Positions 1 through 64,000 of a DNA stretch of 64,000 bases are shown piece by piece. Source of the DNA: Desulfuribacillus stibiiarsenatis (GTDB lineage Bacteria > Bacillota > Bacilli > Desulfuribacillales > Desulfuribacillaceae). Both the position numbers and the translations under genes were made by a program. Within the stretch, counting starts at the first letter, position 1. Every line of letters starts with the position of its first letter. The DNA is taken from assembly GCF_001742305.1 (NCBI RefSeq), contig NZ_MJAT01000039.1, forward strand, positions 1-64,000, read 5' to 3'. The notes beneath the pieces were generated by a model. It was not told the origin of the DNA. It made no database searches and saw only the letters and a list, made by a program, of their open reading frames with translations.

Positions 1-81
1 GATGACGAGGTAGATAGGTCTGGAGTGTAAGCATAGTGATATGTTAAGCGGACAGATACTAATCGGTCGAGGGCTTAACCA
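1..81 (+). rRNA. 23S rRNA, 3' end (partial)
   Basis: Only the last ~80 nt of a 23S rRNA gene are inside the window. They include the conserved stretch around the GACAGATACTAAT motif and end in the usual GGGCTTAACC. The position directly before a 5S gene and upstream of yaaC/guaB matches rrnO of B. subtilis, close to the replication origin. Confidence 0.95.
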
Positions 82-162
82 AAAGGGTTAACCCAAAAAC
101 GCACACAGAGTAAGACAAAAAATGTTTCGATGTCGATAGTAGGTTTTAGCGTGTAGTTGAAT

Positions 163-281
163 GTCTGGTGGCGATAGCGGAGGGGACACACCCGTTCCCA
201 TACCGAACACGATCGTTAAGCCCTCCAGCGCCAATGGTACTTAGGACGTCGGTCCTTGGGAGAGTAGGACGTTGCCAGGCA
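163..281 (+). rRNA. rrf: 5S rRNA
   Basis: This is a complete 5S rRNA of about 119 nt. The 5' end (TCTGGTGGCGATAGCGG) pairs with the 3' end (GTTGCCAGGC), and the conserved CCCATACCGAACACG loop is present. It lies about 80 nt after the 23S end, as expected for an rrn operon. No tRNA gene is visible between them. Confidence 0.96.
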
Positions 282-289
282 ATCATATG

Positions 290-336
290 AAAAGCACTTA
301 TGGTAAGGATAAAACCTTCTATAAGTGTTTTTTTGC
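290..336 (+). terminator. rrn operon terminator
   Basis: An imperfect inverted repeat (AGCACTTAT with ATAAGTGTT) encloses a second short stem and is followed by seven T residues. It sits 9 nt after 5S and should end the rRNA operon. Confidence 0.85.
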
Positions 337-486
337 ATTCTCTGCTATTCACTATAAGATTGTAAAAACAAGTAAAAGACTTTTTAGAAATAGTTTAAAA
401 TTATAGAAATTTATCAATTAATACCATTATTGACAAATTTGCATATTTACTTTATATTATAAAGTAAATATGCGGAGTGGTGCAAA

Positions 487-1197
487 TTGAAAAATATCTT
501 ATTAGATGCAGCTTTAAATGATATACGTACTATTAGAGACTCTATTGGAGATTCGAAAAGTGCTTCAAGTCAAATATACAAATTTATGCTATATCTAGGC
601 ATTATTAATTTAATTTACTTTACTATTATAACGGTTGGGGCAATTACATTAGATTTGTACACGTACCAAATAGCTTCAAACACTAGTAAGTTACTAACTA
701 CATTTTTATATGTTGCTGTATTTATTTATTTTATGAAAATATACAAAAAGGAAAGATCAGGATCTAACAAGTACTATTTTAGTTTTCTTTGCGTATTTGC
801 AGGTGTTACATTTTTATTGCCTATAATGATGTTACTGATAAGAATTATGCTCTATTATATGCCGTTTTCCAACGAAAAGATTGTAGAATCTATAGTTTAT
901 TTACAAAACATAAGTATGCTGTCAAATATACTTCTTTTCTGTACTTTTATTATTATATGTGCTGTTATACTGAGAAAAATTATTATGTCATCTATCTCAG
1001 CAATTATTATATTTGTATATTTAGTATTATCAGGAGTCTATAATGACATAGAGTTTATGATTAGCTATTCTAGATTACCTACATCCATTTCATTGGTGTC
1101 TTTGTACTATCATATAGTTATCTCATTTGGCTTCATAATATTGGCAATTATTTTGAGGAATGGTTGTGGAGCAGGTTGTTCAAATGGAAATCAATAA
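487..1197 (+). CDS. Multi-pass membrane protein of unknown function
   Basis: A 236-residue protein starting at TTG, with GGAG about 9 nt upstream. I see about six hydrophobic segments (near residues 30-55, 70-90, 100-125, 140-160, 165-185 and 200-228) and only a short charged N-terminus, so it is an integral membrane protein. I recognise no family motif. The next gene, a small winged-helix regulator, begins inside its 3' end, so the two are probably co-transcribed. Membrane protein/winged-helix pairs like this are common in Firmicutes, where the small protein controls the pair; that role here is inference. Confidence 0.75.
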   Translation: MKNILLDAALNDIRTIRDSIGDSKSASSQIYKFMLYLGIINLIYFTIITVGAITLDLYTYQIASNTSKLLTTFLYVAVFIYFMKIYKKERSGSNKYYFSFLCVFAGVTFLLPIMMLLIRIMLYYMPFSNEKIVESIVYLQNISMLSNILLFCTFIIICAVILRKIIMSSISAIIIFVYLVLSGVYNDIEFMISYSRLPTSISLVSLYYHIVISFGFIILAIILRNGCGAGCSNGNQ

Positions 1198-1486
1198 TAT
1201 TCCTGAAGCATTTACGCTACCGTTAAGGTTAAGTTTAATAAGTTGTTTAGTTAGAGGACAAAAGACATTCAATGAAATAAAGCTCATCACGAAAGCTACT
1301 GATGGAAATATAAGTGTACAATTATCAAAACTGCAGAAATGGGGATATGTAGAATCAGAAAAAAAGATTATTGATAAAAAAATGCAAACCGTATATTCTC
1401 TTACATCATTTGGCAGGGATGAATTAGAGGAATATGTTGTATTGCTGGAGACTATTATTCGTGATTCTTCATTAACTGTTGATTGA
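1184..1486 (+). CDS. Winged-helix transcriptional regulator
   Basis: A 100-residue protein resembling the small single-domain winged-helix regulators (HTH_34/MarR-ArsR-like) that accompany membrane proteins. Residues 10-75 carry the pattern expected for the fold: a helix of LRLSLISCLV type, a recognition helix around DGNISVQLSKLQKWGYV, and a wing ending in TVYSLTSFGRDEL. I prefer the ATG at 1184, which has GGAG about 12 nt upstream, over the ATG at 1160, whose ribosome site would be too close. It overlaps the upstream membrane protein gene by 14 nt and probably regulates it. Confidence 0.8.
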   Translation: MEINNIPEAFTLPLRLSLISCLVRGQKTFNEIKLITKATDGNISVQLSKLQKWGYVESEKKIIDKKMQTVYSLTSFGRDELEEYVVLLETIIRDSSLTVD

Positions 1487-1560
1487 TAATTTACTAAAGA
1501 GGTTGGATAAATGAAGAATTTAATTTAAATTTAGGGTTTTCATATGTAGATGAATCTAAA

Positions 1561-1996
1561 ATGACATTAGAGGAATATGAAAGAGTAGTACGAAAATTAG
1601 CGGTACAGCAAAGAAATTTGTTAGATTATATTGCTATGCGTGAAAACCAAAGTGTAACTGATAAAAAATTCAGAATCAATGGATATTGGTGTTTATTCCA
1701 CTGTCACCAAAACTAGGACGCAAGATGAATGGGGAAATCCACAGTATTTTTCTATTACAACTATATTTGATGTTAGTGGTACCACTATATCAAATATGAG
1801 AAATTCAAGTTTTAATCTTAAATATTTAGCGTATGCTACAAATAAATATGTCAGTAATTTAACTGGACCAACATATAATGTTATAGATAACGGTAGAACA
1901 GGAACGGTAAGATATGTTGGGAAACTCCATTTTATTGGGGATCCGTTTGGTATTTCGAATGTAACTTTCTATACTGAATTTTACTATAATAGCTAA
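1561..1996 (+). pseudogene. Unrecognised gene, possibly frameshifted
   Basis: Frame 1 is open from about 1498, with its first ATG at 1561, and ends at a TAG near 1713. An overlapping frame starting at ATG 1679 encodes 105 residues to 1996. Neither half has a convincing ribosome site at the junction. The second half is rich in Thr, Asn, Tyr and Phe, like an exported beta-rich protein. The simplest reading is one gene of about 160-165 residues broken by a frameshift around 1660-1700. Two small real genes is the alternative. I do not recognise the family. A strong terminator follows. Confidence 0.35.
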
Positions 1997-2015
1997 AAGA
2001 AAATAATATTATTAT

Positions 2016-2058
2016 AAAAGTGAAGATATTGCTTACCAAGCAATATCTTCACTTTTTT
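2016..2058 (+). terminator. Rho-independent terminator
   Basis: A perfect 16-bp stem (AAAGTGAAGATATTGC with GCAATATCTTCACTTT) has a 5-nt loop and a T tail. It ends the 1.0-2.0 kb transcript. Confidence 0.93.
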
Positions 2059-2111
2059 GTAAACAAGTATCATTTGTTAGTCCATATTCGGTAGACGACT
2101 ACTAGGCTTGT

Positions 2112-2233
2112 TATAATACTAATCTATAACTAATCATGTGAGCTGGAGCGTTGTTTAGAGCTAGGGGATATACCTGAAAGTTGAAACAGAATGATAAGAC
2201 CTTTGAGAGAATAATTTATCAAAAGTCTTTTTG
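2112..2233 (+). other. Possible short terminated transcript
   Basis: An extended -10 box (TG-T-TATAAT, hexamer 2112-2117) is followed after ~80 nt by a hairpin with a T run at 2196-2233 (AAGACCTTTGA with TCAAAAGTCTT). The hairpin is a close relative of the one that ends the rRNA fragment at 3255-3293. There is no clear reading frame. It may be an sRNA, or simply the remains of a duplicated rrn end. No -35 box is convincing. Confidence 0.3.
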
Positions 2234-2287
2234 CTACTCTAATGTACTGTACACGCCTAGCTTCCTAGCTGTTTTAAAGAGTGAGAG

Positions 2288-2709
2288 TTATTTAATAAAC
2301 ACAAACAACTCATCAAACAACTGATTCAAAATTAAATTCGGATACCTTCTCATTGAAATATTCAAATAATCGTTAATGATAAACATATCACTTGTTGAGG
2401 ATGAGAGTAAAATCTCCCCCCAGCACTCGGATTCATAACGACAGAGCATCCCTAATATAAACATGAGTATAAAATGAACGCTAATCTCAGGAAGATTAAT
2501 ATCTTTATGTATCTTTGATCGGAAGAAGATTCTTCGATTTACATCCTCTATAACGTATTCATTATTAAAGCCCAAGGGCCATCGAGAACGAGAAAGACCA
2601 TTTTTATTTTCCCAAATTGCTTCTGGAAGGCCTATGTATTCCGCATCAATATAATGTAATATATCTCTACTTATATGGATAGGTGTTTGTGTAGGATTCG
2701 CGTATAGAT
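2288..2709 (-). pseudogene. yaaC C-terminal fragment (duplicate)
   Basis: The minus strand encodes a near-identical copy of the last ~95 residues of the YaaC protein at 5913-6974, plus a stretch just upstream of it. Compared with the intact gene, this copy has lost about 90 nt in the middle. Homology stops abruptly at about 2709, where 23S rRNA sequence begins. There is no start codon or N-terminal two-thirds, so it is a pseudogene. The few differences from the parent suggest a fairly recent segmental duplication followed by decay. Confidence 0.9.
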
Positions 2710-3163
<454 letters not shown>

Positions 3164-3250
3164 CCCATACCGAACACGATCGTTAAGCCCTCCAGCGCCA
3201 ATGGTACTTAGGACGTAGGTCCTTGGGAGAGTAGGACGTTGCCAGGCAAT
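3164..3250 (+). pseudogene. 5S rRNA fragment fused to 23S fragment
   Basis: The last ~87 nt of 5S rRNA, starting in the CCCATACCGAACACG loop, follow the 23S fragment directly. The first ~30 nt of 5S are absent. It differs from the intact 5S at 163-281 by at least one base (GACGTAGGT instead of GACGTCGGT). Confidence 0.92.
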
Positions 3251-3254
3251 GAAT

Positions 3255-3293
3255 GAAGACCTTTGAGAGAGTTATCTTTCAAAGGTCTTTTTA
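3255..3293 (+). terminator. Terminator after the rRNA fragment
   Basis: AAGACCTTTGA pairs perfectly with TCAAAGGTCTT and is followed by a T run. It is related to the hairpin at 2196-2233 and is probably a second type of rrn terminator used in this genome. Confidence 0.88.
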
Positions 3294-3358
3294 TTGTATC
3301 TAATATTACTTTTATTCTACTGCTTTTCTATATTTCTCACTTTTTTTATATATGTGTT

Positions 3359-3386
3359 TGCAACTTTTTTCAGGAAAATAGTGTAT
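3359..3386 (+). promoter_or_regulatory. ECF-type promoter before the sigma factor gene
   Basis: TGCAAC (3359-3364), followed by T-rich sequence, is separated by 16 nt from GTGTAT (3381-3386). This resembles SigW-type ECF promoters, which have an AAC-containing -35, a T run and a CGTA-like -10. The same two boxes with the same 16-nt spacing occur before gerW at 5318-5345, so autoregulation is likely. Confidence 0.6.
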
Positions 3387-3488
3387 GTTTATTATAGAAC
3401 TCTTTGTTCGAACCTTTATATACAACTTTAAGATTTTTATATAAATGATTATGGGATATGGCTTTTTTGTAGAAGGAGGTAAGAATGG

Positions 3489-4061
3489 ATGGATATATCG
3501 CTATCATTGATTAAGGAATGTAAGGCCCACAATGCACAAGCCTTTGATCAATTGTTACATAGATATGAATCCCAATTGTATCGGCTTTGTTATGGATACA
3601 CTCGAGACCGTGAAGAAACTTTAGATATTCTTCAAGAAGTATATATTAAAATCTTTCGCTCCATCCATACCTTTAATGAGGATATGCCATTCTACCCTTG
3701 GGTCAAAAGAATTGCTATAAATACCTGTATAAATTACTATCGCTCACGTAATAAATATCAGGAGGTATCTCTTGATGCGAAAATAGATGAACAACAGGAA
3801 TTCATTAACAAAATTATAGATACCACTAATATTGAGGAAACTGCGTGTGCCAATGATACACAGGAGATTATTAGCAGAAGTATTAAGAGTTTGCCAGAAG
3901 CTTATAGAATTCCAATTGTCTTACGATATACGGAGGATATGAGCTACGAGCAAATTGCGAAGGCATTAAATCAACCGTTGGGTACGGTAAAAAGTAATAT
4001 TTCAAGAGGTAGAAGCTTGTTAAGAAAGTTTTTAGATGAACATAAGCTGTTGGAGGTGTAA
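3489..4061 (+). CDS. ECF RNA polymerase sigma factor (SigW-like)
   Basis: A 190-residue sigma-70 family factor of the extracytoplasmic-function type. Region 2 spans about residues 20-90, with the DREETLDILQEVYIKIFRS core-binding helix and the FYPWVKRIAINTCINYYRS DNA-melting part. Region 4 spans about residues 130-185, with the helix-turn-helix around MSYEQIAKALNQPLGTVKSN. AGGAGG 8 nt upstream fixes the start. An anti-sigma factor gene follows after 2 nt. A promoter of ECF form upstream suggests it activates its own operon. Confidence 0.93.
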   Translation: MDISLSLIKECKAHNAQAFDQLLHRYESQLYRLCYGYTRDREETLDILQEVYIKIFRSIHTFNEDMPFYPWVKRIAINTCINYYRSRNKYQEVSLDAKIDEQQEFINKIIDTTNIEETACANDTQEIISRSIKSLPEAYRIPIVLRYTEDMSYEQIAKALNQPLGTVKSNISRGRSLLRKFLDEHKLLEV

Positions 4062-4063
4062 AT

Positions 4064-4576
4064 ATGGATTATTACTGTATTGGAGTTCAAGAACAACTCA
4101 GCGCATATATAGACAAAAAGGTTAGCAATATTGAAAAAACTTTAATTAATAATCATCTGAAAACCTGCCCAGATTGCCGATATGTTCTTAACCAACTAAA
4201 GCTGGTCGATTGGAATTTGCGCAATGAAGATGAGATAGAAATCCCTGCAATAGAGTTAGAAATGCTTAGAAAGTCTACCATTGATGCTGAGATGAGTACT
4301 CCCGAAAAAAATAGCATTACCAAGACGAATACAAATCAATCAAATCGTACAACACACACGTTCAATGGTAATAAAAATAAGAATAAGAAACAAAATACTA
4401 TGCAAAAAACTACATTCGCTACAGTATACGAAATTCAACAACGAAACATAAGAAAAGCTACTATGTTCACTGAATTTATACCTGGACTGAACAAGAGCGG
4501 ACAACTCGTCCAATATACAGGGAAAAAAATAAAGGATTCAATCTTCTCGAGAATATCGAAAAGTATAGGGGGTTAG
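4064..4576 (+). CDS. Zinc-finger anti-sigma factor without membrane segment
   Basis: A 170-residue protein with an N-terminal anti-sigma zinc-binding motif, H-x3-C-x2-C (HLKTCPDCRY, about residues 31-40). Known proteins of this family hold the cognate ECF sigma factor inactive. The rest is hydrophilic: a Thr/Asn/Lys-rich linker (residues 85-125), then a basic C-terminal part. Unlike RsiW I see no transmembrane helix, so release of the sigma factor probably does not use intramembrane proteolysis. Tight spacing on both sides places it in one operon with the sigma factor and the DUF2953 gene. Confidence 0.85.
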   Translation: MDYYCIGVQEQLSAYIDKKVSNIEKTLINNHLKTCPDCRYVLNQLKLVDWNLRNEDEIEIPAIELEMLRKSTIDAEMSTPEKNSITKTNTNQSNRTTHTFNGNKNKNKKQNTMQKTTFATVYEIQQRNIRKATMFTEFIPGLNKSGQLVQYTGKKIKDSIFSRISKSIGG

Positions 4577-4580
4577 GAAC

Positions 4581-5315
4581 TTGAGTTTATTCCTTGACCT
4601 TATTCTTATTGCAACATCAATTATAATTCTACTATTAATCCTAATAATCGTTTTACCGTTTCACTACCAGGTAAAATATAATAATCATGAAAAATACCTA
4701 TTAGAACTACAAGTGTCACTGGCAACTATTCTAGGTATGACATTTAAAGCTGGATCTTTACAAAAAAAGAAATTGACCCTATGGATTGGAGCACTCAATA
4801 AAGATATTCATATAAATGAAAATAAAAAAATCGAAGAGGAAGAAGAAACGAAAAACAATAAGCAAATAGATAGAAAAAAAGTTGAGGAAAAGGAAGAGGA
4901 ACTAGAGAATTTAAAAACTGTAAGATCAAGCCAGAAGGCTAATGGACGCTTTTTATTAAAATATATACGATTCCAGAATGTTAAAGATGTATATAGGCTT
5001 CTAGCTGATTTGATAAACATGATAAGTCCAAAGAAGTTTAAAATAATAGCAACGATTGGTTTTTATGAGCCCCATTATACGGCATGGCTACTAGGGGCCG
5101 TTGAAGTCTTTAGAGGTTTGAAGCCAAATTATAGTATATCGATTATCCCGGCGTGGGAGGAAGAGATTGTAGACGTTGACATCAAGGTATCAGGGAAAGT
5201 CATCCTGTTAGTCATATTGTTACGGGTATTGAAATTCATATTTGCTAAGTCGACAAGGAGAATTTGGATTAGTTGGATTCGTTACAAGATAAATCCGAAA
5301 AAATTCGCAATGTAA
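4581..5315 (+). CDS. ytfI: DUF2953 (YtfI-like) membrane protein
   Basis: A 244-residue protein starting at TTG, 4 nt after the anti-sigma gene. It has an N-terminal hydrophobic helix (residues 5-27), a very acidic/lysine-rich linker (about 75-112), and a C-terminal part with the pattern of DUF2953 proteins, including FYEPHYTAWLLGAVE. In B. subtilis ytfI precedes ytfJ (gerW), and it does here too. The role is unknown; sporulation is inferred only from the partner. Confidence 0.75.
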   Translation: MSLFLDLILIATSIIILLLILIIVLPFHYQVKYNNHEKYLLELQVSLATILGMTFKAGSLQKKKLTLWIGALNKDIHINENKKIEEEEETKNNKQIDRKKVEEKEEELENLKTVRSSQKANGRFLLKYIRFQNVKDVYRLLADLINMISPKKFKIIATIGFYEPHYTAWLLGAVEVFRGLKPNYSISIIPAWEEEIVDVDIKVSGKVILLVILLRVLKFIFAKSTRRIWISWIRYKINPKKFAM

Positions 5316-5317
5316 TT

Positions 5318-5345
5318 TGCAACCCTATGCGTTCGTTTGGTGTAT
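5318..5345 (+). promoter_or_regulatory. Second ECF-type promoter, before gerW
   Basis: TGCAAC (5318-5323), 16 nt, then GTGTAT (5340-5345). The boxes and spacing are identical to those upstream of the ECF sigma gene, so both are likely targets of the same sigma factor. It lies 54 nt before the gerW start. Confidence 0.6.
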
Positions 5346-5398
5346 TAATGGATTAGATGCAATAAACAATCACTATTAAATAAAAGGAGATGGATTAT

Positions 5399-5761
5399 AT
5401 GGTAAAGGACATTATGGATTCAGTATTAGAGCGATTGGAGAAATTCTTACAAACAAAAACAGTAATTGGGGAAGCGATTCAAATAGGGAATGTTACTTTG
5501 ATTCCAGTGCTAAGCGTGTCCTTTGGGTTAGGCGGAGGCGGAGGAGAAGGAGAACACAAGGGGTCAGACAATGGATCAGGTGCAGGTGCAGGTGCAGGTG
5601 CGAGAATTTCACCAAAGGCTCTAGTAGTTGTGAAGGATGATGAAGTATCAATTCTACCAATAAGTGAACGAGGATCCCTAGAAAAAATTGTTTCGATGGT
5701 ACCAGATATTGTAGATAAGATTAAAGTTAATTGCTGTGAAGGTTCCGAAAAAAAAGAATAG
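5399..5761 (+). CDS. gerW: GerW-family sporulation protein (YtfJ)
   Basis: A 120-residue member of the YtfJ/GerW family, known in B. subtilis as a forespore protein needed for L-alanine germination. Visible are the conserved IGEAIQIGNVTLIPVLSVSFGLG block, a Gly-rich stretch, and the SPKALVVVKDDEVSILPI block. The linker contains three repeats of a GCAGGT hexanucleotide, giving an alternating Gly-Ala tract near residues 60-68. I chose ATG 5399 because AAGGAG is correctly spaced for it; the ATG at 5390 overlaps the ribosome site. A strong terminator follows. Confidence 0.9.
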   Translation: MVKDIMDSVLERLEKFLQTKTVIGEAIQIGNVTLIPVLSVSFGLGGGGGEGEHKGSDNGSGAGAGAGARISPKALVVVKDDEVSILPISERGSLEKIVSMVPDIVDKIKVNCCEGSEKKE

Positions 5762-5768
5762 TTATATC

Positions 5769-5808
5769 GAGTTGCACACTCCAATCTAGCGAGTGTGCAA
5801 CTTGTTTT
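5769..5808 (+). terminator. Terminator after gerW
   Basis: A perfect 12-bp stem (AGTTGCACACTC with GAGTGTGCAACT) is followed by a T-rich tail. Confidence 0.9.
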
Positions 5809-5814
5809 ATACTA

Positions 5815-5907
5815 TCAGAATTTATAAATTTAGTGTTGATAGTATAACGGCAACTAAGGCATTCACCAGCGTCTTAAGGACTTGGTGTATGCCAAGTTTT
5901 GTTTATA
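5815..5907. repeat. Dispersed intergenic repeat, copy 1
   Basis: A ~93-nt element whose last 53 nt are almost identical to 8703-8755. It can fold in two exclusive ways. In one, GGCATTCACCA pairs with TGGTGTATGCC. In the other, ACTTGG pairs with CCAAGT followed by TTTTGTTT. Both copies lie between convergent genes, so a bidirectional terminator role is plausible. Confidence 0.7.
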
Positions 5908-5912
5908 GATGC

Positions 5913-6974
5913 CTATTTAACAAAAACAAATAATTCATCAAATAATTGATTTAAGATTAAATTTGGATATTTACGCATCGAGATATTTAAGTAATCATTT
6001 ATAATAAACATATCACTTGTCGAGGATGAGAGTACAATCTCCCCCCAGCGCTCGGATTCATAACGACAGAGCATCCCCAATATAAACATGAGTATAAAGT
6101 GAACACTAATTTCAGGAAGATTAATATCTTTATGTATCTTTGATCGGAAGAAGATTCTTCGATTTACATCCTCAATAAAGTATTCATTATTGAAGCCTAA
6201 AGGCTCATCGAGAACATGAAGGGCATTTTTATTTTCCCATATCAACTTTAGATATGAATTATTAGGATTTATATCTTCAGGGAGTGTAAATAGCCCGTTT
6301 GAATCCTTGTTCTTTTTATTTAAAGCTTCTGGAAGGCCTTCGTACTCTGCATCAATATAATGTAATATATCTCTACTTATATAGATTGGCGTTTGTGTAG
6401 GATTGGCATATAGTTGTGTAATATTCACAGGAATTACTTTGCTTTTTCGGTTTAATCGTTCAAAACTATCACGGATTTCAGGAACTAAAGAGAACATTTC
6501 ATGGACATAGAATTTATGGTTTGACGACATCAATGGTCCGCCAATTAGTTCATTTAATAGGATGAACAAGCCTTCTCTTTGTATTTTTATCTCATCCTCT
6601 AAGAAGTGATAATGGCTTTTTTTGATTTTCCTAGTTGTTATACCGTGCCGTAATACACTTGTGCACTTAGGGTAATGTGGGTCGTTGATATTGATCAGTG
6701 CTTTTGATAAACTGGTCATTCCATAATACAAGAGTAACGGTTTGACTAAATTATTGCTGTTCTCAGCTGCTCGATAATATGCCCTTGCCTGCTTGATGTA
6801 ATAAATAATCTTAGGTGTATTTTGAGATGCTAAGGAATGAGCAGTATCGGAATCTAAATAGGAATATTTGTCGCTTAGAAAGCGTTTCACAGTATCTTCG
6901 CTTTCAAAGTACATATAGTAATCCCACATTTTCTTATATGGTTCTTCTGTTAAAATGCGGTTAATCGTTTTCAT
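5913..6974 (-). CDS. yaaC: YaaC family protein
   Basis: A 353-residue YaaC-like protein, transcribed away from guaB exactly as yaaC is in B. subtilis. The function of the family is unknown. The sequence is soluble, with many aromatic residues and a conserved hydrophobic C-terminal region (SVHFILMFILGMLCRYES). I prefer the second of two close ATG codons (6974) because GAGAGG then lies 9 nt upstream. A decayed partial copy of this gene is fused to rRNA sequence at 2288-3250. Confidence 0.85.
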   Translation of the reverse strand: MKTINRILTEEPYKKMWDYYMYFESEDTVKRFLSDKYSYLDSDTAHSLASQNTPKIIYYIKQARAYYRAAENSNNLVKPLLLYYGMTSLSKALININDPHYPKCTSVLRHGITTRKIKKSHYHFLEDEIKIQREGLFILLNELIGGPLMSSNHKFYVHEMFSLVPEIRDSFERLNRKSKVIPVNITQLYANPTQTPIYISRDILHYIDAEYEGLPEALNKKNKDSNGLFTLPEDINPNNSYLKLIWENKNALHVLDEPLGFNNEYFIEDVNRRIFFRSKIHKDINLPEISVHFILMFILGMLCRYESERWGEIVLSSSTSDMFIINDYLNISMRKYPNLILNQLFDELFVFVK

Positions 6975-7061
6975 TGGCATCGACCTCTCATGTCATGGAA
7001 ACTCGTAATGAATTTAGTTTGGTTTTATCGTCAGAAAATATTCGATAAGTTGAAGTAATCC

Positions 7062-7091
7062 TTGACACTAAAACAACCACTTTGTTAGACT
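7062..7091 (+). promoter_or_regulatory. Probable guaB promoter
   Basis: TTGACA (7062-7067) is followed, with an 18-nt spacer, by TAGACT (7086-7091, 4 of 6 to the consensus -10). It lies about 60 nt before the guaB start. No purine riboswitch is visible in the leader. Confidence 0.5.
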
Positions 7092-7129
7092 AGCAATAAT
7101 ATATAAGCCCGGGGCTATGGCTTAGATAA

Positions 7130-8605
<1,476 letters not shown>

Positions 8606-8618
8606 AAGTTGACCTAAA

Positions 8619-8657
8619 GAAAAGCAGCTAACGTCATAAGTCGTTAGCTGCTTTATT
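8619..8657 (+). terminator. Terminator after guaB
   Basis: A perfect stem AAAGCAGCTAACG with CGTTAGCTGCTTT, followed by a short T/A tail. Confidence 0.88.
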
Positions 8658-8663
8658 ACATAA

Positions 8664-8755
8664 TCAGAATTTATAAAAATTCTGATTATAAGTAATGGCA
8701 AATAAGGCATTCACCTGCGTCTTAAGGACTTGGTGTATGCCAAGTTTTGTTTATA
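8664..8755. repeat. Dispersed intergenic repeat, copy 2
   Basis: The second copy of the element at 5815-5907. Over the final 53 nt it differs at about one position. It sits between guaB and the convergent CorC-like gene, the same type of location as copy 1. Confidence 0.7.
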
Positions 8756-8779
8756 TAGAACCTTATATAATTCAGTTAG

Positions 8780-10015
8780 TTATTTCACTAATACCTTTTG
8801 AATACGACGATTTCGTACTTCTTCTATATGCATTGTAAAATGCTCATACTGTATAGTTTCACCTTTTTTCGGAAGATAGCCCATCAGCTCAGAAATCCAT
8901 CCGCTTATGGTATTCGATGATGTTTCAGGTAAGTCAATGTGAAACAATCGACTAAAGTCTTCTATAGATAATCTTCCATCTAGAAGGTATGTACCTTCTT
9001 CAATGGCTTCGATAAACATTTCATTTTCATCATGTTCGTCCCAAATCTCACCAACAATTTCTTCAATAATATCCTCTATGGATACAATCCCAGCAGTACC
9101 ACCATATTCATCTAACACAATAGCAAGATGAACCTTATTGAGTTGGAACTCCTTTAACAAGTAAGAAATTTTCGCTGATGCAATCACGAAATAGGGTTTG
9201 CGAACACATTCTAATAAGTCAAAATTGGGATCTTGTACGTAATGAGCAAAGAAATCACGATAAGATAAAATGCCAATAATGTTATCTATTGAATCTTCAT
9301 ACACAGGTAGGCGTGAATATTTTTCACGAATAAAAACATCCTTTACTTCTTCTATCGTTGTTATTGATTGAACAGCAACAACATCAGGACGAGGAGTCAA
9401 AATTTCTTTTACCACTATATCATCAAATTCAATTGCGTTATGCAGTAATTCCTTTTCTTTTGCTAAAAAAGTACCTTCTTCTTCGCAGATATCTACGAGC
9501 GCCTTTACTTCTTCCACGGTTACCGTTGGCTCGTCATTTTTACCAACCATATTGCTTACAAAGGTTTTCAACTTAACAAAAATCCACGTAAGCGGTGAGA
9601 AAATTTTTGATATGATAGATAAAGATAATGATATCGTGTATAAGAATTTTTCTGGTGACTGTTTTGCCAAAGATTTTGGTAATATTTCGCCAAAAATAAG
9701 TACCACAATGGTTGTAATTAGAGTCGTTACAACTAACGTAGATGCTTGTCCTCCATATAAATCAGTTGCTAATTTTGTAGCAATAGAAGCCATTGCTATA
9801 TTGACGATGTTATTGCCAATAAGAATTGTAGAAAGGCTTTTGTCAAAATTCTCTGTAAGAATTAAGGAATGTTGTGCCTTTTTACTTGTTTCTGCCTGAT
9901 TTCGAAGTCGTATTTTATTAGCACTTGTAATAGCGGTTTCCGAAGCAGAGAAATAGCTTGAGAAAAACAATAAAGCTGCTAATAAGATAATCGAATCATA
10001 GGGTATACTGTCCAA
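8780..10015 (-). CDS. CorC/HlyC-family (CNNM) transporter with CBS domains
   Basis: A 411-residue protein with an N-terminal DUF21/CNNM membrane domain (three to four helices within about residues 5-150, including the SASETAITSANKIRLR motif), a CBS pair (about 205-330, with RPDVVAV and LDEYGGTAGIVSIEDIIEEIVGEI), and a C-terminal CorC_HlyC domain. Proteins of this family are linked to Mg2+/Co2+ homeostasis; the substrate here is not known. It starts at TTG with GGGAGTGG upstream. The gene is monocistronic and faces guaB. Confidence 0.92.
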   Translation of the reverse strand: MDSIPYDSIILLAALLFFSSYFSASETAITSANKIRLRNQAETSKKAQHSLILTENFDKSLSTILIGNNIVNIAMASIATKLATDLYGGQASTLVVTTLITTIVVLIFGEILPKSLAKQSPEKFLYTISLSLSIISKIFSPLTWIFVKLKTFVSNMVGKNDEPTVTVEEVKALVDICEEEGTFLAKEKELLHNAIEFDDIVVKEILTPRPDVVAVQSITTIEEVKDVFIREKYSRLPVYEDSIDNIIGILSYRDFFAHYVQDPNFDLLECVRKPYFVIASAKISYLLKEFQLNKVHLAIVLDEYGGTAGIVSIEDIIEEIVGEIWDEHDENEMFIEAIEEGTYLLDGRLSIEDFSRLFHIDLPETSSNTISGWISELMGYLPKKGETIQYEHFTMHIEEVRNRRIQKVLVK

Positions 10016-10227
10016 ATTAAAACCACTCCCAAATTGAATATACTTATAATATAACGAAAAAAATGAATTTAATCAATTTGAATACAAAGAGGATTAATAC
10101 AACTACTATTAGACTGCAATAAATAGTCTAAAATGGTCCTTCACTCATAGGTACGACTATGATATTCTATAAGACAAGTGTTCAAATGGACAGGCACTTA
10201 TCTTCAAAAATTTTAGGGGGAATAACC

Positions 10228-11529
10228 ATGAAAAGAATCATCCACATCCTTTTGATTGTTGTACTATTTACTATGAATCTTCCAACTACATCTGTCTTAG
10301 GCTCACAAACCTCAGAGACAACAGAATCAACGCCAGAGAGTGAAGCCAATGGAAATACGACGCAGCAACCGACGCAAGAAGTGGATGCTTTGAATCTTCA
10401 GGTTCGTTCCGCCGTATTAATGGATGTCGATACTGGACAAGTTCTGTACTCGAAAAATGACCAAATCTCCCTCCCACCAGCAAGTGTAACGAAAGTTATG
10501 ACGATGCTAGTCATTATGGAAGCAATTGAGAAGGGTATCGTATCTTGGGATGACATGGTTACTACGAGTGAAAAGGCTCATAGCATGACAGGGTCTCAGG
10601 TATTCTTGGCAATTGGAGAGAAGGCGACTCTAAAGCAAATGTTTGAGGCAATTGCTGTATACTCTGCCAACGACGCTGCTGTTGCATTAGCGGAGCATGT
10701 GGCAGGATCTGAGGACTTATTTGTGAATTTAATGAATGAAAAGGCACAGGAACTAGGCCTTCGCAACACGAGATATCTAAATGCGACAGGTTTTCCATAT
10801 ACGGATCGTTTCCCTAACTTTAATGAACCAAGTGGGCATACTATGTCTGCCATGGACATTGCTGTTATATCAAGAGAGCTAGTAAGTAAGTATCCAGATG
10901 TGTTGGAACACACGAGGAAGACGTTTGCAACGTTCCAAAACGGTGTGAATATGCCAACACGTAATAATATTATGTTGCGAAATGATTGGATTGATGGACT
11001 GAAAACCGGCTTTACTGATCAGGCGCAATATTGCTTATCAGCAACCGGGGAAAAGAATGGCTTTCGTCTAGTGAGTGTTATCTTAGGTGCTGCGAATGAC
11101 CGTGCACGCCAGGATGAAACGCTTAAGCTATTGAACTTCGGATTTAACAATTATGAGCGTCAGACAATGATTCGTGGCAAGGAAGAAGTAAAGGTTGTTA
11201 AAGTTGACAAAGGGAAAGAGCGTGAAGTGGCACTACTCGCTGCCCAAAATTTAAATATTGTCGTCGATAAAGAAGGAAAGCATACGTATAATCAAGTGAT
11301 TGAGATTAACGAGAGCATCGTAGCACCAATTCTAGCGAACACAGTTCTTGGAAGAGTGTATTATGAACGTGATGGTGTGATGATTGGCGAACCTGTTAGT
11401 CTAGTAGCGAAAGAAGATGTCGAAAAAGCTGGATTCCTGCGATTATTAGGTCGAGGAATAAAGGATACATTTGTTGGAATTTTTGAGGGGATTGCGGATA
11501 AAATTCTAGGCATTTTCTCTAAGGAATAA
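10228..11529 (+). CDS. dacA: D-alanyl-D-alanine carboxypeptidase (PBP5-type)
   Basis: A 433-residue low-molecular-weight penicillin-binding protein that trims the terminal D-Ala of peptidoglycan stem peptides. It has a signal peptide (residues 1-29). The catalytic motifs are SVTK (S-x-x-K), SAND (S-x-N) and KTGFT (K-T-G). A C-terminal beta domain is followed by a likely membrane-anchoring amphipathic helix. I chose ATG 10228, preceded by TAGGGGG, over an upstream start that would add about 23 residues before the signal peptide. The position between guaB and pdxS matches dacA of B. subtilis. Confidence 0.93.
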   Translation: MKRIIHILLIVVLFTMNLPTTSVLGSQTSETTESTPESEANGNTTQQPTQEVDALNLQVRSAVLMDVDTGQVLYSKNDQISLPPASVTKVMTMLVIMEAIEKGIVSWDDMVTTSEKAHSMTGSQVFLAIGEKATLKQMFEAIAVYSANDAAVALAEHVAGSEDLFVNLMNEKAQELGLRNTRYLNATGFPYTDRFPNFNEPSGHTMSAMDIAVISRELVSKYPDVLEHTRKTFATFQNGVNMPTRNNIMLRNDWIDGLKTGFTDQAQYCLSATGEKNGFRLVSVILGAANDRARQDETLKLLNFGFNNYERQTMIRGKEEVKVVKVDKGKEREVALLAAQNLNIVVDKEGKHTYNQVIEINESIVAPILANTVLGRVYYERDGVMIGEPVSLVAKEDVEKAGFLRLLGRGIKDTFVGIFEGIADKILGIFSKE

Positions 11530-11715
11530 GCGATTCTTCACATATTTCTTTGATTCAAAAATTCGAATAGTTTGTGGCATTCCCGACTAATTTGGTTGTA
11601 TTTTTGTGTATTATCATGTAGAATAATGAATTAGTGACAATGTAGCTAAATATAGCAATTCATTAACAAATATATGTGATGCGCTTAGGATAATTCATAG
11701 GGGGTTTATGTAATA

Positions 11716-12600
11716 ATGGTACAAATAGGAACAACTACAGTAAAACGCGGTATGGCGGAAATGCAAAAAGGCGGCGTCATCATGGACGTTGTAAACGCTG
11801 AGCAAGCAAGAATCGCAGAAGCTGCTGGTGCAGTTGCTGTTATGGCATTAGAGAGAGTACCGTCGGATATCCGTGCACAAGGTGGAGTCGCTAGAATGGC
11901 TGACCCTACAATCACGGAAGAAGTTATGAAAGCAGTTACTATCCCAGTTATGGCAAAAGCACGTATTGGCCATATTGTGGAAGCTCGTGTATTAGAAGCT
12001 ATGGGTGTAGACTACATCGATGAGAGTGAAGTATTAACTCCTGCTGATGAAGTGTATCACATTGATAAGAACAAGTTCACTGTACCTTTCGTATGTGGTG
12101 CTCGTGATTTAGGGGAAGCGCTTCGTCGCATTGGTGAAGGCGCATCGATGATCCGTACAAAGGGTGAGCCAGGAACTGGTAATATCGTAGAAGCTGTTCG
12201 TCATATGCGTACTATGCAAAGCCAAATCCGCCAAGTGAAGAACATGGCAGAGGACGAGCTTATGGCATTCGCGAAGAACATTGGAGCTCCTTTCGAGTTA
12301 ATCCAGTTTATTTTCAAAAATGGTAAGTTACCAGTTGTTAACTTTGCTGCTGGTGGTGTAGCAACACCTGCGGATGCTGCTCTTATGATGCAATTAGGAG
12401 CTGACGGCGTATTCGTTGGATCTGGAATTTTCAAATCGGACAACCCAGAGAAGTTTGCTCGTGCGATTGTTGAAGCAACGACTCACTTCGAAGACTACAA
12501 GTTGATTGGTGAATTATCTAAGAACCTTGGAACTGCCATGAAGGGCATCGATATCTCTACTTTAAAAGAAGAAGAGAAAATGGCGAATCGCGGCTGGTAA
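11716..12600 (+). CDS. pdxS: Pyridoxal 5'-phosphate synthase, PdxS subunit
   Basis: A 294-residue synthase subunit that condenses ribose 5-phosphate, glyceraldehyde 3-phosphate and ammonia to make PLP. The whole (beta/alpha)8 sequence is highly conserved, with the catalytic lysine in [10 protein letters not shown] near residue 81 and [16 protein letters not shown]. It works with PdxT, encoded 26 nt downstream. The product may matter for the two PLP enzymes in the purine cluster, but that is only a general link. Confidence 0.98.
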
Positions 12601-12626
12601 TACAATAATCAGGAGTGACATATATA

Positions 12627-13202
12627 ATGAAGACAATCGGTGTATTAGCTCTACAAGGAGCTGTACGCGAGCATATGAATATGATCGAAAAGGCTGGCGC
12701 TAAAGCTGTAGCAGTTAAGAAACTAGAGCAGCTGGAAGAGATAGACGGCCTGATATTACCTGGTGGGGAATCTACGACCATCGGTAAACTCATGAAAAAG
12801 TATGGGTTCGATGAGGGGATTCGTAAATTTGCTGAAGCAAAGCCAGTCATGGGTACTTGTGCAGGAATGATTGTCTTAGCAAAGGAAATTGTAGGACAAG
12901 AAGAAGCGCATTTAGGGTTATTAGATATATCGGTGGAGCGTAATGCCTTTGGTCGCCAAGTCGACAGCTTTGAACAAAAGCTGAATATTCCTGGTGTTGG
13001 GGAAGACTATTGTTCCGTTTTTATTCGCGCACCATTGGTTGCCGAAGTAAAAAGTGACAATGTTCAAATCTTAGCCCAGCATGACCAACGGACAGTGATT
13101 GTTCGTCAAGGGAACATTTTGGGGATGTCGTTTCACCCAGAGCTTACAGATGACGAGCGTGTCCATCGCTATTTTATAGAGATGGTAGAAGGTAAGCATT
13201 AA
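12627..13202 (+). CDS. pdxT: Pyridoxal 5'-phosphate synthase glutaminase, PdxT
   Basis: A 191-residue class I glutaminase that passes ammonia to PdxS. It has GGESTT, the nucleophile region GTCAGMI (Cys about residue 78), and the His/Glu of FHPELTDD. I chose ATG 12627 because AGGAG is 11 nt upstream; the GTG at 12615 overlaps that site. A terminator follows before serS. Confidence 0.97.
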
Positions 13203-13238
13203 GTTTCTAACGTTTAAGATTATGATTCACATAAGGGA

Positions 13239-13271
13239 TAAGGCAGAGTTTTGATACTCTGCTTTATTTTT
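13239..13271 (+). terminator. Terminator after pdxST
   Basis: AAGGCAGAGT with ACTCTGCTTT and a T tail, ending the pdxST transcript. Confidence 0.85.
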
Positions 13272-13327
13272 GTTTTAGAAAGAGGTAAAATGTAGAAGAA
13301 TAATAGCAACAAAGGAGATGAAGATAC

Positions 13328-14611
13328 TTGCTTGATCCAAAACTAATTAGAGCTAACTTGGAAGATGTGAAGAAAGCCTTATCGAAACGTGGGGAAGATA
13401 TTAAGGACTTAGATATATTTATAGAGCTTGATCAACAACGACGTGATTTATTAGTGCAGGTAGAGGCATTGAAGAACCGTCGAAATGTAGTTTCGGAAGA
13501 TGTAGCTGTTAAGAAGAAGAATAAGGAAGATGCAGAAGATCTGATTTTACAAATGCGGGAAGTATCCCAGCAGGTAAAAGACCTCGATGATAAGGTCCGT
13601 GAAATTGACGAGAAGCTAGAGGATGTATTACTTGGCATTCCTAATATACCACACGAGTCAGTACCTGTTGGCGAGACAGAGGATGATAATGTGGTAGAAC
13701 GTCTTGTCGGAGATATTCCGAACTTCGATTTTGAAGCAAAAGCTCATTGGGACCTTGGGACAAGCCTAGGAATTCTTGATTTCGAAACGGCTGGTAAAGT
13801 AACTGGCGCGCGATTTGTTTTTTATAAGGGGTTAGGTGCGCGTTTAGAAAGAGCACTTTTTAACTTTATGTTAGATTTACATACGATGGAGCATGGTTAT
13901 GAAGAAGTATTACCGCCATACATTGTCAATCGCGCAAGTATGACGGGTACAGGGCAGTTGCCGAAGTTTGAAGAAGATGCTTTTAAAATTGCTGATAGTG
14001 ACTACTTCTTAATCCCGACGGCAGAAGTACCAGTAACGAACATGCATCGTGATGAGATCCTAACAAATGATCAATTGCCGATTAAGTATGCTGCGTTCAG
14101 TGCATGCTTCCGTCGCGAAGCAGGCTCTGCTGGTAGAGATACAAGAGGTCTAATTCGTCAGCACCAGTTTAATAAGGTAGAGCTTGTAAAGTTCGTTCGC
14201 CCGGAAGACTCCCATGAAGAACTGGAGACTTTAGTGAAGGACGCAGAGAAGGTTTTACAATTATTGAAGTTACCATATCGTGTGATGCGTATGTGTACGG
14301 CGGACTTAGGCTTTACGGCTGCGAAAAAGTTTGATATTGAAGTATGGATGCCTAGCTATGCGACATATCGTGAGATATCCTCTTGTAGTAACTTTGAAGA
14401 TTTCCAAGCACGACGTGCGAAAATTCGTTTCCGCCGTGACGAGAAGGGTAAGCCGGAATTCGTGCATACATTAAACGGCTCAGGACTGGCTATAGGGCGT
14501 ACGGTTTCTGCTTTGCTTGAAAATTATCAGCAGGCAGATGGCAGTGTGATTATACCAGAAGTGCTCCGTCCGTATATGGGTGGGGTAGAAAAAATTAGTC
14601 CAAAAGCATAA
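13328..14611 (+). CDS. serS: Seryl-tRNA synthetase
   Basis: A 427-residue class II synthetase. It has the N-terminal coiled-coil arm that grips the long variable arm of tRNA-Ser (about residues 30-105), then motif 2 ([21 protein letters not shown]) and motif 3 ([16 protein letters not shown]). It starts at TTG with AAGGAG upstream. The leader is only ~125 nt and holds a terminator, so I see no T-box. Three tRNA-Ser genes lie at 57.0-57.5 kb. Confidence 0.98.
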
Positions 14612-14646
14612 AAATTATTTTCTAAAATATTTTCATGTGAAATATA

Positions 14647-14675
14647 TTGACATTAGCGGTAAGGTTAAATATAAT
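14647..14675 (+). promoter_or_regulatory. Consensus sigma-A promoter
   Basis: A perfect TTGACA (14647-14652), a 17-nt spacer and a perfect TATAAT (14670-14675). It drives the structured leader or sRNA at about 14682-14906. Confidence 0.85.
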
Positions 14676-14767
14676 GTGATTAAATAAGTTTAGTAATACT
14701 TAATATTTGGCAAGGAAAACCATTTCTATGTCAGATAAAGTGACGAAAATGCAAAGGCGTGTTTTCT

Positions 14768-14851
14768 ATGTACACTTCGAATCAAATGAAATTAAATGGT
14801 GTTTCTAGTCATATGGTATCGCTCGGGGATTTTTGCGAGTTCATTTACTGA
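14768..14851 (+). CDS. Possible 27-residue leader peptide
   Basis: A short open frame inside the structured RNA at 14682-14906. AAAGG lies about 12 nt upstream. The peptide has no run of one amino acid that would suggest classical attenuation. It may be chance. Confidence 0.2.
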   Translation: MYTSNQMKLNGVSSHMVSLGDFCEFIY

Positions 14852-14859
14852 TAAGGCAA

Positions 14860-14906
14860 TGGGGTCTTATTCTGAAGTTTTATTCTTCAGAATGAGCCCC
14901 TTTTTA
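14860..14906 (+). terminator. Terminator of the leader/small RNA
   Basis: A ~16-bp stem, GGGGTCTTATTCTGAAG with CTTCAGAATGAGCCCC, followed by five T. It could act as a conditional terminator for the permease gene 180 nt downstream, or simply end an sRNA. Confidence 0.85.
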
Positions 14907-15086
14907 TTTGTACTATAGTATCATTCAGAATTCTTCATGAATTATTAATTATATTTCTCTGAATGCGAGATTTATGGGGATTTTAAAAAAGTAGATTAAG
15001 GTGGTGGTGAAGCACTGAAACTTTGCAATGGGGAGTAATAATCACAACTAGAATTCGCATACACAACATCTTAGGGAGGTTTAATT

Positions 15087-16451
15087 ATGGGAGAAAAGTT
15101 GAATGAAGAAAAGTTAAACACATCGCCATATGAATTAGATGGTAAGCCGCCTTTAAAGGAAGCAATTCCACTAGGAATTCAGCACGTGTTGGCGATGTTT
15201 GTAGGAAACGTAACGGTTCCTATTATTGTTGCAGGAGCCATTGGTTTAACGGTGGAAGATCGCGCGTTCTTGATACAGTGCGCCATGTTAATTGCAGGGG
15301 TCGCTACATTATTACAGGTTTATCGTATTGGACCAGTGGGAGCTAGACTACCAATCGTAATGGGAACTAGTTTTGGTTTTGTACCAATTGCAATTTCTGT
15401 TGGGAATACGTATGGGTTATCGGCCGTTTTTGGAGCTGCACTTATAGGTGGATTATTTGAAATGGTACTAGGGTCGTTCTTAAAACCATTACGTAAGCTA
15501 TTCCCTCCTGTTGTAACAGGTACTGTACTTTTAACTATCGGATTATATTTAATTCCAACAGGTATGAATTATGTAGCTGGTGGAGTTGGTAAGCCAGACT
15601 TTGGTTCTTTCTCGAACTTGTTTTTAGCAGGACTTGTTTTTGTAACAATACTCATCTTTAATCAATACACAAAGGGTATGTTTAAAGTTGCTTCCATACT
15701 GATTGGTATGGTTGTGGGTTACATCGTTGCAATTCCTATGGGCAAGGTGAACTTTGATGCTGTAGTAAATGCACCTTGGTTCTCTATACCAATGCCTTTA
15801 GAATATGGCATTACATTTGTATGGCCTGCGATTTTCGCAATGTGTCTGATGTATGTTGTTACTGCGATTGAGACTGTAGGAGATATTTCGGGGATTACAG
15901 TTGGTGGAGCAAAGCGCGAAGCTACGGATGAAGAATTACGTGGCGGAATTATGGCCGATGGTCTTGGTAGTGTTCTTGCAGCGTTATTTAACGCTTTCCC
16001 GAATACATCGTTCAGTCAAAACGTAGGGATCGTTTCACTTACTGGAATCATGAGCCGATTCGTAGTGTTAATTGGTGCCGTATTCTTAATCTTAGCAGGT
16101 CTTTTCCCTAAGCTTGGTGCTATTATCGCGGTTATGCCGACAAGTGTACTTGGTGGAGCAGCAATCATTATGTTCGCAATGATTATGACATCAGGTATCG
16201 CAATGGTAAGTAGAGATTTAAGCCAGAGAAACTTGTTAATTCTTGCTTGCTCATTAGGCATAGGGCTTGGAGTAGGTAATGTTCCGGGAGTACTAGGAGC
16301 GTTTTCTGAAACAACGAAACTGATTCTTGGTGGTTCTGGCGGTATGGTAATCGCTGCATTCCTTGCAGTTATATTAAACGTTGTATTACCTAAGGGTACT
16401 GCTGATAGCAAACCAATTTGTGTATCAGAAGAGACAAAAATAGAAGCGTAA
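15087..16451 (+). CDS. NCS2 nucleobase:cation symporter (xanthine/uracil permease)
   Basis: A 454-residue permease of the NCS2 family with about 14 hydrophobic segments. It has IQHVLAMFVGNVTVPIIVAGA at the N-terminus, the conserved VTAIETVGDISGI substrate-site helix (about residues 258-270), and FNAFPNTSFSQNVG (about 295-310). The family imports xanthine, uric acid or uracil with a cation. The neighbouring purine-degradation genes point to xanthine or urate. AGGGAGG is correctly spaced. A perfect palindromic terminator follows. Confidence 0.92.
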   Translation: MGEKLNEEKLNTSPYELDGKPPLKEAIPLGIQHVLAMFVGNVTVPIIVAGAIGLTVEDRAFLIQCAMLIAGVATLLQVYRIGPVGARLPIVMGTSFGFVPIAISVGNTYGLSAVFGAALIGGLFEMVLGSFLKPLRKLFPPVVTGTVLLTIGLYLIPTGMNYVAGGVGKPDFGSFSNLFLAGLVFVTILIFNQYTKGMFKVASILIGMVVGYIVAIPMGKVNFDAVVNAPWFSIPMPLEYGITFVWPAIFAMCLMYVVTAIETVGDISGITVGGAKREATDEELRGGIMADGLGSVLAALFNAFPNTSFSQNVGIVSLTGIMSRFVVLIGAVFLILAGLFPKLGAIIAVMPTSVLGGAAIIMFAMIMTSGIAMVSRDLSQRNLLILACSLGIGLGVGNVPGVLGAFSETTKLILGGSGGMVIAAFLAVILNVVLPKGTADSKPICVSEETKIEA

Positions 16452-16493
16452 GAAAAAAGGTATTATTTTTCAATAGCGTATAATATAATGAAG

Positions 16494-16539
16494 CTATATT
16501 TAGTACTACTAAATTATTTTAGTAGTACTAAATATTTTT
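16494..16539 (+). terminator. Terminator after the permease
   Basis: A perfect stem, AATATTTAGTACTACTAAA pairing with its complement 5 nt later, then TTTTT. Confidence 0.93.
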
Positions 16540-16675
16540 CAGAGTGTTTTACCTCAATAGGGGATCTATCATTGCCTAGAAATATTTGTCCAATCATGTA
16601 GCATATGGATAGATATATAGTCCTTACAGATGATAGAATGAAATAAAAATTAGATAGTCTCAATGAGGTGAGGAT

Positions 16676-19498
16676 ATGCTAAACATTTCATTACAGGTTA
16701 ATGGGGTTTTGATACAACGTGAAGTAGACGAAAAAATGACATTGCTACAATTTTTACGCGACAACTTAGGCTTATTAGGTGCTAAGAATGGCTGCGCAAA
16801 GGGGCACTGTGGTACTTGTACGATTATTATAGATGGGGAAGCCAAGCGAGCCTGTTTAGTTCGTATGGGGAAAGTCAAGGACGGTTCCGTCATTGAAACC
16901 ATCGAAGGACTTTCGGAAGACGGAGAGCTACATCCGATTCAATCGGCGTTTGTGACAGAAGGTGCGATTCAATGTGGCTTTTGCACGCCGGGAATGGTGT
17001 TAGCGACAAAGGCATTACTGGATAAGAACTTGGAGCCAACAGATGAAGAAATCAAGTTTGCACTAAAGAATAATCTTTGCCGCTGTACGGGCTATGTAAC
17101 GATATTTCAGGCGGTTAGAACAGCAGCAAACATGCTACAGGAAATGAAAAAAGTAAACGAACAGGCAGATCAATATAACGGGAAGGAATTCAATCAATAT
17201 ACCGAATCTCAAGTAATGGGTGTGTCCAAGGTCCGTAAGGATGTTGTCGCAAAGGTGACTGGAAAAGGGATTTTTGCAGACGACTATTATGCAGAAGATA
17301 TGCTATACGGTAGGCTACTATTTAGCACAGAATCCCATGCAGATATTCTAGCAATTGATACGAAGGAAGCAGAGTCACTACCAGGCGTAAAGCTCATTCT
17401 CACGGGCAAGGACATTCCTGGTCGTAATAGCTTTGGATTAATCGTTCCTCAGCAGCCGGTATTAGCAGAAAAGCGGATTCGATATTTAGGAGAAGCAGTG
17501 GCGGCAGTCTTTGCTGAGACGCAGGAAAAAGCCGATGAGGCTGTGAAACGCATTCGTGTTCAATATCAGCCATTACCTGCAGTTTTTTCAGCGGTAGAAG
17601 GCATGGAAGAAACGGCAGTGAAGGTCCATGACGCAGGAAATATCGTGGATCATGTAAAAGTGCGTAAAGGAAATTTAGAAAAAGGCTTTGCCAAAGCTGA
17701 TATTATTATTGAAGGAAACTATTATACACCGGCTATCGAGCATGCGTATCTCGAGCCAGAAGCATGTTTAGTGAAACCTTTATTTGACGGATCTATAGAA
17801 ATCTGGACAGGAAATCAGGGGTCAATACCTTTTCAGGATATGATTGCAAAAAGCTTAGATATGCCGTTAGAAAAAGTTAGAGTGATATATACCCCTTGTG
17901 GTGGCGCATTCGGTGGGAAGGAAGAACCTACGGTACAGATTCATGCCGCACTGGCAGCGATAAAGACAGGACTCCCAGTGAAAATGACGATGACGAGAGA
18001 AGATTCGATTCGCATGTCGACGAAAAGACATGCAGTTCACATATATATGAAACACGGTGTAACGAAAGACGGTAAGCTTGTAGCATTCGAATCAAAAGCG
18101 ATATGCGATGCGGGGGCGTATATGTCTTTAACAAAACCTGTAGTATTCCGAGCAGCCGTTGTTGCCTCAGGTCCATATCAAATACCGAATGTAAAAGCAG
18201 ATTCTTATGGTATCTATACCAATAATAATCCCGCCGGGGCATTTCGAGGATTTGGTAGCACCCAAGTAAGCTTTGCAGCGGAGATACAAATGGATAAATT
18301 GGCGACAGCATTATCGATGAATCCAGTTGAATTCCGTCGCTTAAATGGTCTTGATGTAGGTAAAGAAACGATTACAGGCCAAGTATTACGTGATGGTGTC
18401 GGATACTTAGAGACACTGAATGTAATTGATGAAGCAGTTAAGAGCAAATGGACACAATGGCTCAATGCATCTAAGGAGAAAATAAATAGTAACACAGGTA
18501 CGAAGAAAATTGGCATAGGCTTTGCCAGCTCATATAAAAACGTAGGGTTAGGAACTGGAAAACCAGATTTTGCCGACGCGGCGTTAGAGCTACAAGAGAA
18601 CGGTCGTTTACTCCTAAAAATCGGGGCAACCGATATTGGCCAAGGATCAGATACAGTTATGGCGCAGATTGCAGCGGCAGTTCTGCATATTGATTACGAG
18701 CTCATCGACGTTATTTCTTGTGATACTGCTTTATGTCCTGATGGTGGGATGACTACAGCTTCTCGTCAAACCTATGTGACTGGAAATGCAGTCAAGCTAG
18801 CAGCGGAAGAATGGAAACAAGCTTTAAATCAATTAGCGAATCGTTGTAGTCAACGGACAGATGCCTGTATGCAGTTTCAGGGTATGGCAGTAGAGAAACA
18901 GCAGTCAACGTTAAAGACAATCTACCAATGTGCTAAATCAAAAGGTACGAAACTAGAAGTCCTTACTAGATACAATCCACCAACAACATATCCATTACGT
19001 GCCAGTGCAGACCATGAGGCTGGCGTTACCGTTGAGGAGTTCGATATCCATTACGCGTATTGTTTTGGGACCCATGCTGCATTAGTAGAGGTTGATGAGG
19101 ATACTGGGGAAGTGAAAGTTCTATCGATTTTTGCCGCCCAGGATGTAGGGAAAGCAATTCATCCGCAGAACGTAAAGGGGCAGATTGAAGGTTCAGTAGC
19201 GATGGGTGTCGGGTATGCATTATCGGAAGAATATATCATTCAGGACAATACAATTGTTACAGATACTCTAGCAAAGTTAAAGATTCCTAAAACGTTGGAT
19301 ATACCAGAAATAGAAACATTTATTGTGGAAGTAGATCAGCCAGATGGACCTTTGGGAGCAAAGGGGATGGGCGAGATTCCGATTAACCCAGTAGCACCGG
19401 CAATTGCTAACGCAATATATGATGCAGTTGGTGTTCGTATTCACTCCTTACCAATTAAAGCTAAGGTATTAAAGGAATTGATAGAGCAGAAAGCATAG
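16676..19498 (+). CDS. Selenium-type molybdenum hydroxylase (xanthine dehydrogenase-like, single chain)
   Basis: A 940-residue fusion of an iron-sulfur part and a molybdopterin part. Residues 1-155 hold two [2Fe-2S] sites: a plant-type site (GCAKGHCGTC) and an all-helical site (CGFCTPGMV and CRCTGYV). The rest is the aldehyde oxidase/xanthine dehydrogenase Mo domain, with GGAFGGKEEP, RGFGSTQ and, near the C-terminus, GAKGMGEIP with the catalytic Glu. No FAD domain is present, so electrons must leave through a partner. Length and layout match the XdhD/selenium-dependent XDH group. The maturation genes yqeB, yqeC, mocA and xdhC elsewhere in the window fit a selenium-containing cofactor. Substrate (xanthine or another purine) is inference. 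Confidence 0.88.
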   Translation: MLNISLQVNGVLIQREVDEKMTLLQFLRDNLGLLGAKNGCAKGHCGTCTIIIDGEAKRACLVRMGKVKDGSVIETIEGLSEDGELHPIQSAFVTEGAIQCGFCTPGMVLATKALLDKNLEPTDEEIKFALKNNLCRCTGYVTIFQAVRTAANMLQEMKKVNEQADQYNGKEFNQYTESQVMGVSKVRKDVVAKVTGKGIFADDYYAEDMLYGRLLFSTESHADILAIDTKEAESLPGVKLILTGKDIPGRNSFGLIVPQQPVLAEKRIRYLGEAVAAVFAETQEKADEAVKRIRVQYQPLPAVFSAVEGMEETAVKVHDAGNIVDHVKVRKGNLEKGFAKADIIIEGNYYTPAIEHAYLEPEACLVKPLFDGSIEIWTGNQGSIPFQDMIAKSLDMPLEKVRVIYTPCGGAFGGKEEPTVQIHAALAAIKTGLPVKMTMTREDSIRMSTKRHAVHIYMKHGVTKDGKLVAFESKAICDAGAYMSLTKPVVFRAAVVASGPYQIPNVKADSYGIYTNNNPAGAFRGFGSTQVSFAAEIQMDKLATALSMNPVEFRRLNGLDVGKETITGQVLRDGVGYLETLNVIDEAVKSKWTQWLNASKEKINSNTGTKKIGIGFASSYKNVGLGTGKPDFADAALELQENGRLLLKIGATDIGQGSDTVMAQIAAAVLHIDYELIDVISCDTALCPDGGMTTASRQTYVTGNAVKLAAEEWKQALNQLANRCSQRTDACMQFQGMAVEKQQSTLKTIYQCAKSKGTKLEVLTRYNPPTTYPLRASADHEAGVTVEEFDIHYAYCFGTHAALVEVDEDTGEVKVLSIFAAQDVGKAIHPQNVKGQIEGSVAMGVGYALSEEYIIQDNTIVTDTLAKLKIPKTLDIPEIETFIVEVDQPDGPLGAKGMGEIPINPVAPAIANAIYDAVGVRIHSLPIKAKVLKELIEQKA

Positions 19499-19585
19499 AG
19501 CAGAGATCAAGAACAGCAGGGATTATAGAAAAGCAAAGATAGAAAAACATAGAATCTTTTAGATTACAAAAAAGGAGAGGGTAAA

Positions 19586-20779
19586 ATGGTAGATTTATCA
19601 TTAGAATTCTGTGGGGTAAAGTATCCGAATCCATTCGTTCTAGCAGCAGCACCAACAACAGACCACGCAGATATGGTAGCACGTGCATTTGAAGCAGGCT
19701 GGGGTGGGGCAGTACTAAAGACAACATCTGTAGAAAGTGAAGAAATTAATTTAGCGTACCCAATGATGGCGGGAACTGATTTTGAAAAGCGTAAGTTGAT
19801 GGCGTTGCAAAATATTGATTTAATCTCGATTTACCATGTAGATGTTATCGAGAAAAGTGTGAAACAATTAAAGAAGGAATTCCCAGACCGCGTAGTCGTA
19901 GCTAGTATCATGGGACAGAAGAAGGAAGACTGGCAGGAGCTAGTGCGCCGTCTAGAAATTGCTGGGGCTGACATGATTGAATGTAGCTTTTCTTGTCCTC
20001 ACGGGATGCCGGAAAAGGGTATGGGAAGTACAATCGGACAGAGTCCGGAGCTTACAGAGCGTACAGCCCGTTGGATCAAAGAAGCAGCGAAGAAGATTCC
20101 AGTGGTTATTAAACTCACTCCACAAATTGCAGATATTTCAGCATCGGCAGCAGCCGTTAAGGCTTCAGGAGCTGATGGGGTATCCGCTATTAACACAGTA
20201 AAAGGGATTATCGGTGTCGATATCGATAACTTCATTCCATATCCGAACGTAAACGGAAAGTCTTCGATTGGAGGGATTTCGGGAGCGGCAATAAAGCCCG
20301 TAGCTCTGCGTTGTGTAGCAGAAATTGCGAAAAAGGTCGATATCCCAATTACAGCCACAGGTGGTATTACGACATGGCAGGACGCAGTAGAATTTCTACT
20401 AATGGGTGCGAGAAACCTGCAATTATGTACTGTGGTTATGCAAAAAGGCTTTGGTGTAATTGATGAACTAGTGGATGGATTAACGGGTTATATGAAACGT
20501 CATGGTTTTCAATCGGTTGAAGAAATTGTCGGTAAAGCATTACCGAATTTAGTCGAGCATTCGCAACTTCCACGTCATCATAAAGCACTGGCTACTGTGA
20601 ACCATGAAATTTGTATCAAATGTGGGCGCTGTACAATTGCCTGCTATGATGGTGGACACCAAGCAATTACTCGAGATGCAGATAAGCGCCCGATTGTTGA
20701 TGAGCAGCGTTGCGTTGGGTGCGGTTTTTGTACAACGATTTGCCCAGTACCAAACTGCTTAACGATGAAGTTTCTTTAG
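19586..20779 (+). CDS. preA: PreA-like dihydropyrimidine dehydrogenase subunit with ferredoxin domain
   Basis: A 397-residue protein. Residues 1-310 form an FMN-binding dihydroorotate dehydrogenase-type barrel (VLAAAPTTDHADM; ECSFSCPHGMPEKGMG; ATGGITTWQDA). Residues 335-390 carry two [4Fe-4S] motifs (CIKCGRCTIAC and CVGCGFCTTICPVP). PreA with PreT reduces uracil or thymine. Here no PreT is adjacent and the gene is embedded in the purine cluster, so the physiological substrate may differ. AAAGGAGAGG precedes the ATG, and the next gene starts 12 nt after the stop. Confidence 0.9.
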   Translation: MVDLSLEFCGVKYPNPFVLAAAPTTDHADMVARAFEAGWGGAVLKTTSVESEEINLAYPMMAGTDFEKRKLMALQNIDLISIYHVDVIEKSVKQLKKEFPDRVVVASIMGQKKEDWQELVRRLEIAGADMIECSFSCPHGMPEKGMGSTIGQSPELTERTARWIKEAAKKIPVVIKLTPQIADISASAAAVKASGADGVSAINTVKGIIGVDIDNFIPYPNVNGKSSIGGISGAAIKPVALRCVAEIAKKVDIPITATGGITTWQDAVEFLLMGARNLQLCTVVMQKGFGVIDELVDGLTGYMKRHGFQSVEEIVGKALPNLVEHSQLPRHHKALATVNHEICIKCGRCTIACYDGGHQAITRDADKRPIVDEQRCVGCGFCTTICPVPNCLTMKFL

Positions 20780-20791
20780 GGGGTCCATTCT

Positions 20792-22120
20792 ATGATTATC
20801 GTAGGAAATGGAACCGTAATTACTCTAGACGATCAACAAAGGGTAATAGAAAATGGCGCGGTCCTTATTGAGAAAGATAGGATACTAGATGTCGGGAAAA
20901 CGGAAGACCTAATGCAAAGATTTTCTGATGTGACCTTTATTGACGCGAAGCATGGTCTGATAATGCCAGGTATGACGAATATTCATACCCACTTTTATAG
21001 TGCTTTTGCGAGAGGTATGGCTGTTCCGGGAGAGCCGGCTCAGAACTTTCCGCAAATTCTAGAGCGTTTATGGTGGAAACTTGATAAAGCATTGAACCTA
21101 GAAGCGGTATACTACAGCGCCCTCGTCTCAATGATAGAAAACATTAAAAACGGAACAACAACAATCATTGATCACCACGCCAGTCCATTTGCCGTAACTG
21201 AAAGCTTACTCCATATTGCAAAGGCGGCGGAGTTTACAGGTATCCGTACTTCCCTTTGCTACGAGGTATCTGATCGAGATGGCGAGAAAGTTACGAAACA
21301 AGGGATAGAAGAGAATAAGCGGTTTATTGAATATACACAGAAGGCTGATAATCCCCTTTTAAAAGGGACCTTTGGAATTCATGCTTCCTTTACTGTCAGT
21401 GACCAAACCCTTGAGCATTGTGCCACAGTCTGTAAGGATTTAAACTCAGGGATTCACATTCATGTGGCAGAGGATCGTTTTGATGTAGAAGAAACAGAAA
21501 GGCAATTTGGCATAAGTGTGGTAGAACGGTTAGAAAAGTTTAGGCTACTTGGCCCTAAGACAATTGCGGCCCACTGTGTTCATATCACGGAACAGGAGAT
21601 TGATATTCTGGTAAGGACACAAACGGCTGTAGCCCATAACCCAGAATCGAATATGGGGAATGCCGTCGGATGTGCACCAATCAAAAAGTTTCTTGAAGCT
21701 GGTATGCGAGTGGGAATGGGTACGGATGGATATACCTCAGACATGTTTGAAGGCATAAAGGTTGGTAATCTTTTGCACAAGCATGAAAACAAGGATCCTC
21801 AAGCAGCATGGGTGGAAATTCCGCAAATGATATTTACGAACAACCGTGAAATCTTAACGAATCATTTTGGCCAACCGTTAGGTGTACTTAAGCCTGGAGC
21901 TTATGCAGATGTAATCACTATAGACTATCATCCGACAACACCGATTCATAAGGACAATTACTATGGTCACTTATTGTTTGGGGTATCTGGTGGAATGGTG
22001 AATACCACAATTATCGGAGGTAAAATCCGTATGTGTGATCGTCAGCTTGTTGAAATAGATGAAAAAGAAATCACAAGAATGGCGCGCCAGCTAGCAAAGA
22101 CTCTATGGAGTCAATTGTAG
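20792..22120 (+). CDS. ssnA: SsnA-family aminohydrolase
   Basis: A 442-residue metal-dependent amidohydrolase of the SsnA group. The metal ligands are in NIHTHFYSAFARG (about residues 62-75), the IHIHVAED strand and the AAHCVHI histidine. MGTDGYTSDMFEG carries the catalytic Asp. SsnA is a regular member of selenium-linked purine catabolic clusters in E. coli and Firmicutes, where it is thought to act on a purine-derived ring or amide; the exact reaction is uncertain. It sits 12 nt after preA. A ~100-nt A/C-rich spacer without secondary structure follows. Confidence 0.88.
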   Translation: MIIVGNGTVITLDDQQRVIENGAVLIEKDRILDVGKTEDLMQRFSDVTFIDAKHGLIMPGMTNIHTHFYSAFARGMAVPGEPAQNFPQILERLWWKLDKALNLEAVYYSALVSMIENIKNGTTTIIDHHASPFAVTESLLHIAKAAEFTGIRTSLCYEVSDRDGEKVTKQGIEENKRFIEYTQKADNPLLKGTFGIHASFTVSDQTLEHCATVCKDLNSGIHIHVAEDRFDVEETERQFGISVVERLEKFRLLGPKTIAAHCVHITEQEIDILVRTQTAVAHNPESNMGNAVGCAPIKKFLEAGMRVGMGTDGYTSDMFEGIKVGNLLHKHENKDPQAAWVEIPQMIFTNNREILTNHFGQPLGVLKPGAYADVITIDYHPTTPIHKDNYYGHLLFGVSGGMVNTTIIGGKIRMCDRQLVEIDEKEITRMARQLAKTLWSQL

Positions 22121-22249
22121 AACACAAAACACAAAACACAAAACAAAAACACAAAGCACCAAAGTTAAATATCACAGAAAACAAAGAATACCGAAAAAAT
22201 TAATAGTAGAAAAATATAGAACCAGCAGAATTAGCAGGAGGTGACTAGG

Positions 22250-22786
22250 GTGCTAGGGGAACGAATTCGTACAAAACGAAAAGAATTAAATATGAGTATT
22301 AAAGAAGTAGCAGATAAAACAGGTCTTACCTCTGGCTTTATCAGTCAAGTGGAGCGAGATTTGGCTGACCCTTCGATTACTTCCTTAAGAAGAATTGCCG
22401 AGGCCCTTGAGGTCCCAATCTTTTATTTTCTCATGGAAACTAAGGAACAGAATCCTGTGGTAAGGAAGCATGAACGGAAAAAGTTGAACTTTCCATCGTC
22501 TCATTTAACCTATGAGCTCCTAACACCTGATCTCAATCGGCAAATGGAAATGTTCATGGCGCGGTTAGAGCCGGGGGCAGTCACTTGTGAGGAACCTTTA
22601 AGCCATCCAGGCGAAGAAGGAATCGTAGTGATGCAAGGGAAAATGAAGATCACAATTGGCAACGATGAATATGTACTCGATGAAGGAGATAGTATTTACT
22701 ATTTATCAAGTATTCCCCATAAGATAGAAAGTACGGGGACGGAGGACTTACTGTTTATATCCTCTGTCACACCACCAGCGTTTTAA
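22250..22786 (+). CDS. XRE-family regulator with cupin domain
   Basis: A 178-residue regulator. Residues 3-60 form a Cro/CI-type helix-turn-helix (SIKEVADKTGLTSGFISQVERD), and residues 100-175 form a cupin sensor domain (EEGIVVMQGKMKITIGNDEYVLDEGDSIYYLSSIPHKIES). I chose GTG 22250 because AGGAGG is 8 nt upstream; the GTG at 22241 overlaps that site. Its place inside the operon suggests it senses a purine or a breakdown product and controls the cluster. Confidence 0.9.
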   Translation: MLGERIRTKRKELNMSIKEVADKTGLTSGFISQVERDLADPSITSLRRIAEALEVPIFYFLMETKEQNPVVRKHERKKLNFPSSHLTYELLTPDLNRQMEMFMARLEPGAVTCEEPLSHPGEEGIVVMQGKMKITIGNDEYVLDEGDSIYYLSSIPHKIESTGTEDLLFISSVTPPAF

Positions 22787-22805
22787 AATACAAGGGGTGA
22801 TATGC

Positions 22806-24050
22806 ATGAAGAAGTTATTAGGTTTTACATGTACCATATGTAATAAGGACTTGGAATGGAATCCTAGTACCTACACCTGCCCTAGTTGTGGTACTGAGGG
22901 AATCCTCGATGTGAAATACGATTATGAGTTCTTGAAAGGACATATCGACAAGAAATATTTTGCAGAAAATAAGAACTATACGATGTGGCGGTATGCACCA
23001 CTCATGTCTATCGAAGGGAAAAAGCTAAAGCAAACCTTAAAGGTGGGCTGGACGCCTCTATACCGTTCGGAGCGGCTTGCCAAGCACCTTGGCTTAGAGA
23101 AACTATATATAAAAGATGATGGACTAAATCCTACGGGTTCGTTAAAGGATCGAGCATCGGCAGTAGCTGTAGCGAAGGCTATGGAAGCTGGTTGGGACAC
23201 GATTGCATGTAGCTCCACGGGAAATGCAGCATCTTCATTAGCGGGGAACGCCGCAAGTATGGGCTTGAAGACGGTGATTTTCGTACCGGAACGTGCGCCG
23301 CAGGGAAAGGTCGCTCAACTCCTCATCTATGGCGCCAATGTTATCAGTGTTAAGGGGAATTATCAGCAGACCTTTGAAATGTCAGCAGCAGCTATTGAGA
23401 AATGGGGCTGGTATAATCGGAACGCAGCAATTAACCCGCATTTAGTCGAAGGGAAAAAGACGGTTTCCCTAGAGATTGCAGAGCAGTTGGAATGGCAGGT
23501 ACCAGATTGGGTCGTAGTCTCTGTAGGTGATGGTTGTACGGTGGCTGGTGTTTACAAGGGATTCTATGACTTACATCAGATTGGCTTAATTGATAGAATT
23601 CCCAAAATACTAGCTGTTCAAGCGGCGGGCTGTAGCCCTTTATATAAGGCATTCCTAGAGAATAAGCCGTTCGAACCAACAGAAGAGAATACCATTGCCG
23701 ATAGTATTGCAGTAGGTGTACCACGCAATCCAATTAAGGCACTTCGAGCAGTCAAGGACTCCCAAGGTACGTATATTACAGTTACCGATGAAGAGATTCT
23801 AGCAGCTATGAAACTATTAGGTTCACTGGAAGGAATCTTTGGAGAGCCAGCAGGTGTGACAGGGCTTGCAGGGCTGATAAAGGCATTACAGGAGCAGACA
23901 ATTGTAAGTACGGAAAGCGTTGCATTCATCTGTACAGGGAATGGCCTAAAGGACGTACAGAATGCGATTCAAGCAGCAGGAGAGCCATTGAAACTTGAGC
24001 CAGATGTGAAAGAGCTAGATAAAATAGACTTATTCCATAATATGAAATAA
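22806..24050 (+). CDS. Threonine synthase-like PLP enzyme with zinc ribbon
   Basis: A 414-residue fold-type II PLP enzyme. The N-terminus has a zinc-ribbon (CTIC and CPSC, about residues 9-32). The PLP lysine is in SLKDRAS (about residue 110) and the phosphate loop is SSTGNAASS. Real threonine synthases share this layout, but the location between a purine regulator and ygeY suggests a different job, perhaps with a diamino acid made during purine breakdown, as 2,3-diaminopropionate is handled by YgeX elsewhere. I cannot tell the substrate. The start follows AAGGGGTG. Confidence 0.75.
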   Translation: MKKLLGFTCTICNKDLEWNPSTYTCPSCGTEGILDVKYDYEFLKGHIDKKYFAENKNYTMWRYAPLMSIEGKKLKQTLKVGWTPLYRSERLAKHLGLEKLYIKDDGLNPTGSLKDRASAVAVAKAMEAGWDTIACSSTGNAASSLAGNAASMGLKTVIFVPERAPQGKVAQLLIYGANVISVKGNYQQTFEMSAAAIEKWGWYNRNAAINPHLVEGKKTVSLEIAEQLEWQVPDWVVVSVGDGCTVAGVYKGFYDLHQIGLIDRIPKILAVQAAGCSPLYKAFLENKPFEPTEENTIADSIAVGVPRNPIKALRAVKDSQGTYITVTDEEILAAMKLLGSLEGIFGEPAGVTGLAGLIKALQEQTIVSTESVAFICTGNGLKDVQNAIQAAGEPLKLEPDVKELDKIDLFHNMK

Positions 24051-24135
24051 TCAATAGATAGCAATGAAATATTAAAGTGATTAAAGAGATAGAATCTATT
24101 AGGTATTACGATAGAACCGTTTGGGAGGAAGTTAC

Positions 24136-25332
24136 ATGGCAGATGCTTTTGCAAGCAAAATGGTAGACTTTTGTCAGAGATTAATACGCATTCCTAGCAT
24201 TTCCGGCGAGGAAGAAGAAGTAGCGAAGTGTATTGCTACTGAAATGAAAACCCTTGGATATGATGAGATTTGGATTGATAAGTATGGTAATGTCATAGGA
24301 AAAATTAAAGGAACAGGCATTTCTGCTGATGGCTCAAAGCCAAAATCGATTCTTTTCGATGGGCATATTGATACAGTCCCTGTTTCTGACACGAACCAAT
24401 GGACGAAGAAGCCATATGGCGGCGATATTATGGATGGAAAAGTGTATGGTCGTGGTGCAACGGATATGAAGGGTGCCGTTGCGGCGATGGTCTATGCTGC
24501 GGGAGCAATCGCCCAAAGTGGCGAAAGGCCTGCGGGAGATATTTATGTCAGTGGAACTGTTCATGAAGAAATTTTTGAAGGAATTGCCTTTGACAATGTT
24601 CTCAATGAAACGAGTCCAGATGTGGTCGTTATAGGCGAAGCCACAGAATTGAAATTAAACATAGGGCAGCGTGGACGCGGGGAAATCGCCATCTATAACT
24701 ACGGGAAATCAGCCCATTCCGCCAATCCGCAAGTGGGAATTAACGCAGTCGTGAAAATGTACCCAATCATCCAAGAGTTAGAGAAGTTAGAGCCTACAGT
24801 GCACCCTGTGCTAGGAAAGGGAATCGCTGTAGTCACAGATATTATCTCCACACCATATCCTGGTGCATCCGTAGTACCGAATCAATGCCGAATTACGATT
24901 GACCGAAGACTGCTTGTAGGTGAAACGGAAGAGAGCGTAATTGCTCAATTACAAGAGGTCATTGATAAGGCTAAAGCAGTAGATACGGAAATCTCCGCTA
25001 AGGTAGAATTCGTCCGTGGTGAGGCGAATTGCTACACGGGAGAGAAAATGAACGGACTACGTTTCTTCCCAGGCTGGTTATTAGATCGGAATAGCGAAAC
25101 AGTATTAACAGCGGAAAAGGCATTACAAGACTCTGGACTAGAAGCAGTGATTAATACGTACTCATTCTGCACCAACGGAAGCCAAAGCGCAGGAGTAAGG
25201 GGCATTGATACCATAGGGTTTGGGCCATCTAGAGAAAATCTTGCCCACTCCGTAGACGAATACATTGAGATTAGCCAATTAGAAGGTGCAATGAAGGGCT
25301 ATATCGCATTAGCGCAAGCAATCGCGAAGTAA
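24136..25332 (+). CDS. ygeY: YgeY-family selenium metabolism-linked hydrolase (M20 peptidase family)
   Basis: A 398-residue member of the M20/ArgE/DapE metallopeptidases. FDGHIDTVP gives the first metal ligands (His about 76), GRGATDMKGAVAAMV the bridging Asp, and VHEEIFEG the catalytic Glu pair. YgeY is a marker of selenium-linked purine catabolic operons and probably hydrolyses an amide or carbamoyl amino acid intermediate. GGGAGG is 7 nt before ATG 24136. The spacer after it contains a perfect two-copy repeat of a 15-nt A-rich unit. Confidence 0.88.
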   Translation: MADAFASKMVDFCQRLIRIPSISGEEEEVAKCIATEMKTLGYDEIWIDKYGNVIGKIKGTGISADGSKPKSILFDGHIDTVPVSDTNQWTKKPYGGDIMDGKVYGRGATDMKGAVAAMVYAAGAIAQSGERPAGDIYVSGTVHEEIFEGIAFDNVLNETSPDVVVIGEATELKLNIGQRGRGEIAIYNYGKSAHSANPQVGINAVVKMYPIIQELEKLEPTVHPVLGKGIAVVTDIISTPYPGASVVPNQCRITIDRRLLVGETEESVIAQLQEVIDKAKAVDTEISAKVEFVRGEANCYTGEKMNGLRFFPGWLLDRNSETVLTAEKALQDSGLEAVINTYSFCTNGSQSAGVRGIDTIGFGPSRENLAHSVDEYIEISQLEGAMKGYIALAQAIAK

Positions 25333-25412
25333 GACAAAATTGGATCATTGAAAACAATAGAACTTTACAAAATCACAACTTTACAAAATCAAATAAAAGA
25401 GGAGATTCTAAA

Positions 25413-26741
25413 ATGACAAACAACAAGGTACCATTTGGTCCAACGTATGAAGAAATGCTAAATCCTGACACCATAAACCCACAAATCCGTCAGCAAGCAA
25501 TCCAAGCGGCTGAGCAGAATGAACTTGATCCAATCAATCTTTTCAACATTTCTTGGAAGGATAAAGAGGGGCAAGTCCGCAAAGTAGTGCTACCAAAGGA
25601 ACTAACAGGTGTAGATGCGAACATAGTAGTCATGCTTGGAACATACTTCCCATCAGGCTCTCATAAAGTAGGGCCAGCGTATTCCACACTGATCGAAGGT
25701 TGCGTAGATGGCGAAATTCTTCCTGGCGAGCATACGATTTTAGGTCCATCAACAGGAAACTTTGGAATTGGTGTATCGTATATCTGTAACCTAATGGGTT
25801 ATGATGCAATCGTAATCATGCCAGATAACATGAGTAAAGAGCGTTATGAGCGTATTCAAAGATATGGGGCGAAGCTTGATTTAACGCCGGGCACAGAATC
25901 AGATGTCATTTTAACATTACAAAGAACCTATGAATTAAAGAAAGATCCTAAGAATAGACCATTAGCACAGTTTGAGCTAATGCCGAACTACCGATTCCAC
26001 CGCCATGTAACAGGAAACTCTGCAATTGAGGCAGTCAAAGGCATAGGCAATGGCCGTGTTGCTTGCTTTACAAGTGCGCCAGGATCTGCGGGCACAATTG
26101 CTGCAGGGGACCAAATCAAAGCAGTCTTCCCAGAAGCAAAGATTGTTGCTCTTGAGCCATATGAGTGCTCTACATTAGCAAATGGCGGTCTAGGCCAACA
26201 CCGTATTGAAGGTATCGGCGACAAGATGTGTACACTAATCCATAACGTATTAACGACAGACTTCGTAACCCTTGTGAAGGATGATGAATGTGTACGTGGT
26301 TTACAAGTGGTGCAAGAGAGATTTAAAGAGCTGACTGGGTTGTTCGGAGTATCAGGGCTTTGCAACATCCTTGGTGCAATTAAGATGGCGAAGTATCTGA
26401 AGCTTGGGCCAGACGACAACGTAGTGACAATTGCTACGGATGGTTTTGACCGTTATAATTCCGTACTTGAGGAACTGGCTGAGCGTGAACTAGAAGTAAC
26501 AGATAATGTATTGGATCGTTGGTATCGTGATATTTTCATGGAAGCAGACACGAGACATGTGTATGATTTCCGTGGCCAAGATGGCAAAGAGCAGCTATTT
26601 AAGCAGAAAGAACATGACTGGTTGCCGTTCGGATATGCTCAGGAATACCTTGACGCTATGAAGTCTATGGAATTCTGGGATAGCGAATATGAGAAGTACA
26701 AGGAATATGACGAGAAAATCAAAGAAAAGCGCGGAAAATAG
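25413..26741 (+). CDS. Cysteine synthase-like PLP enzyme
   Basis: A 442-residue fold-type II PLP protein. The lysine is in FPSGSHKVGPAY (about residue 92), the substrate loop is GPSTGNFGIG, and the glycine loop is SAPGSAGTIAAGD. It is longer than ordinary cysteine synthases and has a Glu/Lys-rich C-terminal tail. It is the last gene of the purine cluster and may take the place of the diaminopropionate ammonia-lyase YgeX, which is not present in the window. That assignment is inference. Confidence 0.75.
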   Translation: MTNNKVPFGPTYEEMLNPDTINPQIRQQAIQAAEQNELDPINLFNISWKDKEGQVRKVVLPKELTGVDANIVVMLGTYFPSGSHKVGPAYSTLIEGCVDGEILPGEHTILGPSTGNFGIGVSYICNLMGYDAIVIMPDNMSKERYERIQRYGAKLDLTPGTESDVILTLQRTYELKKDPKNRPLAQFELMPNYRFHRHVTGNSAIEAVKGIGNGRVACFTSAPGSAGTIAAGDQIKAVFPEAKIVALEPYECSTLANGGLGQHRIEGIGDKMCTLIHNVLTTDFVTLVKDDECVRGLQVVQERFKELTGLFGVSGLCNILGAIKMAKYLKLGPDDNVVTIATDGFDRYNSVLEELAERELEVTDNVLDRWYRDIFMEADTRHVYDFRGQDGKEQLFKQKEHDWLPFGYAQEYLDAMKSMEFWDSEYEKYKEYDEKIKEKRGK

Positions 26742-26743
26742 TT

Positions 26744-26783
26744 AAAGGAGGGCGGCAATCATTTTGCCGTCCTTAAATTTTTG
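26744..26783 (+). terminator. Terminator of the purine operon
   Basis: AAGGAGGGCGGCAA pairs with TTGCCGTCCTT (one mismatch and a bulge), then A/T-rich sequence with five T. It closes the cluster begun at 16676. No other terminator was seen in between. Confidence 0.82.
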
Positions 26784-26925
26784 CTTTATTGATATTTAAT
26801 AAACATTTAAGTTGAGCGAATCGCGCTATTACAGTACACTGAGAATATGTGAGCATAACTATTAAAAGTTAAGACTAATAAGATTGGGTAAAATAAGCAG
26901 GAGATATAGTGCGGAGGAACTTTGC

Positions 26926-27438
26926 ATGGAGCACAAGTTAGAATGTTGTGATATCACAATACGGATAGCAACGGAAGATGATTTTTTAGAGGTATGGGGG
27001 TTATTACAACCAGTATTTCAAAAAGGTGATAGCTACCCACATCCGCCGGAGATGACAGAGGAAGAAGCATTTCATCTGTGGATGGAAGTACCTATTGCAA
27101 CCTATGTAGCCATCCAAGACCATAAGCCAATAGGAACATATTACATTAAGGCGAATCAAATTGGCCTAGGAAACCATGTTTGCAACTCGGGCTACGTGGT
27201 AAGCCCAGAAGCAAGGGGGCTAGGACTTGGGAGGATGTTATGTGAACATTCTAAAGCGCAAGCAAAGGCCCTTGGATTTTTGGCGATGCAGTTTAATTTT
27301 GTCGTTAGTACGAACACGATAGCCGTAAATCTATGGCAAAGCTGTGGGTTTTCGATCGTAGGAACACTTCCTAAGGCGTTTCGTCATCTGGAAAAAGGCC
27401 TAGTAGACGCCTATGTCATGTATCATTGGTTAGAATAA
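26926..27438 (+). CDS. GNAT-family N-acetyltransferase
   Basis: A 170-residue acetyltransferase. The acetyl-CoA loop is in SPEARGLGLGRMLCEHSKAQAK (about residues 90-112), and the late motif NTIAVNLWQSCGFSIVGT is typical. The acceptor is unknown. I chose ATG 26926, preceded by GGAGG, rather than an upstream TTG. Confidence 0.88.
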   Translation: MEHKLECCDITIRIATEDDFLEVWGLLQPVFQKGDSYPHPPEMTEEEAFHLWMEVPIATYVAIQDHKPIGTYYIKANQIGLGNHVCNSGYVVSPEARGLGLGRMLCEHSKAQAKALGFLAMQFNFVVSTNTIAVNLWQSCGFSIVGTLPKAFRHLEKGLVDAYVMYHWLE

Positions 27439-27477
27439 GCTAGGCATGGTAGAATAGCGATAAAGGAGTGAGTGAAG

Positions 27478-28101
27478 ATGACATATAAAGATTTTTTTCT
27501 TGAGATAGGCTATTGGATAAGAACAACCCTGGTTGTTTTTGCATGTTCATTGTTAATTACGGTATTTGTCTTGCAGCCTTATGAAGTAAATGGTAGTTCC
27601 ATGGAACCAACATTTATCGGGGAAGATCCTCATAACAAGGAACAAGAGGGAGATCGTGTGTTCATTTTCAAGACTCCGTATTTACTTGGCAGCGAACCGA
27701 AATATGGCGATATGGTAGTGATAGATAGTGGTTTTAGCGAAAAGAGAACAATCATTAAGAGACTTAAAGATAGTCCATTAATTCGAATGATTGATAAGAC
27801 TAAGCAGGATAGCGACAGCAAGTACTGGATAAAAAGGGTGATTGGGGAAGCGGGCGATACGTTAGAGTTTATCGATGGCTATATTTATCGGAATGGCGTA
27901 CCATTAGCAGAACCGTATATTATTGATCAAATGGTGTTCCCTTTCGAACCAGTGGAAGTCCCAGAAGGACATGTCTTCTTAATGGGAGATAACCGTAACA
28001 ATAGCTATGATAGCCGTCAAGTTGGCCCTATACCGACAGATCATGTAGTGGGTAAGGTGTCCTTCCGATACTACCCGTTTAATCGAATGACAATGTTTTA
28101 A
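27478..28101 (+). CDS. lepB: Type I signal peptidase
   Basis: A membrane-bound peptidase of about 207 residues that removes signal peptides of exported proteins. It has one N-terminal transmembrane helix (about 15-38), the catalytic Ser in NGSSMEPTF, the catalytic Lys in WIKRVIGEAGD, and the box GDNRNNSYDSRQVG. An insertion of about 25 residues lies between the Ser and Lys boxes. Start at 27478, or at GTG 27472; both fit AAGGAG. Confidence 0.92.
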   Translation: MTYKDFFLEIGYWIRTTLVVFACSLLITVFVLQPYEVNGSSMEPTFIGEDPHNKEQEGDRVFIFKTPYLLGSEPKYGDMVVIDSGFSEKRTIIKRLKDSPLIRMIDKTKQDSDSKYWIKRVIGEAGDTLEFIDGYIYRNGVPLAEPYIIDQMVFPFEPVEVPEGHVFLMGDNRNNSYDSRQVGPIPTDHVVGKVSFRYYPFNRMTMF

Positions 28102-28111
28102 TAGAGAGAAA

Positions 28112-28639
28112 CTACCTTTTGATGAAATCAAACCACTCTAAACCGTAATAAGATACCAGTCCCATACCCACAGCCCATACGACAAGGCTAATGGTCATCC
28201 AAACCAAAGTAGCGCGCTTTGAGCTTTTCAATGCTAGGGCCATTACGGCAGCTAGATGGATCCCAGTAATTGCAGGTGCTAATAGGGCTAATCCAGGAAG
28301 ACCGTACCGATTCCAAATTCTCTGTGCGCGTTTTCCTTTTTTAGTTCCTTCTTCAACTTGAGTGGATTCTCCTACAATCTGAGCAGGTTCCTCATCCGTC
28401 CGTTCAATAGAAGTTTGGCGTTCTCTGCGCTTTGCGCGCCAGATTTGCCATTTTTCATATAGTACAATAATGAGCAGAACTGGTAGCCAATTCCCTATAA
28501 AGGCAACAGCAGTAACCCAGAATGGTGATAGGCCTGCGGCGATTCCAATCGGTATAACTACGGCAATCTCTATCCACGGGATAGCGGCTAAGGTGAAAAT
28601 TACAACATACTCCCATAACTCAACCAAAAAACTCATCAT
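28112..28639 (-). CDS. Small multidrug export family protein
   Basis: A 175-residue membrane protein of the Sm_multidrug_ex family. Two N-terminal hydrophobic segments (AIPWIEIAVVIPIGIAAGLSP) and two C-terminal ones are separated by a charged loop (about residues 65-105). The family name comes from an old assignment and the transport role is unproven. An internal ATG was chosen because the longer version would add a Tyr-rich start with no ribosome site. It converges on lepB. Confidence 0.75.
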   Translation of the reverse strand: MMSFLVELWEYVVIFTLAAIPWIEIAVVIPIGIAAGLSPFWVTAVAFIGNWLPVLLIIVLYEKWQIWRAKRRERQTSIERTDEEPAQIVGESTQVEEGTKKGKRAQRIWNRYGLPGLALLAPAITGIHLAAVMALALKSSKRATLVWMTISLVVWAVGMGLVSYYGLEWFDFIKR

Positions 28640-28754
28640 TCTGCCCCATTCTGAAATATTTTTACTTACATATTGTATACTATTGTTAAGAAATCTCAAA
28701 ACTAATGCATAGTAATAATACAGACGTTGCATTATTATGATAAGGGGTGTATGG

Positions 28755-29693
28755 ATGGTTCATCGAACGCAGTCAAAGGTAGTGGTAGTAGGGATAGGAA
28801 ATGTTGGTGCCACATTGGCGTATACATTGGCAATTAAGGGTGGAATTCAAGAGCTAGTCCTTATTGATATTAACGAACAGAAAGCACGAGGAGACATGCT
28901 AGACATTAACCATGGTCTGCCGTTATTGCACCCGATTCAGATTAAAGTAGGAGATTATTCTGACTGTAAGGATGCCGACATCATTGTTCTAACGGCAGGG
29001 GCCAATCAGAAACCAGGGGAAACAAGGATTGACCTGCTAAACAAGAATGCATCAATCTTTAAAACGATGATTCATGAAATTACCAAGCACACGACAACAG
29101 CTATTTTATTAGTAGCCACAAACCCTGTAGATGTACTTACATACTACACGTGGAAAGAATCCGGCTATCCGAAAGAAAAGGTTATTGGTTCAGGAACAGT
29201 ACTCGACTCCGCAAGATTCCGCTACTTATTAAGTCAGAAGTTAGATGTCGATCCAAGAAGTGTGCATGCACATATTATCGGTGAACATGGGGATTCAGAA
29301 CTCGCTGTATGGAGCTTGGCGAATGTAGGTGGGGTTACCCTCGAGCATTGGACACAACAGATACTGACAGCAGAAGAAAAGCAGGATATCTATGAAAAGA
29401 CGAGAGACGCAGCCTATGAAATCATACAAGCGAAAGGCGCAACCTACTATGCGATTGCCGTAGCACTTGACCGTATTGTTCGTGCCATATTAGGAAATGA
29501 AAATGCAGTACTATCTGTATCCTCATATATAGAAGACTATTACGATGTGGAAGATGTGTTTATGGGAATACCATCGATTATCAATCGAGATGGTGTAAAA
29601 CAGGTCATATCGTTACCACTTAATGAAGAAGAACAGAAGGCTTTCCAAGCCTCAGCGAAGAAAATAAAGGATATAAATCGACAATTACCCTAA
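28755..29693 (+). CDS. ldh: L-lactate dehydrogenase
   Basis: A 312-residue NAD-dependent enzyme interconverting pyruvate and lactate. It has the Rossmann motif VVVVGIGNVGATLAY, the substrate-binding NPVDVLTYYTWK and the catalytic IIGEHGDSE (His about residue 178). A malate dehydrogenase is less likely because of the long substrate loop ANQKPGETRIDL. AAGGGG precedes ATG 28755. A perfect terminator follows. Confidence 0.92.
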   Translation: MVHRTQSKVVVVGIGNVGATLAYTLAIKGGIQELVLIDINEQKARGDMLDINHGLPLLHPIQIKVGDYSDCKDADIIVLTAGANQKPGETRIDLLNKNASIFKTMIHEITKHTTTAILLVATNPVDVLTYYTWKESGYPKEKVIGSGTVLDSARFRYLLSQKLDVDPRSVHAHIIGEHGDSELAVWSLANVGGVTLEHWTQQILTAEEKQDIYEKTRDAAYEIIQAKGATYYAIAVALDRIVRAILGNENAVLSVSSYIEDYYDVEDVFMGIPSIINRDGVKQVISLPLNEEEQKAFQASAKKIKDINRQLP

Positions 29694-29705
29694 AAAGCAA
29701 GCAAT

Positions 29706-29734
29706 GAACCCCTTAATTCGAAAGGGGTTTTTTG
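29706..29734 (+). terminator. Terminator after ldh
   Basis: AACCCCTT with AAGGGGTT and six T. Confidence 0.92.
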
Positions 29735-29802
29735 TTGTAAATGAATTCCAGTAAAGATATAATTTTGCTATGCTATACAATAAAATAATGAGGAACATAT
29801 AG

Positions 29803-30264
29803 CTTGCGTATTCTGCTGGGTTACGCGTAGGTGAGATAACATCACTTAGACCAGAGGATATAGATTTTGACCGCAAGTTAATTCACATCAAAAGTGCTAA
29901 GGGCAGAAAAGATCGTTATACACTATTGTCAGTTACGGTCTTACAATATCTTAAGGATTACATTAATACGGAAAGACCTGGGAAGTGGCTATTCCCAGGT
30001 GAAAGCGAAAGTCGACATTTACATGAAAGGTCGCTTCAAAAGGTTTTTAAAAAAGCATGCGATAGTGCAAAAATTAATAAAGAAGTATCATTACATAGCT
30101 TGCGGCACTCATTTGCTACCCATTTACTAGAAGGAGGTACAGATTTGCGATATATTCAAGAACTACTAGGACATAATAATTCAAAGACAACAGAAATCTA
30201 TACACATGTTACAAAAACAAGTCTATCAAATATTAAAAGTCCGCTAGATAAATTAACACTATAA
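29803..30264 (+). pseudogene. Truncated tyrosine recombinase (integron integrase candidate)
   Basis: The frame is open from 29803, right after a TAG, and encodes about 153 residues: only the catalytic half of a tyrosine recombinase. All catalytic residues are present: Arg in YSAGLRVGEI, Lys in SAKGRKDR, H-x-x-R in HSLRHSF, His in LLGHNNS and the Tyr in EIYTHV. It ends with SPLDKL, as many integron integrases do. The N-terminal core-binding domain (~160 residues) is missing and no start codon precedes the first Arg box, so it is probably inactive. The integron-specific insertion before H-x-x-R looks short or absent, so a XerC/D-like origin remains possible. It points toward the cassette array, in the same orientation as the cassettes. 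Confidence 0.85.
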
Positions 30265-30300
30265 TATACCACTAGAGTATATTTACCCGAAACACTATTC

Positions 30301-30361
30301 GCCTAACAATCCATTTTAGGAGCTTAGACGAACCTATTGTTCGGTAAAGAAGTAGTTAGCA
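30301..30361 (+). other. attI-like or first attC site
   Basis: A 61-nt segment bounded by GCCTAAC (30301-30307) and GTTAGCA (30355-30361). It lacks the long arms seen in the other sites and starts 36 nt after the integrase. The right box is the exact reverse complement of the TGCTAAC box that ends the next cassette, so cassette 1 begins after the G at 30355. It may be the primary attI site or a short attC. Confidence 0.55.
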
Positions 30362-30393
30362 GACATCATCATCTCGGTTTCGGGGAGGTTATT

Positions 30394-31461
30394 ATGAGTA
30401 AGAGAAAATCTAAGTTACAGACAATATCATTTTATATCTTTGTTGTAGCAGCAATAATATTAGTGCTCAGTCCAATTTTGCTAAAGATCGATTTGCTTAA
30501 AGCTATATTGAATTGGATTTTATTTGATTTGAGAACTTATAAGAGTGACTATATTGCTTTGGTTGGGGGTATGGTAGGCGCGGGATTGGCTGTCAGTAGT
30601 GCTATATATGTACAAGCTAGATCAAATATCGCCAAAGAGACAGAAGAACTGATTGTTGCCCATAAGAAGATGAAAAATCGTTCAAATGTTATTTCAACGT
30701 ATATTGAAAGAGAATTGAAGATGCTATGGGGATTGTGGATATGGGCACGATATGAGACTCCATATAGAAGTTTTAATGGTCGAGAAGTACCGTTCGAGCC
30801 ATATAAAATAAATCAAGACAATATACTGGAAAATTTTTTGGAAATCGAGAAAGAGCTCTCTGAAATATCTGCAAACACTTTTTATGACTTGTTTTATTTT
30901 GCCGAAATGGTTAATGGTTATATCGAATACTATAAATCAGCATATCAAGAAGAGATGTATATTGATTCACGTAGCGGTTATTCTCAGGGCGGGATTGATT
31001 TAAAAACAGAATACAGACCAAGTGTAAGATTGTATGAGATTACTCAGATTCTTAGCAGCTTAATTGATGAGAAGAAAGTAAATTTATTTTTCCAAGATAA
31101 GAGCGAATTTGAATCGTGGGATGATTATTATACAAGAGTGTCTAATGTGCGTAATCAGTTAATGAACACTGAAAATGATGTCTTGGACCAAATAAATAAA
31201 GATCCACAATTAGTCCCTAAAGAAGAGCACTTCCATTTGTCCTCGAGACGTATTTTGGATAAGTGGTTAATGTTCAGGAGCGAGGAGCATATTGAAGATT
31301 GTTATATAGGCTACGTAGATAAGATTATATCATTGAAGTCTGAAATAGAAGATGTTGAAAAGCAATATAAGCTTGAGAAGAAAATAATGGTAGAGAAAAT
31401 TGATTCCCCAAGGTACTCTAGTAATGTTGAGGCTCTTATTAAAGATCTGAAGGCTATGTAA
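30394..31461 (+). CDS. Cassette 1: membrane-anchored protein of unknown function
   Basis: A 355-residue protein with two N-terminal transmembrane segments (about residues 8-30 and 52-75) and a long cytoplasmic helical part. Its residues around 80-130 (QARSNIAKETEEL...) look like a coiled coil. I recognise no family; two-TM-plus-helical proteins of this kind occur among phage-defence effectors, but nothing here proves that. GGGGAGG precedes ATG 30394. It is the only gene of cassette 1 and ends 23 nt before the R'' box. Confidence 0.75.
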   Translation: MSKRKSKLQTISFYIFVVAAIILVLSPILLKIDLLKAILNWILFDLRTYKSDYIALVGGMVGAGLAVSSAIYVQARSNIAKETEELIVAHKKMKNRSNVISTYIERELKMLWGLWIWARYETPYRSFNGREVPFEPYKINQDNILENFLEIEKELSEISANTFYDLFYFAEMVNGYIEYYKSAYQEEMYIDSRSGYSQGGIDLKTEYRPSVRLYEITQILSSLIDEKKVNLFFQDKSEFESWDDYYTRVSNVRNQLMNTENDVLDQINKDPQLVPKEEHFHLSSRRILDKWLMFRSEEHIEDCYIGYVDKIISLKSEIEDVEKQYKLEKKIMVEKIDSPRYSSNVEALIKDLKAM

Positions 31462-31483
31462 TAAGTGGGTCGATGAAGACATC

Positions 31484-31644
31484 TGCTAACACCAGCTTCA
31501 CGCTCCAGGTCACTCTGAGAAGCGAGTGACCAAATCCAGCCCCCTAAGCCCGTCGGGACGTCACCGCATTAGGCGTTCGCAGGCTCACAGCCATAAGCGG
31601 AGACTCTAAGGGGTCAGGACGTCGTGAAGCCAAAACGTTATACA
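31484..31644 (+). other. attC-like site A
   Basis: R'' TGCTAAC (31484-31490) and R' GTTATAC (31638-31644). CTTCACG next to R'' pairs with CGTGAAG next to R'. Inside is a perfect hairpin (GGTCACTC with GAGTGACC) and further arms. The G+C content is much higher than in the flanking genes. It separates cassettes 1 and 2. Confidence 0.8.
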
Positions 31645-31731
31645 ACATAGGAAGCAGTTTTACGCAAAGAATAGAAAAATACAAAAAAATAATATAGAAT
31701 GTAATCAAAAGAAGGATTTGGGGTGAATATT

Positions 31732-31998
31732 ATGAAATGGCAAGACGTAAGAAACCAGTATCCAGAAAAATGGGTTTTAATTGAGGCGTTAAATGCAGAG
31801 TCATCGGACAACAGAAGAACAATTAAAGAGATGGCAGTAATTTCAGATTTCACCAAATCATCAGATGCATGGAAAGAATATAAAAAGATACATCTAGAGG
31901 ACAGAACTAGAGAATTGTATATTTTCCACACTTGCAATGAAGATGTTGAAGTAACAGAAGAAAAATTTGTGGGAATACGAAGTGGGAGATATAATTGA
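31732..31998 (+). CDS. Cassette 2: small unknown protein paired with a retropepsin
   Basis: An 88-residue acidic soluble protein without a recognised motif. It begins MKWQDVRNQYPEKWVLIEAL and is followed by an overlapping retropepsin-like gene (TTGA overlap), so the two are translationally coupled and probably work together. The same kind of pair may exist elsewhere but I cannot name it. TTGGGGTG precedes ATG 31732. Confidence 0.75.
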   Translation: MKWQDVRNQYPEKWVLIEALNAESSDNRRTIKEMAVISDFTKSSDAWKEYKKIHLEDRTRELYIFHTCNEDVEVTEEKFVGIRSGRYN

Positions 31999-32375
31999 AA
32001 ATCCGAATAGAAAACGGCTTGCCAATCGTTTCGTTGAGAATAGAATACCAGGATAAAAAAATAGAATTAAATAATGTTTTAATTGATACAGGTTCATCAA
32101 ATACGATTATCGATGCCGATCTAGCAGGTGAAGTGGGAATTGAAATTGACCCATTTAAAGGCAAAGCTAAAAGGATGTATGGAGTAGGCGGAGAGAGTGA
32201 ATTGTGTTATGAGCAACCAGTATCAAGATTAACAATAGATGCAAATGTCTTAGAAGGTTTTAGATTGCAACTGGGAATTACGCGAGAGACTTATGGATTT
32301 GATGCAATATTAGGATCGGATTACTTTATAGCACAAAAATCAATAATAGATTATAAAACATATTCGATTAAATAG
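31995..32375 (+). CDS. Cassette 2: retropepsin-like aspartic protease
   Basis: A 126-residue single-domain aspartic protease like retroviral proteases and prokaryotic gag-like aspartyl proteases. The catalytic loop is LIDTGSSNTIID (Asp about residue 31), the flap region is YGVGGESEL, and the closing motif is DAILGSDYF. One domain per chain means it must act as a dimer. The start is TTG overlapping the stop of the upstream gene. Function in a mobile cassette is unknown; regulated cleavage of its partner is one idea. Confidence 0.85.
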   Translation: MKIRIENGLPIVSLRIEYQDKKIELNNVLIDTGSSNTIIDADLAGEVGIEIDPFKGKAKRMYGVGGESELCYEQPVSRLTIDANVLEGFRLQLGITRETYGFDAILGSDYFIAQKSIIDYKTYSIK

Positions 32376-32396
32376 TATGTAATAGCAAACTACGTT

Positions 32397-32524
32397 GTAT
32401 AACAACGCATCTACGCTCGGTTGTACGAGGAATAAGCAAAGAAGTTAATACAGACAACACGTGACCCAGCCTAACATAAGAGCTATGTAAGGCTGGGTCA
32501 TGTCGTAGATGCTGAACGTTAGAA
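32397..32524 (+). other. attC-like site B
   Basis: R'' GTATAAC (32397-32403), L'' GCATCTACG, L' CGTAGATGC with a TGA bulge, and R' GTTAGAA (32518-32524). The centre is a near-perfect long hairpin around GACCCAGCCT and AGGCTGGGTC. R'' is the exact reverse complement of R' of site A, i.e. of the start of cassette 2. This is the clearest attC of the array. Confidence 0.88.
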
Positions 32525-32560
32525 GATATATTGAAGCGAATTAAGATGGACGAGGTGGAT

Positions 32561-33313
32561 ATGTTGACGAATTCTATTATAGAAACAAAAAAAGCATATA
32601 ACGCAAGCATTGATCAAAAAGCATTTGAAATTGCGCAAAAATATGTTAGTGATAAGAAAATAACAATAGAAATATTACGTGCAATTAATGAATTATATCA
32701 ATCTGCCAAGCTAAACGACTATGATGAAGTAAATTTTGAATCGGCATATCATAATCCTATCACATCTGATGTTGAATTTTTAATTGCTAGAGTTATATAT
32801 CATATTGCTAGTTTTAAAGACCTTTACTGGAAGGTGTTGCTAAGAAGGCAAAAGAACAAATGCGCGCCAGATATAAGAATTGAACATGAAGGGAATACGT
32901 TATTTGTTATTGAAATTAAAGTGAAAGCTGGATGGATACAACAAATATTTTCTGACAAAAGAGTAGAACATGATAAAGAAAGATTCGAAAAAGGTCTCAT
33001 TGATAAGAGTCCAGAGCGAAAAATAATTGAGTTGAAAGAACAATTTGAGAAGTACCAAAATGCATTTGATATTAAGAAGAATAAAATCTTTGTTTTGATT
33101 GCTAGTTTAAGCAATGTGCATAGAAAAAAGTACTTAGATGCAAATATTAAAACCTATAAGGATACTTTTTTAAGAAACTCTAATTTGCCAGAACAAAATT
33201 TAGTCGTTCTTTCTGATAACTTAGACATTGATTTAAGTTCAGAAAAGGACGATTCATTATATAGACCTAGTGAAGATTTTGAAACGATGTTAAAGATTAT
33301 GTTTAGTAGGTAA
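32561..33313 (+). CDS. Cassette 3: PD-(D/E)XK nuclease-like protein
   Basis: A 250-residue protein whose middle (about residues 102-122) reads PDIRIEHEGNTLFVIEIKVK, matching the PD-(D/E)XK nuclease core with E-I-K as the catalytic triad end. The N-terminal part is helical and the C-terminal part mixed. The same fold serves restriction and defence nucleases. The start is uncertain: ATG 32561 is preceded by GAGGTGG, but TTG 32531 or ATG 32546 are possible. Confidence 0.7.
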   Translation: MLTNSIIETKKAYNASIDQKAFEIAQKYVSDKKITIEILRAINELYQSAKLNDYDEVNFESAYHNPITSDVEFLIARVIYHIASFKDLYWKVLLRRQKNKCAPDIRIEHEGNTLFVIEIKVKAGWIQQIFSDKRVEHDKERFEKGLIDKSPERKIIELKEQFEKYQNAFDIKKNKIFVLIASLSNVHRKKYLDANIKTYKDTFLRNSNLPEQNLVVLSDNLDIDLSSEKDDSLYRPSEDFETMLKIMFSR

Positions 33314-33327
33314 AGTCATCATACATC

Positions 33328-33525
33328 TTCTAACAACGCATCAGCACAAGGGTGCGGAAGCATTTGATACAAGAAGAAACGCAAAGTTGTATAAGCATGA
33401 AGCAACTGCCGCACTACACCCCTGAGCCTAACCTAGTCGCCTTGACCGAGGCTAAGATAAGAGCTATCTAACCCTCGGTCTGCGCCTGTAAGGCTCAGTA
33501 GTGTCGGTGATGCAAACCGTTCTAC
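33328..33525 (+). other. attC-like site C
   Basis: R'' TTCTAAC (33328-33334) and R' GTTCTAC (33519-33525). GCATCA by R'' pairs with TGATGC by R'. Two nested central stems are present: CTGAGCCT with AAGGCTCAG, and ACCGAGG with CCTCGGT. R'' is the exact complement of the start of cassette 3. Much of it is nearly identical to site E. Confidence 0.83.
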
Positions 33526-33681
33526 GACAGACTGTGCCCGACTTGAGCCGCTCGCCGTCCATGGCTCACTAAGTGATCTGGAGTAGAAAACAAAGAAACA
33601 GTTGATTCGCTTACTTTATACTACTGATATAGATAAAGAGAAATAAACACGTATAAAATACGATAATAGGGAAGTGATTCT

Positions 33682-34143
33682 ATGAGTGTTGAATTTATAC
33701 CAAGAGAAACAGTATCAAGTCTTCCAGTTGCTGACGTTGTGTTAAAGTCAGACAACAGTGTTGTAACTACAAGTTATCAATATGAAGTTAAGCAACCGGA
33801 AGAGGATAAAAATGATTTTATTGTCGAGGTAAAAGCAAGTAAATTAAAAAGGGTTAGAGAAAAATTGGAATTACTAACAAGTGATAGATTCCCGCTGTAT
33901 GAATTATTTTTAGGTATTTCTTCTACTTGTTTAGGTGCATTCCTTAGTGCACTTGCTTCAGACATACAGTTAACAACGAGAAAGGGACAATTTTTATTTA
34001 TTTTTTGCCCAATAGTAGCTATGGGAACAGGTGTGGCGTATCTTTTTTTAAGATATATCAGTATTTTGAAGCCGAAGATTATTGCAACTGACTTATTAGT
34101 AGAAATAGTAGATCCAGATAAAGCTATTGGAAAGGAGATATAG
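33682..34143 (+). CDS. Cassette 4: two-helix membrane protein paired with a protease
   Basis: A 153-residue protein with a soluble N-terminus (about residues 1-75) and two transmembrane segments (about 78-95 and 107-127). No family is recognised. The stop is 6 nt before the start of the trypsin-like gene, so the two form one unit. It could anchor or regulate the protease. Confidence 0.75.
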   Translation: MSVEFIPRETVSSLPVADVVLKSDNSVVTTSYQYEVKQPEEDKNDFIVEVKASKLKRVREKLELLTSDRFPLYELFLGISSTCLGAFLSALASDIQLTTRKGQFLFIFCPIVAMGTGVAYLFLRYISILKPKIIATDLLVEIVDPDKAIGKEI

Positions 34144-34146
34144 CAT

Positions 34147-34932
34147 ATGAATATTAACAATATAAGTACGCAACTTTTATATACTACCGTTCCTATATGG
34201 GGAGAAAAAAAGAATGGGGAACAGGTTAGCGGAACAGGTTTTATCTTCTCTATCCCACAGAAAGAAGACCCTAATGTTACAATTCCACTTTTAATGACGA
34301 ACTACCATGTACTTGAGGGTGTTACAAGAGGGATAATTGAATTTGCGGGACAAGAAAACAATTCTCCAGTAAAAGGGAAAAAAATTAGGGTGGAATTTGA
34401 TAGTTCGGTAATAGCTAATGGAAAACTGGAGAACCTTGACTTAATTGCTATACCAATTGCTAGTACATTGAATGATCTTAAGCAAAAAAACACGCCAGCT
34501 TTTTACCGTTCAATTACACCTGAAATAGTTCCGTCTCGAAAGCAAATTGAAGAATTAGCAGCAATTGAAGAAATCACTTTTATCGGCTATCCAAGTGGAT
34601 TGTATGATTCATATAATGTTTCACCAATAGTCAGAAGAGGGATTACGGCAACTCCTATGTGGAATAAGTTCAAAGGTGAGGAATGCTTTTTAATTGATGC
34701 TGGTGTTTTTCCTGGTTCAAGTGGAAGCCCTGTTTTTCTCTATAATCAGGGTAGTTACGCAACTGATAGTGGAATAACAATAGGAACAAGAATTTTGTTC
34801 ATAGGTGTTCTGACAGAATCTTTTATTAGAAATGACAGTGTTTTCTTGGGATTAGGAAAAGTCATTAATAGTACTACTTTTTTAGAGCATTTAAAAAGAT
34901 TTGTACAAAAAATATCTCCGCACATTATTTAG
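34147..34932 (+). CDS. Cassette 4: trypsin-like serine protease
   Basis: A 261-residue protein with the chymotrypsin-fold triad: His in MTNYHVLEG (about residue 56), Asp in ENLDLIAIPI (about 99), and Ser in FPGSSGSPVF (about 195). No signal peptide is present, so it acts in the cytoplasm. AAGGAGAT precedes the start. Cytoplasmic trypsin-like proteases paired with small partners are often parts of phage-defence or conflict systems; that reading is inference. Confidence 0.85.
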   Translation: MNINNISTQLLYTTVPIWGEKKNGEQVSGTGFIFSIPQKEDPNVTIPLLMTNYHVLEGVTRGIIEFAGQENNSPVKGKKIRVEFDSSVIANGKLENLDLIAIPIASTLNDLKQKNTPAFYRSITPEIVPSRKQIEELAAIEEITFIGYPSGLYDSYNVSPIVRRGITATPMWNKFKGEECFLIDAGVFPGSSGSPVFLYNQGSYATDSGITIGTRILFIGVLTESFIRNDSVFLGLGKVINSTTFLEHLKRFVQKISPHII

Positions 34933-34999
34933 TTTAGTTTTAGAAGGGCTCTAAAGTGAGACGCTTCGCCATCCTTGGCTCCGCTGGGCACAGTCCATC

Positions 35000-35147
35000 G
35001 TAGAACAATGCATTAGCATAAAGGTGCTGGAAGCACGTGTCAGGGGAAAGGTCAGAGCACCACACCTTCTCACTGGGAGCGAAGCTCCACTAAGGGGTAT
35101 TCCTTTGGGGTCCAGTTCGAAGGCGTCGCAAATGCTGAACGTTATCC
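35000..35147 (+). other. attC-like site D
   Basis: R'' GTAGAAC (35000-35006) and R' GTTATCC (35141-35147), preceded by GCTGAAC. R'' is the exact complement of the start of cassette 4. Here the complementarity continues outward: GGGCACAGTC just upstream of R'' pairs with GACTGTGCCC after the R' box of site C. Confidence 0.82.
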
Positions 35148-35187
35148 ATAATAGTGATGCTTAACTATTACCAAAAATTGCGTTTTC

Positions 35188-35196
35188 TGGTATAAT
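35188..35196 (+). promoter_or_regulatory. Extended -10 promoter of the toxin-antitoxin cassette
   Basis: TGGTATAAT is an extended -10 element, about 43 nt before the antitoxin start. No good -35 box is visible. Cassettes with their own promoters are typical for toxin-antitoxin pairs. Confidence 0.55.
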
Positions 35197-35238
35197 AAGA
35201 GCATAGATTATAGGTTTTTACAATGGAGGTGACGTGGG

Positions 35239-35421
35239 ATGAGTGCAAAAGAAGAAATAATAAAAATCATCAAAGAAATGCCTGAAAATTCAACGGTAGA
35301 GGATATTATGTATAGAGTATATGCTCGTGCCCAAATAGAAGCTGGTCTGAAAGAGCTAGATAAGGGAAAGGGAATTCCTCATAAAGAAGCGATGGAGAGA
35401 GTATCGAAGTGGTTAAATTAA
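35239..35421 (+). CDS. Cassette 5: antitoxin (RelB/ParD-like, short)
   Basis: A 60-residue helical protein with the pattern of addiction-module antitoxins (VEDIMYRVYARAQIEAGLKE, then GIPHKEAMERVSKWL). GGAGGTGACG precedes ATG 35239. The toxin frame starts inside its 3' end. The intact antitoxin may still be expressed although the toxin gene is broken. Confidence 0.8.
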   Translation: MSAKEEIIKIIKEMPENSTVEDIMYRVYARAQIEAGLKELDKGKGIPHKEAMERVSKWLN

Positions 35422-35702
35422 TATGGTCGCCAAAATTATTAAATGATTTAGAGGAAATTTATAAATATATATCGGCTAATTCTGAATCAAATGCTAAACA
35501 GTATATCGAAAGAATAATTTAAAAAACAGAAGATATTTCAGATTTTCCATTTATAGGGAGGGCTGTACCTGAGGCTAGTGACAACAAAATCAGGGAAATC
35601 ATATCTAACAATCATAGAATTATATATAGGATTAAATCTGATTCAGTAGAAATTGCTACAATATTTCATGTTGCGAGACAATTGGAAGAAGACAACATCT
35701 AG
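35409..35702 (+). pseudogene. Cassette 5: ParE/RelE-family toxin with internal stop
   Basis: The frame from GTG 35409 reads as a ParE/RelE toxin: it starts LIWSPKLLNDLEEIYKYIS, continues FPFIGRAVPE, and ends with IIYRIKSDSVEIATIFHVAR. A TAA at 35520-35522 interrupts it after 37 codons, and the frame continues unbroken to a TAG at 35700. One base change (CAA to TAA) explains it. It is most likely a nonsense-inactivated toxin of about 97 residues. Confidence 0.85.
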
Positions 35703-35759
35703 ACATCATGTTATTAGGGAAATAGCATGATGTTTTTTGTTAGCGATTCAGCATACTAC

Positions 35760-35956
35760 GGATAACAACGCATCACCACAAGGGTGCTGAAGCACTAGAT
35801 ACATGAAGAAATACAAAGATGGCAAGCACGTAGTAACGTCGCACCACACCCCTGAGCCTAACCGGTGTCGGCTTGCCCGAGGCTAAGATAAGAGCTATCT
35901 AACCCTCGGTCTGCACCTGTAAGGCTCAGTGACGTCTGGACTGTAAACCGTTAGAC
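35760..35956 (+). other. attC-like site E
   Basis: R'' GGATAAC (35760-35766) and R' GTTAGAC (35950-35956). The central stems (CTGAGCCT with AAGGCTCAG, and CCGAGG with CCTCGG) are nearly the same as in site C. R'' is the exact complement of the start of cassette 5. Confidence 0.83.
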
Positions 35957-36029
35957 GACATTTTCTGTGATTGTACGTCATCCATGGTCGAAGTATAAAA
36001 GGATTAATAATAGGGAGAAGGGGATCGAA

Positions 36030-37100
36030 ATGAAACGAATTGTAATGTCAATAGTTCTAGCTATTGTGATCATATTTACCGTCACAACGCTGGTATTTGC
36101 TAAGGTGAATGATTTGGATTTAGCGAAAACCATTGTATCAATTCTTCGTTATGACTTTAAAATTGTAAAGGTCGTCCCTGACAATATCAGTACTAAAGAA
36201 ATGACTATTTCTAATGACGGGCTAAGAAATTTTGAGCCTATAGAAGTAAGTGGCGGTTGGCTTTATGACCTTGCAAATGGTGGCAACCTTGAAGTTATAA
36301 TTGGGTCTCTAGAATTTGATGATGGTGAGTTGAAAGAGCGGTATATCGATATCAAGGGAGAAAACGGTGAAGTACGCCTACTACATAATTCTAGTTCGTT
36401 TATAGATGGATACAATAAGACGCTGTTTTGGTCTTTTAAGCAGCAGGAAGGGGCCTCAATCGTTAAAGGCTCTATAGGTGAAGTTAAAAGCGTCGTGCTT
36501 TTTGAATCGGTTGATGGTTCATGTTACTTATACGGCTATTTGGAAGGTAACGATACAGATTTTCGGTCAATAAATTTTCCGCAAAAGAATTTCTATTTTG
36601 CAGAGGCAACAAAAGCCGATCTAAGAAGTAGCATAGAAAAACAAATAAAAGAGTTAGAAACCCAATTAAATATTAGTGAAAATGAAAAAAAGTATCTTGA
36701 GAATAAGCTAAATATAATAAAAACCTTATATGATATCGATGAAAAAGTAGATGCAAAGATTGACTTTATTAAGAATAATCTAAAGATAGGTTTATTACCA
36801 GCAGATGTTGAAAATCTATTAGAGAATAATTTTACTATAGTTTATGCTGCCCTAGATGGGCAAGAGATGTGGAGATACGATATTTTTACCATTGAAGATT
36901 ATGTTTTAGAAAATGAATATCAAACGGATTCAGTTGATTTAGACGGAATATTAGAAGGTGAAATTTCCATTCAGTTATTTGTTGGATTTGATAATGATAA
37001 GAAAGTATCAAGATATATTATTTATTATTTAAAAGATAAAAGAGTAATTGAGTATAGAGTTTTTAGTAATGGAAGTTTTCATGAATCAGTTATTAGATGA
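36030..37100 (+). CDS. Cassette 6: exported or membrane-anchored protein of unknown function
   Basis: A 356-residue protein with an N-terminal signal or anchor helix (residues 3-24), a beta-rich domain (about 45-190), a coiled coil (about 200-240, Lys/Glu-rich heptads) and a C-terminal domain. No family is recognised. GGAGAAGGGGA precedes ATG 36030, so an upstream ATG is unlikely. It is the only gene of its cassette. Confidence 0.75.
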   Translation: MKRIVMSIVLAIVIIFTVTTLVFAKVNDLDLAKTIVSILRYDFKIVKVVPDNISTKEMTISNDGLRNFEPIEVSGGWLYDLANGGNLEVIIGSLEFDDGELKERYIDIKGENGEVRLLHNSSSFIDGYNKTLFWSFKQQEGASIVKGSIGEVKSVVLFESVDGSCYLYGYLEGNDTDFRSINFPQKNFYFAEATKADLRSSIEKQIKELETQLNISENEKKYLENKLNIIKTLYDIDEKVDAKIDFIKNNLKIGLLPADVENLLENNFTIVYAALDGQEMWRYDIFTIEDYVLENEYQTDSVDLDGILEGEISIQLFVGFDNDKKVSRYIIYYLKDKRVIEYRVFSNGSFHESVIR

Positions 37101-37113
37101 TGAAGATGACATC

Positions 37114-37405
37114 GGCTAACAACGTCTCTTCGCATGGTGAGAAAGCAACTTGATACTTGTAGTGTAACGTTGAAGTAAAAGCACGTAGTAACCTTCCTCA
37201 CCACATTTCTTCGCTGGGTGCGGAGCACCGCAATGAAGAAATCGACAAGGTTACAGCTCAGAAAAGCCGCAGACACGAAACTATAGGCAGGACATAACTC
37301 GCTACGCTCGAAAGTCCTGCCTAACGTGGGCGGGCTTTGCGCCCGCTGATAGGCTGCTCGCAACGAAGCCTATCAACGGCCTTTGCGGACATTCCTTCGT
37401 TGTGC
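37114..37405 (+). other. attC-like site F, composite or degenerate
   Basis: R'' GGCTAAC (37114-37120) matches the start of cassette 6 with one mismatch. The next ~285 nt are G+C-rich and hold several separate perfect hairpins: GTAACCTT/AAGGTTAC, AGGCAGGAC/GTCCTGCCT, GCGGGC/GCCCGC and GATAGGCT/AGCCTATC. No clear R' box fits; GTTGTGC at 37399 is the best candidate. It may be two attC sites fused after loss of a gene. Confidence 0.6.
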
Positions 37406-37475
37406 ACGCACAGAGGGGTAATTGATTTAGATAAATTACTATTTGAAAGCAGAATCGGATAAGGGGTGTATCAAT

Positions 37476-37892
37476 ATGAATGACAAACTAGATGTCTTAG
37501 ATAATGGTCCTTTTTTTCATGGTACTAAAGCAGAACTAAAAATTGGAGATTTGTTAGTACCACAACATTTATCAAATTACCAAGATAAAAAATCTAACTA
37601 TATATATTTTACTGCAACATTAGATGCTGCTAAATGGGGTGCTGAATTAGCAACTTCAATATCTAAAGAAAGAATTTATATTGTAGAACCGTTAGGTGAA
37701 TTTGAGAATGCCCCGAACTTAACTAACAAAAGATTTCCTGGAAACCCAACACGTTCCTATAGGTCTAAATCTCCTTTGAAAATAATAGCTGAATTAGGTT
37801 CTTGGGAAAGACATTCCGATGAAGAAATAAATCATATGATCGCTACTTTAAAAAGGTTACGTGAACAAGGAATAGCGGTAATAGATGATTAA
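37476..37892 (+). CDS. arr: Cassette 7: rifampin ADP-ribosyltransferase
   Basis: A 138-residue Arr-family enzyme that inactivates rifampin by ADP-ribosylation. Key matches are FFHGTKAELKIGDLL, YIYFTATLDAAKWGAELA, IYIVEPLGEFE, and the nearly invariant NLTNKRFPGNPTRSYRS. The length fits Arr-2/Arr-3. Arr genes are classic integron cassettes in Gram-negative bacteria, and this one lies in an attC array. AAGGGGTG precedes ATG 37476. Confidence 0.93.
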   Translation: MNDKLDVLDNGPFFHGTKAELKIGDLLVPQHLSNYQDKKSNYIYFTATLDAAKWGAELATSISKERIYIVEPLGEFENAPNLTNKRFPGNPTRSYRSKSPLKIIAELGSWERHSDEEINHMIATLKRLREQGIAVIDD

Positions 37893-37920
37893 AAGAAATT
37901 TTGCAGGTCGTTCAAGAAAC

Positions 37921-37965
37921 ACCTAACAAAGTGTAAGCTCAAGAGTGCGGAAGCAATGGGGAGGT
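37921..37965 (+). other. Partial attC-like site G (array end)
   Basis: R'' ACCTAAC (37921-37927), followed by sequence homologous to the left part of sites C and E (GAGTGCGGAAGCA). The right half and R' box are absent. The cassette array ends here, possibly by deletion. Confidence 0.65.
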
Positions 37966-38049
37966 TTTGTGAAAAGAACAACAGAATACTGGTTACAATC
38001 ATACAGGCGATTCATATAAATAGAGTAAAACTGTCTGGAGTAGAAATCA

Positions 38050-39321
38050 ATGGACAAACAAAATAGCAGGTTTCGATGGGTTGTATTTGCTACTGTATTG
38101 TTTACTTATTTATTAATGGCGAGCCAAAGAACCGCTCCTGGATTGATTACAGATCTATTGATGGCGGATTTTAATGTAACAGCATCAACAATTGGGCTAC
38201 TGACAAGTGTACAATTTTTTATATACGCTAGTTTACAAATTCCTATGGGTGTTTTGGCAGATCGTTATGGGCCGAATTTTCTCCTGATTATAGGTGCTAT
38301 ACTTACAGGTTTAGGTACAATTATTTATAGTCTTGGTACGCATGAATACGTGCTGTTTTTTTCTAGAATACTTACGGGCACAGGGGATGCGACCATCTGG
38401 GTTTGTATTGTGTTAGTTTTGAGCCAATGGTTTAACGAGAAGGAATTTGTTAGGTTAATTGGGTTGTCAGGAATGACAGGAAGTCTCGGTTTTCTTTTGG
38501 CGACTGTTCCTTTCTCCGCTTGGATTCACTTACTAGGTTGGAGGTTTGCATTTTTTTCTTCTGGAATCCTATTATGTTTATGTGGCATTCTCCTTTACTT
38601 TGTACTCATAAAAAAACAAAAACAACTCTTTGAAAACGAAACAGCAGTTGCTGAAAACGAAATACAACGTGAAAAATTATTAGTTTTACTGCGGAGAATA
38701 TTTTCAAATCGGCAAGCTTGGGCTCTGTTCTTTTGTCATTTTGGTATTGTCGGCGGGTATCTAGGATTTATCAGTTCGTGGGCTGTACCCTATGGGATGA
38801 ATGTATATGAAATGACACGATCAGGTGCCAGTCAACTCATTATGATTGGACTTATCGGGGCACTTATCGGGGCACCTCTTACTAGTTGGGTTTCAAGTCG
38901 GTTAGACACTATTAAACGTCCTTATGTTGTTGTTCACATCTTTATTTTAATGAGTTGGTCTTCATTCCTTTTATTTAATGGGAATCCGCCATTGCCTTTG
39001 TTAATTTTGCTTTTCTTTAACATAGGCTTTGGATTTGGGGCAAGTTCGCTTACTTTTGCTGTTGTTCGTCAATCTTTTCCTATTGTAGAATCTGGCATTG
39101 TCTCAGGATTTGCAAATACGGGTGGATTTCTAAGTGCCGTGTTATTGCCTAGTATTTTCGGAAATATACTGGATCATTTCATGTCTGCATCTGGTAGTTT
39201 AGGTGATGGATACTTCTACGGCTTCATCATCCCAGTTATCTTCTCGATGATTGGATTGATTGGAGTAATTTTTGTTAAGGAAAAACGTAAGGATGTTACT
39301 ATATTTTTGTATTCCAAATAA
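38050..39321 (+). CDS. MFS transporter
   Basis: A 423-residue major facilitator protein with 12 predicted helices and a central loop (about residues 190-220). The loop 2-3 motif is GVLADRYGPNFLL (G-x-x-x-D-R-x-G). The substrate is unknown. The start is ATG 38050, with CTGGAG about 13 nt before it. Confidence 0.88.
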   Translation: MDKQNSRFRWVVFATVLFTYLLMASQRTAPGLITDLLMADFNVTASTIGLLTSVQFFIYASLQIPMGVLADRYGPNFLLIIGAILTGLGTIIYSLGTHEYVLFFSRILTGTGDATIWVCIVLVLSQWFNEKEFVRLIGLSGMTGSLGFLLATVPFSAWIHLLGWRFAFFSSGILLCLCGILLYFVLIKKQKQLFENETAVAENEIQREKLLVLLRRIFSNRQAWALFFCHFGIVGGYLGFISSWAVPYGMNVYEMTRSGASQLIMIGLIGALIGAPLTSWVSSRLDTIKRPYVVVHIFILMSWSSFLLFNGNPPLPLLILLFFNIGFGFGASSLTFAVVRQSFPIVESGIVSGFANTGGFLSAVLLPSIFGNILDHFMSASGSLGDGYFYGFIIPVIFSMIGLIGVIFVKEKRKDVTIFLYSK

Positions 39322-39381
39322 AATCGGATAGACAAGACGATAGGTGAAATTCCTGCAAGTTCATAGTTGAAAGGAGAATAC

Positions 39382-39873
39382 ATGAAGGTAAAGATAAAGC
39401 AAGAAGAACTTCAAAGCTTTCATTTAAGTTGGGCATGTATACAGCCAATGTTACATTCAGTCCGTGGGAAAGACCGCTCAACAAAATTAGAGCTGTATAA
39501 TCAATTGAATGAAGGACAAAAGGGACTCTTTTTGTTTTATTCATTTCATAATCATACAAAGACATTGGAAGAGTTTTATTGGTTTTCGGACTATAACATA
39601 AATGAGCTTCAATCATGGGATGGAATAAAGAATGGAGTACTATATTTTCAAGATGTTCAAATGGCGAATGTATTAGATGAAATCAAATTGTTAATTGAGA
39701 AACAAAACATATTGGGAAGGAAAATAAATCCCAGTGATATGAAATATGATCAAGAATTATTTGGTGATATAAGTAAACTGTATTCTAGATATAATGGTTG
39801 CTCTAGATGCACAATAATTAAAATGAACGAGTGGATAAACAATAATAAAGATGATTTTATTGAAATCGAATGA
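39382..39873 (+). CDS. Hypothetical protein, DUF-like
   Basis: A 163-residue soluble protein with many aromatic residues (FLFYSFHNHTKTLEEFYWF). A Cys pair (CSRC) lies near residue 143. No family is recognised. AAGGAG precedes ATG 39382. Confidence 0.7.
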   Translation: MKVKIKQEELQSFHLSWACIQPMLHSVRGKDRSTKLELYNQLNEGQKGLFLFYSFHNHTKTLEEFYWFSDYNINELQSWDGIKNGVLYFQDVQMANVLDEIKLLIEKQNILGRKINPSDMKYDQELFGDISKLYSRYNGCSRCTIIKMNEWINNNKDDFIEIE

Positions 39874-39908
39874 TGTAATGTATGTAATTTATAAGTAATT
39901 GGCATTAA

Positions 39909-40118
39909 AATTATGGTAAAACTGAAGTAGAAATCGATAAAGAAGTGGTGTTCTTTTATGATGACACAGGTTTTCCGAACAACGCATTAACGAAGTATGA
40001 AAAGGAAGATTTAGTAAGATTATCAGCTAAATTAAGGAGTGCGGGATGGGGACCTAATATTAGTTATAGTGGAGGCTGGACAAGTTTCAGTGAATCGGTA
40101 AGTGCTTTAATAGAATAA
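39909..40118 (+). pseudogene. Gene fragment without start
   Basis: The frame is open for 69 codons and ends in LRSAGWGPNISYSGGWTSFSES, which looks like real protein, but no usable start codon or ribosome site precedes it. It is probably the 3' end of a lost gene. Confidence 0.4.
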
Positions 40119-40202
40119 ATCGGTAAGTAATAGACGGGATTGTTCAGAGAAGATACCGTAATATAAGAAAAATTTTACTTATTTATAAAAGGAGAATTAA
40201 AA

Positions 40203-40694
40203 TTGAGACAAATGGTTAAGTTCTTGTTGCTTTCTTTATTGGTAATGTTCCTTCTAAGTGGTTGCAATTTAAATTCTAATCATCCTAATGTAGATTTATT
40301 TCAATATAAAGATTCATATGTAGGTGATAACAGTGCGGTAGTTAATACTGTGATTCATTTACAGGGTGCAAAACATTTTAGTGGATTAGAACTTAAAACA
40401 AAAGCAGAACCATATGGGATCATCATAAAGTATGATTGGTCAGAATCGGAATTAAATGTCATAGAAACAGTTATATACAATGCCACGTATCTATTTGCAT
40501 TGATACAGAATGTGGACTGGATAACCTTTCATTTTGAAATGGTTGATGGTATGGAAGAGTATAAAATTAACAGAGAAGATCTACAAGCCTGGTACGGAAT
40601 AGATTTGAGTGAAATTGACAACGAAGATAGACTACAAGAGCTTATACAAAAATCTTTAGAAGATGAAAAGAAGATAAATCAGCTTTTAAACTAA
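40203..40694 (+). CDS. Lipoprotein, DUF4825-like
   Basis: A 163-residue lipoprotein starting at TTG. The lipobox is LLSGC (Cys about residue 21). The rest resembles DUF4825 domains of Bacillus (VDLFQYKDSYVGDNSAVVNTV). The role is unknown. AAAGGAG is upstream. Confidence 0.8.
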   Translation: MRQMVKFLLLSLLVMFLLSGCNLNSNHPNVDLFQYKDSYVGDNSAVVNTVIHLQGAKHFSGLELKTKAEPYGIIIKYDWSESELNVIETVIYNATYLFALIQNVDWITFHFEMVDGMEEYKINREDLQAWYGIDLSEIDNEDRLQELIQKSLEDEKKINQLLN

Positions 40695-40802
40695 CGTTGG
40701 TGTGTAAATACAATAGGAGTTGTATTTTGCTACTTGTTAAACATTGCTAGATATAGCTATAGAAATACAAATACACATACACATGAAGGTGTGGAGGTAA
40801 TA

Positions 40803-41297
40803 ATGTATAAGGCTAAAGTAATTGAAAAGATGAAACAAGTATTTCAAGATGTACCATATGGAATTGATCATACACTAAAGGTTCTAGATAATGCTGAAGA
40901 AATAATGGCAGGGGAAGATATCTCAGCAGATCAACGAGAGTTTGTATCAATCATAACTATACTACACGATATTGGAGCAATGGACGCACTGCGAAAATAT
41001 GGGTCAATGGATGCTCATTATCAGGAATTAGAGGGGCCACCAATAGCAAGAAAGATACTTGAGGAACTTGAATATGAGCCGAACAAAATAGATAGAGTAT
41101 GTTATATCGTAGGGAATCATCACACCCCATCAAGAATCGATGGGATTGACTTTCAGATACAATGGGAAGCGGATTTGCTAGAAAACCTTACGGCCATGGC
41201 AATAACAAAAGATGCAATTAAATTAGAGAAATTCATTGAAAAGAATTTTAAAACAAGAACTGGCAAAGCGATTGCATATGAGCGTTTTATGCAGTGA
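40803..41297 (+). CDS. HD-domain phosphohydrolase
   Basis: A 164-residue HD-superfamily protein. His ligands are in YGIDHTLKVL (about residue 23), the HD pair in ITILHDIGAMD (about 58-59), and further His in YIVGNHHTPSR. The substrate is unknown. The ribosome site GGAGG precedes ATG 40803. A terminator follows. Confidence 0.87.
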   Translation: MYKAKVIEKMKQVFQDVPYGIDHTLKVLDNAEEIMAGEDISADQREFVSIITILHDIGAMDALRKYGSMDAHYQELEGPPIARKILEELEYEPNKIDRVCYIVGNHHTPSRIDGIDFQIQWEADLLENLTAMAITKDAIKLEKFIEKNFKTRTGKAIAYERFMQ

Positions 41298-41302
41298 TTG
41301 TC

Positions 41303-41335
41303 TTGCATCCTTTTTAAGAGGATGCTTTTTTATTT
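41303..41335 (+). terminator. Terminator
   Basis: GCATCCTTTT with AAGAGGATGC and six T. Confidence 0.88.
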
Positions 41336-41476
41336 TTTGGAAATTTATATGATGGCAGCAATGCAATTAATAACAATAACAATAAAAACCAAATAAAAAA
41401 CAATATTTATTTATTGTAAAACGATAAATAGTATGCTAAAATCAAAATCAAAATAAATAAGTGAGGTGCATTTTTT

Positions 41477-41959
41477 ATGGAACGCGGATCAACACTCTTT
41501 TTAAAAATAGCTTTGATAATCTTGGGTATCCCATTCCTTGCGTTGTGTATATTTTTAGTACCGGAGTTAGCGAATTTTGCAGCAGAACTATATCCGGAAA
41601 TGTCGTACATTAAATATCTATTTTTTATCGATCTTTATGCAACGGCAATCCCTTTTTATTTAGCGTTATTTTTTTCTTTCAAACTTTTAATCTATATTGA
41701 CAAGAATCAAGCTTTCTCGGAATTATCGGTAAAGGCTTTAAAAAATATTAAATACTGTGCAATCGCTTTTAGTAGCTTGTATGTGATTGGATTGCCACTT
41801 TTTTACCTCGTTGCTGAGAGAGACGACGCCCCAGGCTTCATCCTTATTGGGATGTTCATGATTTTTGCGGCAATGGTTATTGCAGTCTTTGCGGCTGTTC
41901 TCCAAAGACTTCTACAAGTAGCCATAGAGATAAAAGCGGAAAACGATTTAATAATCTGA
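41477..41959 (+). CDS. DUF2975 membrane protein (YoaS-like), copy 1
   Basis: A 160-residue DUF2975 protein with four transmembrane segments and the linking motif NQAFSELSVKALKNIKYCA. In B. subtilis yoaS precedes yozG, a small HTH gene, and the same pair occurs here. The unit is duplicated in tandem with 42226-42967. Function unknown. Confidence 0.85.
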   Translation: MERGSTLFLKIALIILGIPFLALCIFLVPELANFAAELYPEMSYIKYLFFIDLYATAIPFYLALFFSFKLLIYIDKNQAFSELSVKALKNIKYCAIAFSSLYVIGLPLFYLVAERDDAPGFILIGMFMIFAAMVIAVFAAVLQRLLQVAIEIKAENDLII

Positions 41960-41975
41960 TCAGAGGTGATTTAAG

Positions 41976-42197
41976 ATGGCAATTATAATAAACATTGATG
42001 TAATGCTTGCAAAAAGGAAGATGAGTGTAACAGAGCTTTCGGAGCGGGTTGGAATTACGATGGCGAATCTTTCGATATTGAAAAATGGAAAAGCAAAGGC
42101 TATCCGATTATCAACGTTAGAGTCAATCTGTCAGATATTAGAGTGTCAGCCTGGAGATATATTGGAATACAGAAGTGAGGAAGAAGTAAGTTTATAG
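41976..42197 (+). CDS. Small XRE-family regulator (YozG-like), copy 1
   Basis: A 73-residue Cro/CI-type helix-turn-helix protein (RKMSVTELSERVGITMANLS; ending QPGDILEYRSEE). It follows the DUF2975 gene by 16 nt. Its first ~65 residues are virtually identical to copy 2. Confidence 0.9.
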   Translation: MAIIINIDVMLAKRKMSVTELSERVGITMANLSILKNGKAKAIRLSTLESICQILECQPGDILEYRSEEEVSL

Positions 42198-42225
42198 ACT
42201 AATAATATATAGTGAGGTGTCTTTT

Positions 42226-42714
42226 ATGGAACGAGGTTCAACACTTTTTTTGAAAATTGTTGTTATTCTCATGGGAATACCAGTCCTTGCATTGTGTATC
42301 TTTGGATTGCCTGGGATGGCGGCTAGAGATGCAGCAGCTCATCCTGAGACTGCCTACTTGCAGTACCCGTTTTTGATTGCTGCGTATATAACTATAACAC
42401 CGTTTTTCTTTGCTTTGTATCAGACATTTAAACTCTTACAATACATTGACCAAAACAATGCCTTTTCGGAATTATCTGTTAAAGCTTTGAAGTATATAAA
42501 ATACTGTGGGATTATCATTAGCACCTTAGTTCTCACTGGTGAAATTGTTGTGATTATATTGACGGCAGGTGCTGGGGAAGACATAACAGGGGTAATTGGC
42601 TTAGGATTTATATTAATTTTTGGTTCATTGGTAATAGCTGTCTTTGCTGCTGTTCTTCAGAGACTTCTACAGGAAGCCATAGATATTAAAGCAGAAAACG
42701 ACTTAATAATCTAA
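42226..42714 (+). CDS. DUF2975 membrane protein (YoaS-like), copy 2
   Basis: A 162-residue paralogue of the protein at 41477-41959. Ends and the NNAFSELSVKALKYIKYCG motif are conserved, while the transmembrane segments have diverged. This unevenness suggests the copies are old but the regulator part is being kept uniform. ATG 42226 follows GAGGTG. Confidence 0.85.
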   Translation: MERGSTLFLKIVVILMGIPVLALCIFGLPGMAARDAAAHPETAYLQYPFLIAAYITITPFFFALYQTFKLLQYIDQNNAFSELSVKALKYIKYCGIIISTLVLTGEIVVIILTAGAGEDITGVIGLGFILIFGSLVIAVFAAVLQRLLQEAIDIKAENDLII

Positions 42715-42730
42715 TCTGGGGTGAGCGAAA

Positions 42731-42967
42731 ATGGCAATTATCATTAATATTGATGTAATGCTAGCAAAAAGGAAGATGAGTGTAACAGAGCTTTCCGAGA
42801 GAGTCGGAATTACAATGGCGAATCTCTCGATATTGAAAAATGGTAAGGCTAAAGCGATCCGGCTATCAACGTTAGAGTCAATCTGTCAGATATTAGATTG
42901 TCAGCCAGGGGATATACTGGAATACAGAAGCGAGGAAGATTTGGGGATGGATAGAATTGAACGCTGA
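42731..42967 (+). CDS. Small XRE-family regulator (YozG-like), copy 2
   Basis: A 78-residue helix-turn-helix protein almost identical to copy 1, except for a changed C-terminal tail. It overlaps the start of the DUF817 gene by 11 nt. Confidence 0.9.
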   Translation: MAIIINIDVMLAKRKMSVTELSERVGITMANLSILKNGKAKAIRLSTLESICQILDCQPGDILEYRSEEDLGMDRIER

Positions 42968-43766
42968 AATTTCAATATTGAATAGAGGGTTCGCTTTTAA
43001 TACGAAGCAATTAGTATTTTTCACATATCATCAGGCAATGTCTTGTCTATTTCCAGTCGCTATATTTATAGCTCTAGCAATTTCGAAAATGATAGCAATG
43101 CCTGGTTTGCATAGGTATGATTTCTTGCTGATCGTCTGTATTCTTATGCAAGTGGTTATGTATAAAACGGGTCTTGAAACGAAAGACGAATTAAAGGTAA
43201 TCTCATTATTTCACATTATTGGGCTTGGGTTAGAGTTGTTTAAGGTTCACATGGGTTCTTGGTCGTACCCCGAAGTGGCTTGGACGAAGATATATGGAGT
43301 CCCACTATACAGCGGGTTCATGTATGCAAGTGTGGCAAGTTATCTATGCCAAGCATGGAGGAGATTTGACCTAACATTAGTTCATTGGCCTCGATATTCT
43401 TTGTCAGTGCCACTAGCAATCGCAATATATATGAATTTCTTCTCACACCATTATATCTATGATTTTCGTTGGGTTTTATCGGGTCTACTATTTCTAGTAT
43501 TTTTTAAAACTGTTGTTCATTTTAAAGTAGGTAAAAAAATCTATCAAATGCCAATTTTCTTATCGTTTGTGCTCGTTGGCTTTTTCATTTGGATTGCAGA
43601 GAATATTACTACATTCTATGGGGCCTGGACATATCCAAATCAGAATGAAACTTGGCAGCTAGTCCATTTAGGGAAAATCAGTTCTTGGTTTTTGCTCGTT
43701 ATTATCAGCGTTATTATAGTAGCAGATTTAAAGCACGTAAAACAAAAAATAACAAAGCAAGAATGA
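42957..43766 (+). CDS. DUF817 membrane protein
   Basis: A 269-residue membrane protein of the DUF817 family with about eight hydrophobic segments and the conserved stretches HMGSWSYPE and AENITTFYGAWTYP. It starts at TTG inside the end of the upstream regulator gene, so translation is coupled. The family's role is unknown. Confidence 0.82.
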   Translation: MNAEISILNRGFAFNTKQLVFFTYHQAMSCLFPVAIFIALAISKMIAMPGLHRYDFLLIVCILMQVVMYKTGLETKDELKVISLFHIIGLGLELFKVHMGSWSYPEVAWTKIYGVPLYSGFMYASVASYLCQAWRRFDLTLVHWPRYSLSVPLAIAIYMNFFSHHYIYDFRWVLSGLLFLVFFKTVVHFKVGKKIYQMPIFLSFVLVGFFIWIAENITTFYGAWTYPNQNETWQLVHLGKISSWFLLVIISVIIVADLKHVKQKITKQE

Positions 43767-43829
43767 AAGGCCGAAAACGTGTAACATATGAAGTCTCTTT
43801 ATCGTCTATTCCTTTGGAGGTGTAGAACG

Positions 43830-44720
43830 ATGAAGAGATTTTTTATTATCAAAATTATTGTTATTTGCGTCATTGCCTTGGCTATTGCAGGTGGAATCCA
43901 TTGGGTAATTATGGGTAGTGCAGAACGCACAGGTGGTAATCTATTAACTGTAGAGGATGTAGCAAAGCAGTACATACAACAAGTGATACAAGAATATGAA
44001 GGATCAGATTGGGCAGATTTTAAAATTGTAGACAGCAAAATAACAAAGCTTGAAAAGATTAGCAGAAATGAGCAGATTCTTACATATCCAATTGAGTTAT
44101 GGAGCTTGGAATACCGCTTGCAGCCGGATGATATAAGTAAGGTCTTGTTAGCAGGTGGGATGAATGAAGTGGATGATTGGATCACAGAAGATAGTAGTAT
44201 GGGTAAGCCATTCTTAGTTGTATCATTTGAAAACACAGAACCGAACCTTATGGGCATAATTTGGAGCGGGGAAGAAGATATGACTACCGTTACAGGGCAA
44301 GAAAAAGCAATTCAGAGGTTTTTACTACGTATCGGGTTACTCCCAGAAAGCGAATTTATTGGGTTTATTTCTAACTTTAGCGTAGAAAAATCTTCATTTA
44401 ATTTCGATGAAGTGGAATGGGTGACTTTAGACGATGAGGGTCGGTTAAAGGAGCTAAATATAGAAACGAATGAGTTGCCAAATGGCTATTACATACACAA
44501 TCCAGATGAGCATGCAGTGTATCTTGAAGTCCAAGAGGAGACGGAATATACGATTATTAATTGGGGTGGCGGAACGACTCCCAATGAATTTACAAGACCT
44601 GTTAACAAATTAGAGTTTGCGGAGTATCTGGGTACATATATTAACAATACTACACCACCGTTTATAATTATTACTAAAGATGGGTATGTGGTAAGCATTA
44701 CAGAACAATATGTGCCATAA
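43830..44720 (+). CDS. Membrane-anchored or exported protein of unknown function
   Basis: A 296-residue protein with one N-terminal hydrophobic helix (residues 4-26) and a large extracytoplasmic part. No lipobox or family motif was found. TTTGGAGG precedes ATG 43830. It is probably in one operon with the DUF817 gene, 63 nt upstream. Confidence 0.7.
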   Translation: MKRFFIIKIIVICVIALAIAGGIHWVIMGSAERTGGNLLTVEDVAKQYIQQVIQEYEGSDWADFKIVDSKITKLEKISRNEQILTYPIELWSLEYRLQPDDISKVLLAGGMNEVDDWITEDSSMGKPFLVVSFENTEPNLMGIIWSGEEDMTTVTGQEKAIQRFLLRIGLLPESEFIGFISNFSVEKSSFNFDEVEWVTLDDEGRLKELNIETNELPNGYYIHNPDEHAVYLEVQEETEYTIINWGGGTTPNEFTRPVNKLEFAEYLGTYINNTTPPFIIITKDGYVVSITEQYVP

Positions 44721-44881
44721 GTATATCTAAGCCCCTTAACAAAATTTACACTAAAAGCCATTTATATCGTTCTTCAGTGGGTTTTTATATTGTATAATGA
44801 TATTCACTAGAATACTAAGAAAAGCTGAATCGCGTTTATTAGCAAATAAATAGTCTATAAAAAGTGGGTGGAGGAGCTACG

Positions 44882-45574
44882 ATGAAACGAATTGGTATGC
44901 TAGGCGGAATGAGCTGGGAATCAACCGTTGAATATTATAAGATTATCAATGAAGAAGTAAAATCCCGTTTGGGTGGGCTGCACTCTGCAAATTGTTTACT
45001 GCACAGTGTTGATTTCGGTGTAGTGGAAAGCTATATGCGAAATGGGCAATGGGATGATGTAGCGAGAATCTTAATAGCTGCTGCGAAAACATTAGAAAAC
45101 GGCGGCGCGGATTTTATTATTACTTGCACGAATACGATGCATAAGCTGGCAGATCAAATTCAGAATAATATCGGCATACCATTATTGCACATCGCGGATG
45201 CGACCGCAGATGAGATTAAGAAAGCGCACATTAAAACGGTCGGGCTGCTTGGAACACGGCCTACGATGGAAATGGATTTTTATCGGTCAAAACTAAAGGA
45301 ACAAGGGATTGAAGTGATCATACCTGATGAAGAAGATCGAGCGATTATCCATCAAGTGATATTTGAAGAGTTATGTCTGGGGATGATTCGTGAACAATCG
45401 AAACAAGAATATCTTAGAATTATGGATATCATGATTTCGATGGGAGCGGAAGGCATTATTCTGGGATGCACTGAAATTCCATTACTTATACAGCAAGCAG
45501 ACGTAAAAGTACCGTTATTCAATACGACCCATATACACGCTATCATAGCTGTTGAAAAATCATTAGAATCATAA
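44882..45574 (+). CDS. Aspartate/glutamate racemase family protein
   Basis: A 230-residue PLP-independent amino acid racemase of the aspartate/broad-specificity (RacX/YgeA-like) type. The two catalytic cysteines are in TCTNTMH (about residue 83) and ILGCTEIPLL (about 197). The N-terminus IGMLGGMSWESTVEYY is typical. GGAGGAG precedes ATG 44882. The amino acid specificity is unknown. Confidence 0.9.
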   Translation: MKRIGMLGGMSWESTVEYYKIINEEVKSRLGGLHSANCLLHSVDFGVVESYMRNGQWDDVARILIAAAKTLENGGADFIITCTNTMHKLADQIQNNIGIPLLHIADATADEIKKAHIKTVGLLGTRPTMEMDFYRSKLKEQGIEVIIPDEEDRAIIHQVIFEELCLGMIREQSKQEYLRIMDIMISMGAEGIILGCTEIPLLIQQADVKVPLFNTTHIHAIIAVEKSLES

Positions 45575-45616
45575 ACTAAACTTGGCAGCCACCGAGTCAT
45601 GATTATGTAAAATGAG

Positions 45617-45650
45617 TAATGCCCAGTTACGTATAGAACTGGGCATTAAT
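45617..45650. terminator. Palindrome after the racemase gene
   Basis: AATGCCCAGTT with AACTGGGCATT, about 11 bp. The T tail is weak, so the strand and terminator function are uncertain. It lies between convergent genes. Confidence 0.55.
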
Positions 45651-45691
45651 GATAGAAATTGAAAAACCGTTATAGTTTTCGCTAAAGCCAA

Positions 45692-45883
45692 TTAGCCTTG
45701 TTGGAAAGTTTGGCAGCAAGTTTCGTCCTTGCTTGATGCAGGAGTAGCATCTAAAGAACTTAATTGTGCGTCAGGAGAAACTCCACCTTCTCCATCGTTT
45801 TGCACGATTATGTTATCGGCAGTACAAAGGTTCTTCGTAGTCCAGTATTTGCAGTTATCTACTGTGCAATGTACGTCTGGCAT
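45692..45883 (-). CDS. DUF1540 small cysteine-rich protein
   Basis: A 63-residue protein with the DUF1540 cysteine pattern (VHCTVDNCKYW, NLCTADNI and ETCCQTF), likely metal-binding. AAGGAG is 8-10 nt upstream of ATG 45883. DUF1540 proteins are common in spore-formers; their function is unknown. Confidence 0.85.
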   Translation of the reverse strand: MPDVHCTVDNCKYWTTKNLCTADNIIVQNDGEGGVSPDAQLSSLDATPASSKDETCCQTFQQG

Positions 45884-45992
45884 ATTCGGTAAAACTCCTT
45901 TCGAATTAAGATGTATTACACGTATATTTTGCAGAATAAACAATAAAATTATTCTTGAAATTCAATTATTAATATTAGGAAGAGGGATTATA

Positions 45993-46400
45993 ATGGTAAA
46001 CAGGTTTTCATACGTTTTAGTTTTAGGGCTTATCATGATTGTTATTAGTGCGTGTGGTGTAGATGTGGATGCGGTGAAACAAAAAGTAGAGAAGCAAGTA
46101 GAGGAAACACTAAACAACAAAATTAATGAATTGGTGAATCAGGAAGCAACTAAGTTTTCCAGTAATCCTATGGAATACATTAAAAACCACCAGGACCTAT
46201 ATAATGAGCTTGTAAAAGAGAGTAATGGCTCCATCGAATATTTCGTCAATGAAATAAAGAATAGCAAAGAAAATGGTCTTAAGGAATGGATCTTAGCAAA
46301 GGCGGCCCAAGACATTCTCGGCAAGCAAGGGATTAAAGAAGAATGGGCTACAGGCAAAGAATGGCTAGAGAAATATGAACAGTTAAACAAACAACCATAA
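45993..46400 (+). CDS. Small lipoprotein
   Basis: A 135-residue lipoprotein with lipobox VISAC (Cys about residue 20), followed by a helical, charged body. No family is recognised. AGGAAGAGGG precedes ATG 45993; a longer reading from 45729 would add antisense-of-DUF1540 sequence and is not real. Confidence 0.75.
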   Translation: MVNRFSYVLVLGLIMIVISACGVDVDAVKQKVEKQVEETLNNKINELVNQEATKFSSNPMEYIKNHQDLYNELVKESNGSIEYFVNEIKNSKENGLKEWILAKAAQDILGKQGIKEEWATGKEWLEKYEQLNKQP

Positions 46401-46483
46401 TAACAGCTAATTCAAAGCAATTCTTAAACGCGAGTTTTTGTTTTTAATGATCATGATTAGTAAGCATAGGAGAACAATCATAC

Positions 46484-47407
46484 ATGAATAAACATAGTTA
46501 TGGCTATTTCATAGCCTTTGCAACAATATTAATTTGGGGAACCACTTATATTTTTACAAAAAATTTATTAAATCATTTCACACCGTATGAAATCGTTATG
46601 TATCGTACAGCTTTCGCATGGATGATACTGATTGCGATATATCCGAAGTTCAACTTTCGTTGGAACTGGAAGGAAGAAAGACTATTTCTCGCCCTAGGTG
46701 TTTTAGGTGTGACAATGTATTATTTGTTAGAGAATATAGCCCTGAATTATACGCAAGCATCTAATGTTGGACTGATAGTATCATCAATTCCATTGTTCAC
46801 AGCGATTATCGCACATTATATGCATAAAGATGAGGCCTTTCATAGAAATCAGATATATGGTTTTGTGTTTGCAATCATTGGGATTTTCCTGATTATTTTT
46901 AATGGCAGCTTTCATTTGAATTTAAATCCATTGGGGGATATTCTTGCATTTATCTGTGCGCTTGTATGGGCCTTATATACGAACCTTCTTAAAAGAGTGA
47001 ACAATCAGATGTCTCCCGTTGTGATTGTTAGAAAGACGTTTTTCTATGGACTCGTCACGCTGGTTCCCATACTATTATTACAGGGGATTGAAGTAAATCT
47101 AACGGATCTTTCCAATGTAAATGTATTGGGCAGTATTCTTTATCTTTCAGCTGCAGCTTCTGTGCTATGTTTCTTAATGTGGAACAAAGCAATTAGCATG
47201 ATTGGTTCTGTGAAGGCAAGCAATTTTATTTATCTAATTCCGTTAATTACAATGGCCTCATCTTATATCTTTCTTAAAGAGACGATTACTTGGAGTATGC
47301 TTTTCGGTGGAATCCTGATTTTGTTTGGCGTATATGTCAATGAGCATAAGAGAATAGCTATACAGGAAAGCGTCGTGGAAACGGCTGCCACACCAATGGA
47401 CATCTAA
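46484..47407 (+). CDS. EamA (DMT) family transporter
   Basis: A 307-residue protein with ten transmembrane segments and two EamA repeats (about residues 8-140 and 152-290), for example IWGTTYIFTKNLL and SIIGSVKASNF-type helices. The family exports metabolites or drugs; the substrate is unknown. The next gene follows after 17 nt. Confidence 0.9.
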   Translation: MNKHSYGYFIAFATILIWGTTYIFTKNLLNHFTPYEIVMYRTAFAWMILIAIYPKFNFRWNWKEERLFLALGVLGVTMYYLLENIALNYTQASNVGLIVSSIPLFTAIIAHYMHKDEAFHRNQIYGFVFAIIGIFLIIFNGSFHLNLNPLGDILAFICALVWALYTNLLKRVNNQMSPVVIVRKTFFYGLVTLVPILLLQGIEVNLTDLSNVNVLGSILYLSAAASVLCFLMWNKAISMIGSVKASNFIYLIPLITMASSYIFLKETITWSMLFGGILILFGVYVNEHKRIAIQESVVETAATPMDI

Positions 47408-47424
47408 TAAAAAGTAGGGATGAC

Positions 47425-48252
47425 ATGCCATATATGACAGTCAATGACCTTGATGTGTACTATGAGATTCATGGAACGGGCAATCCCATAGTGCTAATTC
47501 ATGGCGCTTGGATCGATTCGGAAATTTGGGATGAACAAGTACAGTATTTCTCGAAAACCAATCAGGTTATCGTGTATGATATCAGAGGGCATGGCCGCAC
47601 AGGAAAGGGTAGCACTCTGGATTATTCGATGGAGCTATATGCGAAAGATGTGTATCAACTGTTACAGAAACTTTCCATTCACAGACCGATAGTCTGCGGT
47701 TTATCAATGGGGGCCTTAGTGGCTCAAGCATATGCTTCCCATTACCCTGACAATTTAAAAGCTCTTATTCTGATTGGAGCAATCGCGTCCTCGTCGCTTA
47801 CTCTTCCAGACAAAATCATTACGCATGTTCTCGCTCCTTACTGGCTGTCTTCAACTATCGTACGGATCATTGGTAGTAAGGGATTAGCGTGGCTCGCTAC
47901 AGTATACTTATGGCTAATGAAAAGCTATGAGAAAGTTAATCACGAGCAGAATATTCAAGCATATTTCAAATATGTTGTGAGCAAGCATAGTGCCAGAGAG
48001 TTCAATAAGATTCTTAAGGCGATGTATTGTTTTACATTACAAGACTTACATCGGATTAAAGTGCCAACAGCGATTATAAATGGCGCAAAAGAGCTTAAAA
48101 TTATGTTTCTACATGCGCATGAGTTACACCGTAGGATTTCAGATTCTAAACGATTTGTCATTTCTAATGCGGGACACATTCCCAATGTAGAGCGCCCAAT
48201 TGAGACAAATCGAACGATTGAGCAGTTTATTCAGTCAATCAAGAAAACTTAG
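47425..48252 (+). CDS. Alpha/beta hydrolase
   Basis: A 275-residue alpha/beta-hydrolase fold enzyme. The oxyanion region is LIHGAWID, the nucleophile elbow [10 protein letters not shown] (Ser about residue 93), and the catalytic His in [11 protein letters not shown] (about 255). The substrate is unknown. It is probably co-transcribed with the EamA gene. Confidence 0.9.
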
Positions 48253-48304
48253 ATTAGTTGGGGTTTTTACTCATCTATATGACGGAAGGCTTCGGAGAGC
48301 ATCT

Positions 48305-48550
48305 ATGTATTATGTATATATTGTAGAATGTAAGGACGGCACGCTTTATACTGGTTGGACCGTCGATTTGGAGAAGCGAATCAACGCACACAATCTAGGT
48401 AAGGGTGCGAAATATACGCGTGGACGGGCGCCTATTGAACTTAAGTATTATGAACAATTAGACTCGAAAGAGGCTGCACTAAGGCGAGAACATGCGATAA
48501 AAAAACTGTCAAGAAATGACAAGATTGAATTAATCATGTATGATATATAA
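48305..48550 (+). CDS. GIY-YIG domain protein (UPF0213/YazA-like)
   Basis: An 81-residue single GIY-YIG nuclease domain. The motif appears as [18 protein letters not shown], with the Arg in LEKRINAHN and Glu in RREHAIK. In B. subtilis yazA lies near the origin, so this may be the displaced counterpart. ATG 48305 is chosen because the family starts here. Confidence 0.9.
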
Positions 48551-48593
48551 GTAGATATAAGGATTGGTATAATCAAATCATGGGGTGATTGGA

Positions 48594-49280
48594 ATGAGAA
48601 AGCCGAACAGAATTCCATTACTATCGATTGTATGTGTATTGACCGCAGCTCTTATCTCTGGTTGTAGTTTGAATCCTCTTAGTCATTCGAAGAACGAACA
48701 GGTAGCGATACAAGAATTAGAAAATGAAATTTTATTAAAAAATGCTGAGATTGATGTGTTGAAGCGTGATCTACATAAACTTGAGGAACAGGACAAAAGT
48801 AAACAAATCGTAATCGACTATGTGGAGTATCTTGAAAAGCGTCGTTTAGTGATAGACGCTGTTCCACTTTGGGGTATCCCTAGGGAAGAAAGTGTGTATC
48901 TCAATGAAGTATTGTCTTATAGTGCAGTGGATGTACAATCAGCCGCTATAGTTGATGGGCAAGATGTATGGTTATTCGTGCGTATACCAGTATATGACTC
49001 CCCTATGAATTATATGGGCTGGATTCGGGAATCACAAACAGTGAAAATCACGGAAGAAAATGTCAAACAGACCCTTGGTGACATATATTTAAAAGAAGGC
49101 ATTACCATCTATGAAGTACCAGACGCTGATGATATCAGTCGCAATAAGGCAAGCCAGGTACCATTTGACTTGCGAGGAAGAATTGAACAGCAAGAAGGAG
49201 AGTATACGAGGATTGCGACAAGTGGCGGATGGAGATTCTGGGTAAAGACGGAACTCGTTGAATACCCGACCATCGATTAA
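48594..49280 (+). CDS. Lipoprotein with coiled coil and SH3-like region
   Basis: A 228-residue lipoprotein with lipobox LISGC (Cys about residue 24), a Glu/Lys/Leu heptad coiled coil (about residues 38-78), and a beta-rich part (about 90-225) that looks like two SH3-type repeats. Probably extracellular. GGGGTGATTGGA precedes ATG 48594. Confidence 0.75.
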   Translation: MRKPNRIPLLSIVCVLTAALISGCSLNPLSHSKNEQVAIQELENEILLKNAEIDVLKRDLHKLEEQDKSKQIVIDYVEYLEKRRLVIDAVPLWGIPREESVYLNEVLSYSAVDVQSAAIVDGQDVWLFVRIPVYDSPMNYMGWIRESQTVKITEENVKQTLGDIYLKEGITIYEVPDADDISRNKASQVPFDLRGRIEQQEGEYTRIATSGGWRFWVKTELVEYPTID

Positions 49281-49509
49281 AAGCTAAGTAAATAGATGCG
49301 AATTATTATATGATTGAATTGTTCGAACTCTTTTAGTACACTTAAATAGTATGAATCAAAATAAATATAGTCGTTACCTGTTTATGAGATAATCTTCGAG
49401 CAGGTAATGGCTTTTGTTTGTGTAATAGACTTTTTACAGGTAATCAGAGAAATACTGGGATGGGCATTAAGCTTATCCGTTAGAGTAACTTTTAAGAAGG
49501 AGGACGAAC

Positions 49510-49713
49510 ATGTCAGATAAAAAAGATTCTAGACGTCTCATCTACACATTAGCGGTTTGGGCTGGTGGGATTGGTTTTCTCGTTTCACTTCTTTATTTAG
49601 GATATATGTTTTGGCGCGGCAATCAACCAGGGGCGTTAGATTATCTCAACTTACCGATTACAATGTTTGCATACATTTACTTTAGAAATGAGCTTCGCAA
49701 AATAAACTCGTGA
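49510..49713 (+). CDS. Small two-helix membrane protein
   Basis: A 67-residue protein with two transmembrane segments (about residues 10-32 and 42-60). GAAGGAGGACGA precedes the ATG. No family is recognised. Confidence 0.75.
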   Translation: MSDKKDSRRLIYTLAVWAGGIGFLVSLLYLGYMFWRGNQPGALDYLNLPITMFAYIYFRNELRKINS

Positions 49714-49753
49714 GATAGCTAAGACAGGCTCACTGAGAAACAAGGGACATCTA

Positions 49754-49909
49754 TTGAATACAGCAGGAAATCATAGCAGAATTGAGATTGACGAGTTATT
49801 TAGAGAAATTTTTCCTAACAGTCTGGACGGGATTCTCGTGTCTCGACCAGACTTGAGAATTTTGGCTCGCCATTTTTCCACACTACGAAAGAGTATGGTA
49901 ATGGGCTAG
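49754..49909 (+). CDS. Possible 51-residue protein
   Basis: A TTG start with AAGGGA 7 nt upstream opens a frame of 51 codons (ending LARHFSTLRKSMVMG). It overlaps a hairpin (AGTCTG with CAGACT). Composition looks like protein, but no homologue is recognised. Confidence 0.4.
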   Translation: MNTAGNHSRIEIDELFREIFPNSLDGILVSRPDLRILARHFSTLRKSMVMG

Positions 49910-49933
49910 TGATTTTCGCAAATTAGGCAGTAT

Positions 49934-50920
49934 CTATTGAATACTCACTTTTTGCATTTCACTCTTTTTTGCGATTAACTCTGCCGCTATACTAATGGCG
50001 ATTTCCTCAGGGGTCTCTGCCCCAATAGAAAGTCCAACAGGACAGGTAACCTTTTCTAATTCCTCTTGTGCAATACCATCCTCTATCAGTGCTTGATAAA
50101 TTACCTGCTTCTTTCGATGACTGCCAATCATACCTATATAGCAAGCGTCACTTGCTATGACTTGCTGTAAAACAGCCATATCATATAGATGGCCACGGGT
50201 TACGATGATTACATAACAGCCATCACAAATGGTAATTTCTCTAGAAAAGTCTTCTAGTGAAGGTACAACTATCGTTTGTGAAGTAGGGAATAACGTCGAG
50301 TTTGCGTATTCTGGACGATCATCCACTACCACAACATCAAAACCTATCGTCTTTAGCACTGGAGCTAGTTTTTGACTAACATGCCCAGCGCCAAAGATGT
50401 ACACAGTAGGATTCGGTACAATCGAATCCACCCAATACGCGTCAGCCTTGAGAACAGGCATTTCTGCGGGATTCCCGACTTGTAAGACAAGTGAATCTTG
50501 GGAAATTTCAGTGCCTGTAATTGGGAGTAAGTGATATAGAGATACGGTTTTCTTCCCTTTCAGGGACGTTACAATCTTCTCGAAAACAGTGAGATGAGCT
50601 GGATTTTTCGCATTAATAAACTGCAATAAAACGTCAACGCTACCGCCGCAAATCATTCTCCGTTCCTTCGCATTCGGACTCGTTAAGTCGAAATGTTTTA
50701 GCATAGGAAAGGAGGTATCCCAAAGCGTTGGCGCCAAACCTTGTACTTGCCCCTCAAGGGAGCCGCCACCAATCGTACCGATGATCGAACCATCTTGTTT
50801 CACGGCCATTTTTGCCCCTGTGTTTCTCGGCGCGGAACCTCTCCGCCGAACAATCGATGTTAGGACAAAGCTGTCTCCTCTTTTCAACATACTATATAGC
50901 TCTTCATAGAATGTTATCAT
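49934..50920 (-). CDS. xdhC: XdhC-family molybdenum hydroxylase maturation factor
   Basis: A 328-residue XdhC/CoxI protein. These proteins protect and insert the sulfurated (or selenated) molybdenum cofactor into xanthine dehydrogenases. Visible are IGTIGGGSLEGQVQ, RMICGGSVDVLLQ (Cys about residue 90), and a Rossmann domain PTVYIFGAGHVSQKLAP (about 170-190). It ends the four-gene operon with yqeB, mocA and yqeC. GGAGAGG supports the start at 50920. Confidence 0.92.
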   Translation of the reverse strand: MITFYEELYSMLKRGDSFVLTSIVRRRGSAPRNTGAKMAVKQDGSIIGTIGGGSLEGQVQGLAPTLWDTSFPMLKHFDLTSPNAKERRMICGGSVDVLLQFINAKNPAHLTVFEKIVTSLKGKKTVSLYHLLPITGTEISQDSLVLQVGNPAEMPVLKADAYWVDSIVPNPTVYIFGAGHVSQKLAPVLKTIGFDVVVVDDRPEYANSTLFPTSQTIVVPSLEDFSREITICDGCYVIIVTRGHLYDMAVLQQVIASDACYIGMIGSHRKKQVIYQALIEDGIAQEELEKVTCPVGLSIGAETPEEIAISIAAELIAKKSEMQKVSIQ

Positions 50921-50957
50921 TGAATTGAACCTCTCCATTTCAGTAAATTATGCATTA

Positions 50958-51788
50958 TCAGGGCATATCTGTTAAGTACAGGATTGCTTCTAGTAATCCA
51001 CCGGCAACAGCCCTTGCCTTGTCAGAAATTGTGTAACAATACTGCTCTTGACTACGAGGGTCTACGTCAGCTATTTTCATACCCTTAACCACGTTAATGT
51101 CATGATAGATTACTCCGCGCAGCATACCGTCGATTAAGGATATCACTGGAGTATTGTCCACGTATCCAATCGTTTGGCCTTTTGCAACTTGCGAGCCTAT
51201 CGCTATACTGCAATAAAAGGTTCCATGATGCGGCGCGCGTAGGACACGATCGACGCTATAGCCTAGAATATCACCAGGAACTTTCGTATCAGCTTGCGCA
51301 GTTCCGTTATAAATTACTTTTCCTAAGTAATGGCCGCGGTTCGTTTCAATGACCGCATGCACATCTTGTCCAGCCGTATAGCCAGGACCTATGCCAATGA
51401 CAATCGGTGCCATTTGCCGGGTAAGACCGAGACTTCTCTTTGATAGAGTTGCATCCACTACGGCATGCAGATCGTAGCTCGCTAACAATTGAGTAGGTAG
51501 TGATCGTAGGATAGTAGCGTGTTCATCGATTAGAATAGGAATATGTCGGTTGTTAAGAAGGCTAATAACATCTTGGCAATCAAAGGCTAGCTTTGCCGTT
51601 ACTTGTTCGATGGTAATGGAACCGTCATAGACAGCCTGCGCGAATGAAACTGTTCGGCGAATCATTGTTGGCTTAGGAATTTCTAGGATCATCACAGAGA
51701 ACCCTGCCATATGCAAGCGGTGTGCAACTCCTGTTGCAATATCACCGCCGCCTCGAATTACAATTAACTTTTTCCTAAACAATCCCAT
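50958..51788 (-). CDS. yqeB: YqeB, selenium-dependent molybdenum hydroxylase system protein
   Basis: A 276-residue protein of the YqeB (EF2563) family with an N-terminal nucleotide-binding start (LIVIRGGGDIATGVAHRL). YqeB occurs only with selenium-dependent molybdenum hydroxylases. Its neighbours yqeC, mocA and xdhC complete the set. The hydroxylase itself is probably the 940-residue protein at 16676-19498. AGGTAGGTG precedes ATG 51788. Confidence 0.92.
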   Translation of the reverse strand: MGLFRKKLIVIRGGGDIATGVAHRLHMAGFSVMILEIPKPTMIRRTVSFAQAVYDGSITIEQVTAKLAFDCQDVISLLNNRHIPILIDEHATILRSLPTQLLASYDLHAVVDATLSKRSLGLTRQMAPIVIGIGPGYTAGQDVHAVIETNRGHYLGKVIYNGTAQADTKVPGDILGYSVDRVLRAPHHGTFYCSIAIGSQVAKGQTIGYVDNTPVISLIDGMLRGVIYHDINVVKGMKIADVDPRSQEQYCYTISDKARAVAGGLLEAILYLTDMP

Positions 51789-51895
51789 GTGAATCACCTA
51801 CCTTTATTCGATATTCCACTTCTAGTTCATGTACACTTTTATTCCTGTACAATTTATTCTTTATACCATTTTTATTCCGTATGCCATTTTATTTC

Positions 51896-52540
51896 TTATT
51901 TCCAATGGTGGTACTCTATTTCTGTATCAATATCTACAAAACACTTATGGTCGTGCCAAGGTAATTCATAGACAAAAGATTGAGCCATGTGCATTAAAGC
52001 TCTGCCACCTAGGTCGCCTTGCAAATCCATCAGCTCTTTACGCCATCCGGCTCCAAATAAAACTGGACTCTGTCGCTCTCCAGCAAAGACAGGGGCAATA
52101 ATGGTGTTGCGTTCTTTATCGTTCATCGAATCAAATAGATTCTGTATAGCAAGAAGTATGTCTTTATCTATGAAAGGCTGGTCACCTTGAATGAATAGAT
52201 AGCCGTCTATATGAGGGTCGAAGCTCTCAGTTGCTATTTTCACAGAAGTACTCTTTTCGTGAGATGAGACTGTGTGTATAGATAGCGGCTGATTAGTCTT
52301 CATATGTAAAGATAGTACTTCATCAGTTTCAGTAGTCGTAAGACTACATAGTATATCTTGGACGGGGTGGGTAGTTTCATGATTGCATATTACCACGATT
52401 TGCGACCATGGAATCTGTAAGACTGTTCTAATAACATGTTCAATCATCGGCTTGCCTTTGATTGGTAGCAGTAGTTTCTGTGTCCCCATTCTAGTACTAT
52501 TTCCAGCAGCCATGATAGCAACGCCGATGGTTTTGCTCAT
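51896..52540 (-). CDS. mocA: MocA-like molybdenum cofactor cytidylyltransferase
   Basis: A 214-residue nucleotidyltransferase (MobA/MocA fold). The nucleotide motif is AIMAAGNSTRMGTQKLLLP, with QGDQPFI as the metal site. It probably converts MPT cofactor to the cytosine dinucleotide form used by XDH-type enzymes. Confidence 0.9.
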   Translation of the reverse strand: MSKTIGVAIMAAGNSTRMGTQKLLLPIKGKPMIEHVIRTVLQIPWSQIVVICNHETTHPVQDILCSLTTTETDEVLSLHMKTNQPLSIHTVSSHEKSTSVKIATESFDPHIDGYLFIQGDQPFIDKDILLAIQNLFDSMNDKERNTIIAPVFAGERQSPVLFGAGWRKELMDLQGDLGGRALMHMAQSFVYELPWHDHKCFVDIDTEIEYHHWK

Positions 52541-52617
52541 CCTAATCCCTCTTTAAACTTTTTTGGTCTGACGCATAGTGGATCACTCTATATGCTTATA
52601 TCAAATAGAAGCGGCGG

Positions 52618-53478
52618 TTATAATAGACGATTGGTTGTAATAATTGATAGCGGCCGCATAGCAGTTCCAAATCCAGTGGTAATTACAATACTGTCTAATT
52701 CTATACTGTCTAATACTATACCGTCCGACTCCACACTGTTTAATTTATGTTGTCCGTAAGCATTTGAAAGTGCTTCGCGGATGGAATGCTCTAATTTTTG
52801 AATAGTGTGAGTCCCGCAACAGGCATTAGCACCACTTAATACTAAGACTTTTCTGCCTTTGGTGCGGGCAAAGATTCCGTTCGGATGCACAGCTAGTTCT
52901 ATGATATCCTGGAGTGTAACGATTGAATTCTCCAATGTATTAAGAACAAGGGATACCTCGGCAAGTCGATGGGTAATCGCATGATTCAAAGGCATACCGA
53001 TCGCTTGTAAACTGAGTACTCCTAGCGTAACCTTTGTCAAGTCGGGTACCACTGGTTCATGCTCAGCAGGAGCTTTTAACAAACGATGGTTGGCACCATC
53101 GCCTTCTACTAGGAAATGAAGGCTCGGGAACTCATCAGCTAAGGTTTGATAGATTTGATCAATATGCTCTTTACTATGACCGACGACCTTCTGCAATTCG
53201 TAACGCTTACCCCATCCAGCACATTGAAAGTGTGTAAGAAAACGTTGAATGTATCGCGCGCTTTTATCAACATCTGATATAATAATAGTAGGCAAAGGCA
53301 TATGGGTATCGATATGTAATTGTGGAGCTAGCATCCGCGTAGTAGTTGTTAGCACCAATGGTAGGCGCAAGTTATAAAGTTCCAAGGCAACGCTTTGTAA
53401 TAGAGAGGTTTTGCCACCAGCTCCTACAGCAGTATAAATCCCTGATTGCGGAATTGCTAAAGAATCTAATAGATTCAC
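52618..53478 (-). CDS. yqeC: YqeC, selenium cofactor biosynthesis protein
   Basis: A 286-residue P-loop protein of the YqeC family (GAGGKTSLL, about residues 19-27), linked to selenium-dependent molybdenum hydroxylases. The LVEGDGANHRLLKAP and LSGANACCG motifs are typical. The C-terminal part has an unusual Asp/Ser-rich near-repeat (SDGIVLDSIELDSIVI). It starts at GTG and is the first gene of the operon. Confidence 0.9.
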   Translation of the reverse strand: MNLLDSLAIPQSGIYTAVGAGGKTSLLQSVALELYNLRLPLVLTTTTRMLAPQLHIDTHMPLPTIIISDVDKSARYIQRFLTHFQCAGWGKRYELQKVVGHSKEHIDQIYQTLADEFPSLHFLVEGDGANHRLLKAPAEHEPVVPDLTKVTLGVLSLQAIGMPLNHAITHRLAEVSLVLNTLENSIVTLQDIIELAVHPNGIFARTKGRKVLVLSGANACCGTHTIQKLEHSIREALSNAYGQHKLNSVESDGIVLDSIELDSIVITTGFGTAMRPLSIITTNRLL

Positions 53479-53598
53479 TCTGTCACACCTTTTTATAGTA
53501 GTCGGTTCGATTCATTATATCAAAACATACGACAAAGTTGAAAAAGAAGATAAGAAAATTTAATCCATAGAACATTGGGGAAAGTGAAGGTGTTGCGC

Positions 53599-55203
53599 GT
53601 GTTTGATATTGTCTTGAAAAACGGGAGAATTGTGGATGGAACGGGAAGTCCTTGGTTTTATGGAGACATTGGCATCACAGAGGACCGTATTCAGTACATA
53701 GGTAAAATTGCGTCTGAGCATGGGCATACAGTGTACGATGTTTCAGGGCATTATATTTCCCCAGGATTTATTGATATGCATAGTCATTCAGACTTATATA
53801 TATTGGAGCAACCATATTTATCAGCAAAAGTTAGACAAGGGATCACCACGGAATTACTAGGCCAGGATGGTATCGCTGCTACTCCGCTTCCGAAGCAATA
53901 TGTTACCGATTGGAAAGGAAATTTGGCAGGTCTTGATGGAGAGCCGAATATAGAATGGGATTGGACAGATGTAAAAAGTTATCTAGAGCGTATTGAACAA
54001 GTAATGCCTAGCCATAACCTTGCATTTCTAGTTCCCCACGGCAACATTCGGATGGAGGCTATGGGGTTAGAGGGAAGAGCGGCAACGCCACAAGAAATTG
54101 CGGCAATGAAACAGCTGTTAAGAACGGCCCTAGAGCAAGGTGCGTGTGGTATATCTAGTGGACTTATTTACTATCCATGTGTTTTCGCTGATACGAATGA
54201 ATTGACCGCATTATGCGAGGTGGCAGCTGAGTATGGTGTGCCTTTTGTAGTTCACCAACGAAGCGAAGGCGACGAGATTGTAGAGTCTATGATGGAGCTT
54301 ATAAATATTGCGGAACACACAAAAGCACATCTGCATTTTTCCCATTTTAAAGTTTGTGGAGAAAAGAACTGGAACAAGACAGCAATTGTATTAAAGAAAA
54401 TTGACGAGGCCCGCACAAAGGGAATCGAAATCACCTTTGATCAATATCCATATACTGCTGGCAGTACAATGCTAAGTGCAATTTTACCGCCTTGGGTACA
54501 TGAAGGTGGTACGTCCAGCATGCTCAATCGCCTGAAAGATAAGTCGGCGAGGGAACGGATAAAGAAAGAAATGGCAGAAGGGTTTAGCGGTTGGGATAGC
54601 ATTGCTGCTTGGGCGACTTGGAAAGGGATTTACATTACGTCGGTAAAAACAGCGGCAAATCAAGATTGCATCGGAAAGCATATAGAAGAAATTAGCCAGT
54701 TAAGGAATGTGAGTGATCCAGCAGATATGGCACTACGTTTAATAGAAGAGGAAGAAAATGCGGTCGGGATGATTGACTTTGTCATGGATGAGTCTTCAAT
54801 TGGGCATATTATGAATCATCCAGTGGGGACCATATGTACCGATGGATTACTGGGAGGAAAGCCACATCCTCGAGCATATGGTGCGTTTCCTAGGATACTA
54901 GCAAAATACGTACGCAATGACCAAGTCATCGGTCTGGAACAAGCCATTCGACGCATGACTTCACAACCGGCTAGGATTATCGGTTGCTCAGATCGTGGCG
55001 TGATCCGTGAGGGTTTGAAAGCGGATCTTGTAGTATTTTCATTAGATGGTGTTCAAGATACAGCGACCTTTGAGGACTCTAGGCAAGCGCCAATGGGGAT
55101 TGATTATGTAATCATTAATGGTGAGGTTGTAGTGGAAGGCGATGCGGAAGTCCACGTGCCAGCTGGTAAGGTGATTCGCAGAACATATTATACGCAATGC
55201 TAA
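53599..55203 (+). CDS. N-acyl-D-amino-acid deacylase-like amidohydrolase
   Basis: A 534-residue amidohydrolase of the D-aminoacylase/dihydroorotase group. Metal ligands are in IDMHSHSDLYI (about residues 65-75). The HFSHFK histidine and GTICTDGLLGGKPHPRAYG with the catalytic Asp are also visible. Members release D-amino acids from acyl derivatives or act on ring amides. Next to the selenium-molybdenum genes it could serve purine or hydantoin breakdown. GTG 53599 gives the usual N-terminus (FDIVLKNGRIVDGTG), with GAAGG upstream. Confidence 0.85.
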   Translation: MFDIVLKNGRIVDGTGSPWFYGDIGITEDRIQYIGKIASEHGHTVYDVSGHYISPGFIDMHSHSDLYILEQPYLSAKVRQGITTELLGQDGIAATPLPKQYVTDWKGNLAGLDGEPNIEWDWTDVKSYLERIEQVMPSHNLAFLVPHGNIRMEAMGLEGRAATPQEIAAMKQLLRTALEQGACGISSGLIYYPCVFADTNELTALCEVAAEYGVPFVVHQRSEGDEIVESMMELINIAEHTKAHLHFSHFKVCGEKNWNKTAIVLKKIDEARTKGIEITFDQYPYTAGSTMLSAILPPWVHEGGTSSMLNRLKDKSARERIKKEMAEGFSGWDSIAAWATWKGIYITSVKTAANQDCIGKHIEEISQLRNVSDPADMALRLIEEEENAVGMIDFVMDESSIGHIMNHPVGTICTDGLLGGKPHPRAYGAFPRILAKYVRNDQVIGLEQAIRRMTSQPARIIGCSDRGVIREGLKADLVVFSLDGVQDTATFEDSRQAPMGIDYVIINGEVVVEGDAEVHVPAGKVIRRTYYTQC

Positions 55204-55222
55204 ACTACGTCATAATCTTTGA

Positions 55223-55699
<477 letters not shown>

Positions 55700-56197
55700 T
55701 TATCGATATTTTTTCATCTCTTCTTCGATGGATGCACGTAATAGTTCATCTTCGATTTCGTCTTCTTCGGTTCTCTTCTTGGAAACCTTTGGTGCATTGG
55801 CCATTCTTTCTTCGCGGTCTTTAATGTAACGGTATATGAAATACCCTGCCGCCGCAATACCTACGAAAGGTAGCGTCCATACTAATAAGTTAAATCCAGA
55901 GAACGGTGGTGATATTAAGACAGTTGCTCCATATTTTTTTACAAAAAGTTTCTTTATCTCGTCTTTCGTGTGCCCTTCACGCAATAACTGTTTAATTTCT
56001 TCTCGTTTTTGTATAGAACCACCCGACGGGCAGTCAATTAGAGGAACGCCTCAATCAACAGAGAAGAATAAGTCAACAACATCGCGATATACTTCATAAG
56101 GGACATCTTCCTCAACGGCTAGTACCATACCAGGGTTTAATAGAGAAATTAATAAAGCCCCTGTGAATATTAGAGAAAATAGCTTTGTCGCTTTCAT
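55700..56197 (-). CDS. CcmH-like cytochrome c maturation protein with in-frame UGA (putative selenoprotein)
   Basis: The frame from ATG 56197 (GGAGG upstream) to 55700 has 165 codons and one internal TGA, codon 49 (56053-56051). Residues 1-27 are a signal peptide. Then come VVDLFFSVD, the TGA, GVPLIDCPSGGSIQKREEIK, and the family C-terminus (ISPPFSGFNLLVWTLPFV with one transmembrane helix). CcmH/CycL proteins have a C-x(n)-C thiol pair. The TGA sits at the first Cys and the second Cys is 7 residues later. A hairpin (ACTGCCC, GTC loop, GGGTGGT) begins 16 nt after the TGA, where a bacterial SECIS is expected. I interpret codon 49 as selenocysteine; a recent nonsense mutation is the alternative. 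Confidence 0.75.
56018..56034 (-). promoter_or_regulatory. SECIS-like hairpin after the in-frame UGA
   Basis: On the minus strand ACTGCCC and GGGTGGT form seven pairs (two G-U) closed by a GUC loop. The hairpin starts 16 nt after the TGA at 56051-56053. Distance and loop guanosine are compatible with SelB-binding elements, but the fold is small and recognition by SelB is not proven. Confidence 0.45.
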
Positions 56198-56327
56198 GTC
56201 TTACCTCCAATACTTCAAACTGTTAAACATTATATCATAAATTCGGAAAATCTATTAACGAGCATTTGTGTCAAAACAGTGAACTTTTTTTGTCGCATTC
56301 TCTTCACCGAAGCAACGATAGTCTAGT

Positions 56328-56840
56328 TTAATTATAGGATAAGAACTCACGTAAAAACGGATAATCAGCTTGTGCGTCGTTATGTACGGCAATCCATACT
56401 ACCACATTATCTTCGGCATAATAATAATGATCCATACCCATCCCGGAGACATAAGCAATCATATAATTGTCGATACCTATCATTTTCTGGTCGAGAAATA
56501 CTTGGCTGTACTGCATTTTCTCATTCATGACTTGAAATTGCTCGGCTGCTTCATCAGGGGTATCAGTCGTAGTAATCCATATCGTTGCTTCTCGACTGCT
56601 TTGCTTATAATGATAGATAAAAGCATCCTCCATTGGGAAGCGTGTGCCGTGCAGACGTTCGATTTCAACCTTTGCAGCATTGCCACTTACCACTTTCTCT
56701 AAGCGAAACCCAGCGATTTCCTCCGATAAATTCAAAGGATTTGTAGAATCTTTCGCAGGATTGTTGTATACTGAAAAATAGACTATGGCAAACATAAGGA
56801 TAATAACAAAGATACCAGAACTAACTGTATTGTTCTTCAT
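56328..56840 (-). CDS. Membrane-anchored protein of unknown function
   Basis: A 170-residue protein with one N-terminal transmembrane helix (about residues 8-26) and an extracytoplasmic domain. GGAGG lies 7 nt before the ATG at 56840. No family is recognised. Confidence 0.75.
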   Translation of the reverse strand: MKNNTVSSGIFVIILMFAIVYFSVYNNPAKDSTNPLNLSEEIAGFRLEKVVSGNAAKVEIERLHGTRFPMEDAFIYHYKQSSREATIWITTTDTPDEAAEQFQVMNEKMQYSQVFLDQKMIGIDNYMIAYVSGMGMDHYYYAEDNVVVWIAVHNDAQADYPFLREFLSYN

Positions 56841-57047
56841 ACGAACCTCCTCACAAAAGCAATGAAATTGGCAATAGGCTTTGTCCTTACAATATACCAT
56901 AATCATGAAATGATAGAAAATATTTCTTGCCAAGCTTAAAAAAATGTTTAAAAAAACAGTTGACTTGTCTGTTTGATATGTGATAAGATGTTCTTGTCGC
57001 TGTTAAACAACTGCGAGTGAGAAGTATCATATAACCTCAAATAATAT

Positions 57048-57138
57048 GGAGAGGTACCCAAGTGGTTTAAGGGAGCGGTCTTGAAAACCGCCAGGCGTGT
57101 TAAAGCGTGCGTGGGTTCGAATCCCACCTTCTCCGCCA
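57048..57138 (+). tRNA. tRNA-Ser (UGA)
   Basis: A 91-nt class II tRNA with a long variable arm. The anticodon loop is CTTGAAA in the stem GCGGT/ACCGC, giving anticodon UGA. It ends in CCA. Confidence 0.97.
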
Positions 57139-57201
57139 TTAAAACCAACTCACTACGGGTTGGTTTTATTATTCAAATTTTATATGTATTTCTTTCATTA
57201 T

Positions 57202-57294
57202 GGAGTGTTGGCCGAGTAGGTCGAAGGCGCTCGCCTGCTAAGCGAGTATACGACTACAATCGTATCGAGAGTTCGAATCTCTCACACTCCGCCA
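57202..57294 (+). tRNA. tRNA-Ser (GCU)
   Basis: A 93-nt class II tRNA, anticodon loop CTGCTAA in CTCGC/GCGAG. The long variable arm is TATACGACTACAATCGTATC. CCA is encoded. Confidence 0.97.
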
Positions 57295-57298
57295 TAAT

Positions 57299-57375
57299 GT
57301 GCCCTTAGCTCAGCTGGATAGAGCGTTTGACTACGAATCAAAAGGTCGGGAGTTCGAATCTCTCAGGGCACGCCA
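57299..57375 (+). tRNA. tRNA-Arg (ACG)
   Basis: A 77-nt tRNA with acceptor stem GTGCCCT/AGGGCAC and anticodon loop CTACGAA in TTTGA/TCAAA. It is the substrate of TadA. CCA is encoded. Confidence 0.97.
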
Positions 57376-57446
57376 TTACTACTCTGATTATACTTCGATT
57401 CAAGATTCGAACGAAACAGAGTTTTTGAAAGTTTATCGTGCGACAT

Positions 57447-57540
57447 GGAGTGGTGTCCGAGCTGGCCGAAGGAGCACGATTGGAAATCGTGTAGGCGGTG
57501 TTGAACCGTCTCGAGGGTTCGAATCCCTCCCACTCCGCCA
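57447..57540 (+). tRNA. tRNA-Ser (GGA)
   Basis: A 94-nt class II tRNA, anticodon loop TTGGAAA in CACGA/TCGTG. It has a long variable arm and encoded CCA. Corresponds to the tRNA-Ser found before the SRP RNA gene in B. subtilis. Confidence 0.97.
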
Positions 57541-57558
57541 TTATAAAGTTTAAAGTTT

Positions 57559-57827
57559 GTCGTGCTAGACGGGGAGGTAGCGGTGCCCTGTAACCCGCAA
57601 TCCGCTATAGCGGGGTTGAAGCCTGTACTGAGGTCCTATTACGTGTGGTCTGCCCCAAATAAGTGGCGTTGACGATTGGGTCCTGTGCAACGGAATGTCA
57701 TGAACCTCGTCAGGTCCGGAAGGAAGCAGCGATAAGTGAATTTTTTCGTGTGCCGCAGGGTTGCCTGGTCTGAGCTAACTGTTTGGGTTACGCACGGGTG
57801 ATAGCGATCGAAGGCAGGCGCACGACA
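57559..57827 (+). ncRNA. ffs: Signal recognition particle RNA (large Bacillus type)
   Basis: A ~269-nt RNA with complementary ends (GTCGTGC and GCACGAC) and the conserved SRP54-binding helix 8 motif GTCAGGTCCGGAAGGAAGCAGC. The 5' part carries an Alu domain, as in B. subtilis scRNA. It lies upstream of dnaX, in the usual order. Confidence 0.95.
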
Positions 57828-57849
57828 TTACATATATATTATAAAGAGT

Positions 57850-57875
57850 AAACCTGCGAAAGCAGGTTTTTTTGT
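57850..57875 (+). terminator. Terminator of SRP RNA
   Basis: AAACCTGC with GCAGGTTT, a GAAA tetraloop and a T run. Confidence 0.93.
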
Positions 57876-58082
57876 TTGGTTTTTTTGTTTGAAGTCTCTA
57901 GGAAGGAATTCACAATCAAAGTGTCGAATCGATACGTACAAGCACGCACGTAGACAGAGAGACGATAGTTATGAATATCTTATACTGATAGATGCATAGA
58001 AGATATACGGTAAAATACAGAAGATATACAGATGTTCTGTGATTAAGATATTGCATATATACATTCGAGCAGGGGGGATCTC

Positions 58083-59558
58083 ATGTTAAAGGTGAATTGC
58101 TTTGTCAATCCAATCCATGAGGAAACGGTAAAAGATGTATTTAATACTAGCTCTAAAGGGATTGTGCTTATCAATTCTAAGGGTATCATTCAAAATGCCA
58201 ATGCTACTTTCCTGCAAGGGACTGGCTTTGCCTTGAAAGATCTTAAAGGCACTAATTTTCTCTCACTGCTGCCGGAAGATAAAGAACGAAAACATATTTA
58301 TGACTTTCTAGAAATGATACAGAACGGATTAGACAAAAATGACGTGGTCAATAAGGCGATTGAACTTCATCAGGTACGGGTACAAGGAGCGCATGAGGTT
58401 TATGTCACGAATATTCGCTACTTTATCCATTGTGATGTATTAAGGCAAAAAGCTGATGGTAAGGATGAAATCATGATTCTTTTGGAATCATTTAAAGATT
58501 TTGTTGTGGAAGACATTATCGTGATGGCTAGAGAAAAGCTTACAACGGATATAAAGATGGGTTTTGTAGTGCAAGATGTGACAGGGAAAATCATTGAGAT
58601 AAATGAACAAGCTGCAAATTTCTATGGCACTAACAGAGAAGAACTGTTAAACGCGCAAAAACGGGACAAGCTGAAAGGATTTCCAAAGGATTATTTCTTT
58701 GGTGAACAAACGTTAGAAAGTGGTATCCCACTTCACAATCACACCGTTTCATGGAAGGTTGGAGATAAACTCCATAGCTTTGTCATTGATACGAATCTCC
58801 TTAAGAGAAATTCTGAAATCATAGGGGTATTAGTGCTGATTAAGGATATAAGCAATGTAAAATCGTTGGAACTTCAAATTCAACATAACGAACGACTGGC
58901 AATGGTTGGACAAATCGCAGCTGGCACAGCACATGAAATCCGAAATCCGATTACCTCGATTAAAGGCTTTCTACAGCTTATGCAAAAGTCATTAACAGAC
59001 AATCAGATGCAAAAAGAGATGTACTATACAGAAGTCATGTTAGGGGAAGTTGAGCGGATTACCAATTTACTGAATGAGTTTTTACTCTTGTCTAAGCCGC
59101 GAGATTTAAAGGTAGAGGATTGTAAGCCGAAAGAAATCATGGACATTATACAACCGATTATCTCTAATGAGGCATTACTAAAAGGCATTGAAGTTTGCTA
59201 TAAAGTTGATTCGATTTCAAATTGCATCAGGGTCGATCGGGAGTTGTTGAAGCAGGTTTTTTTAAACCTTGCGAAAAACGCCCTAGAAGCTATGGGGGAT
59301 AATGGAAAGCTTGAAATCTGCGTGGAGTCCGTGGATGATCATAAATCAATTCGCTTTAGTTTTAAAGATAGTGGACCGGGTATCCCTGCGTATATGATCG
59401 ATAAAATATTTGATCCGTTTTTCACGACTAAGGATAATGGGACGGGGCTAGGACTTTCCGTCTGCCAAAGGATTGTAGCGGATTTAGGAGGTCAAATTAA
59501 AGTTTCGTCGAAAGGTTTTGGAACAACGTTTAGTGTCTTATTGCCGGTTTTCTCGTAG
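58083..59558 (+). CDS. PAS-domain sensor histidine kinase
   Basis: A 491-residue soluble kinase. Two PAS domains (about residues 15-135 and 155-260) precede the HisKA domain (AGTAHEIRNPITSIKGFLQLM, His 284) and an HATPase domain with the N box (FLNLAKNALEAM), G1 (FKDSGPGIP) and G2 (DNGTGLGLSVCQRI). The layout is like the sporulation kinases KinA-KinE. No response regulator is adjacent. It separates ffs from dnaX, which is not the case in B. subtilis. AGGGGGG precedes the start. Confidence 0.93.
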   Translation: MLKVNCFVNPIHEETVKDVFNTSSKGIVLINSKGIIQNANATFLQGTGFALKDLKGTNFLSLLPEDKERKHIYDFLEMIQNGLDKNDVVNKAIELHQVRVQGAHEVYVTNIRYFIHCDVLRQKADGKDEIMILLESFKDFVVEDIIVMAREKLTTDIKMGFVVQDVTGKIIEINEQAANFYGTNREELLNAQKRDKLKGFPKDYFFGEQTLESGIPLHNHTVSWKVGDKLHSFVIDTNLLKRNSEIIGVLVLIKDISNVKSLELQIQHNERLAMVGQIAAGTAHEIRNPITSIKGFLQLMQKSLTDNQMQKEMYYTEVMLGEVERITNLLNEFLLLSKPRDLKVEDCKPKEIMDIIQPIISNEALLKGIEVCYKVDSISNCIRVDRELLKQVFLNLAKNALEAMGDNGKLEICVESVDDHKSIRFSFKDSGPGIPAYMIDKIFDPFFTTKDNGTGLGLSVCQRIVADLGGQIKVSSKGFGTTFSVLLPVFS

Positions 59559-59647
59559 TTTCCAATGCGCGAATATGACAACCACAGCCCTATACTTTTT
59601 TGTCATGTATCGGTATAATGGAGAAAATAAGCCCTGAGGTGAAAGCA

Positions 59648-61297
59648 TTGACATATTTGGCCTTGTATAGAGCGTGGAGACCCCAGTCCTTTGCAGATGT
59701 GACTGGGCAACAGCATGTCACAAGAACTTTGCAAAACGCGTTATTACAGCAGAAATTTTCCCATGCTTATTTATTTTCTGGGCCGCGTGGTATAGGTAAA
59801 ACTAGCATCGCGAAGATTTTTGCGAAGGCGATTAATTGCAAACAGGAACCATTGAATGAACCTTGTAATGAGTGTCCGTCCTGTCGTTCGATTACCAGCG
59901 GAGAGTTATTAGACGTGACGGAGATTGACGCAGCATCTAATCGCGGCGTAGATGAAATTCGCGATTTACGCGATCAAGTGAAATATGCTCCAACAGAGGT
60001 AGATTATAAGATCTATATCATTGATGAAGTTCATATGCTAACGAACGAAGCATTCAATGCGTTGTTAAAAACGCTAGAAGAACCGCCGAAGCATGTCATT
60101 TTCATCTTAGCCACTACAGAGCCCCATAAGCTGCCACTAACAATTATATCTCGTTGTCAGCGTTTTGACCTACAACGGATTAATCATGAAGATATTGTTG
60201 CAAGGCTGCGCTTTATCTGTGATGAGCTAAATTTTGAGTATGAGCCTGCTGCTCTAGAGCTTATTGCATCTACAGCGGAAGGTGGTTTGCGGGATGCACT
60301 GAGTTTATTAGACCAAGTTTTAGCATTTGGTGACAATCGGGTCATACAAGAGCATGTGATGCAAGTGACGGGGTCTGTCAACGATAAAGTGTTATGCGAT
60401 TTGATGGAACAGGTTGCGGATCGCAACATTCCAGCAGCACTGAGTGTATATGATCAAGCGATTCGTGATGGAAAGGACCCTAAACAGTTTGTCAAAGACT
60501 TGTTATACTTCTGTCGGGACCTGTTATTAGTGCTTTTGACACCGGATATCTCCGAGGTGAATCAAAGAGGGCTATTGAAAAAAGGGTTTGCCGAAGTAGC
60601 TGGGAAATATTCAGATCAAGAACTGATGACGATGCTCGAACAAGTTGCAAAGACAGACTATGAGATAAAATATATCAATCAACCGCGCGTTGTTGTCGAA
60701 CTTTTGCTAATTCAAATGTGCAGAAGAGATGTGGCTCGAAGGGATAGTGATACAATGCTTGAAGGGTTGCGAAAGCAAGTAGCCCAACTCGAAGAGCGTA
60801 TTGCTAAAGGAGTGCCTGTGGCAACGCAACAGGTAAAAGATGCAAATCGACCGAAATTATCGGCAGGTTCTCAAGGATCTGTACAGAAAGATAAACTCAT
60901 CGAAATTAGCAAAGGTAATAACATAAAGGTTTTTGACAAAATCAAAGGGCATTGGGATGAAATCCTAGAGCATGTAAAGCGGGAGAAGGTAACCCTTCAC
61001 GCATGGTTAATCAACGGTCAACCAGTGGCTGTGTATCAAACCTACATTGTAATTGCATTTCAGAACGCCATTCATCGGGAAACTTCAGACCAATCAGCCA
61101 ATCGCCAGATTGTAGAAAATGTCATTCAAAAAATGACGGCAGGAAAGCCGTTTCAAATCATGAATATTCTCATGAGTGAATGGAATGAGGCAATAGCGGG
61201 TACAAAGGATGTAAGCGATGAAAAAAATCAAGAAAATGATAGCGTCAAACAAGCAATCGAAATGTTTGGCGAGGAATTTGTAGTCATTAAAGATTAA
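59648..61297 (+). CDS. dnaX: DNA polymerase III subunit gamma/tau
   Basis: A 549-residue clamp-loader ATPase. Walker A is GPRGIGKTSIAK (about residues 44-55), the zinc module is in CNECPSC, and IIDEVHML is Walker B, followed by a helical lid and C-terminal tau-like part. I chose TTG 59648 (GAGGTG upstream), giving the family start TYLALYRAWRPQSF. Confidence 0.96.
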   Translation: MTYLALYRAWRPQSFADVTGQQHVTRTLQNALLQQKFSHAYLFSGPRGIGKTSIAKIFAKAINCKQEPLNEPCNECPSCRSITSGELLDVTEIDAASNRGVDEIRDLRDQVKYAPTEVDYKIYIIDEVHMLTNEAFNALLKTLEEPPKHVIFILATTEPHKLPLTIISRCQRFDLQRINHEDIVARLRFICDELNFEYEPAALELIASTAEGGLRDALSLLDQVLAFGDNRVIQEHVMQVTGSVNDKVLCDLMEQVADRNIPAALSVYDQAIRDGKDPKQFVKDLLYFCRDLLLVLLTPDISEVNQRGLLKKGFAEVAGKYSDQELMTMLEQVAKTDYEIKYINQPRVVVELLLIQMCRRDVARRDSDTMLEGLRKQVAQLEERIAKGVPVATQQVKDANRPKLSAGSQGSVQKDKLIEISKGNNIKVFDKIKGHWDEILEHVKREKVTLHAWLINGQPVAVYQTYIVIAFQNAIHRETSDQSANRQIVENVIQKMTAGKPFQIMNILMSEWNEAIAGTKDVSDEKNQENDSVKQAIEMFGEEFVVIKD

Positions 61298-61318
61298 GAA
61301 TCCAGGAGGAAAAACAAA

Positions 61319-61627
61319 ATGAACATGAATCAAATGATGAAACAAGCAAAAAAATTACAACAGGATATGGCGAAAGCACAAGAAGAACTAGCAACCAAGA
61401 CGGTTGAAGGCAGTGCTGGTGGAGGAGTTGTCACGTGTACTGTGAATGGGCACAAGCAGGTGTTAGATATAGCAATTAAGCCAGAAGCGGTAGATCCTGA
61501 TGATATCGAAATGTTACAAGACCTTGTGATTACAGCAGTCAATGAAGCATTGAAGAATGCAGATGAGTTAGCTGCGAAAGATATGGGTAAGTACACTAAG
61601 GGATTTAATATTCCGGGGTTATTCTAA
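61319..61627 (+). CDS. yaaK: YbaB/EbfC nucleoid-associated protein
   Basis: A 102-residue DNA-binding protein, [20 protein letters not shown] at the start, ending with a Met/Gly tail. It lies between dnaX and recR as in most bacteria, with CCAGGAGG upstream. It ends 1 nt before recR. Confidence 0.96.
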
Positions 61628-61628
61628 A

Positions 61629-62228
61629 ATGATACACTTGCCAGAACCTATGGTGAGGCTAATTGAGTCATTCATGAGATTGCCGGGTATTGGGCCGAAA
61701 ACGGCGCAACGCCTGGCGTTTTTCGTATTCCGAATGGATCAGAAAGATGTCACTCAATTTGCTAAAGCTCTAGAAAGCGTAAAAAAGGATATAACATTCT
61801 GCGAGGAATGCCAAAATATCAGCGATACTCCTAAATGTAAGATATGCCAAGATCCGAAACGTGATGTCTCTGTGATTTGTGTCGTTGAGCAACCAAGGGA
61901 TGTTATTGCAATTGAGAGAATGCAGGAATTTCATGGGAAATATCACGTGCTCCAGGGGGCCATTTCCCCAATGGTGGAAATCGGTCCAGATGATATAAAA
62001 ATCAAAGAGTTATTACATCGCTTAGCAGACGAGCGCGTACAAGAAGTGATTCTTGCTACCGATCCTAATATTGAAGGGGAAGCAACGGCAATGTATATTT
62101 CGCGGTTGATTAAACCTCTTGGAATCAAGGTCACAAGGATTGCACACGGTTTGCCGGTCGGTGGCGATTTAGAATATGCTGATGAGGTGACCTTGGCGAA
62201 AGCAATTGAAGGTAGAAAGACCTTATAA
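61629..62228 (+). CDS. recR: Recombination protein RecR
   Basis: A 199-residue RecF-pathway protein. It has an N-terminal helix-hairpin-helix ([15 protein letters not shown]), a C4 zinc finger ([16 protein letters not shown]) and a Toprim domain (about residues 80-175). No strong ribosome site is visible; it is probably coupled to yaaK. Confidence 0.97.
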
Positions 62229-62311
62229 TACTTATCAATGTAGTGATAGCCTTCAAATATCTTCAAATATCCTAAAATATCTTTCTAAACATTGAAATAT
62301 TAATCATAAAA

Positions 62312-62361
62312 AACACCCTTTCCGCATTATAGTTTAGAAACAATATGGAAGGGGTTTTTTT
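62312..62361 (+). terminator. Terminator-like hairpin overlapping the yaaL ribosome site
   Basis: AACACCCTTTCC with GGAAGGGGTT and seven T, ending exactly at the ATG of yaaL. The AAGGGG half is also the ribosome site, so hairpin formation would both stop transcription and hide translation start. Confidence 0.6.
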
Positions 62362-62547
62362 ATGTCGCTAAACGAACTGGAAAAGTCCAAGCTGTACGAA
62401 GAATTAGCCTGTGCGAAAGAAGAGTGGATTCTTGCGCAAAAGCAATATGAATATGCCACAGAAAAAGATGCCATTGATGCAGCAATTTATAAAATTTTAG
62501 CGACGGAAAAAAGATATATGTTTTTACTGAAGCAACTAGAATCATAA
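62362..62547 (+). CDS. yaaL: DUF2508 protein YaaL
   Basis: A 61-residue helical protein of the DUF2508 (YaaL) family, located between recR and bofA as in B. subtilis. The function is unknown. Confidence 0.92.
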   Translation: MSLNELEKSKLYEELACAKEEWILAQKQYEYATEKDAIDAAIYKILATEKRYMFLLKQLES

Positions 62548-62598
62548 TCATACCCTTGTCCTCATAAGAATAGTACAAAGATATAAGGAGGGCATATA

Positions 62599-62865
62599 AT
62601 GTATCAAATTATGATGCTAGCAGCCATTGCGTTTATAGGAATATCGATTGTTTACGCCGGTCAGAGATTTACTAAACCAGCACAGGTTATAGCGCGTCTC
62701 GTGTTTCAATTAGCTGTAGGAATCATCGCAATTCTAGCCTTTAACCTGGTGGCAACGCCTTTTGATGTACATATCGCAGTGAATCCAGTTACGGCATTAA
62801 TCACTGGATACTTAGGGATTCCAGGATTCCTTGCACTTCTCTGTATACATTTGTTTATAATGTAG
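62599..62865 (+). CDS. bofA: BofA, pro-sigma-K processing inhibitor
   Basis: An 88-residue membrane protein with about two to three hydrophobic segments and the family C-terminus NPVTALITGYLGIPGFLALL. In B. subtilis BofA inhibits SpoIVFB until engulfment is finished. It confirms that the host is a spore-former. AAGGAGGG precedes the start. A terminator follows. Confidence 0.93.
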   Translation: MYQIMMLAAIAFIGISIVYAGQRFTKPAQVIARLVFQLAVGIIAILAFNLVATPFDVHIAVNPVTALITGYLGIPGFLALLCIHLFIM

Positions 62866-62951
62866 TAAAATGACTAAGAATCCAGAAATAATTGAATTCA
62901 GAAATGATGAGAATCTAAAAACATAAATCAAACGATATAGAACATACTACA

Positions 62952-62981
62952 ATCAAGCATGATTAAATGCTTGATTTTTGT
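62952..62981 (+). terminator. Terminator after bofA
   Basis: TCAAGCAT with ATGCTTGA, followed by five T. Confidence 0.88.
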
Positions 62982-62989
62982 TTCAGAAG

Positions 62990-63300
62990 ATAATTTTCAA
63001 AAAAGCTATTGTATTATAACAACCACTCAACTATAATGTGTATTATAACAATACCGAAATGAACAATATTGTGTGTAATACAATTTTAAACCCTGTACTA
63101 TAAAAGCTAGCCTGTTATAGCAACTGTAATTAAGCATGTATTAGTAGAAAACTGTGCCTGTGTAATTAAAAAAGCGGTATATTCTAAAAATTAAAGCTAA
63201 TTGCTGTTACAATAGTAATTTAGTGCTATGTCGTTAGTGATATTTTGTGTTAATATGTTTTTAAGGCGTGGAGAGTCAAATTTTAGCAAAGGTTGTGCAA
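62990..63300. other. AT-rich intergenic region
   Basis: About 310 nt without a convincing gene. It has short repeated words (ATTGTATTATAACAA, TGTATTATAACAAT, TTATAGCAACTG). A promoter for the next gene must be here but no strong one stands out. Confidence 0.5.
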
Positions 63301-63302
63301 AG

Positions 63303-63965
63303 ATGGATCGTATCATTGAGGCCTATATCGGCGAGTATGCAAGTGGTAAAAGCGAAGTTGCGATTAACCGCGCATTGCAGAGAAAAGCACTCAATCGTGA
63401 AGTGACCCTAGCGGATTTAGACACGGTGGAGCCTTTCTATACCCTACGTCCAATTAAAAGGAAGCTGGAAGAGCAAGGACTACGTGTTATTGCCTGGGAT
63501 CCTCAGGAAATTATGGGTTTTGGTGAGACAGGCGTGTTGATGAAGCCTGAAATGCGATGGGCATTACAGCATTCTGGTGACATAATCATGGATATCGGTT
63601 ATGGTGTGCAAGGGGCAAAGATCCTTGACACAATCGAGGGAGCTGCTGAGAATGTGGAGCTTAAGCTCTATTGTGTAATTAACGTAGGACGTCCGATGAC
63701 TAGTTCTGTAGAAGATATAGTCGAGTATGTACATAGCATTCCGGGGATTGATGGAATTATTAATAACAGCCATCTTGGTACCCATACAGATATAGAGTTT
63801 ATACAGACAGGTAGCACAATCGTAAAACAAGCAGCAGACAGACTGGGTATACCAGTCATCGCTACAACTGCAGATGAACGTTTTCGTAATGAACTAGGAG
63901 ATAAAGACATTAATCAACTGGAAGTACGCTATTTGCATCGCTGGATGCCATCGGCCTTGTGGTAA
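63303..63965 (+). CDS. P-loop NTPase of unknown function
   Basis: A 220-residue protein with Walker A in IGEYASGKSEVAINRA (about residues 8-23) and a possible Walker B in DIIMDIGYG. The fold resembles MinD/SIMIBI-type or kinase-like P-loop proteins. Similar genes occur before 2-oxoacid:ferredoxin oxidoreductase operons in anaerobes, but that is only memory. ATG 63303 has AAAGG upstream; a longer start at 63228 lacks one. Confidence 0.8.
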   Translation: MDRIIEAYIGEYASGKSEVAINRALQRKALNREVTLADLDTVEPFYTLRPIKRKLEEQGLRVIAWDPQEIMGFGETGVLMKPEMRWALQHSGDIIMDIGYGVQGAKILDTIEGAAENVELKLYCVINVGRPMTSSVEDIVEYVHSIPGIDGIINNSHLGTHTDIEFIQTGSTIVKQAADRLGIPVIATTADERFRNELGDKDINQLEVRYLHRWMPSALW

Positions 63966-64000
63966 TGTGTCATACACATAATAACTACGTGTTCGAGAGG

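Follow-up and report, generated by a model that had tools for sequence, protein, structure and literature searches.

A CcmH-type apocytochrome c thiol oxidoreductase with a putative selenocysteine in Desulfuribacillus stibiiarsenatis

A 64,000-nucleotide stretch of D. stibiiarsenatis contig NZ_MJAT01000039.1 (the window; G+C content 39.0%) contains a ccmH gene with a single in-frame TGA codon. With a probability of about 94%, this gene encodes a CcmH of the NrfF/CycL type, an apocytochrome c thiol oxidoreductase with selenocysteine (Sec) in place of the first Cys of the C-x6-C pair of Bacillota. The initial annotation had proposed a selenocysteine-containing CcmH from the window sequence, and that reading is supported at the level of sequence by retention of the TGA in a second genus, by Cys-containing homologs, and by the presence of selA, selB, selC, and selD.

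The ccmH gene and its surroundings

A frame of 165 codons, interrupted only by the TGA at codon 49, had been described with no strand given; it lies on the minus strand (Table 1), and the plus strand of 55700-56197 contains many stops. With TGA translated as U, the product opens with MKATKLFSLIFTGALLISLLNPGMVLAVEEDVPYEVYRDVVDLFFSVDUGVPLIDCPSGGSIQKREEIKQLL and closes with KKYR. The expected layout is borne out, with a signal peptide ahead of the TGA, seven residues from U49 to the remaining Cys, C56, and a CcmH C-terminus behind it, where the Pfam CcmH family (PF03918) matches residues 55-143 at 58.7 bits (cut-off, 25). The TATAAT-like box lies approximately 30 bases upstream of the start codon, and sequence comparison finds both this stretch and the GGAGG also in G001, the nearest relative examined, which belongs to the same family as the source genome (G000) and to a different genus. 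The tadA gene begins 18 bases downstream of ccmH and is not functionally part of the feature described here.

Table 1. Features of the ccmH locus, in window coordinates
Feature	Position	Strand	Details	Comparison
ccmH gene	55700..56197	-	ATG 56197-56195, TAA 55702-55700; 165 residues, putative Sec at 49	Frame kept in G001
In-frame TGA, codon 49, putative Sec	56051..56053	-		Kept in G001; Cys in sister clade
Cys56 codon, presumed partner of Sec49 (UxxxxxxC)	56030..56032	-		Invariant in alignment A4
Putative bacterial SECIS hairpin	56017..56035	-	8-bp stem, apical loop GUC (56027-56025), UGA-to-loop 23 nt, -8.5 kcal/mol	
Shine-Dalgarno GGAGG	56204..56208	-	6 nt 5' of the ATG, which is upstream of the TGA	
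TATAAT -10-like box within TTTATGATATAATG	56229..56234	-	Putative promoter	TTTATGATATAATG common to G001
tadA (tRNA adenosine deaminase)	55223..55681	-	Next downstream gene	Same order in G001

An internal TTG start yields a 94-residue frame, as would be needed if the locus comprised two genes, one for a 48-residue exported peptide and the other for an internally started C-terminal CcmH protein. Such an arrangement is exceedingly improbable: the homologs are one protein of the same length and layout, the TGA falls exactly at a conserved Cys, and a CcmH devoid of signal peptide and active site makes no sense.

Predicted structure and relation to known proteins

An AlphaFold model (pLDDT 80) predicts a helix bundle and a C-terminal membrane anchor helix (residues 104-134). 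The best Foldseek matches are 2KW0 and 2HL7 (probability 1.00, E ~0.01), the N-terminal domains of E. coli and P. aeruginosa CcmH, to which the protein is related in sequence and fold. U49 and C56 are placed in the predicted loop joining domain helices 1 and 2, as in 2HL7. However, 2KW0 and 2HL7 carry the classical CxxC motif, whereas the D. stibiiarsenatis protein has U-x6-C and no CcmI/TPR domain. In a profile alignment, the U column adjoins the second, C-terminal Cys of the classical CxxC. The earlier designation of the TGA position as the first active-site cysteine is therefore right for the Bacillota C-x6-C type only, and not for classical CxxC proteins.

In architecture, the protein resembles the two-Cys CcmH/CycL/Ccl2 proteins of Bacillota (PF03918), with which it agrees in length and in the spacing of the redox pair, and which likewise have a signal peptide, a redox loop, a helix bundle, a single transmembrane helix, and a C-terminal tail. 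The protein differs from these in having a putative Sec for the first Cys, in having one residue fewer immediately ahead of that position, and in being encoded away from the ccm cluster. NrfF serves the nitrite reductase NrfA as a heme lyase subunit. Its model, TIGR03147, is the only one in NCBIfam with a notable match, at 27 bits against a cut-off of 159, so the protein is not NrfF by that test. Sec in place of a redox Cys of a thiol oxidoreductase is a feature in common with the DsbA-, DsbG-, TlpA-, and thioredoxin-like selenoproteins (PMC13188914). In contrast to their thioredoxin-fold UxxC or CxxU arrangement, the protein described here combines U-x6-C with a predicted helix bundle lacking the thioredoxin fold.

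Cysteine at the TGA position in other CcmH proteins

Searches in which stop codons were read through drew on 399 genomes from the class and 398 from the phylum, approximately 800 in total; a repeat draw from the phylum largely overlapped the first. CcmH matches were obtained in 30 class and 47 phylum genomes. Among the approximately 800 genomes searched within the phylum, a TGA-bearing CcmH occurs only in the source genus and the genus of G001. One weak match with four stops (L059, E=5.6e-4) was rejected as noise. A search of genome contigs with the two Sec proteins returned no relative outside their clade, and the wider alignment has no segment sufficiently conserved for such a search. A degenerate TGA-specific DNA pattern gave two matches in GTDB contigs, neither of which encodes CcmH, and searches centered on other orders added no new genomes.

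In alignment A4, all eight other proteins (8/8) have Cys in both the U49 and the C56 columns. In a maximum-likelihood tree, the Sec pair is grouped with eight proteins that form a clade and represent six genera (support 95/83). This sister clade has the motif PD-x-CGxxLx(D/E)CP, in which the two Cys match U49 and C56 in position and spacing. The TGA thus stands where an invariant Cys stands in the sister clade, as the initial annotation had anticipated in placing it at the expected thiol position and in calling for a comparison with homologs. A single Cys-to-Sec change within the family is the simplest history.

SelB scores over its cut-off in 28 of the 33 genomes tested, and most genomes with a Cys-type CcmH have it, so Sec machinery does not predict a Sec-containing CcmH. 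The machinery appears to be available to the Cys-type relatives, with Sec apparently taken up in these two genera only.

Separately, several CcmH homologs of the same class (L026, L044-L054) lack one or both motif Cys, as in APGDQNTMTVATS. The existence of such proteins suggests that some members of the family may work without thiol redox chemistry.

Retention of the TGA in a second genus

The CcmH of G001 is 62% identical in amino-acid sequence to that of the source genome and has one TGA, at the same codon. The neighboring tadA, the putative promoter, and the Shine-Dalgarno site are likewise kept. No other stop codon or frameshift is present at this place, and G001, the one close relative examined, answers in the affirmative the question raised at the outset of whether relatives keep the TGA. 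A sequencing or assembly error that turned a Cys codon (TGC or TGT) into TGA would need to alter only one base. As the TGA is present in two separate genomes with ccmH genes that differ at many sites, such an error is extremely unlikely.

Between the two genes, 44 of 100 codons for the same amino acid are identical, and synonymous sites are therefore near saturation. Before the TGA, dN is 0.43 and dS 3.59 (dN/dS ~0.12); after it, dN is 0.22 and dS is saturated. These values place ccmH under purifying selection on either side of the TGA.

The genomic context of the pathway bears on whether ccmH could be a pseudogene. The ccmABCEF genes are located on another contig (L110), apart from ccmH, and ccdA lies near selB (L089). 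The CcmE frame (L110:11839-12255) contains RCPSKYEG, the CPSKY form that characterizes System I*, in which CcmE has Cys in CPSKY instead of His (PMC3601427). The source genome thus resembles the System I* organisms, Desulfovibrio and some Bacillota, in having ccmABCEF with a CPSKY-type CcmE. Approximately two-thirds of the System I* bacteria examined have no CcmH (PMC3601427), whereas the source genome retains one, in its putative Sec form. The source genome and G001 each yielded a single CcmH. Directly adjoining the ccm genes are a gene for an FtrD-like (PF10080) protein and ABC-transporter-like genes (L110:2373-6147).

A nonsense-mutated, decaying ccmH, with cytochromes matured without CcmH, would be compatible with the CPSKY-type CcmE, with the ability of System I* to function without CcmH (PMC3601427), and with the separation of ccmH from the other ccm genes. 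It would have to be reconciled with the persistence of the TGA and an otherwise intact frame in two genera at near-saturated synonymous divergence, with purifying selection both before and after the TGA and no other lesion, and with the kept promoter candidate and Shine-Dalgarno site. Because dN/dS is low and the TGA has been kept over this divergence, decay is strongly disfavored and very unlikely.

A candidate SECIS hairpin

The hairpin reported to begin 16 nt downstream of the TGA was found as described, with the sequence GACUGCCC-GUC-GGGUGGUU and a loop of 3 nt (Table 1). Bacterial SECIS elements are defined by a loop of 3-9 nt with G in the first two loop positions, a stem of 4-16 bp, a UGA-to-loop distance of 16-37 nt, and a minimum free energy of <= -7.5 (PMC13188914); the source-genome hairpin agrees with all four rules. 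Under the published spacing and loop rules, equally good hairpins follow 17 of the 2227 TGA trinucleotides (0.8%) on both strands of the window. Rfam matched no family at the ccmH stretch.

In G001, the 5' arm is identical, U-G is replaced by U-A and G-U by G-C, and the 8-bp version contains one C-A mismatch. Taken alone, this hairpin is weaker (-5.6 kcal/mol) and follows the published loop and energy rules only partly. Scoring against a bacterial SECIS model, suggested at the outset, thus favors the element in the source genome and is equivocal for G001. As the undoubted hairpin of an FdnG-type formate dehydrogenase in the source genome itself scores only -4.1 under strict contiguous-stem scoring, the weak G001 hairpin is a weak objection. 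Directly after the TGA, 7 of 8 same-residue codons that could vary synonymously are identical, against 40% in the rest of the gene (P ~0.009, from a small sample), as would be expected if the RNA itself were constrained. Retention of the TGA in G001 at this divergence is more decisive evidence than the hairpin.

Selenium machinery and other selenium-related genes

All four selenocysteine genes, including selB and selC, the lack of which would have spoken against Sec, are found in the source genome: SelA (586 bits), SelB (411-412 bits), SelD (383 bits), and a tRNA-Sec (selC) with anticodon TCA (61 bits). SelB is also encoded in G001. Two formate dehydrogenases of the source genome have in-frame TGA codons (CARLUHSS and QARIUHSS). 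Five long frames in the window end in TGA, and the codon is therefore not reassigned wholesale. Non-specific suppression of the UGA in ccmH, or its decoding as Cys, Trp, or Gly, has nothing specific in its favor and is very improbable when TGA acts as a general stop, a full Sec machinery and other UGA-containing Sec genes are present, and Sec is the usual counterpart of Cys at redox sites.

The selD gene (L090:10524-11618) has an in-frame TGA of its own (AGUGCKIG), and its start is placed downstream of that codon by ordinary ORF calling. An apparent selenoprotein CcmC was rejected, as the flagged TGA came from a match extending upstream of the CcmC start.

Further selenium-related genes were observed. 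The window includes selenium-cofactor genes at 49934-53478 (minus strand) and 16676-19498 (plus strand), among them yqeB (349 bits) and yqeC (118 bits), both over cut-off, and a gene for an XdhC-family factor. The same set includes a gene for a MocA-like protein, which scores under its cut-off, and one for a xanthine dehydrogenase-like protein, which has the selenium-dependent type as its best model, though under the cut-off of that model. A tRNA 2-selenouridine synthase, MnmH (L110:14097-15272, 370 bits), adjoins the ccm cluster. Together with Sec and the selenium-cofactor genes, MnmH appears to complete the set of three known selenium-use traits in this genome.

Proposed mechanism

In the proposed mechanism, SelB carrying Sec-tRNA(Sec) would bind the hairpin just 3' of UGA codon 49 and insert Sec. 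The signal peptide would export CcmH, leaving its small helix-bundle domain outside the membrane, with one transmembrane helix as anchor. Sec49 would pair with Cys56 through a selenenylsulfide, and electrons would come from CcdA and a thioredoxin-like partner.

CcmH and CcmF attach heme to apocytochromes, and a role in reducing or holding the CXXCH thiols has been ascribed to CcmH (PMC3601427, PMC3884852). Sec49 may act on apocytochromes either by reducing their CXXCH disulfide or by keeping them as mixed selenenylsulfides; CcmF would then attach heme delivered by the CPSKY-type CcmE of System I*. As the U column adjoins the second Cys of CxxC, the exposed nucleophile (PMC3884852), it is plausible from the alignment that Sec is the residue attacking the apocytochrome.

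Implications

CcmH is absent from the 119 prokaryotic selenoprotein families of a 2026 catalog (PMC13188914), in agreement with the earlier impression that it is not a described selenoprotein family. Searches of the open-access literature, assessed by title and abstract, yielded no report of a selenoprotein CcmH or of Sec in cytochrome c biogenesis. If true, the Sec-containing CcmH would constitute a new selenoprotein family, and would bring selenium chemistry, in a non-thioredoxin fold, to the point in cytochrome c assembly at which heme is attached. As gene finders lose the N-terminal part of the protein including the active site, its annotation needs correcting.

The finding also bears on the role of CcmH in apocytochrome c reduction, both whether it has one and by what route, with Sec marking a reactive position; its higher reactivity and trappable adducts would make it a tool for studying the CcmH mechanism. 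Cytochrome assembly would be tied to selenium supply. It can be proposed tentatively, at somewhat below even odds, that this family of anaerobes needs selenium for all maturation of c-type cytochromes, the sole CcmH attacking the apocytochrome disulfide through Sec. Were this so, selenium supply would limit cytochrome-based respiration.
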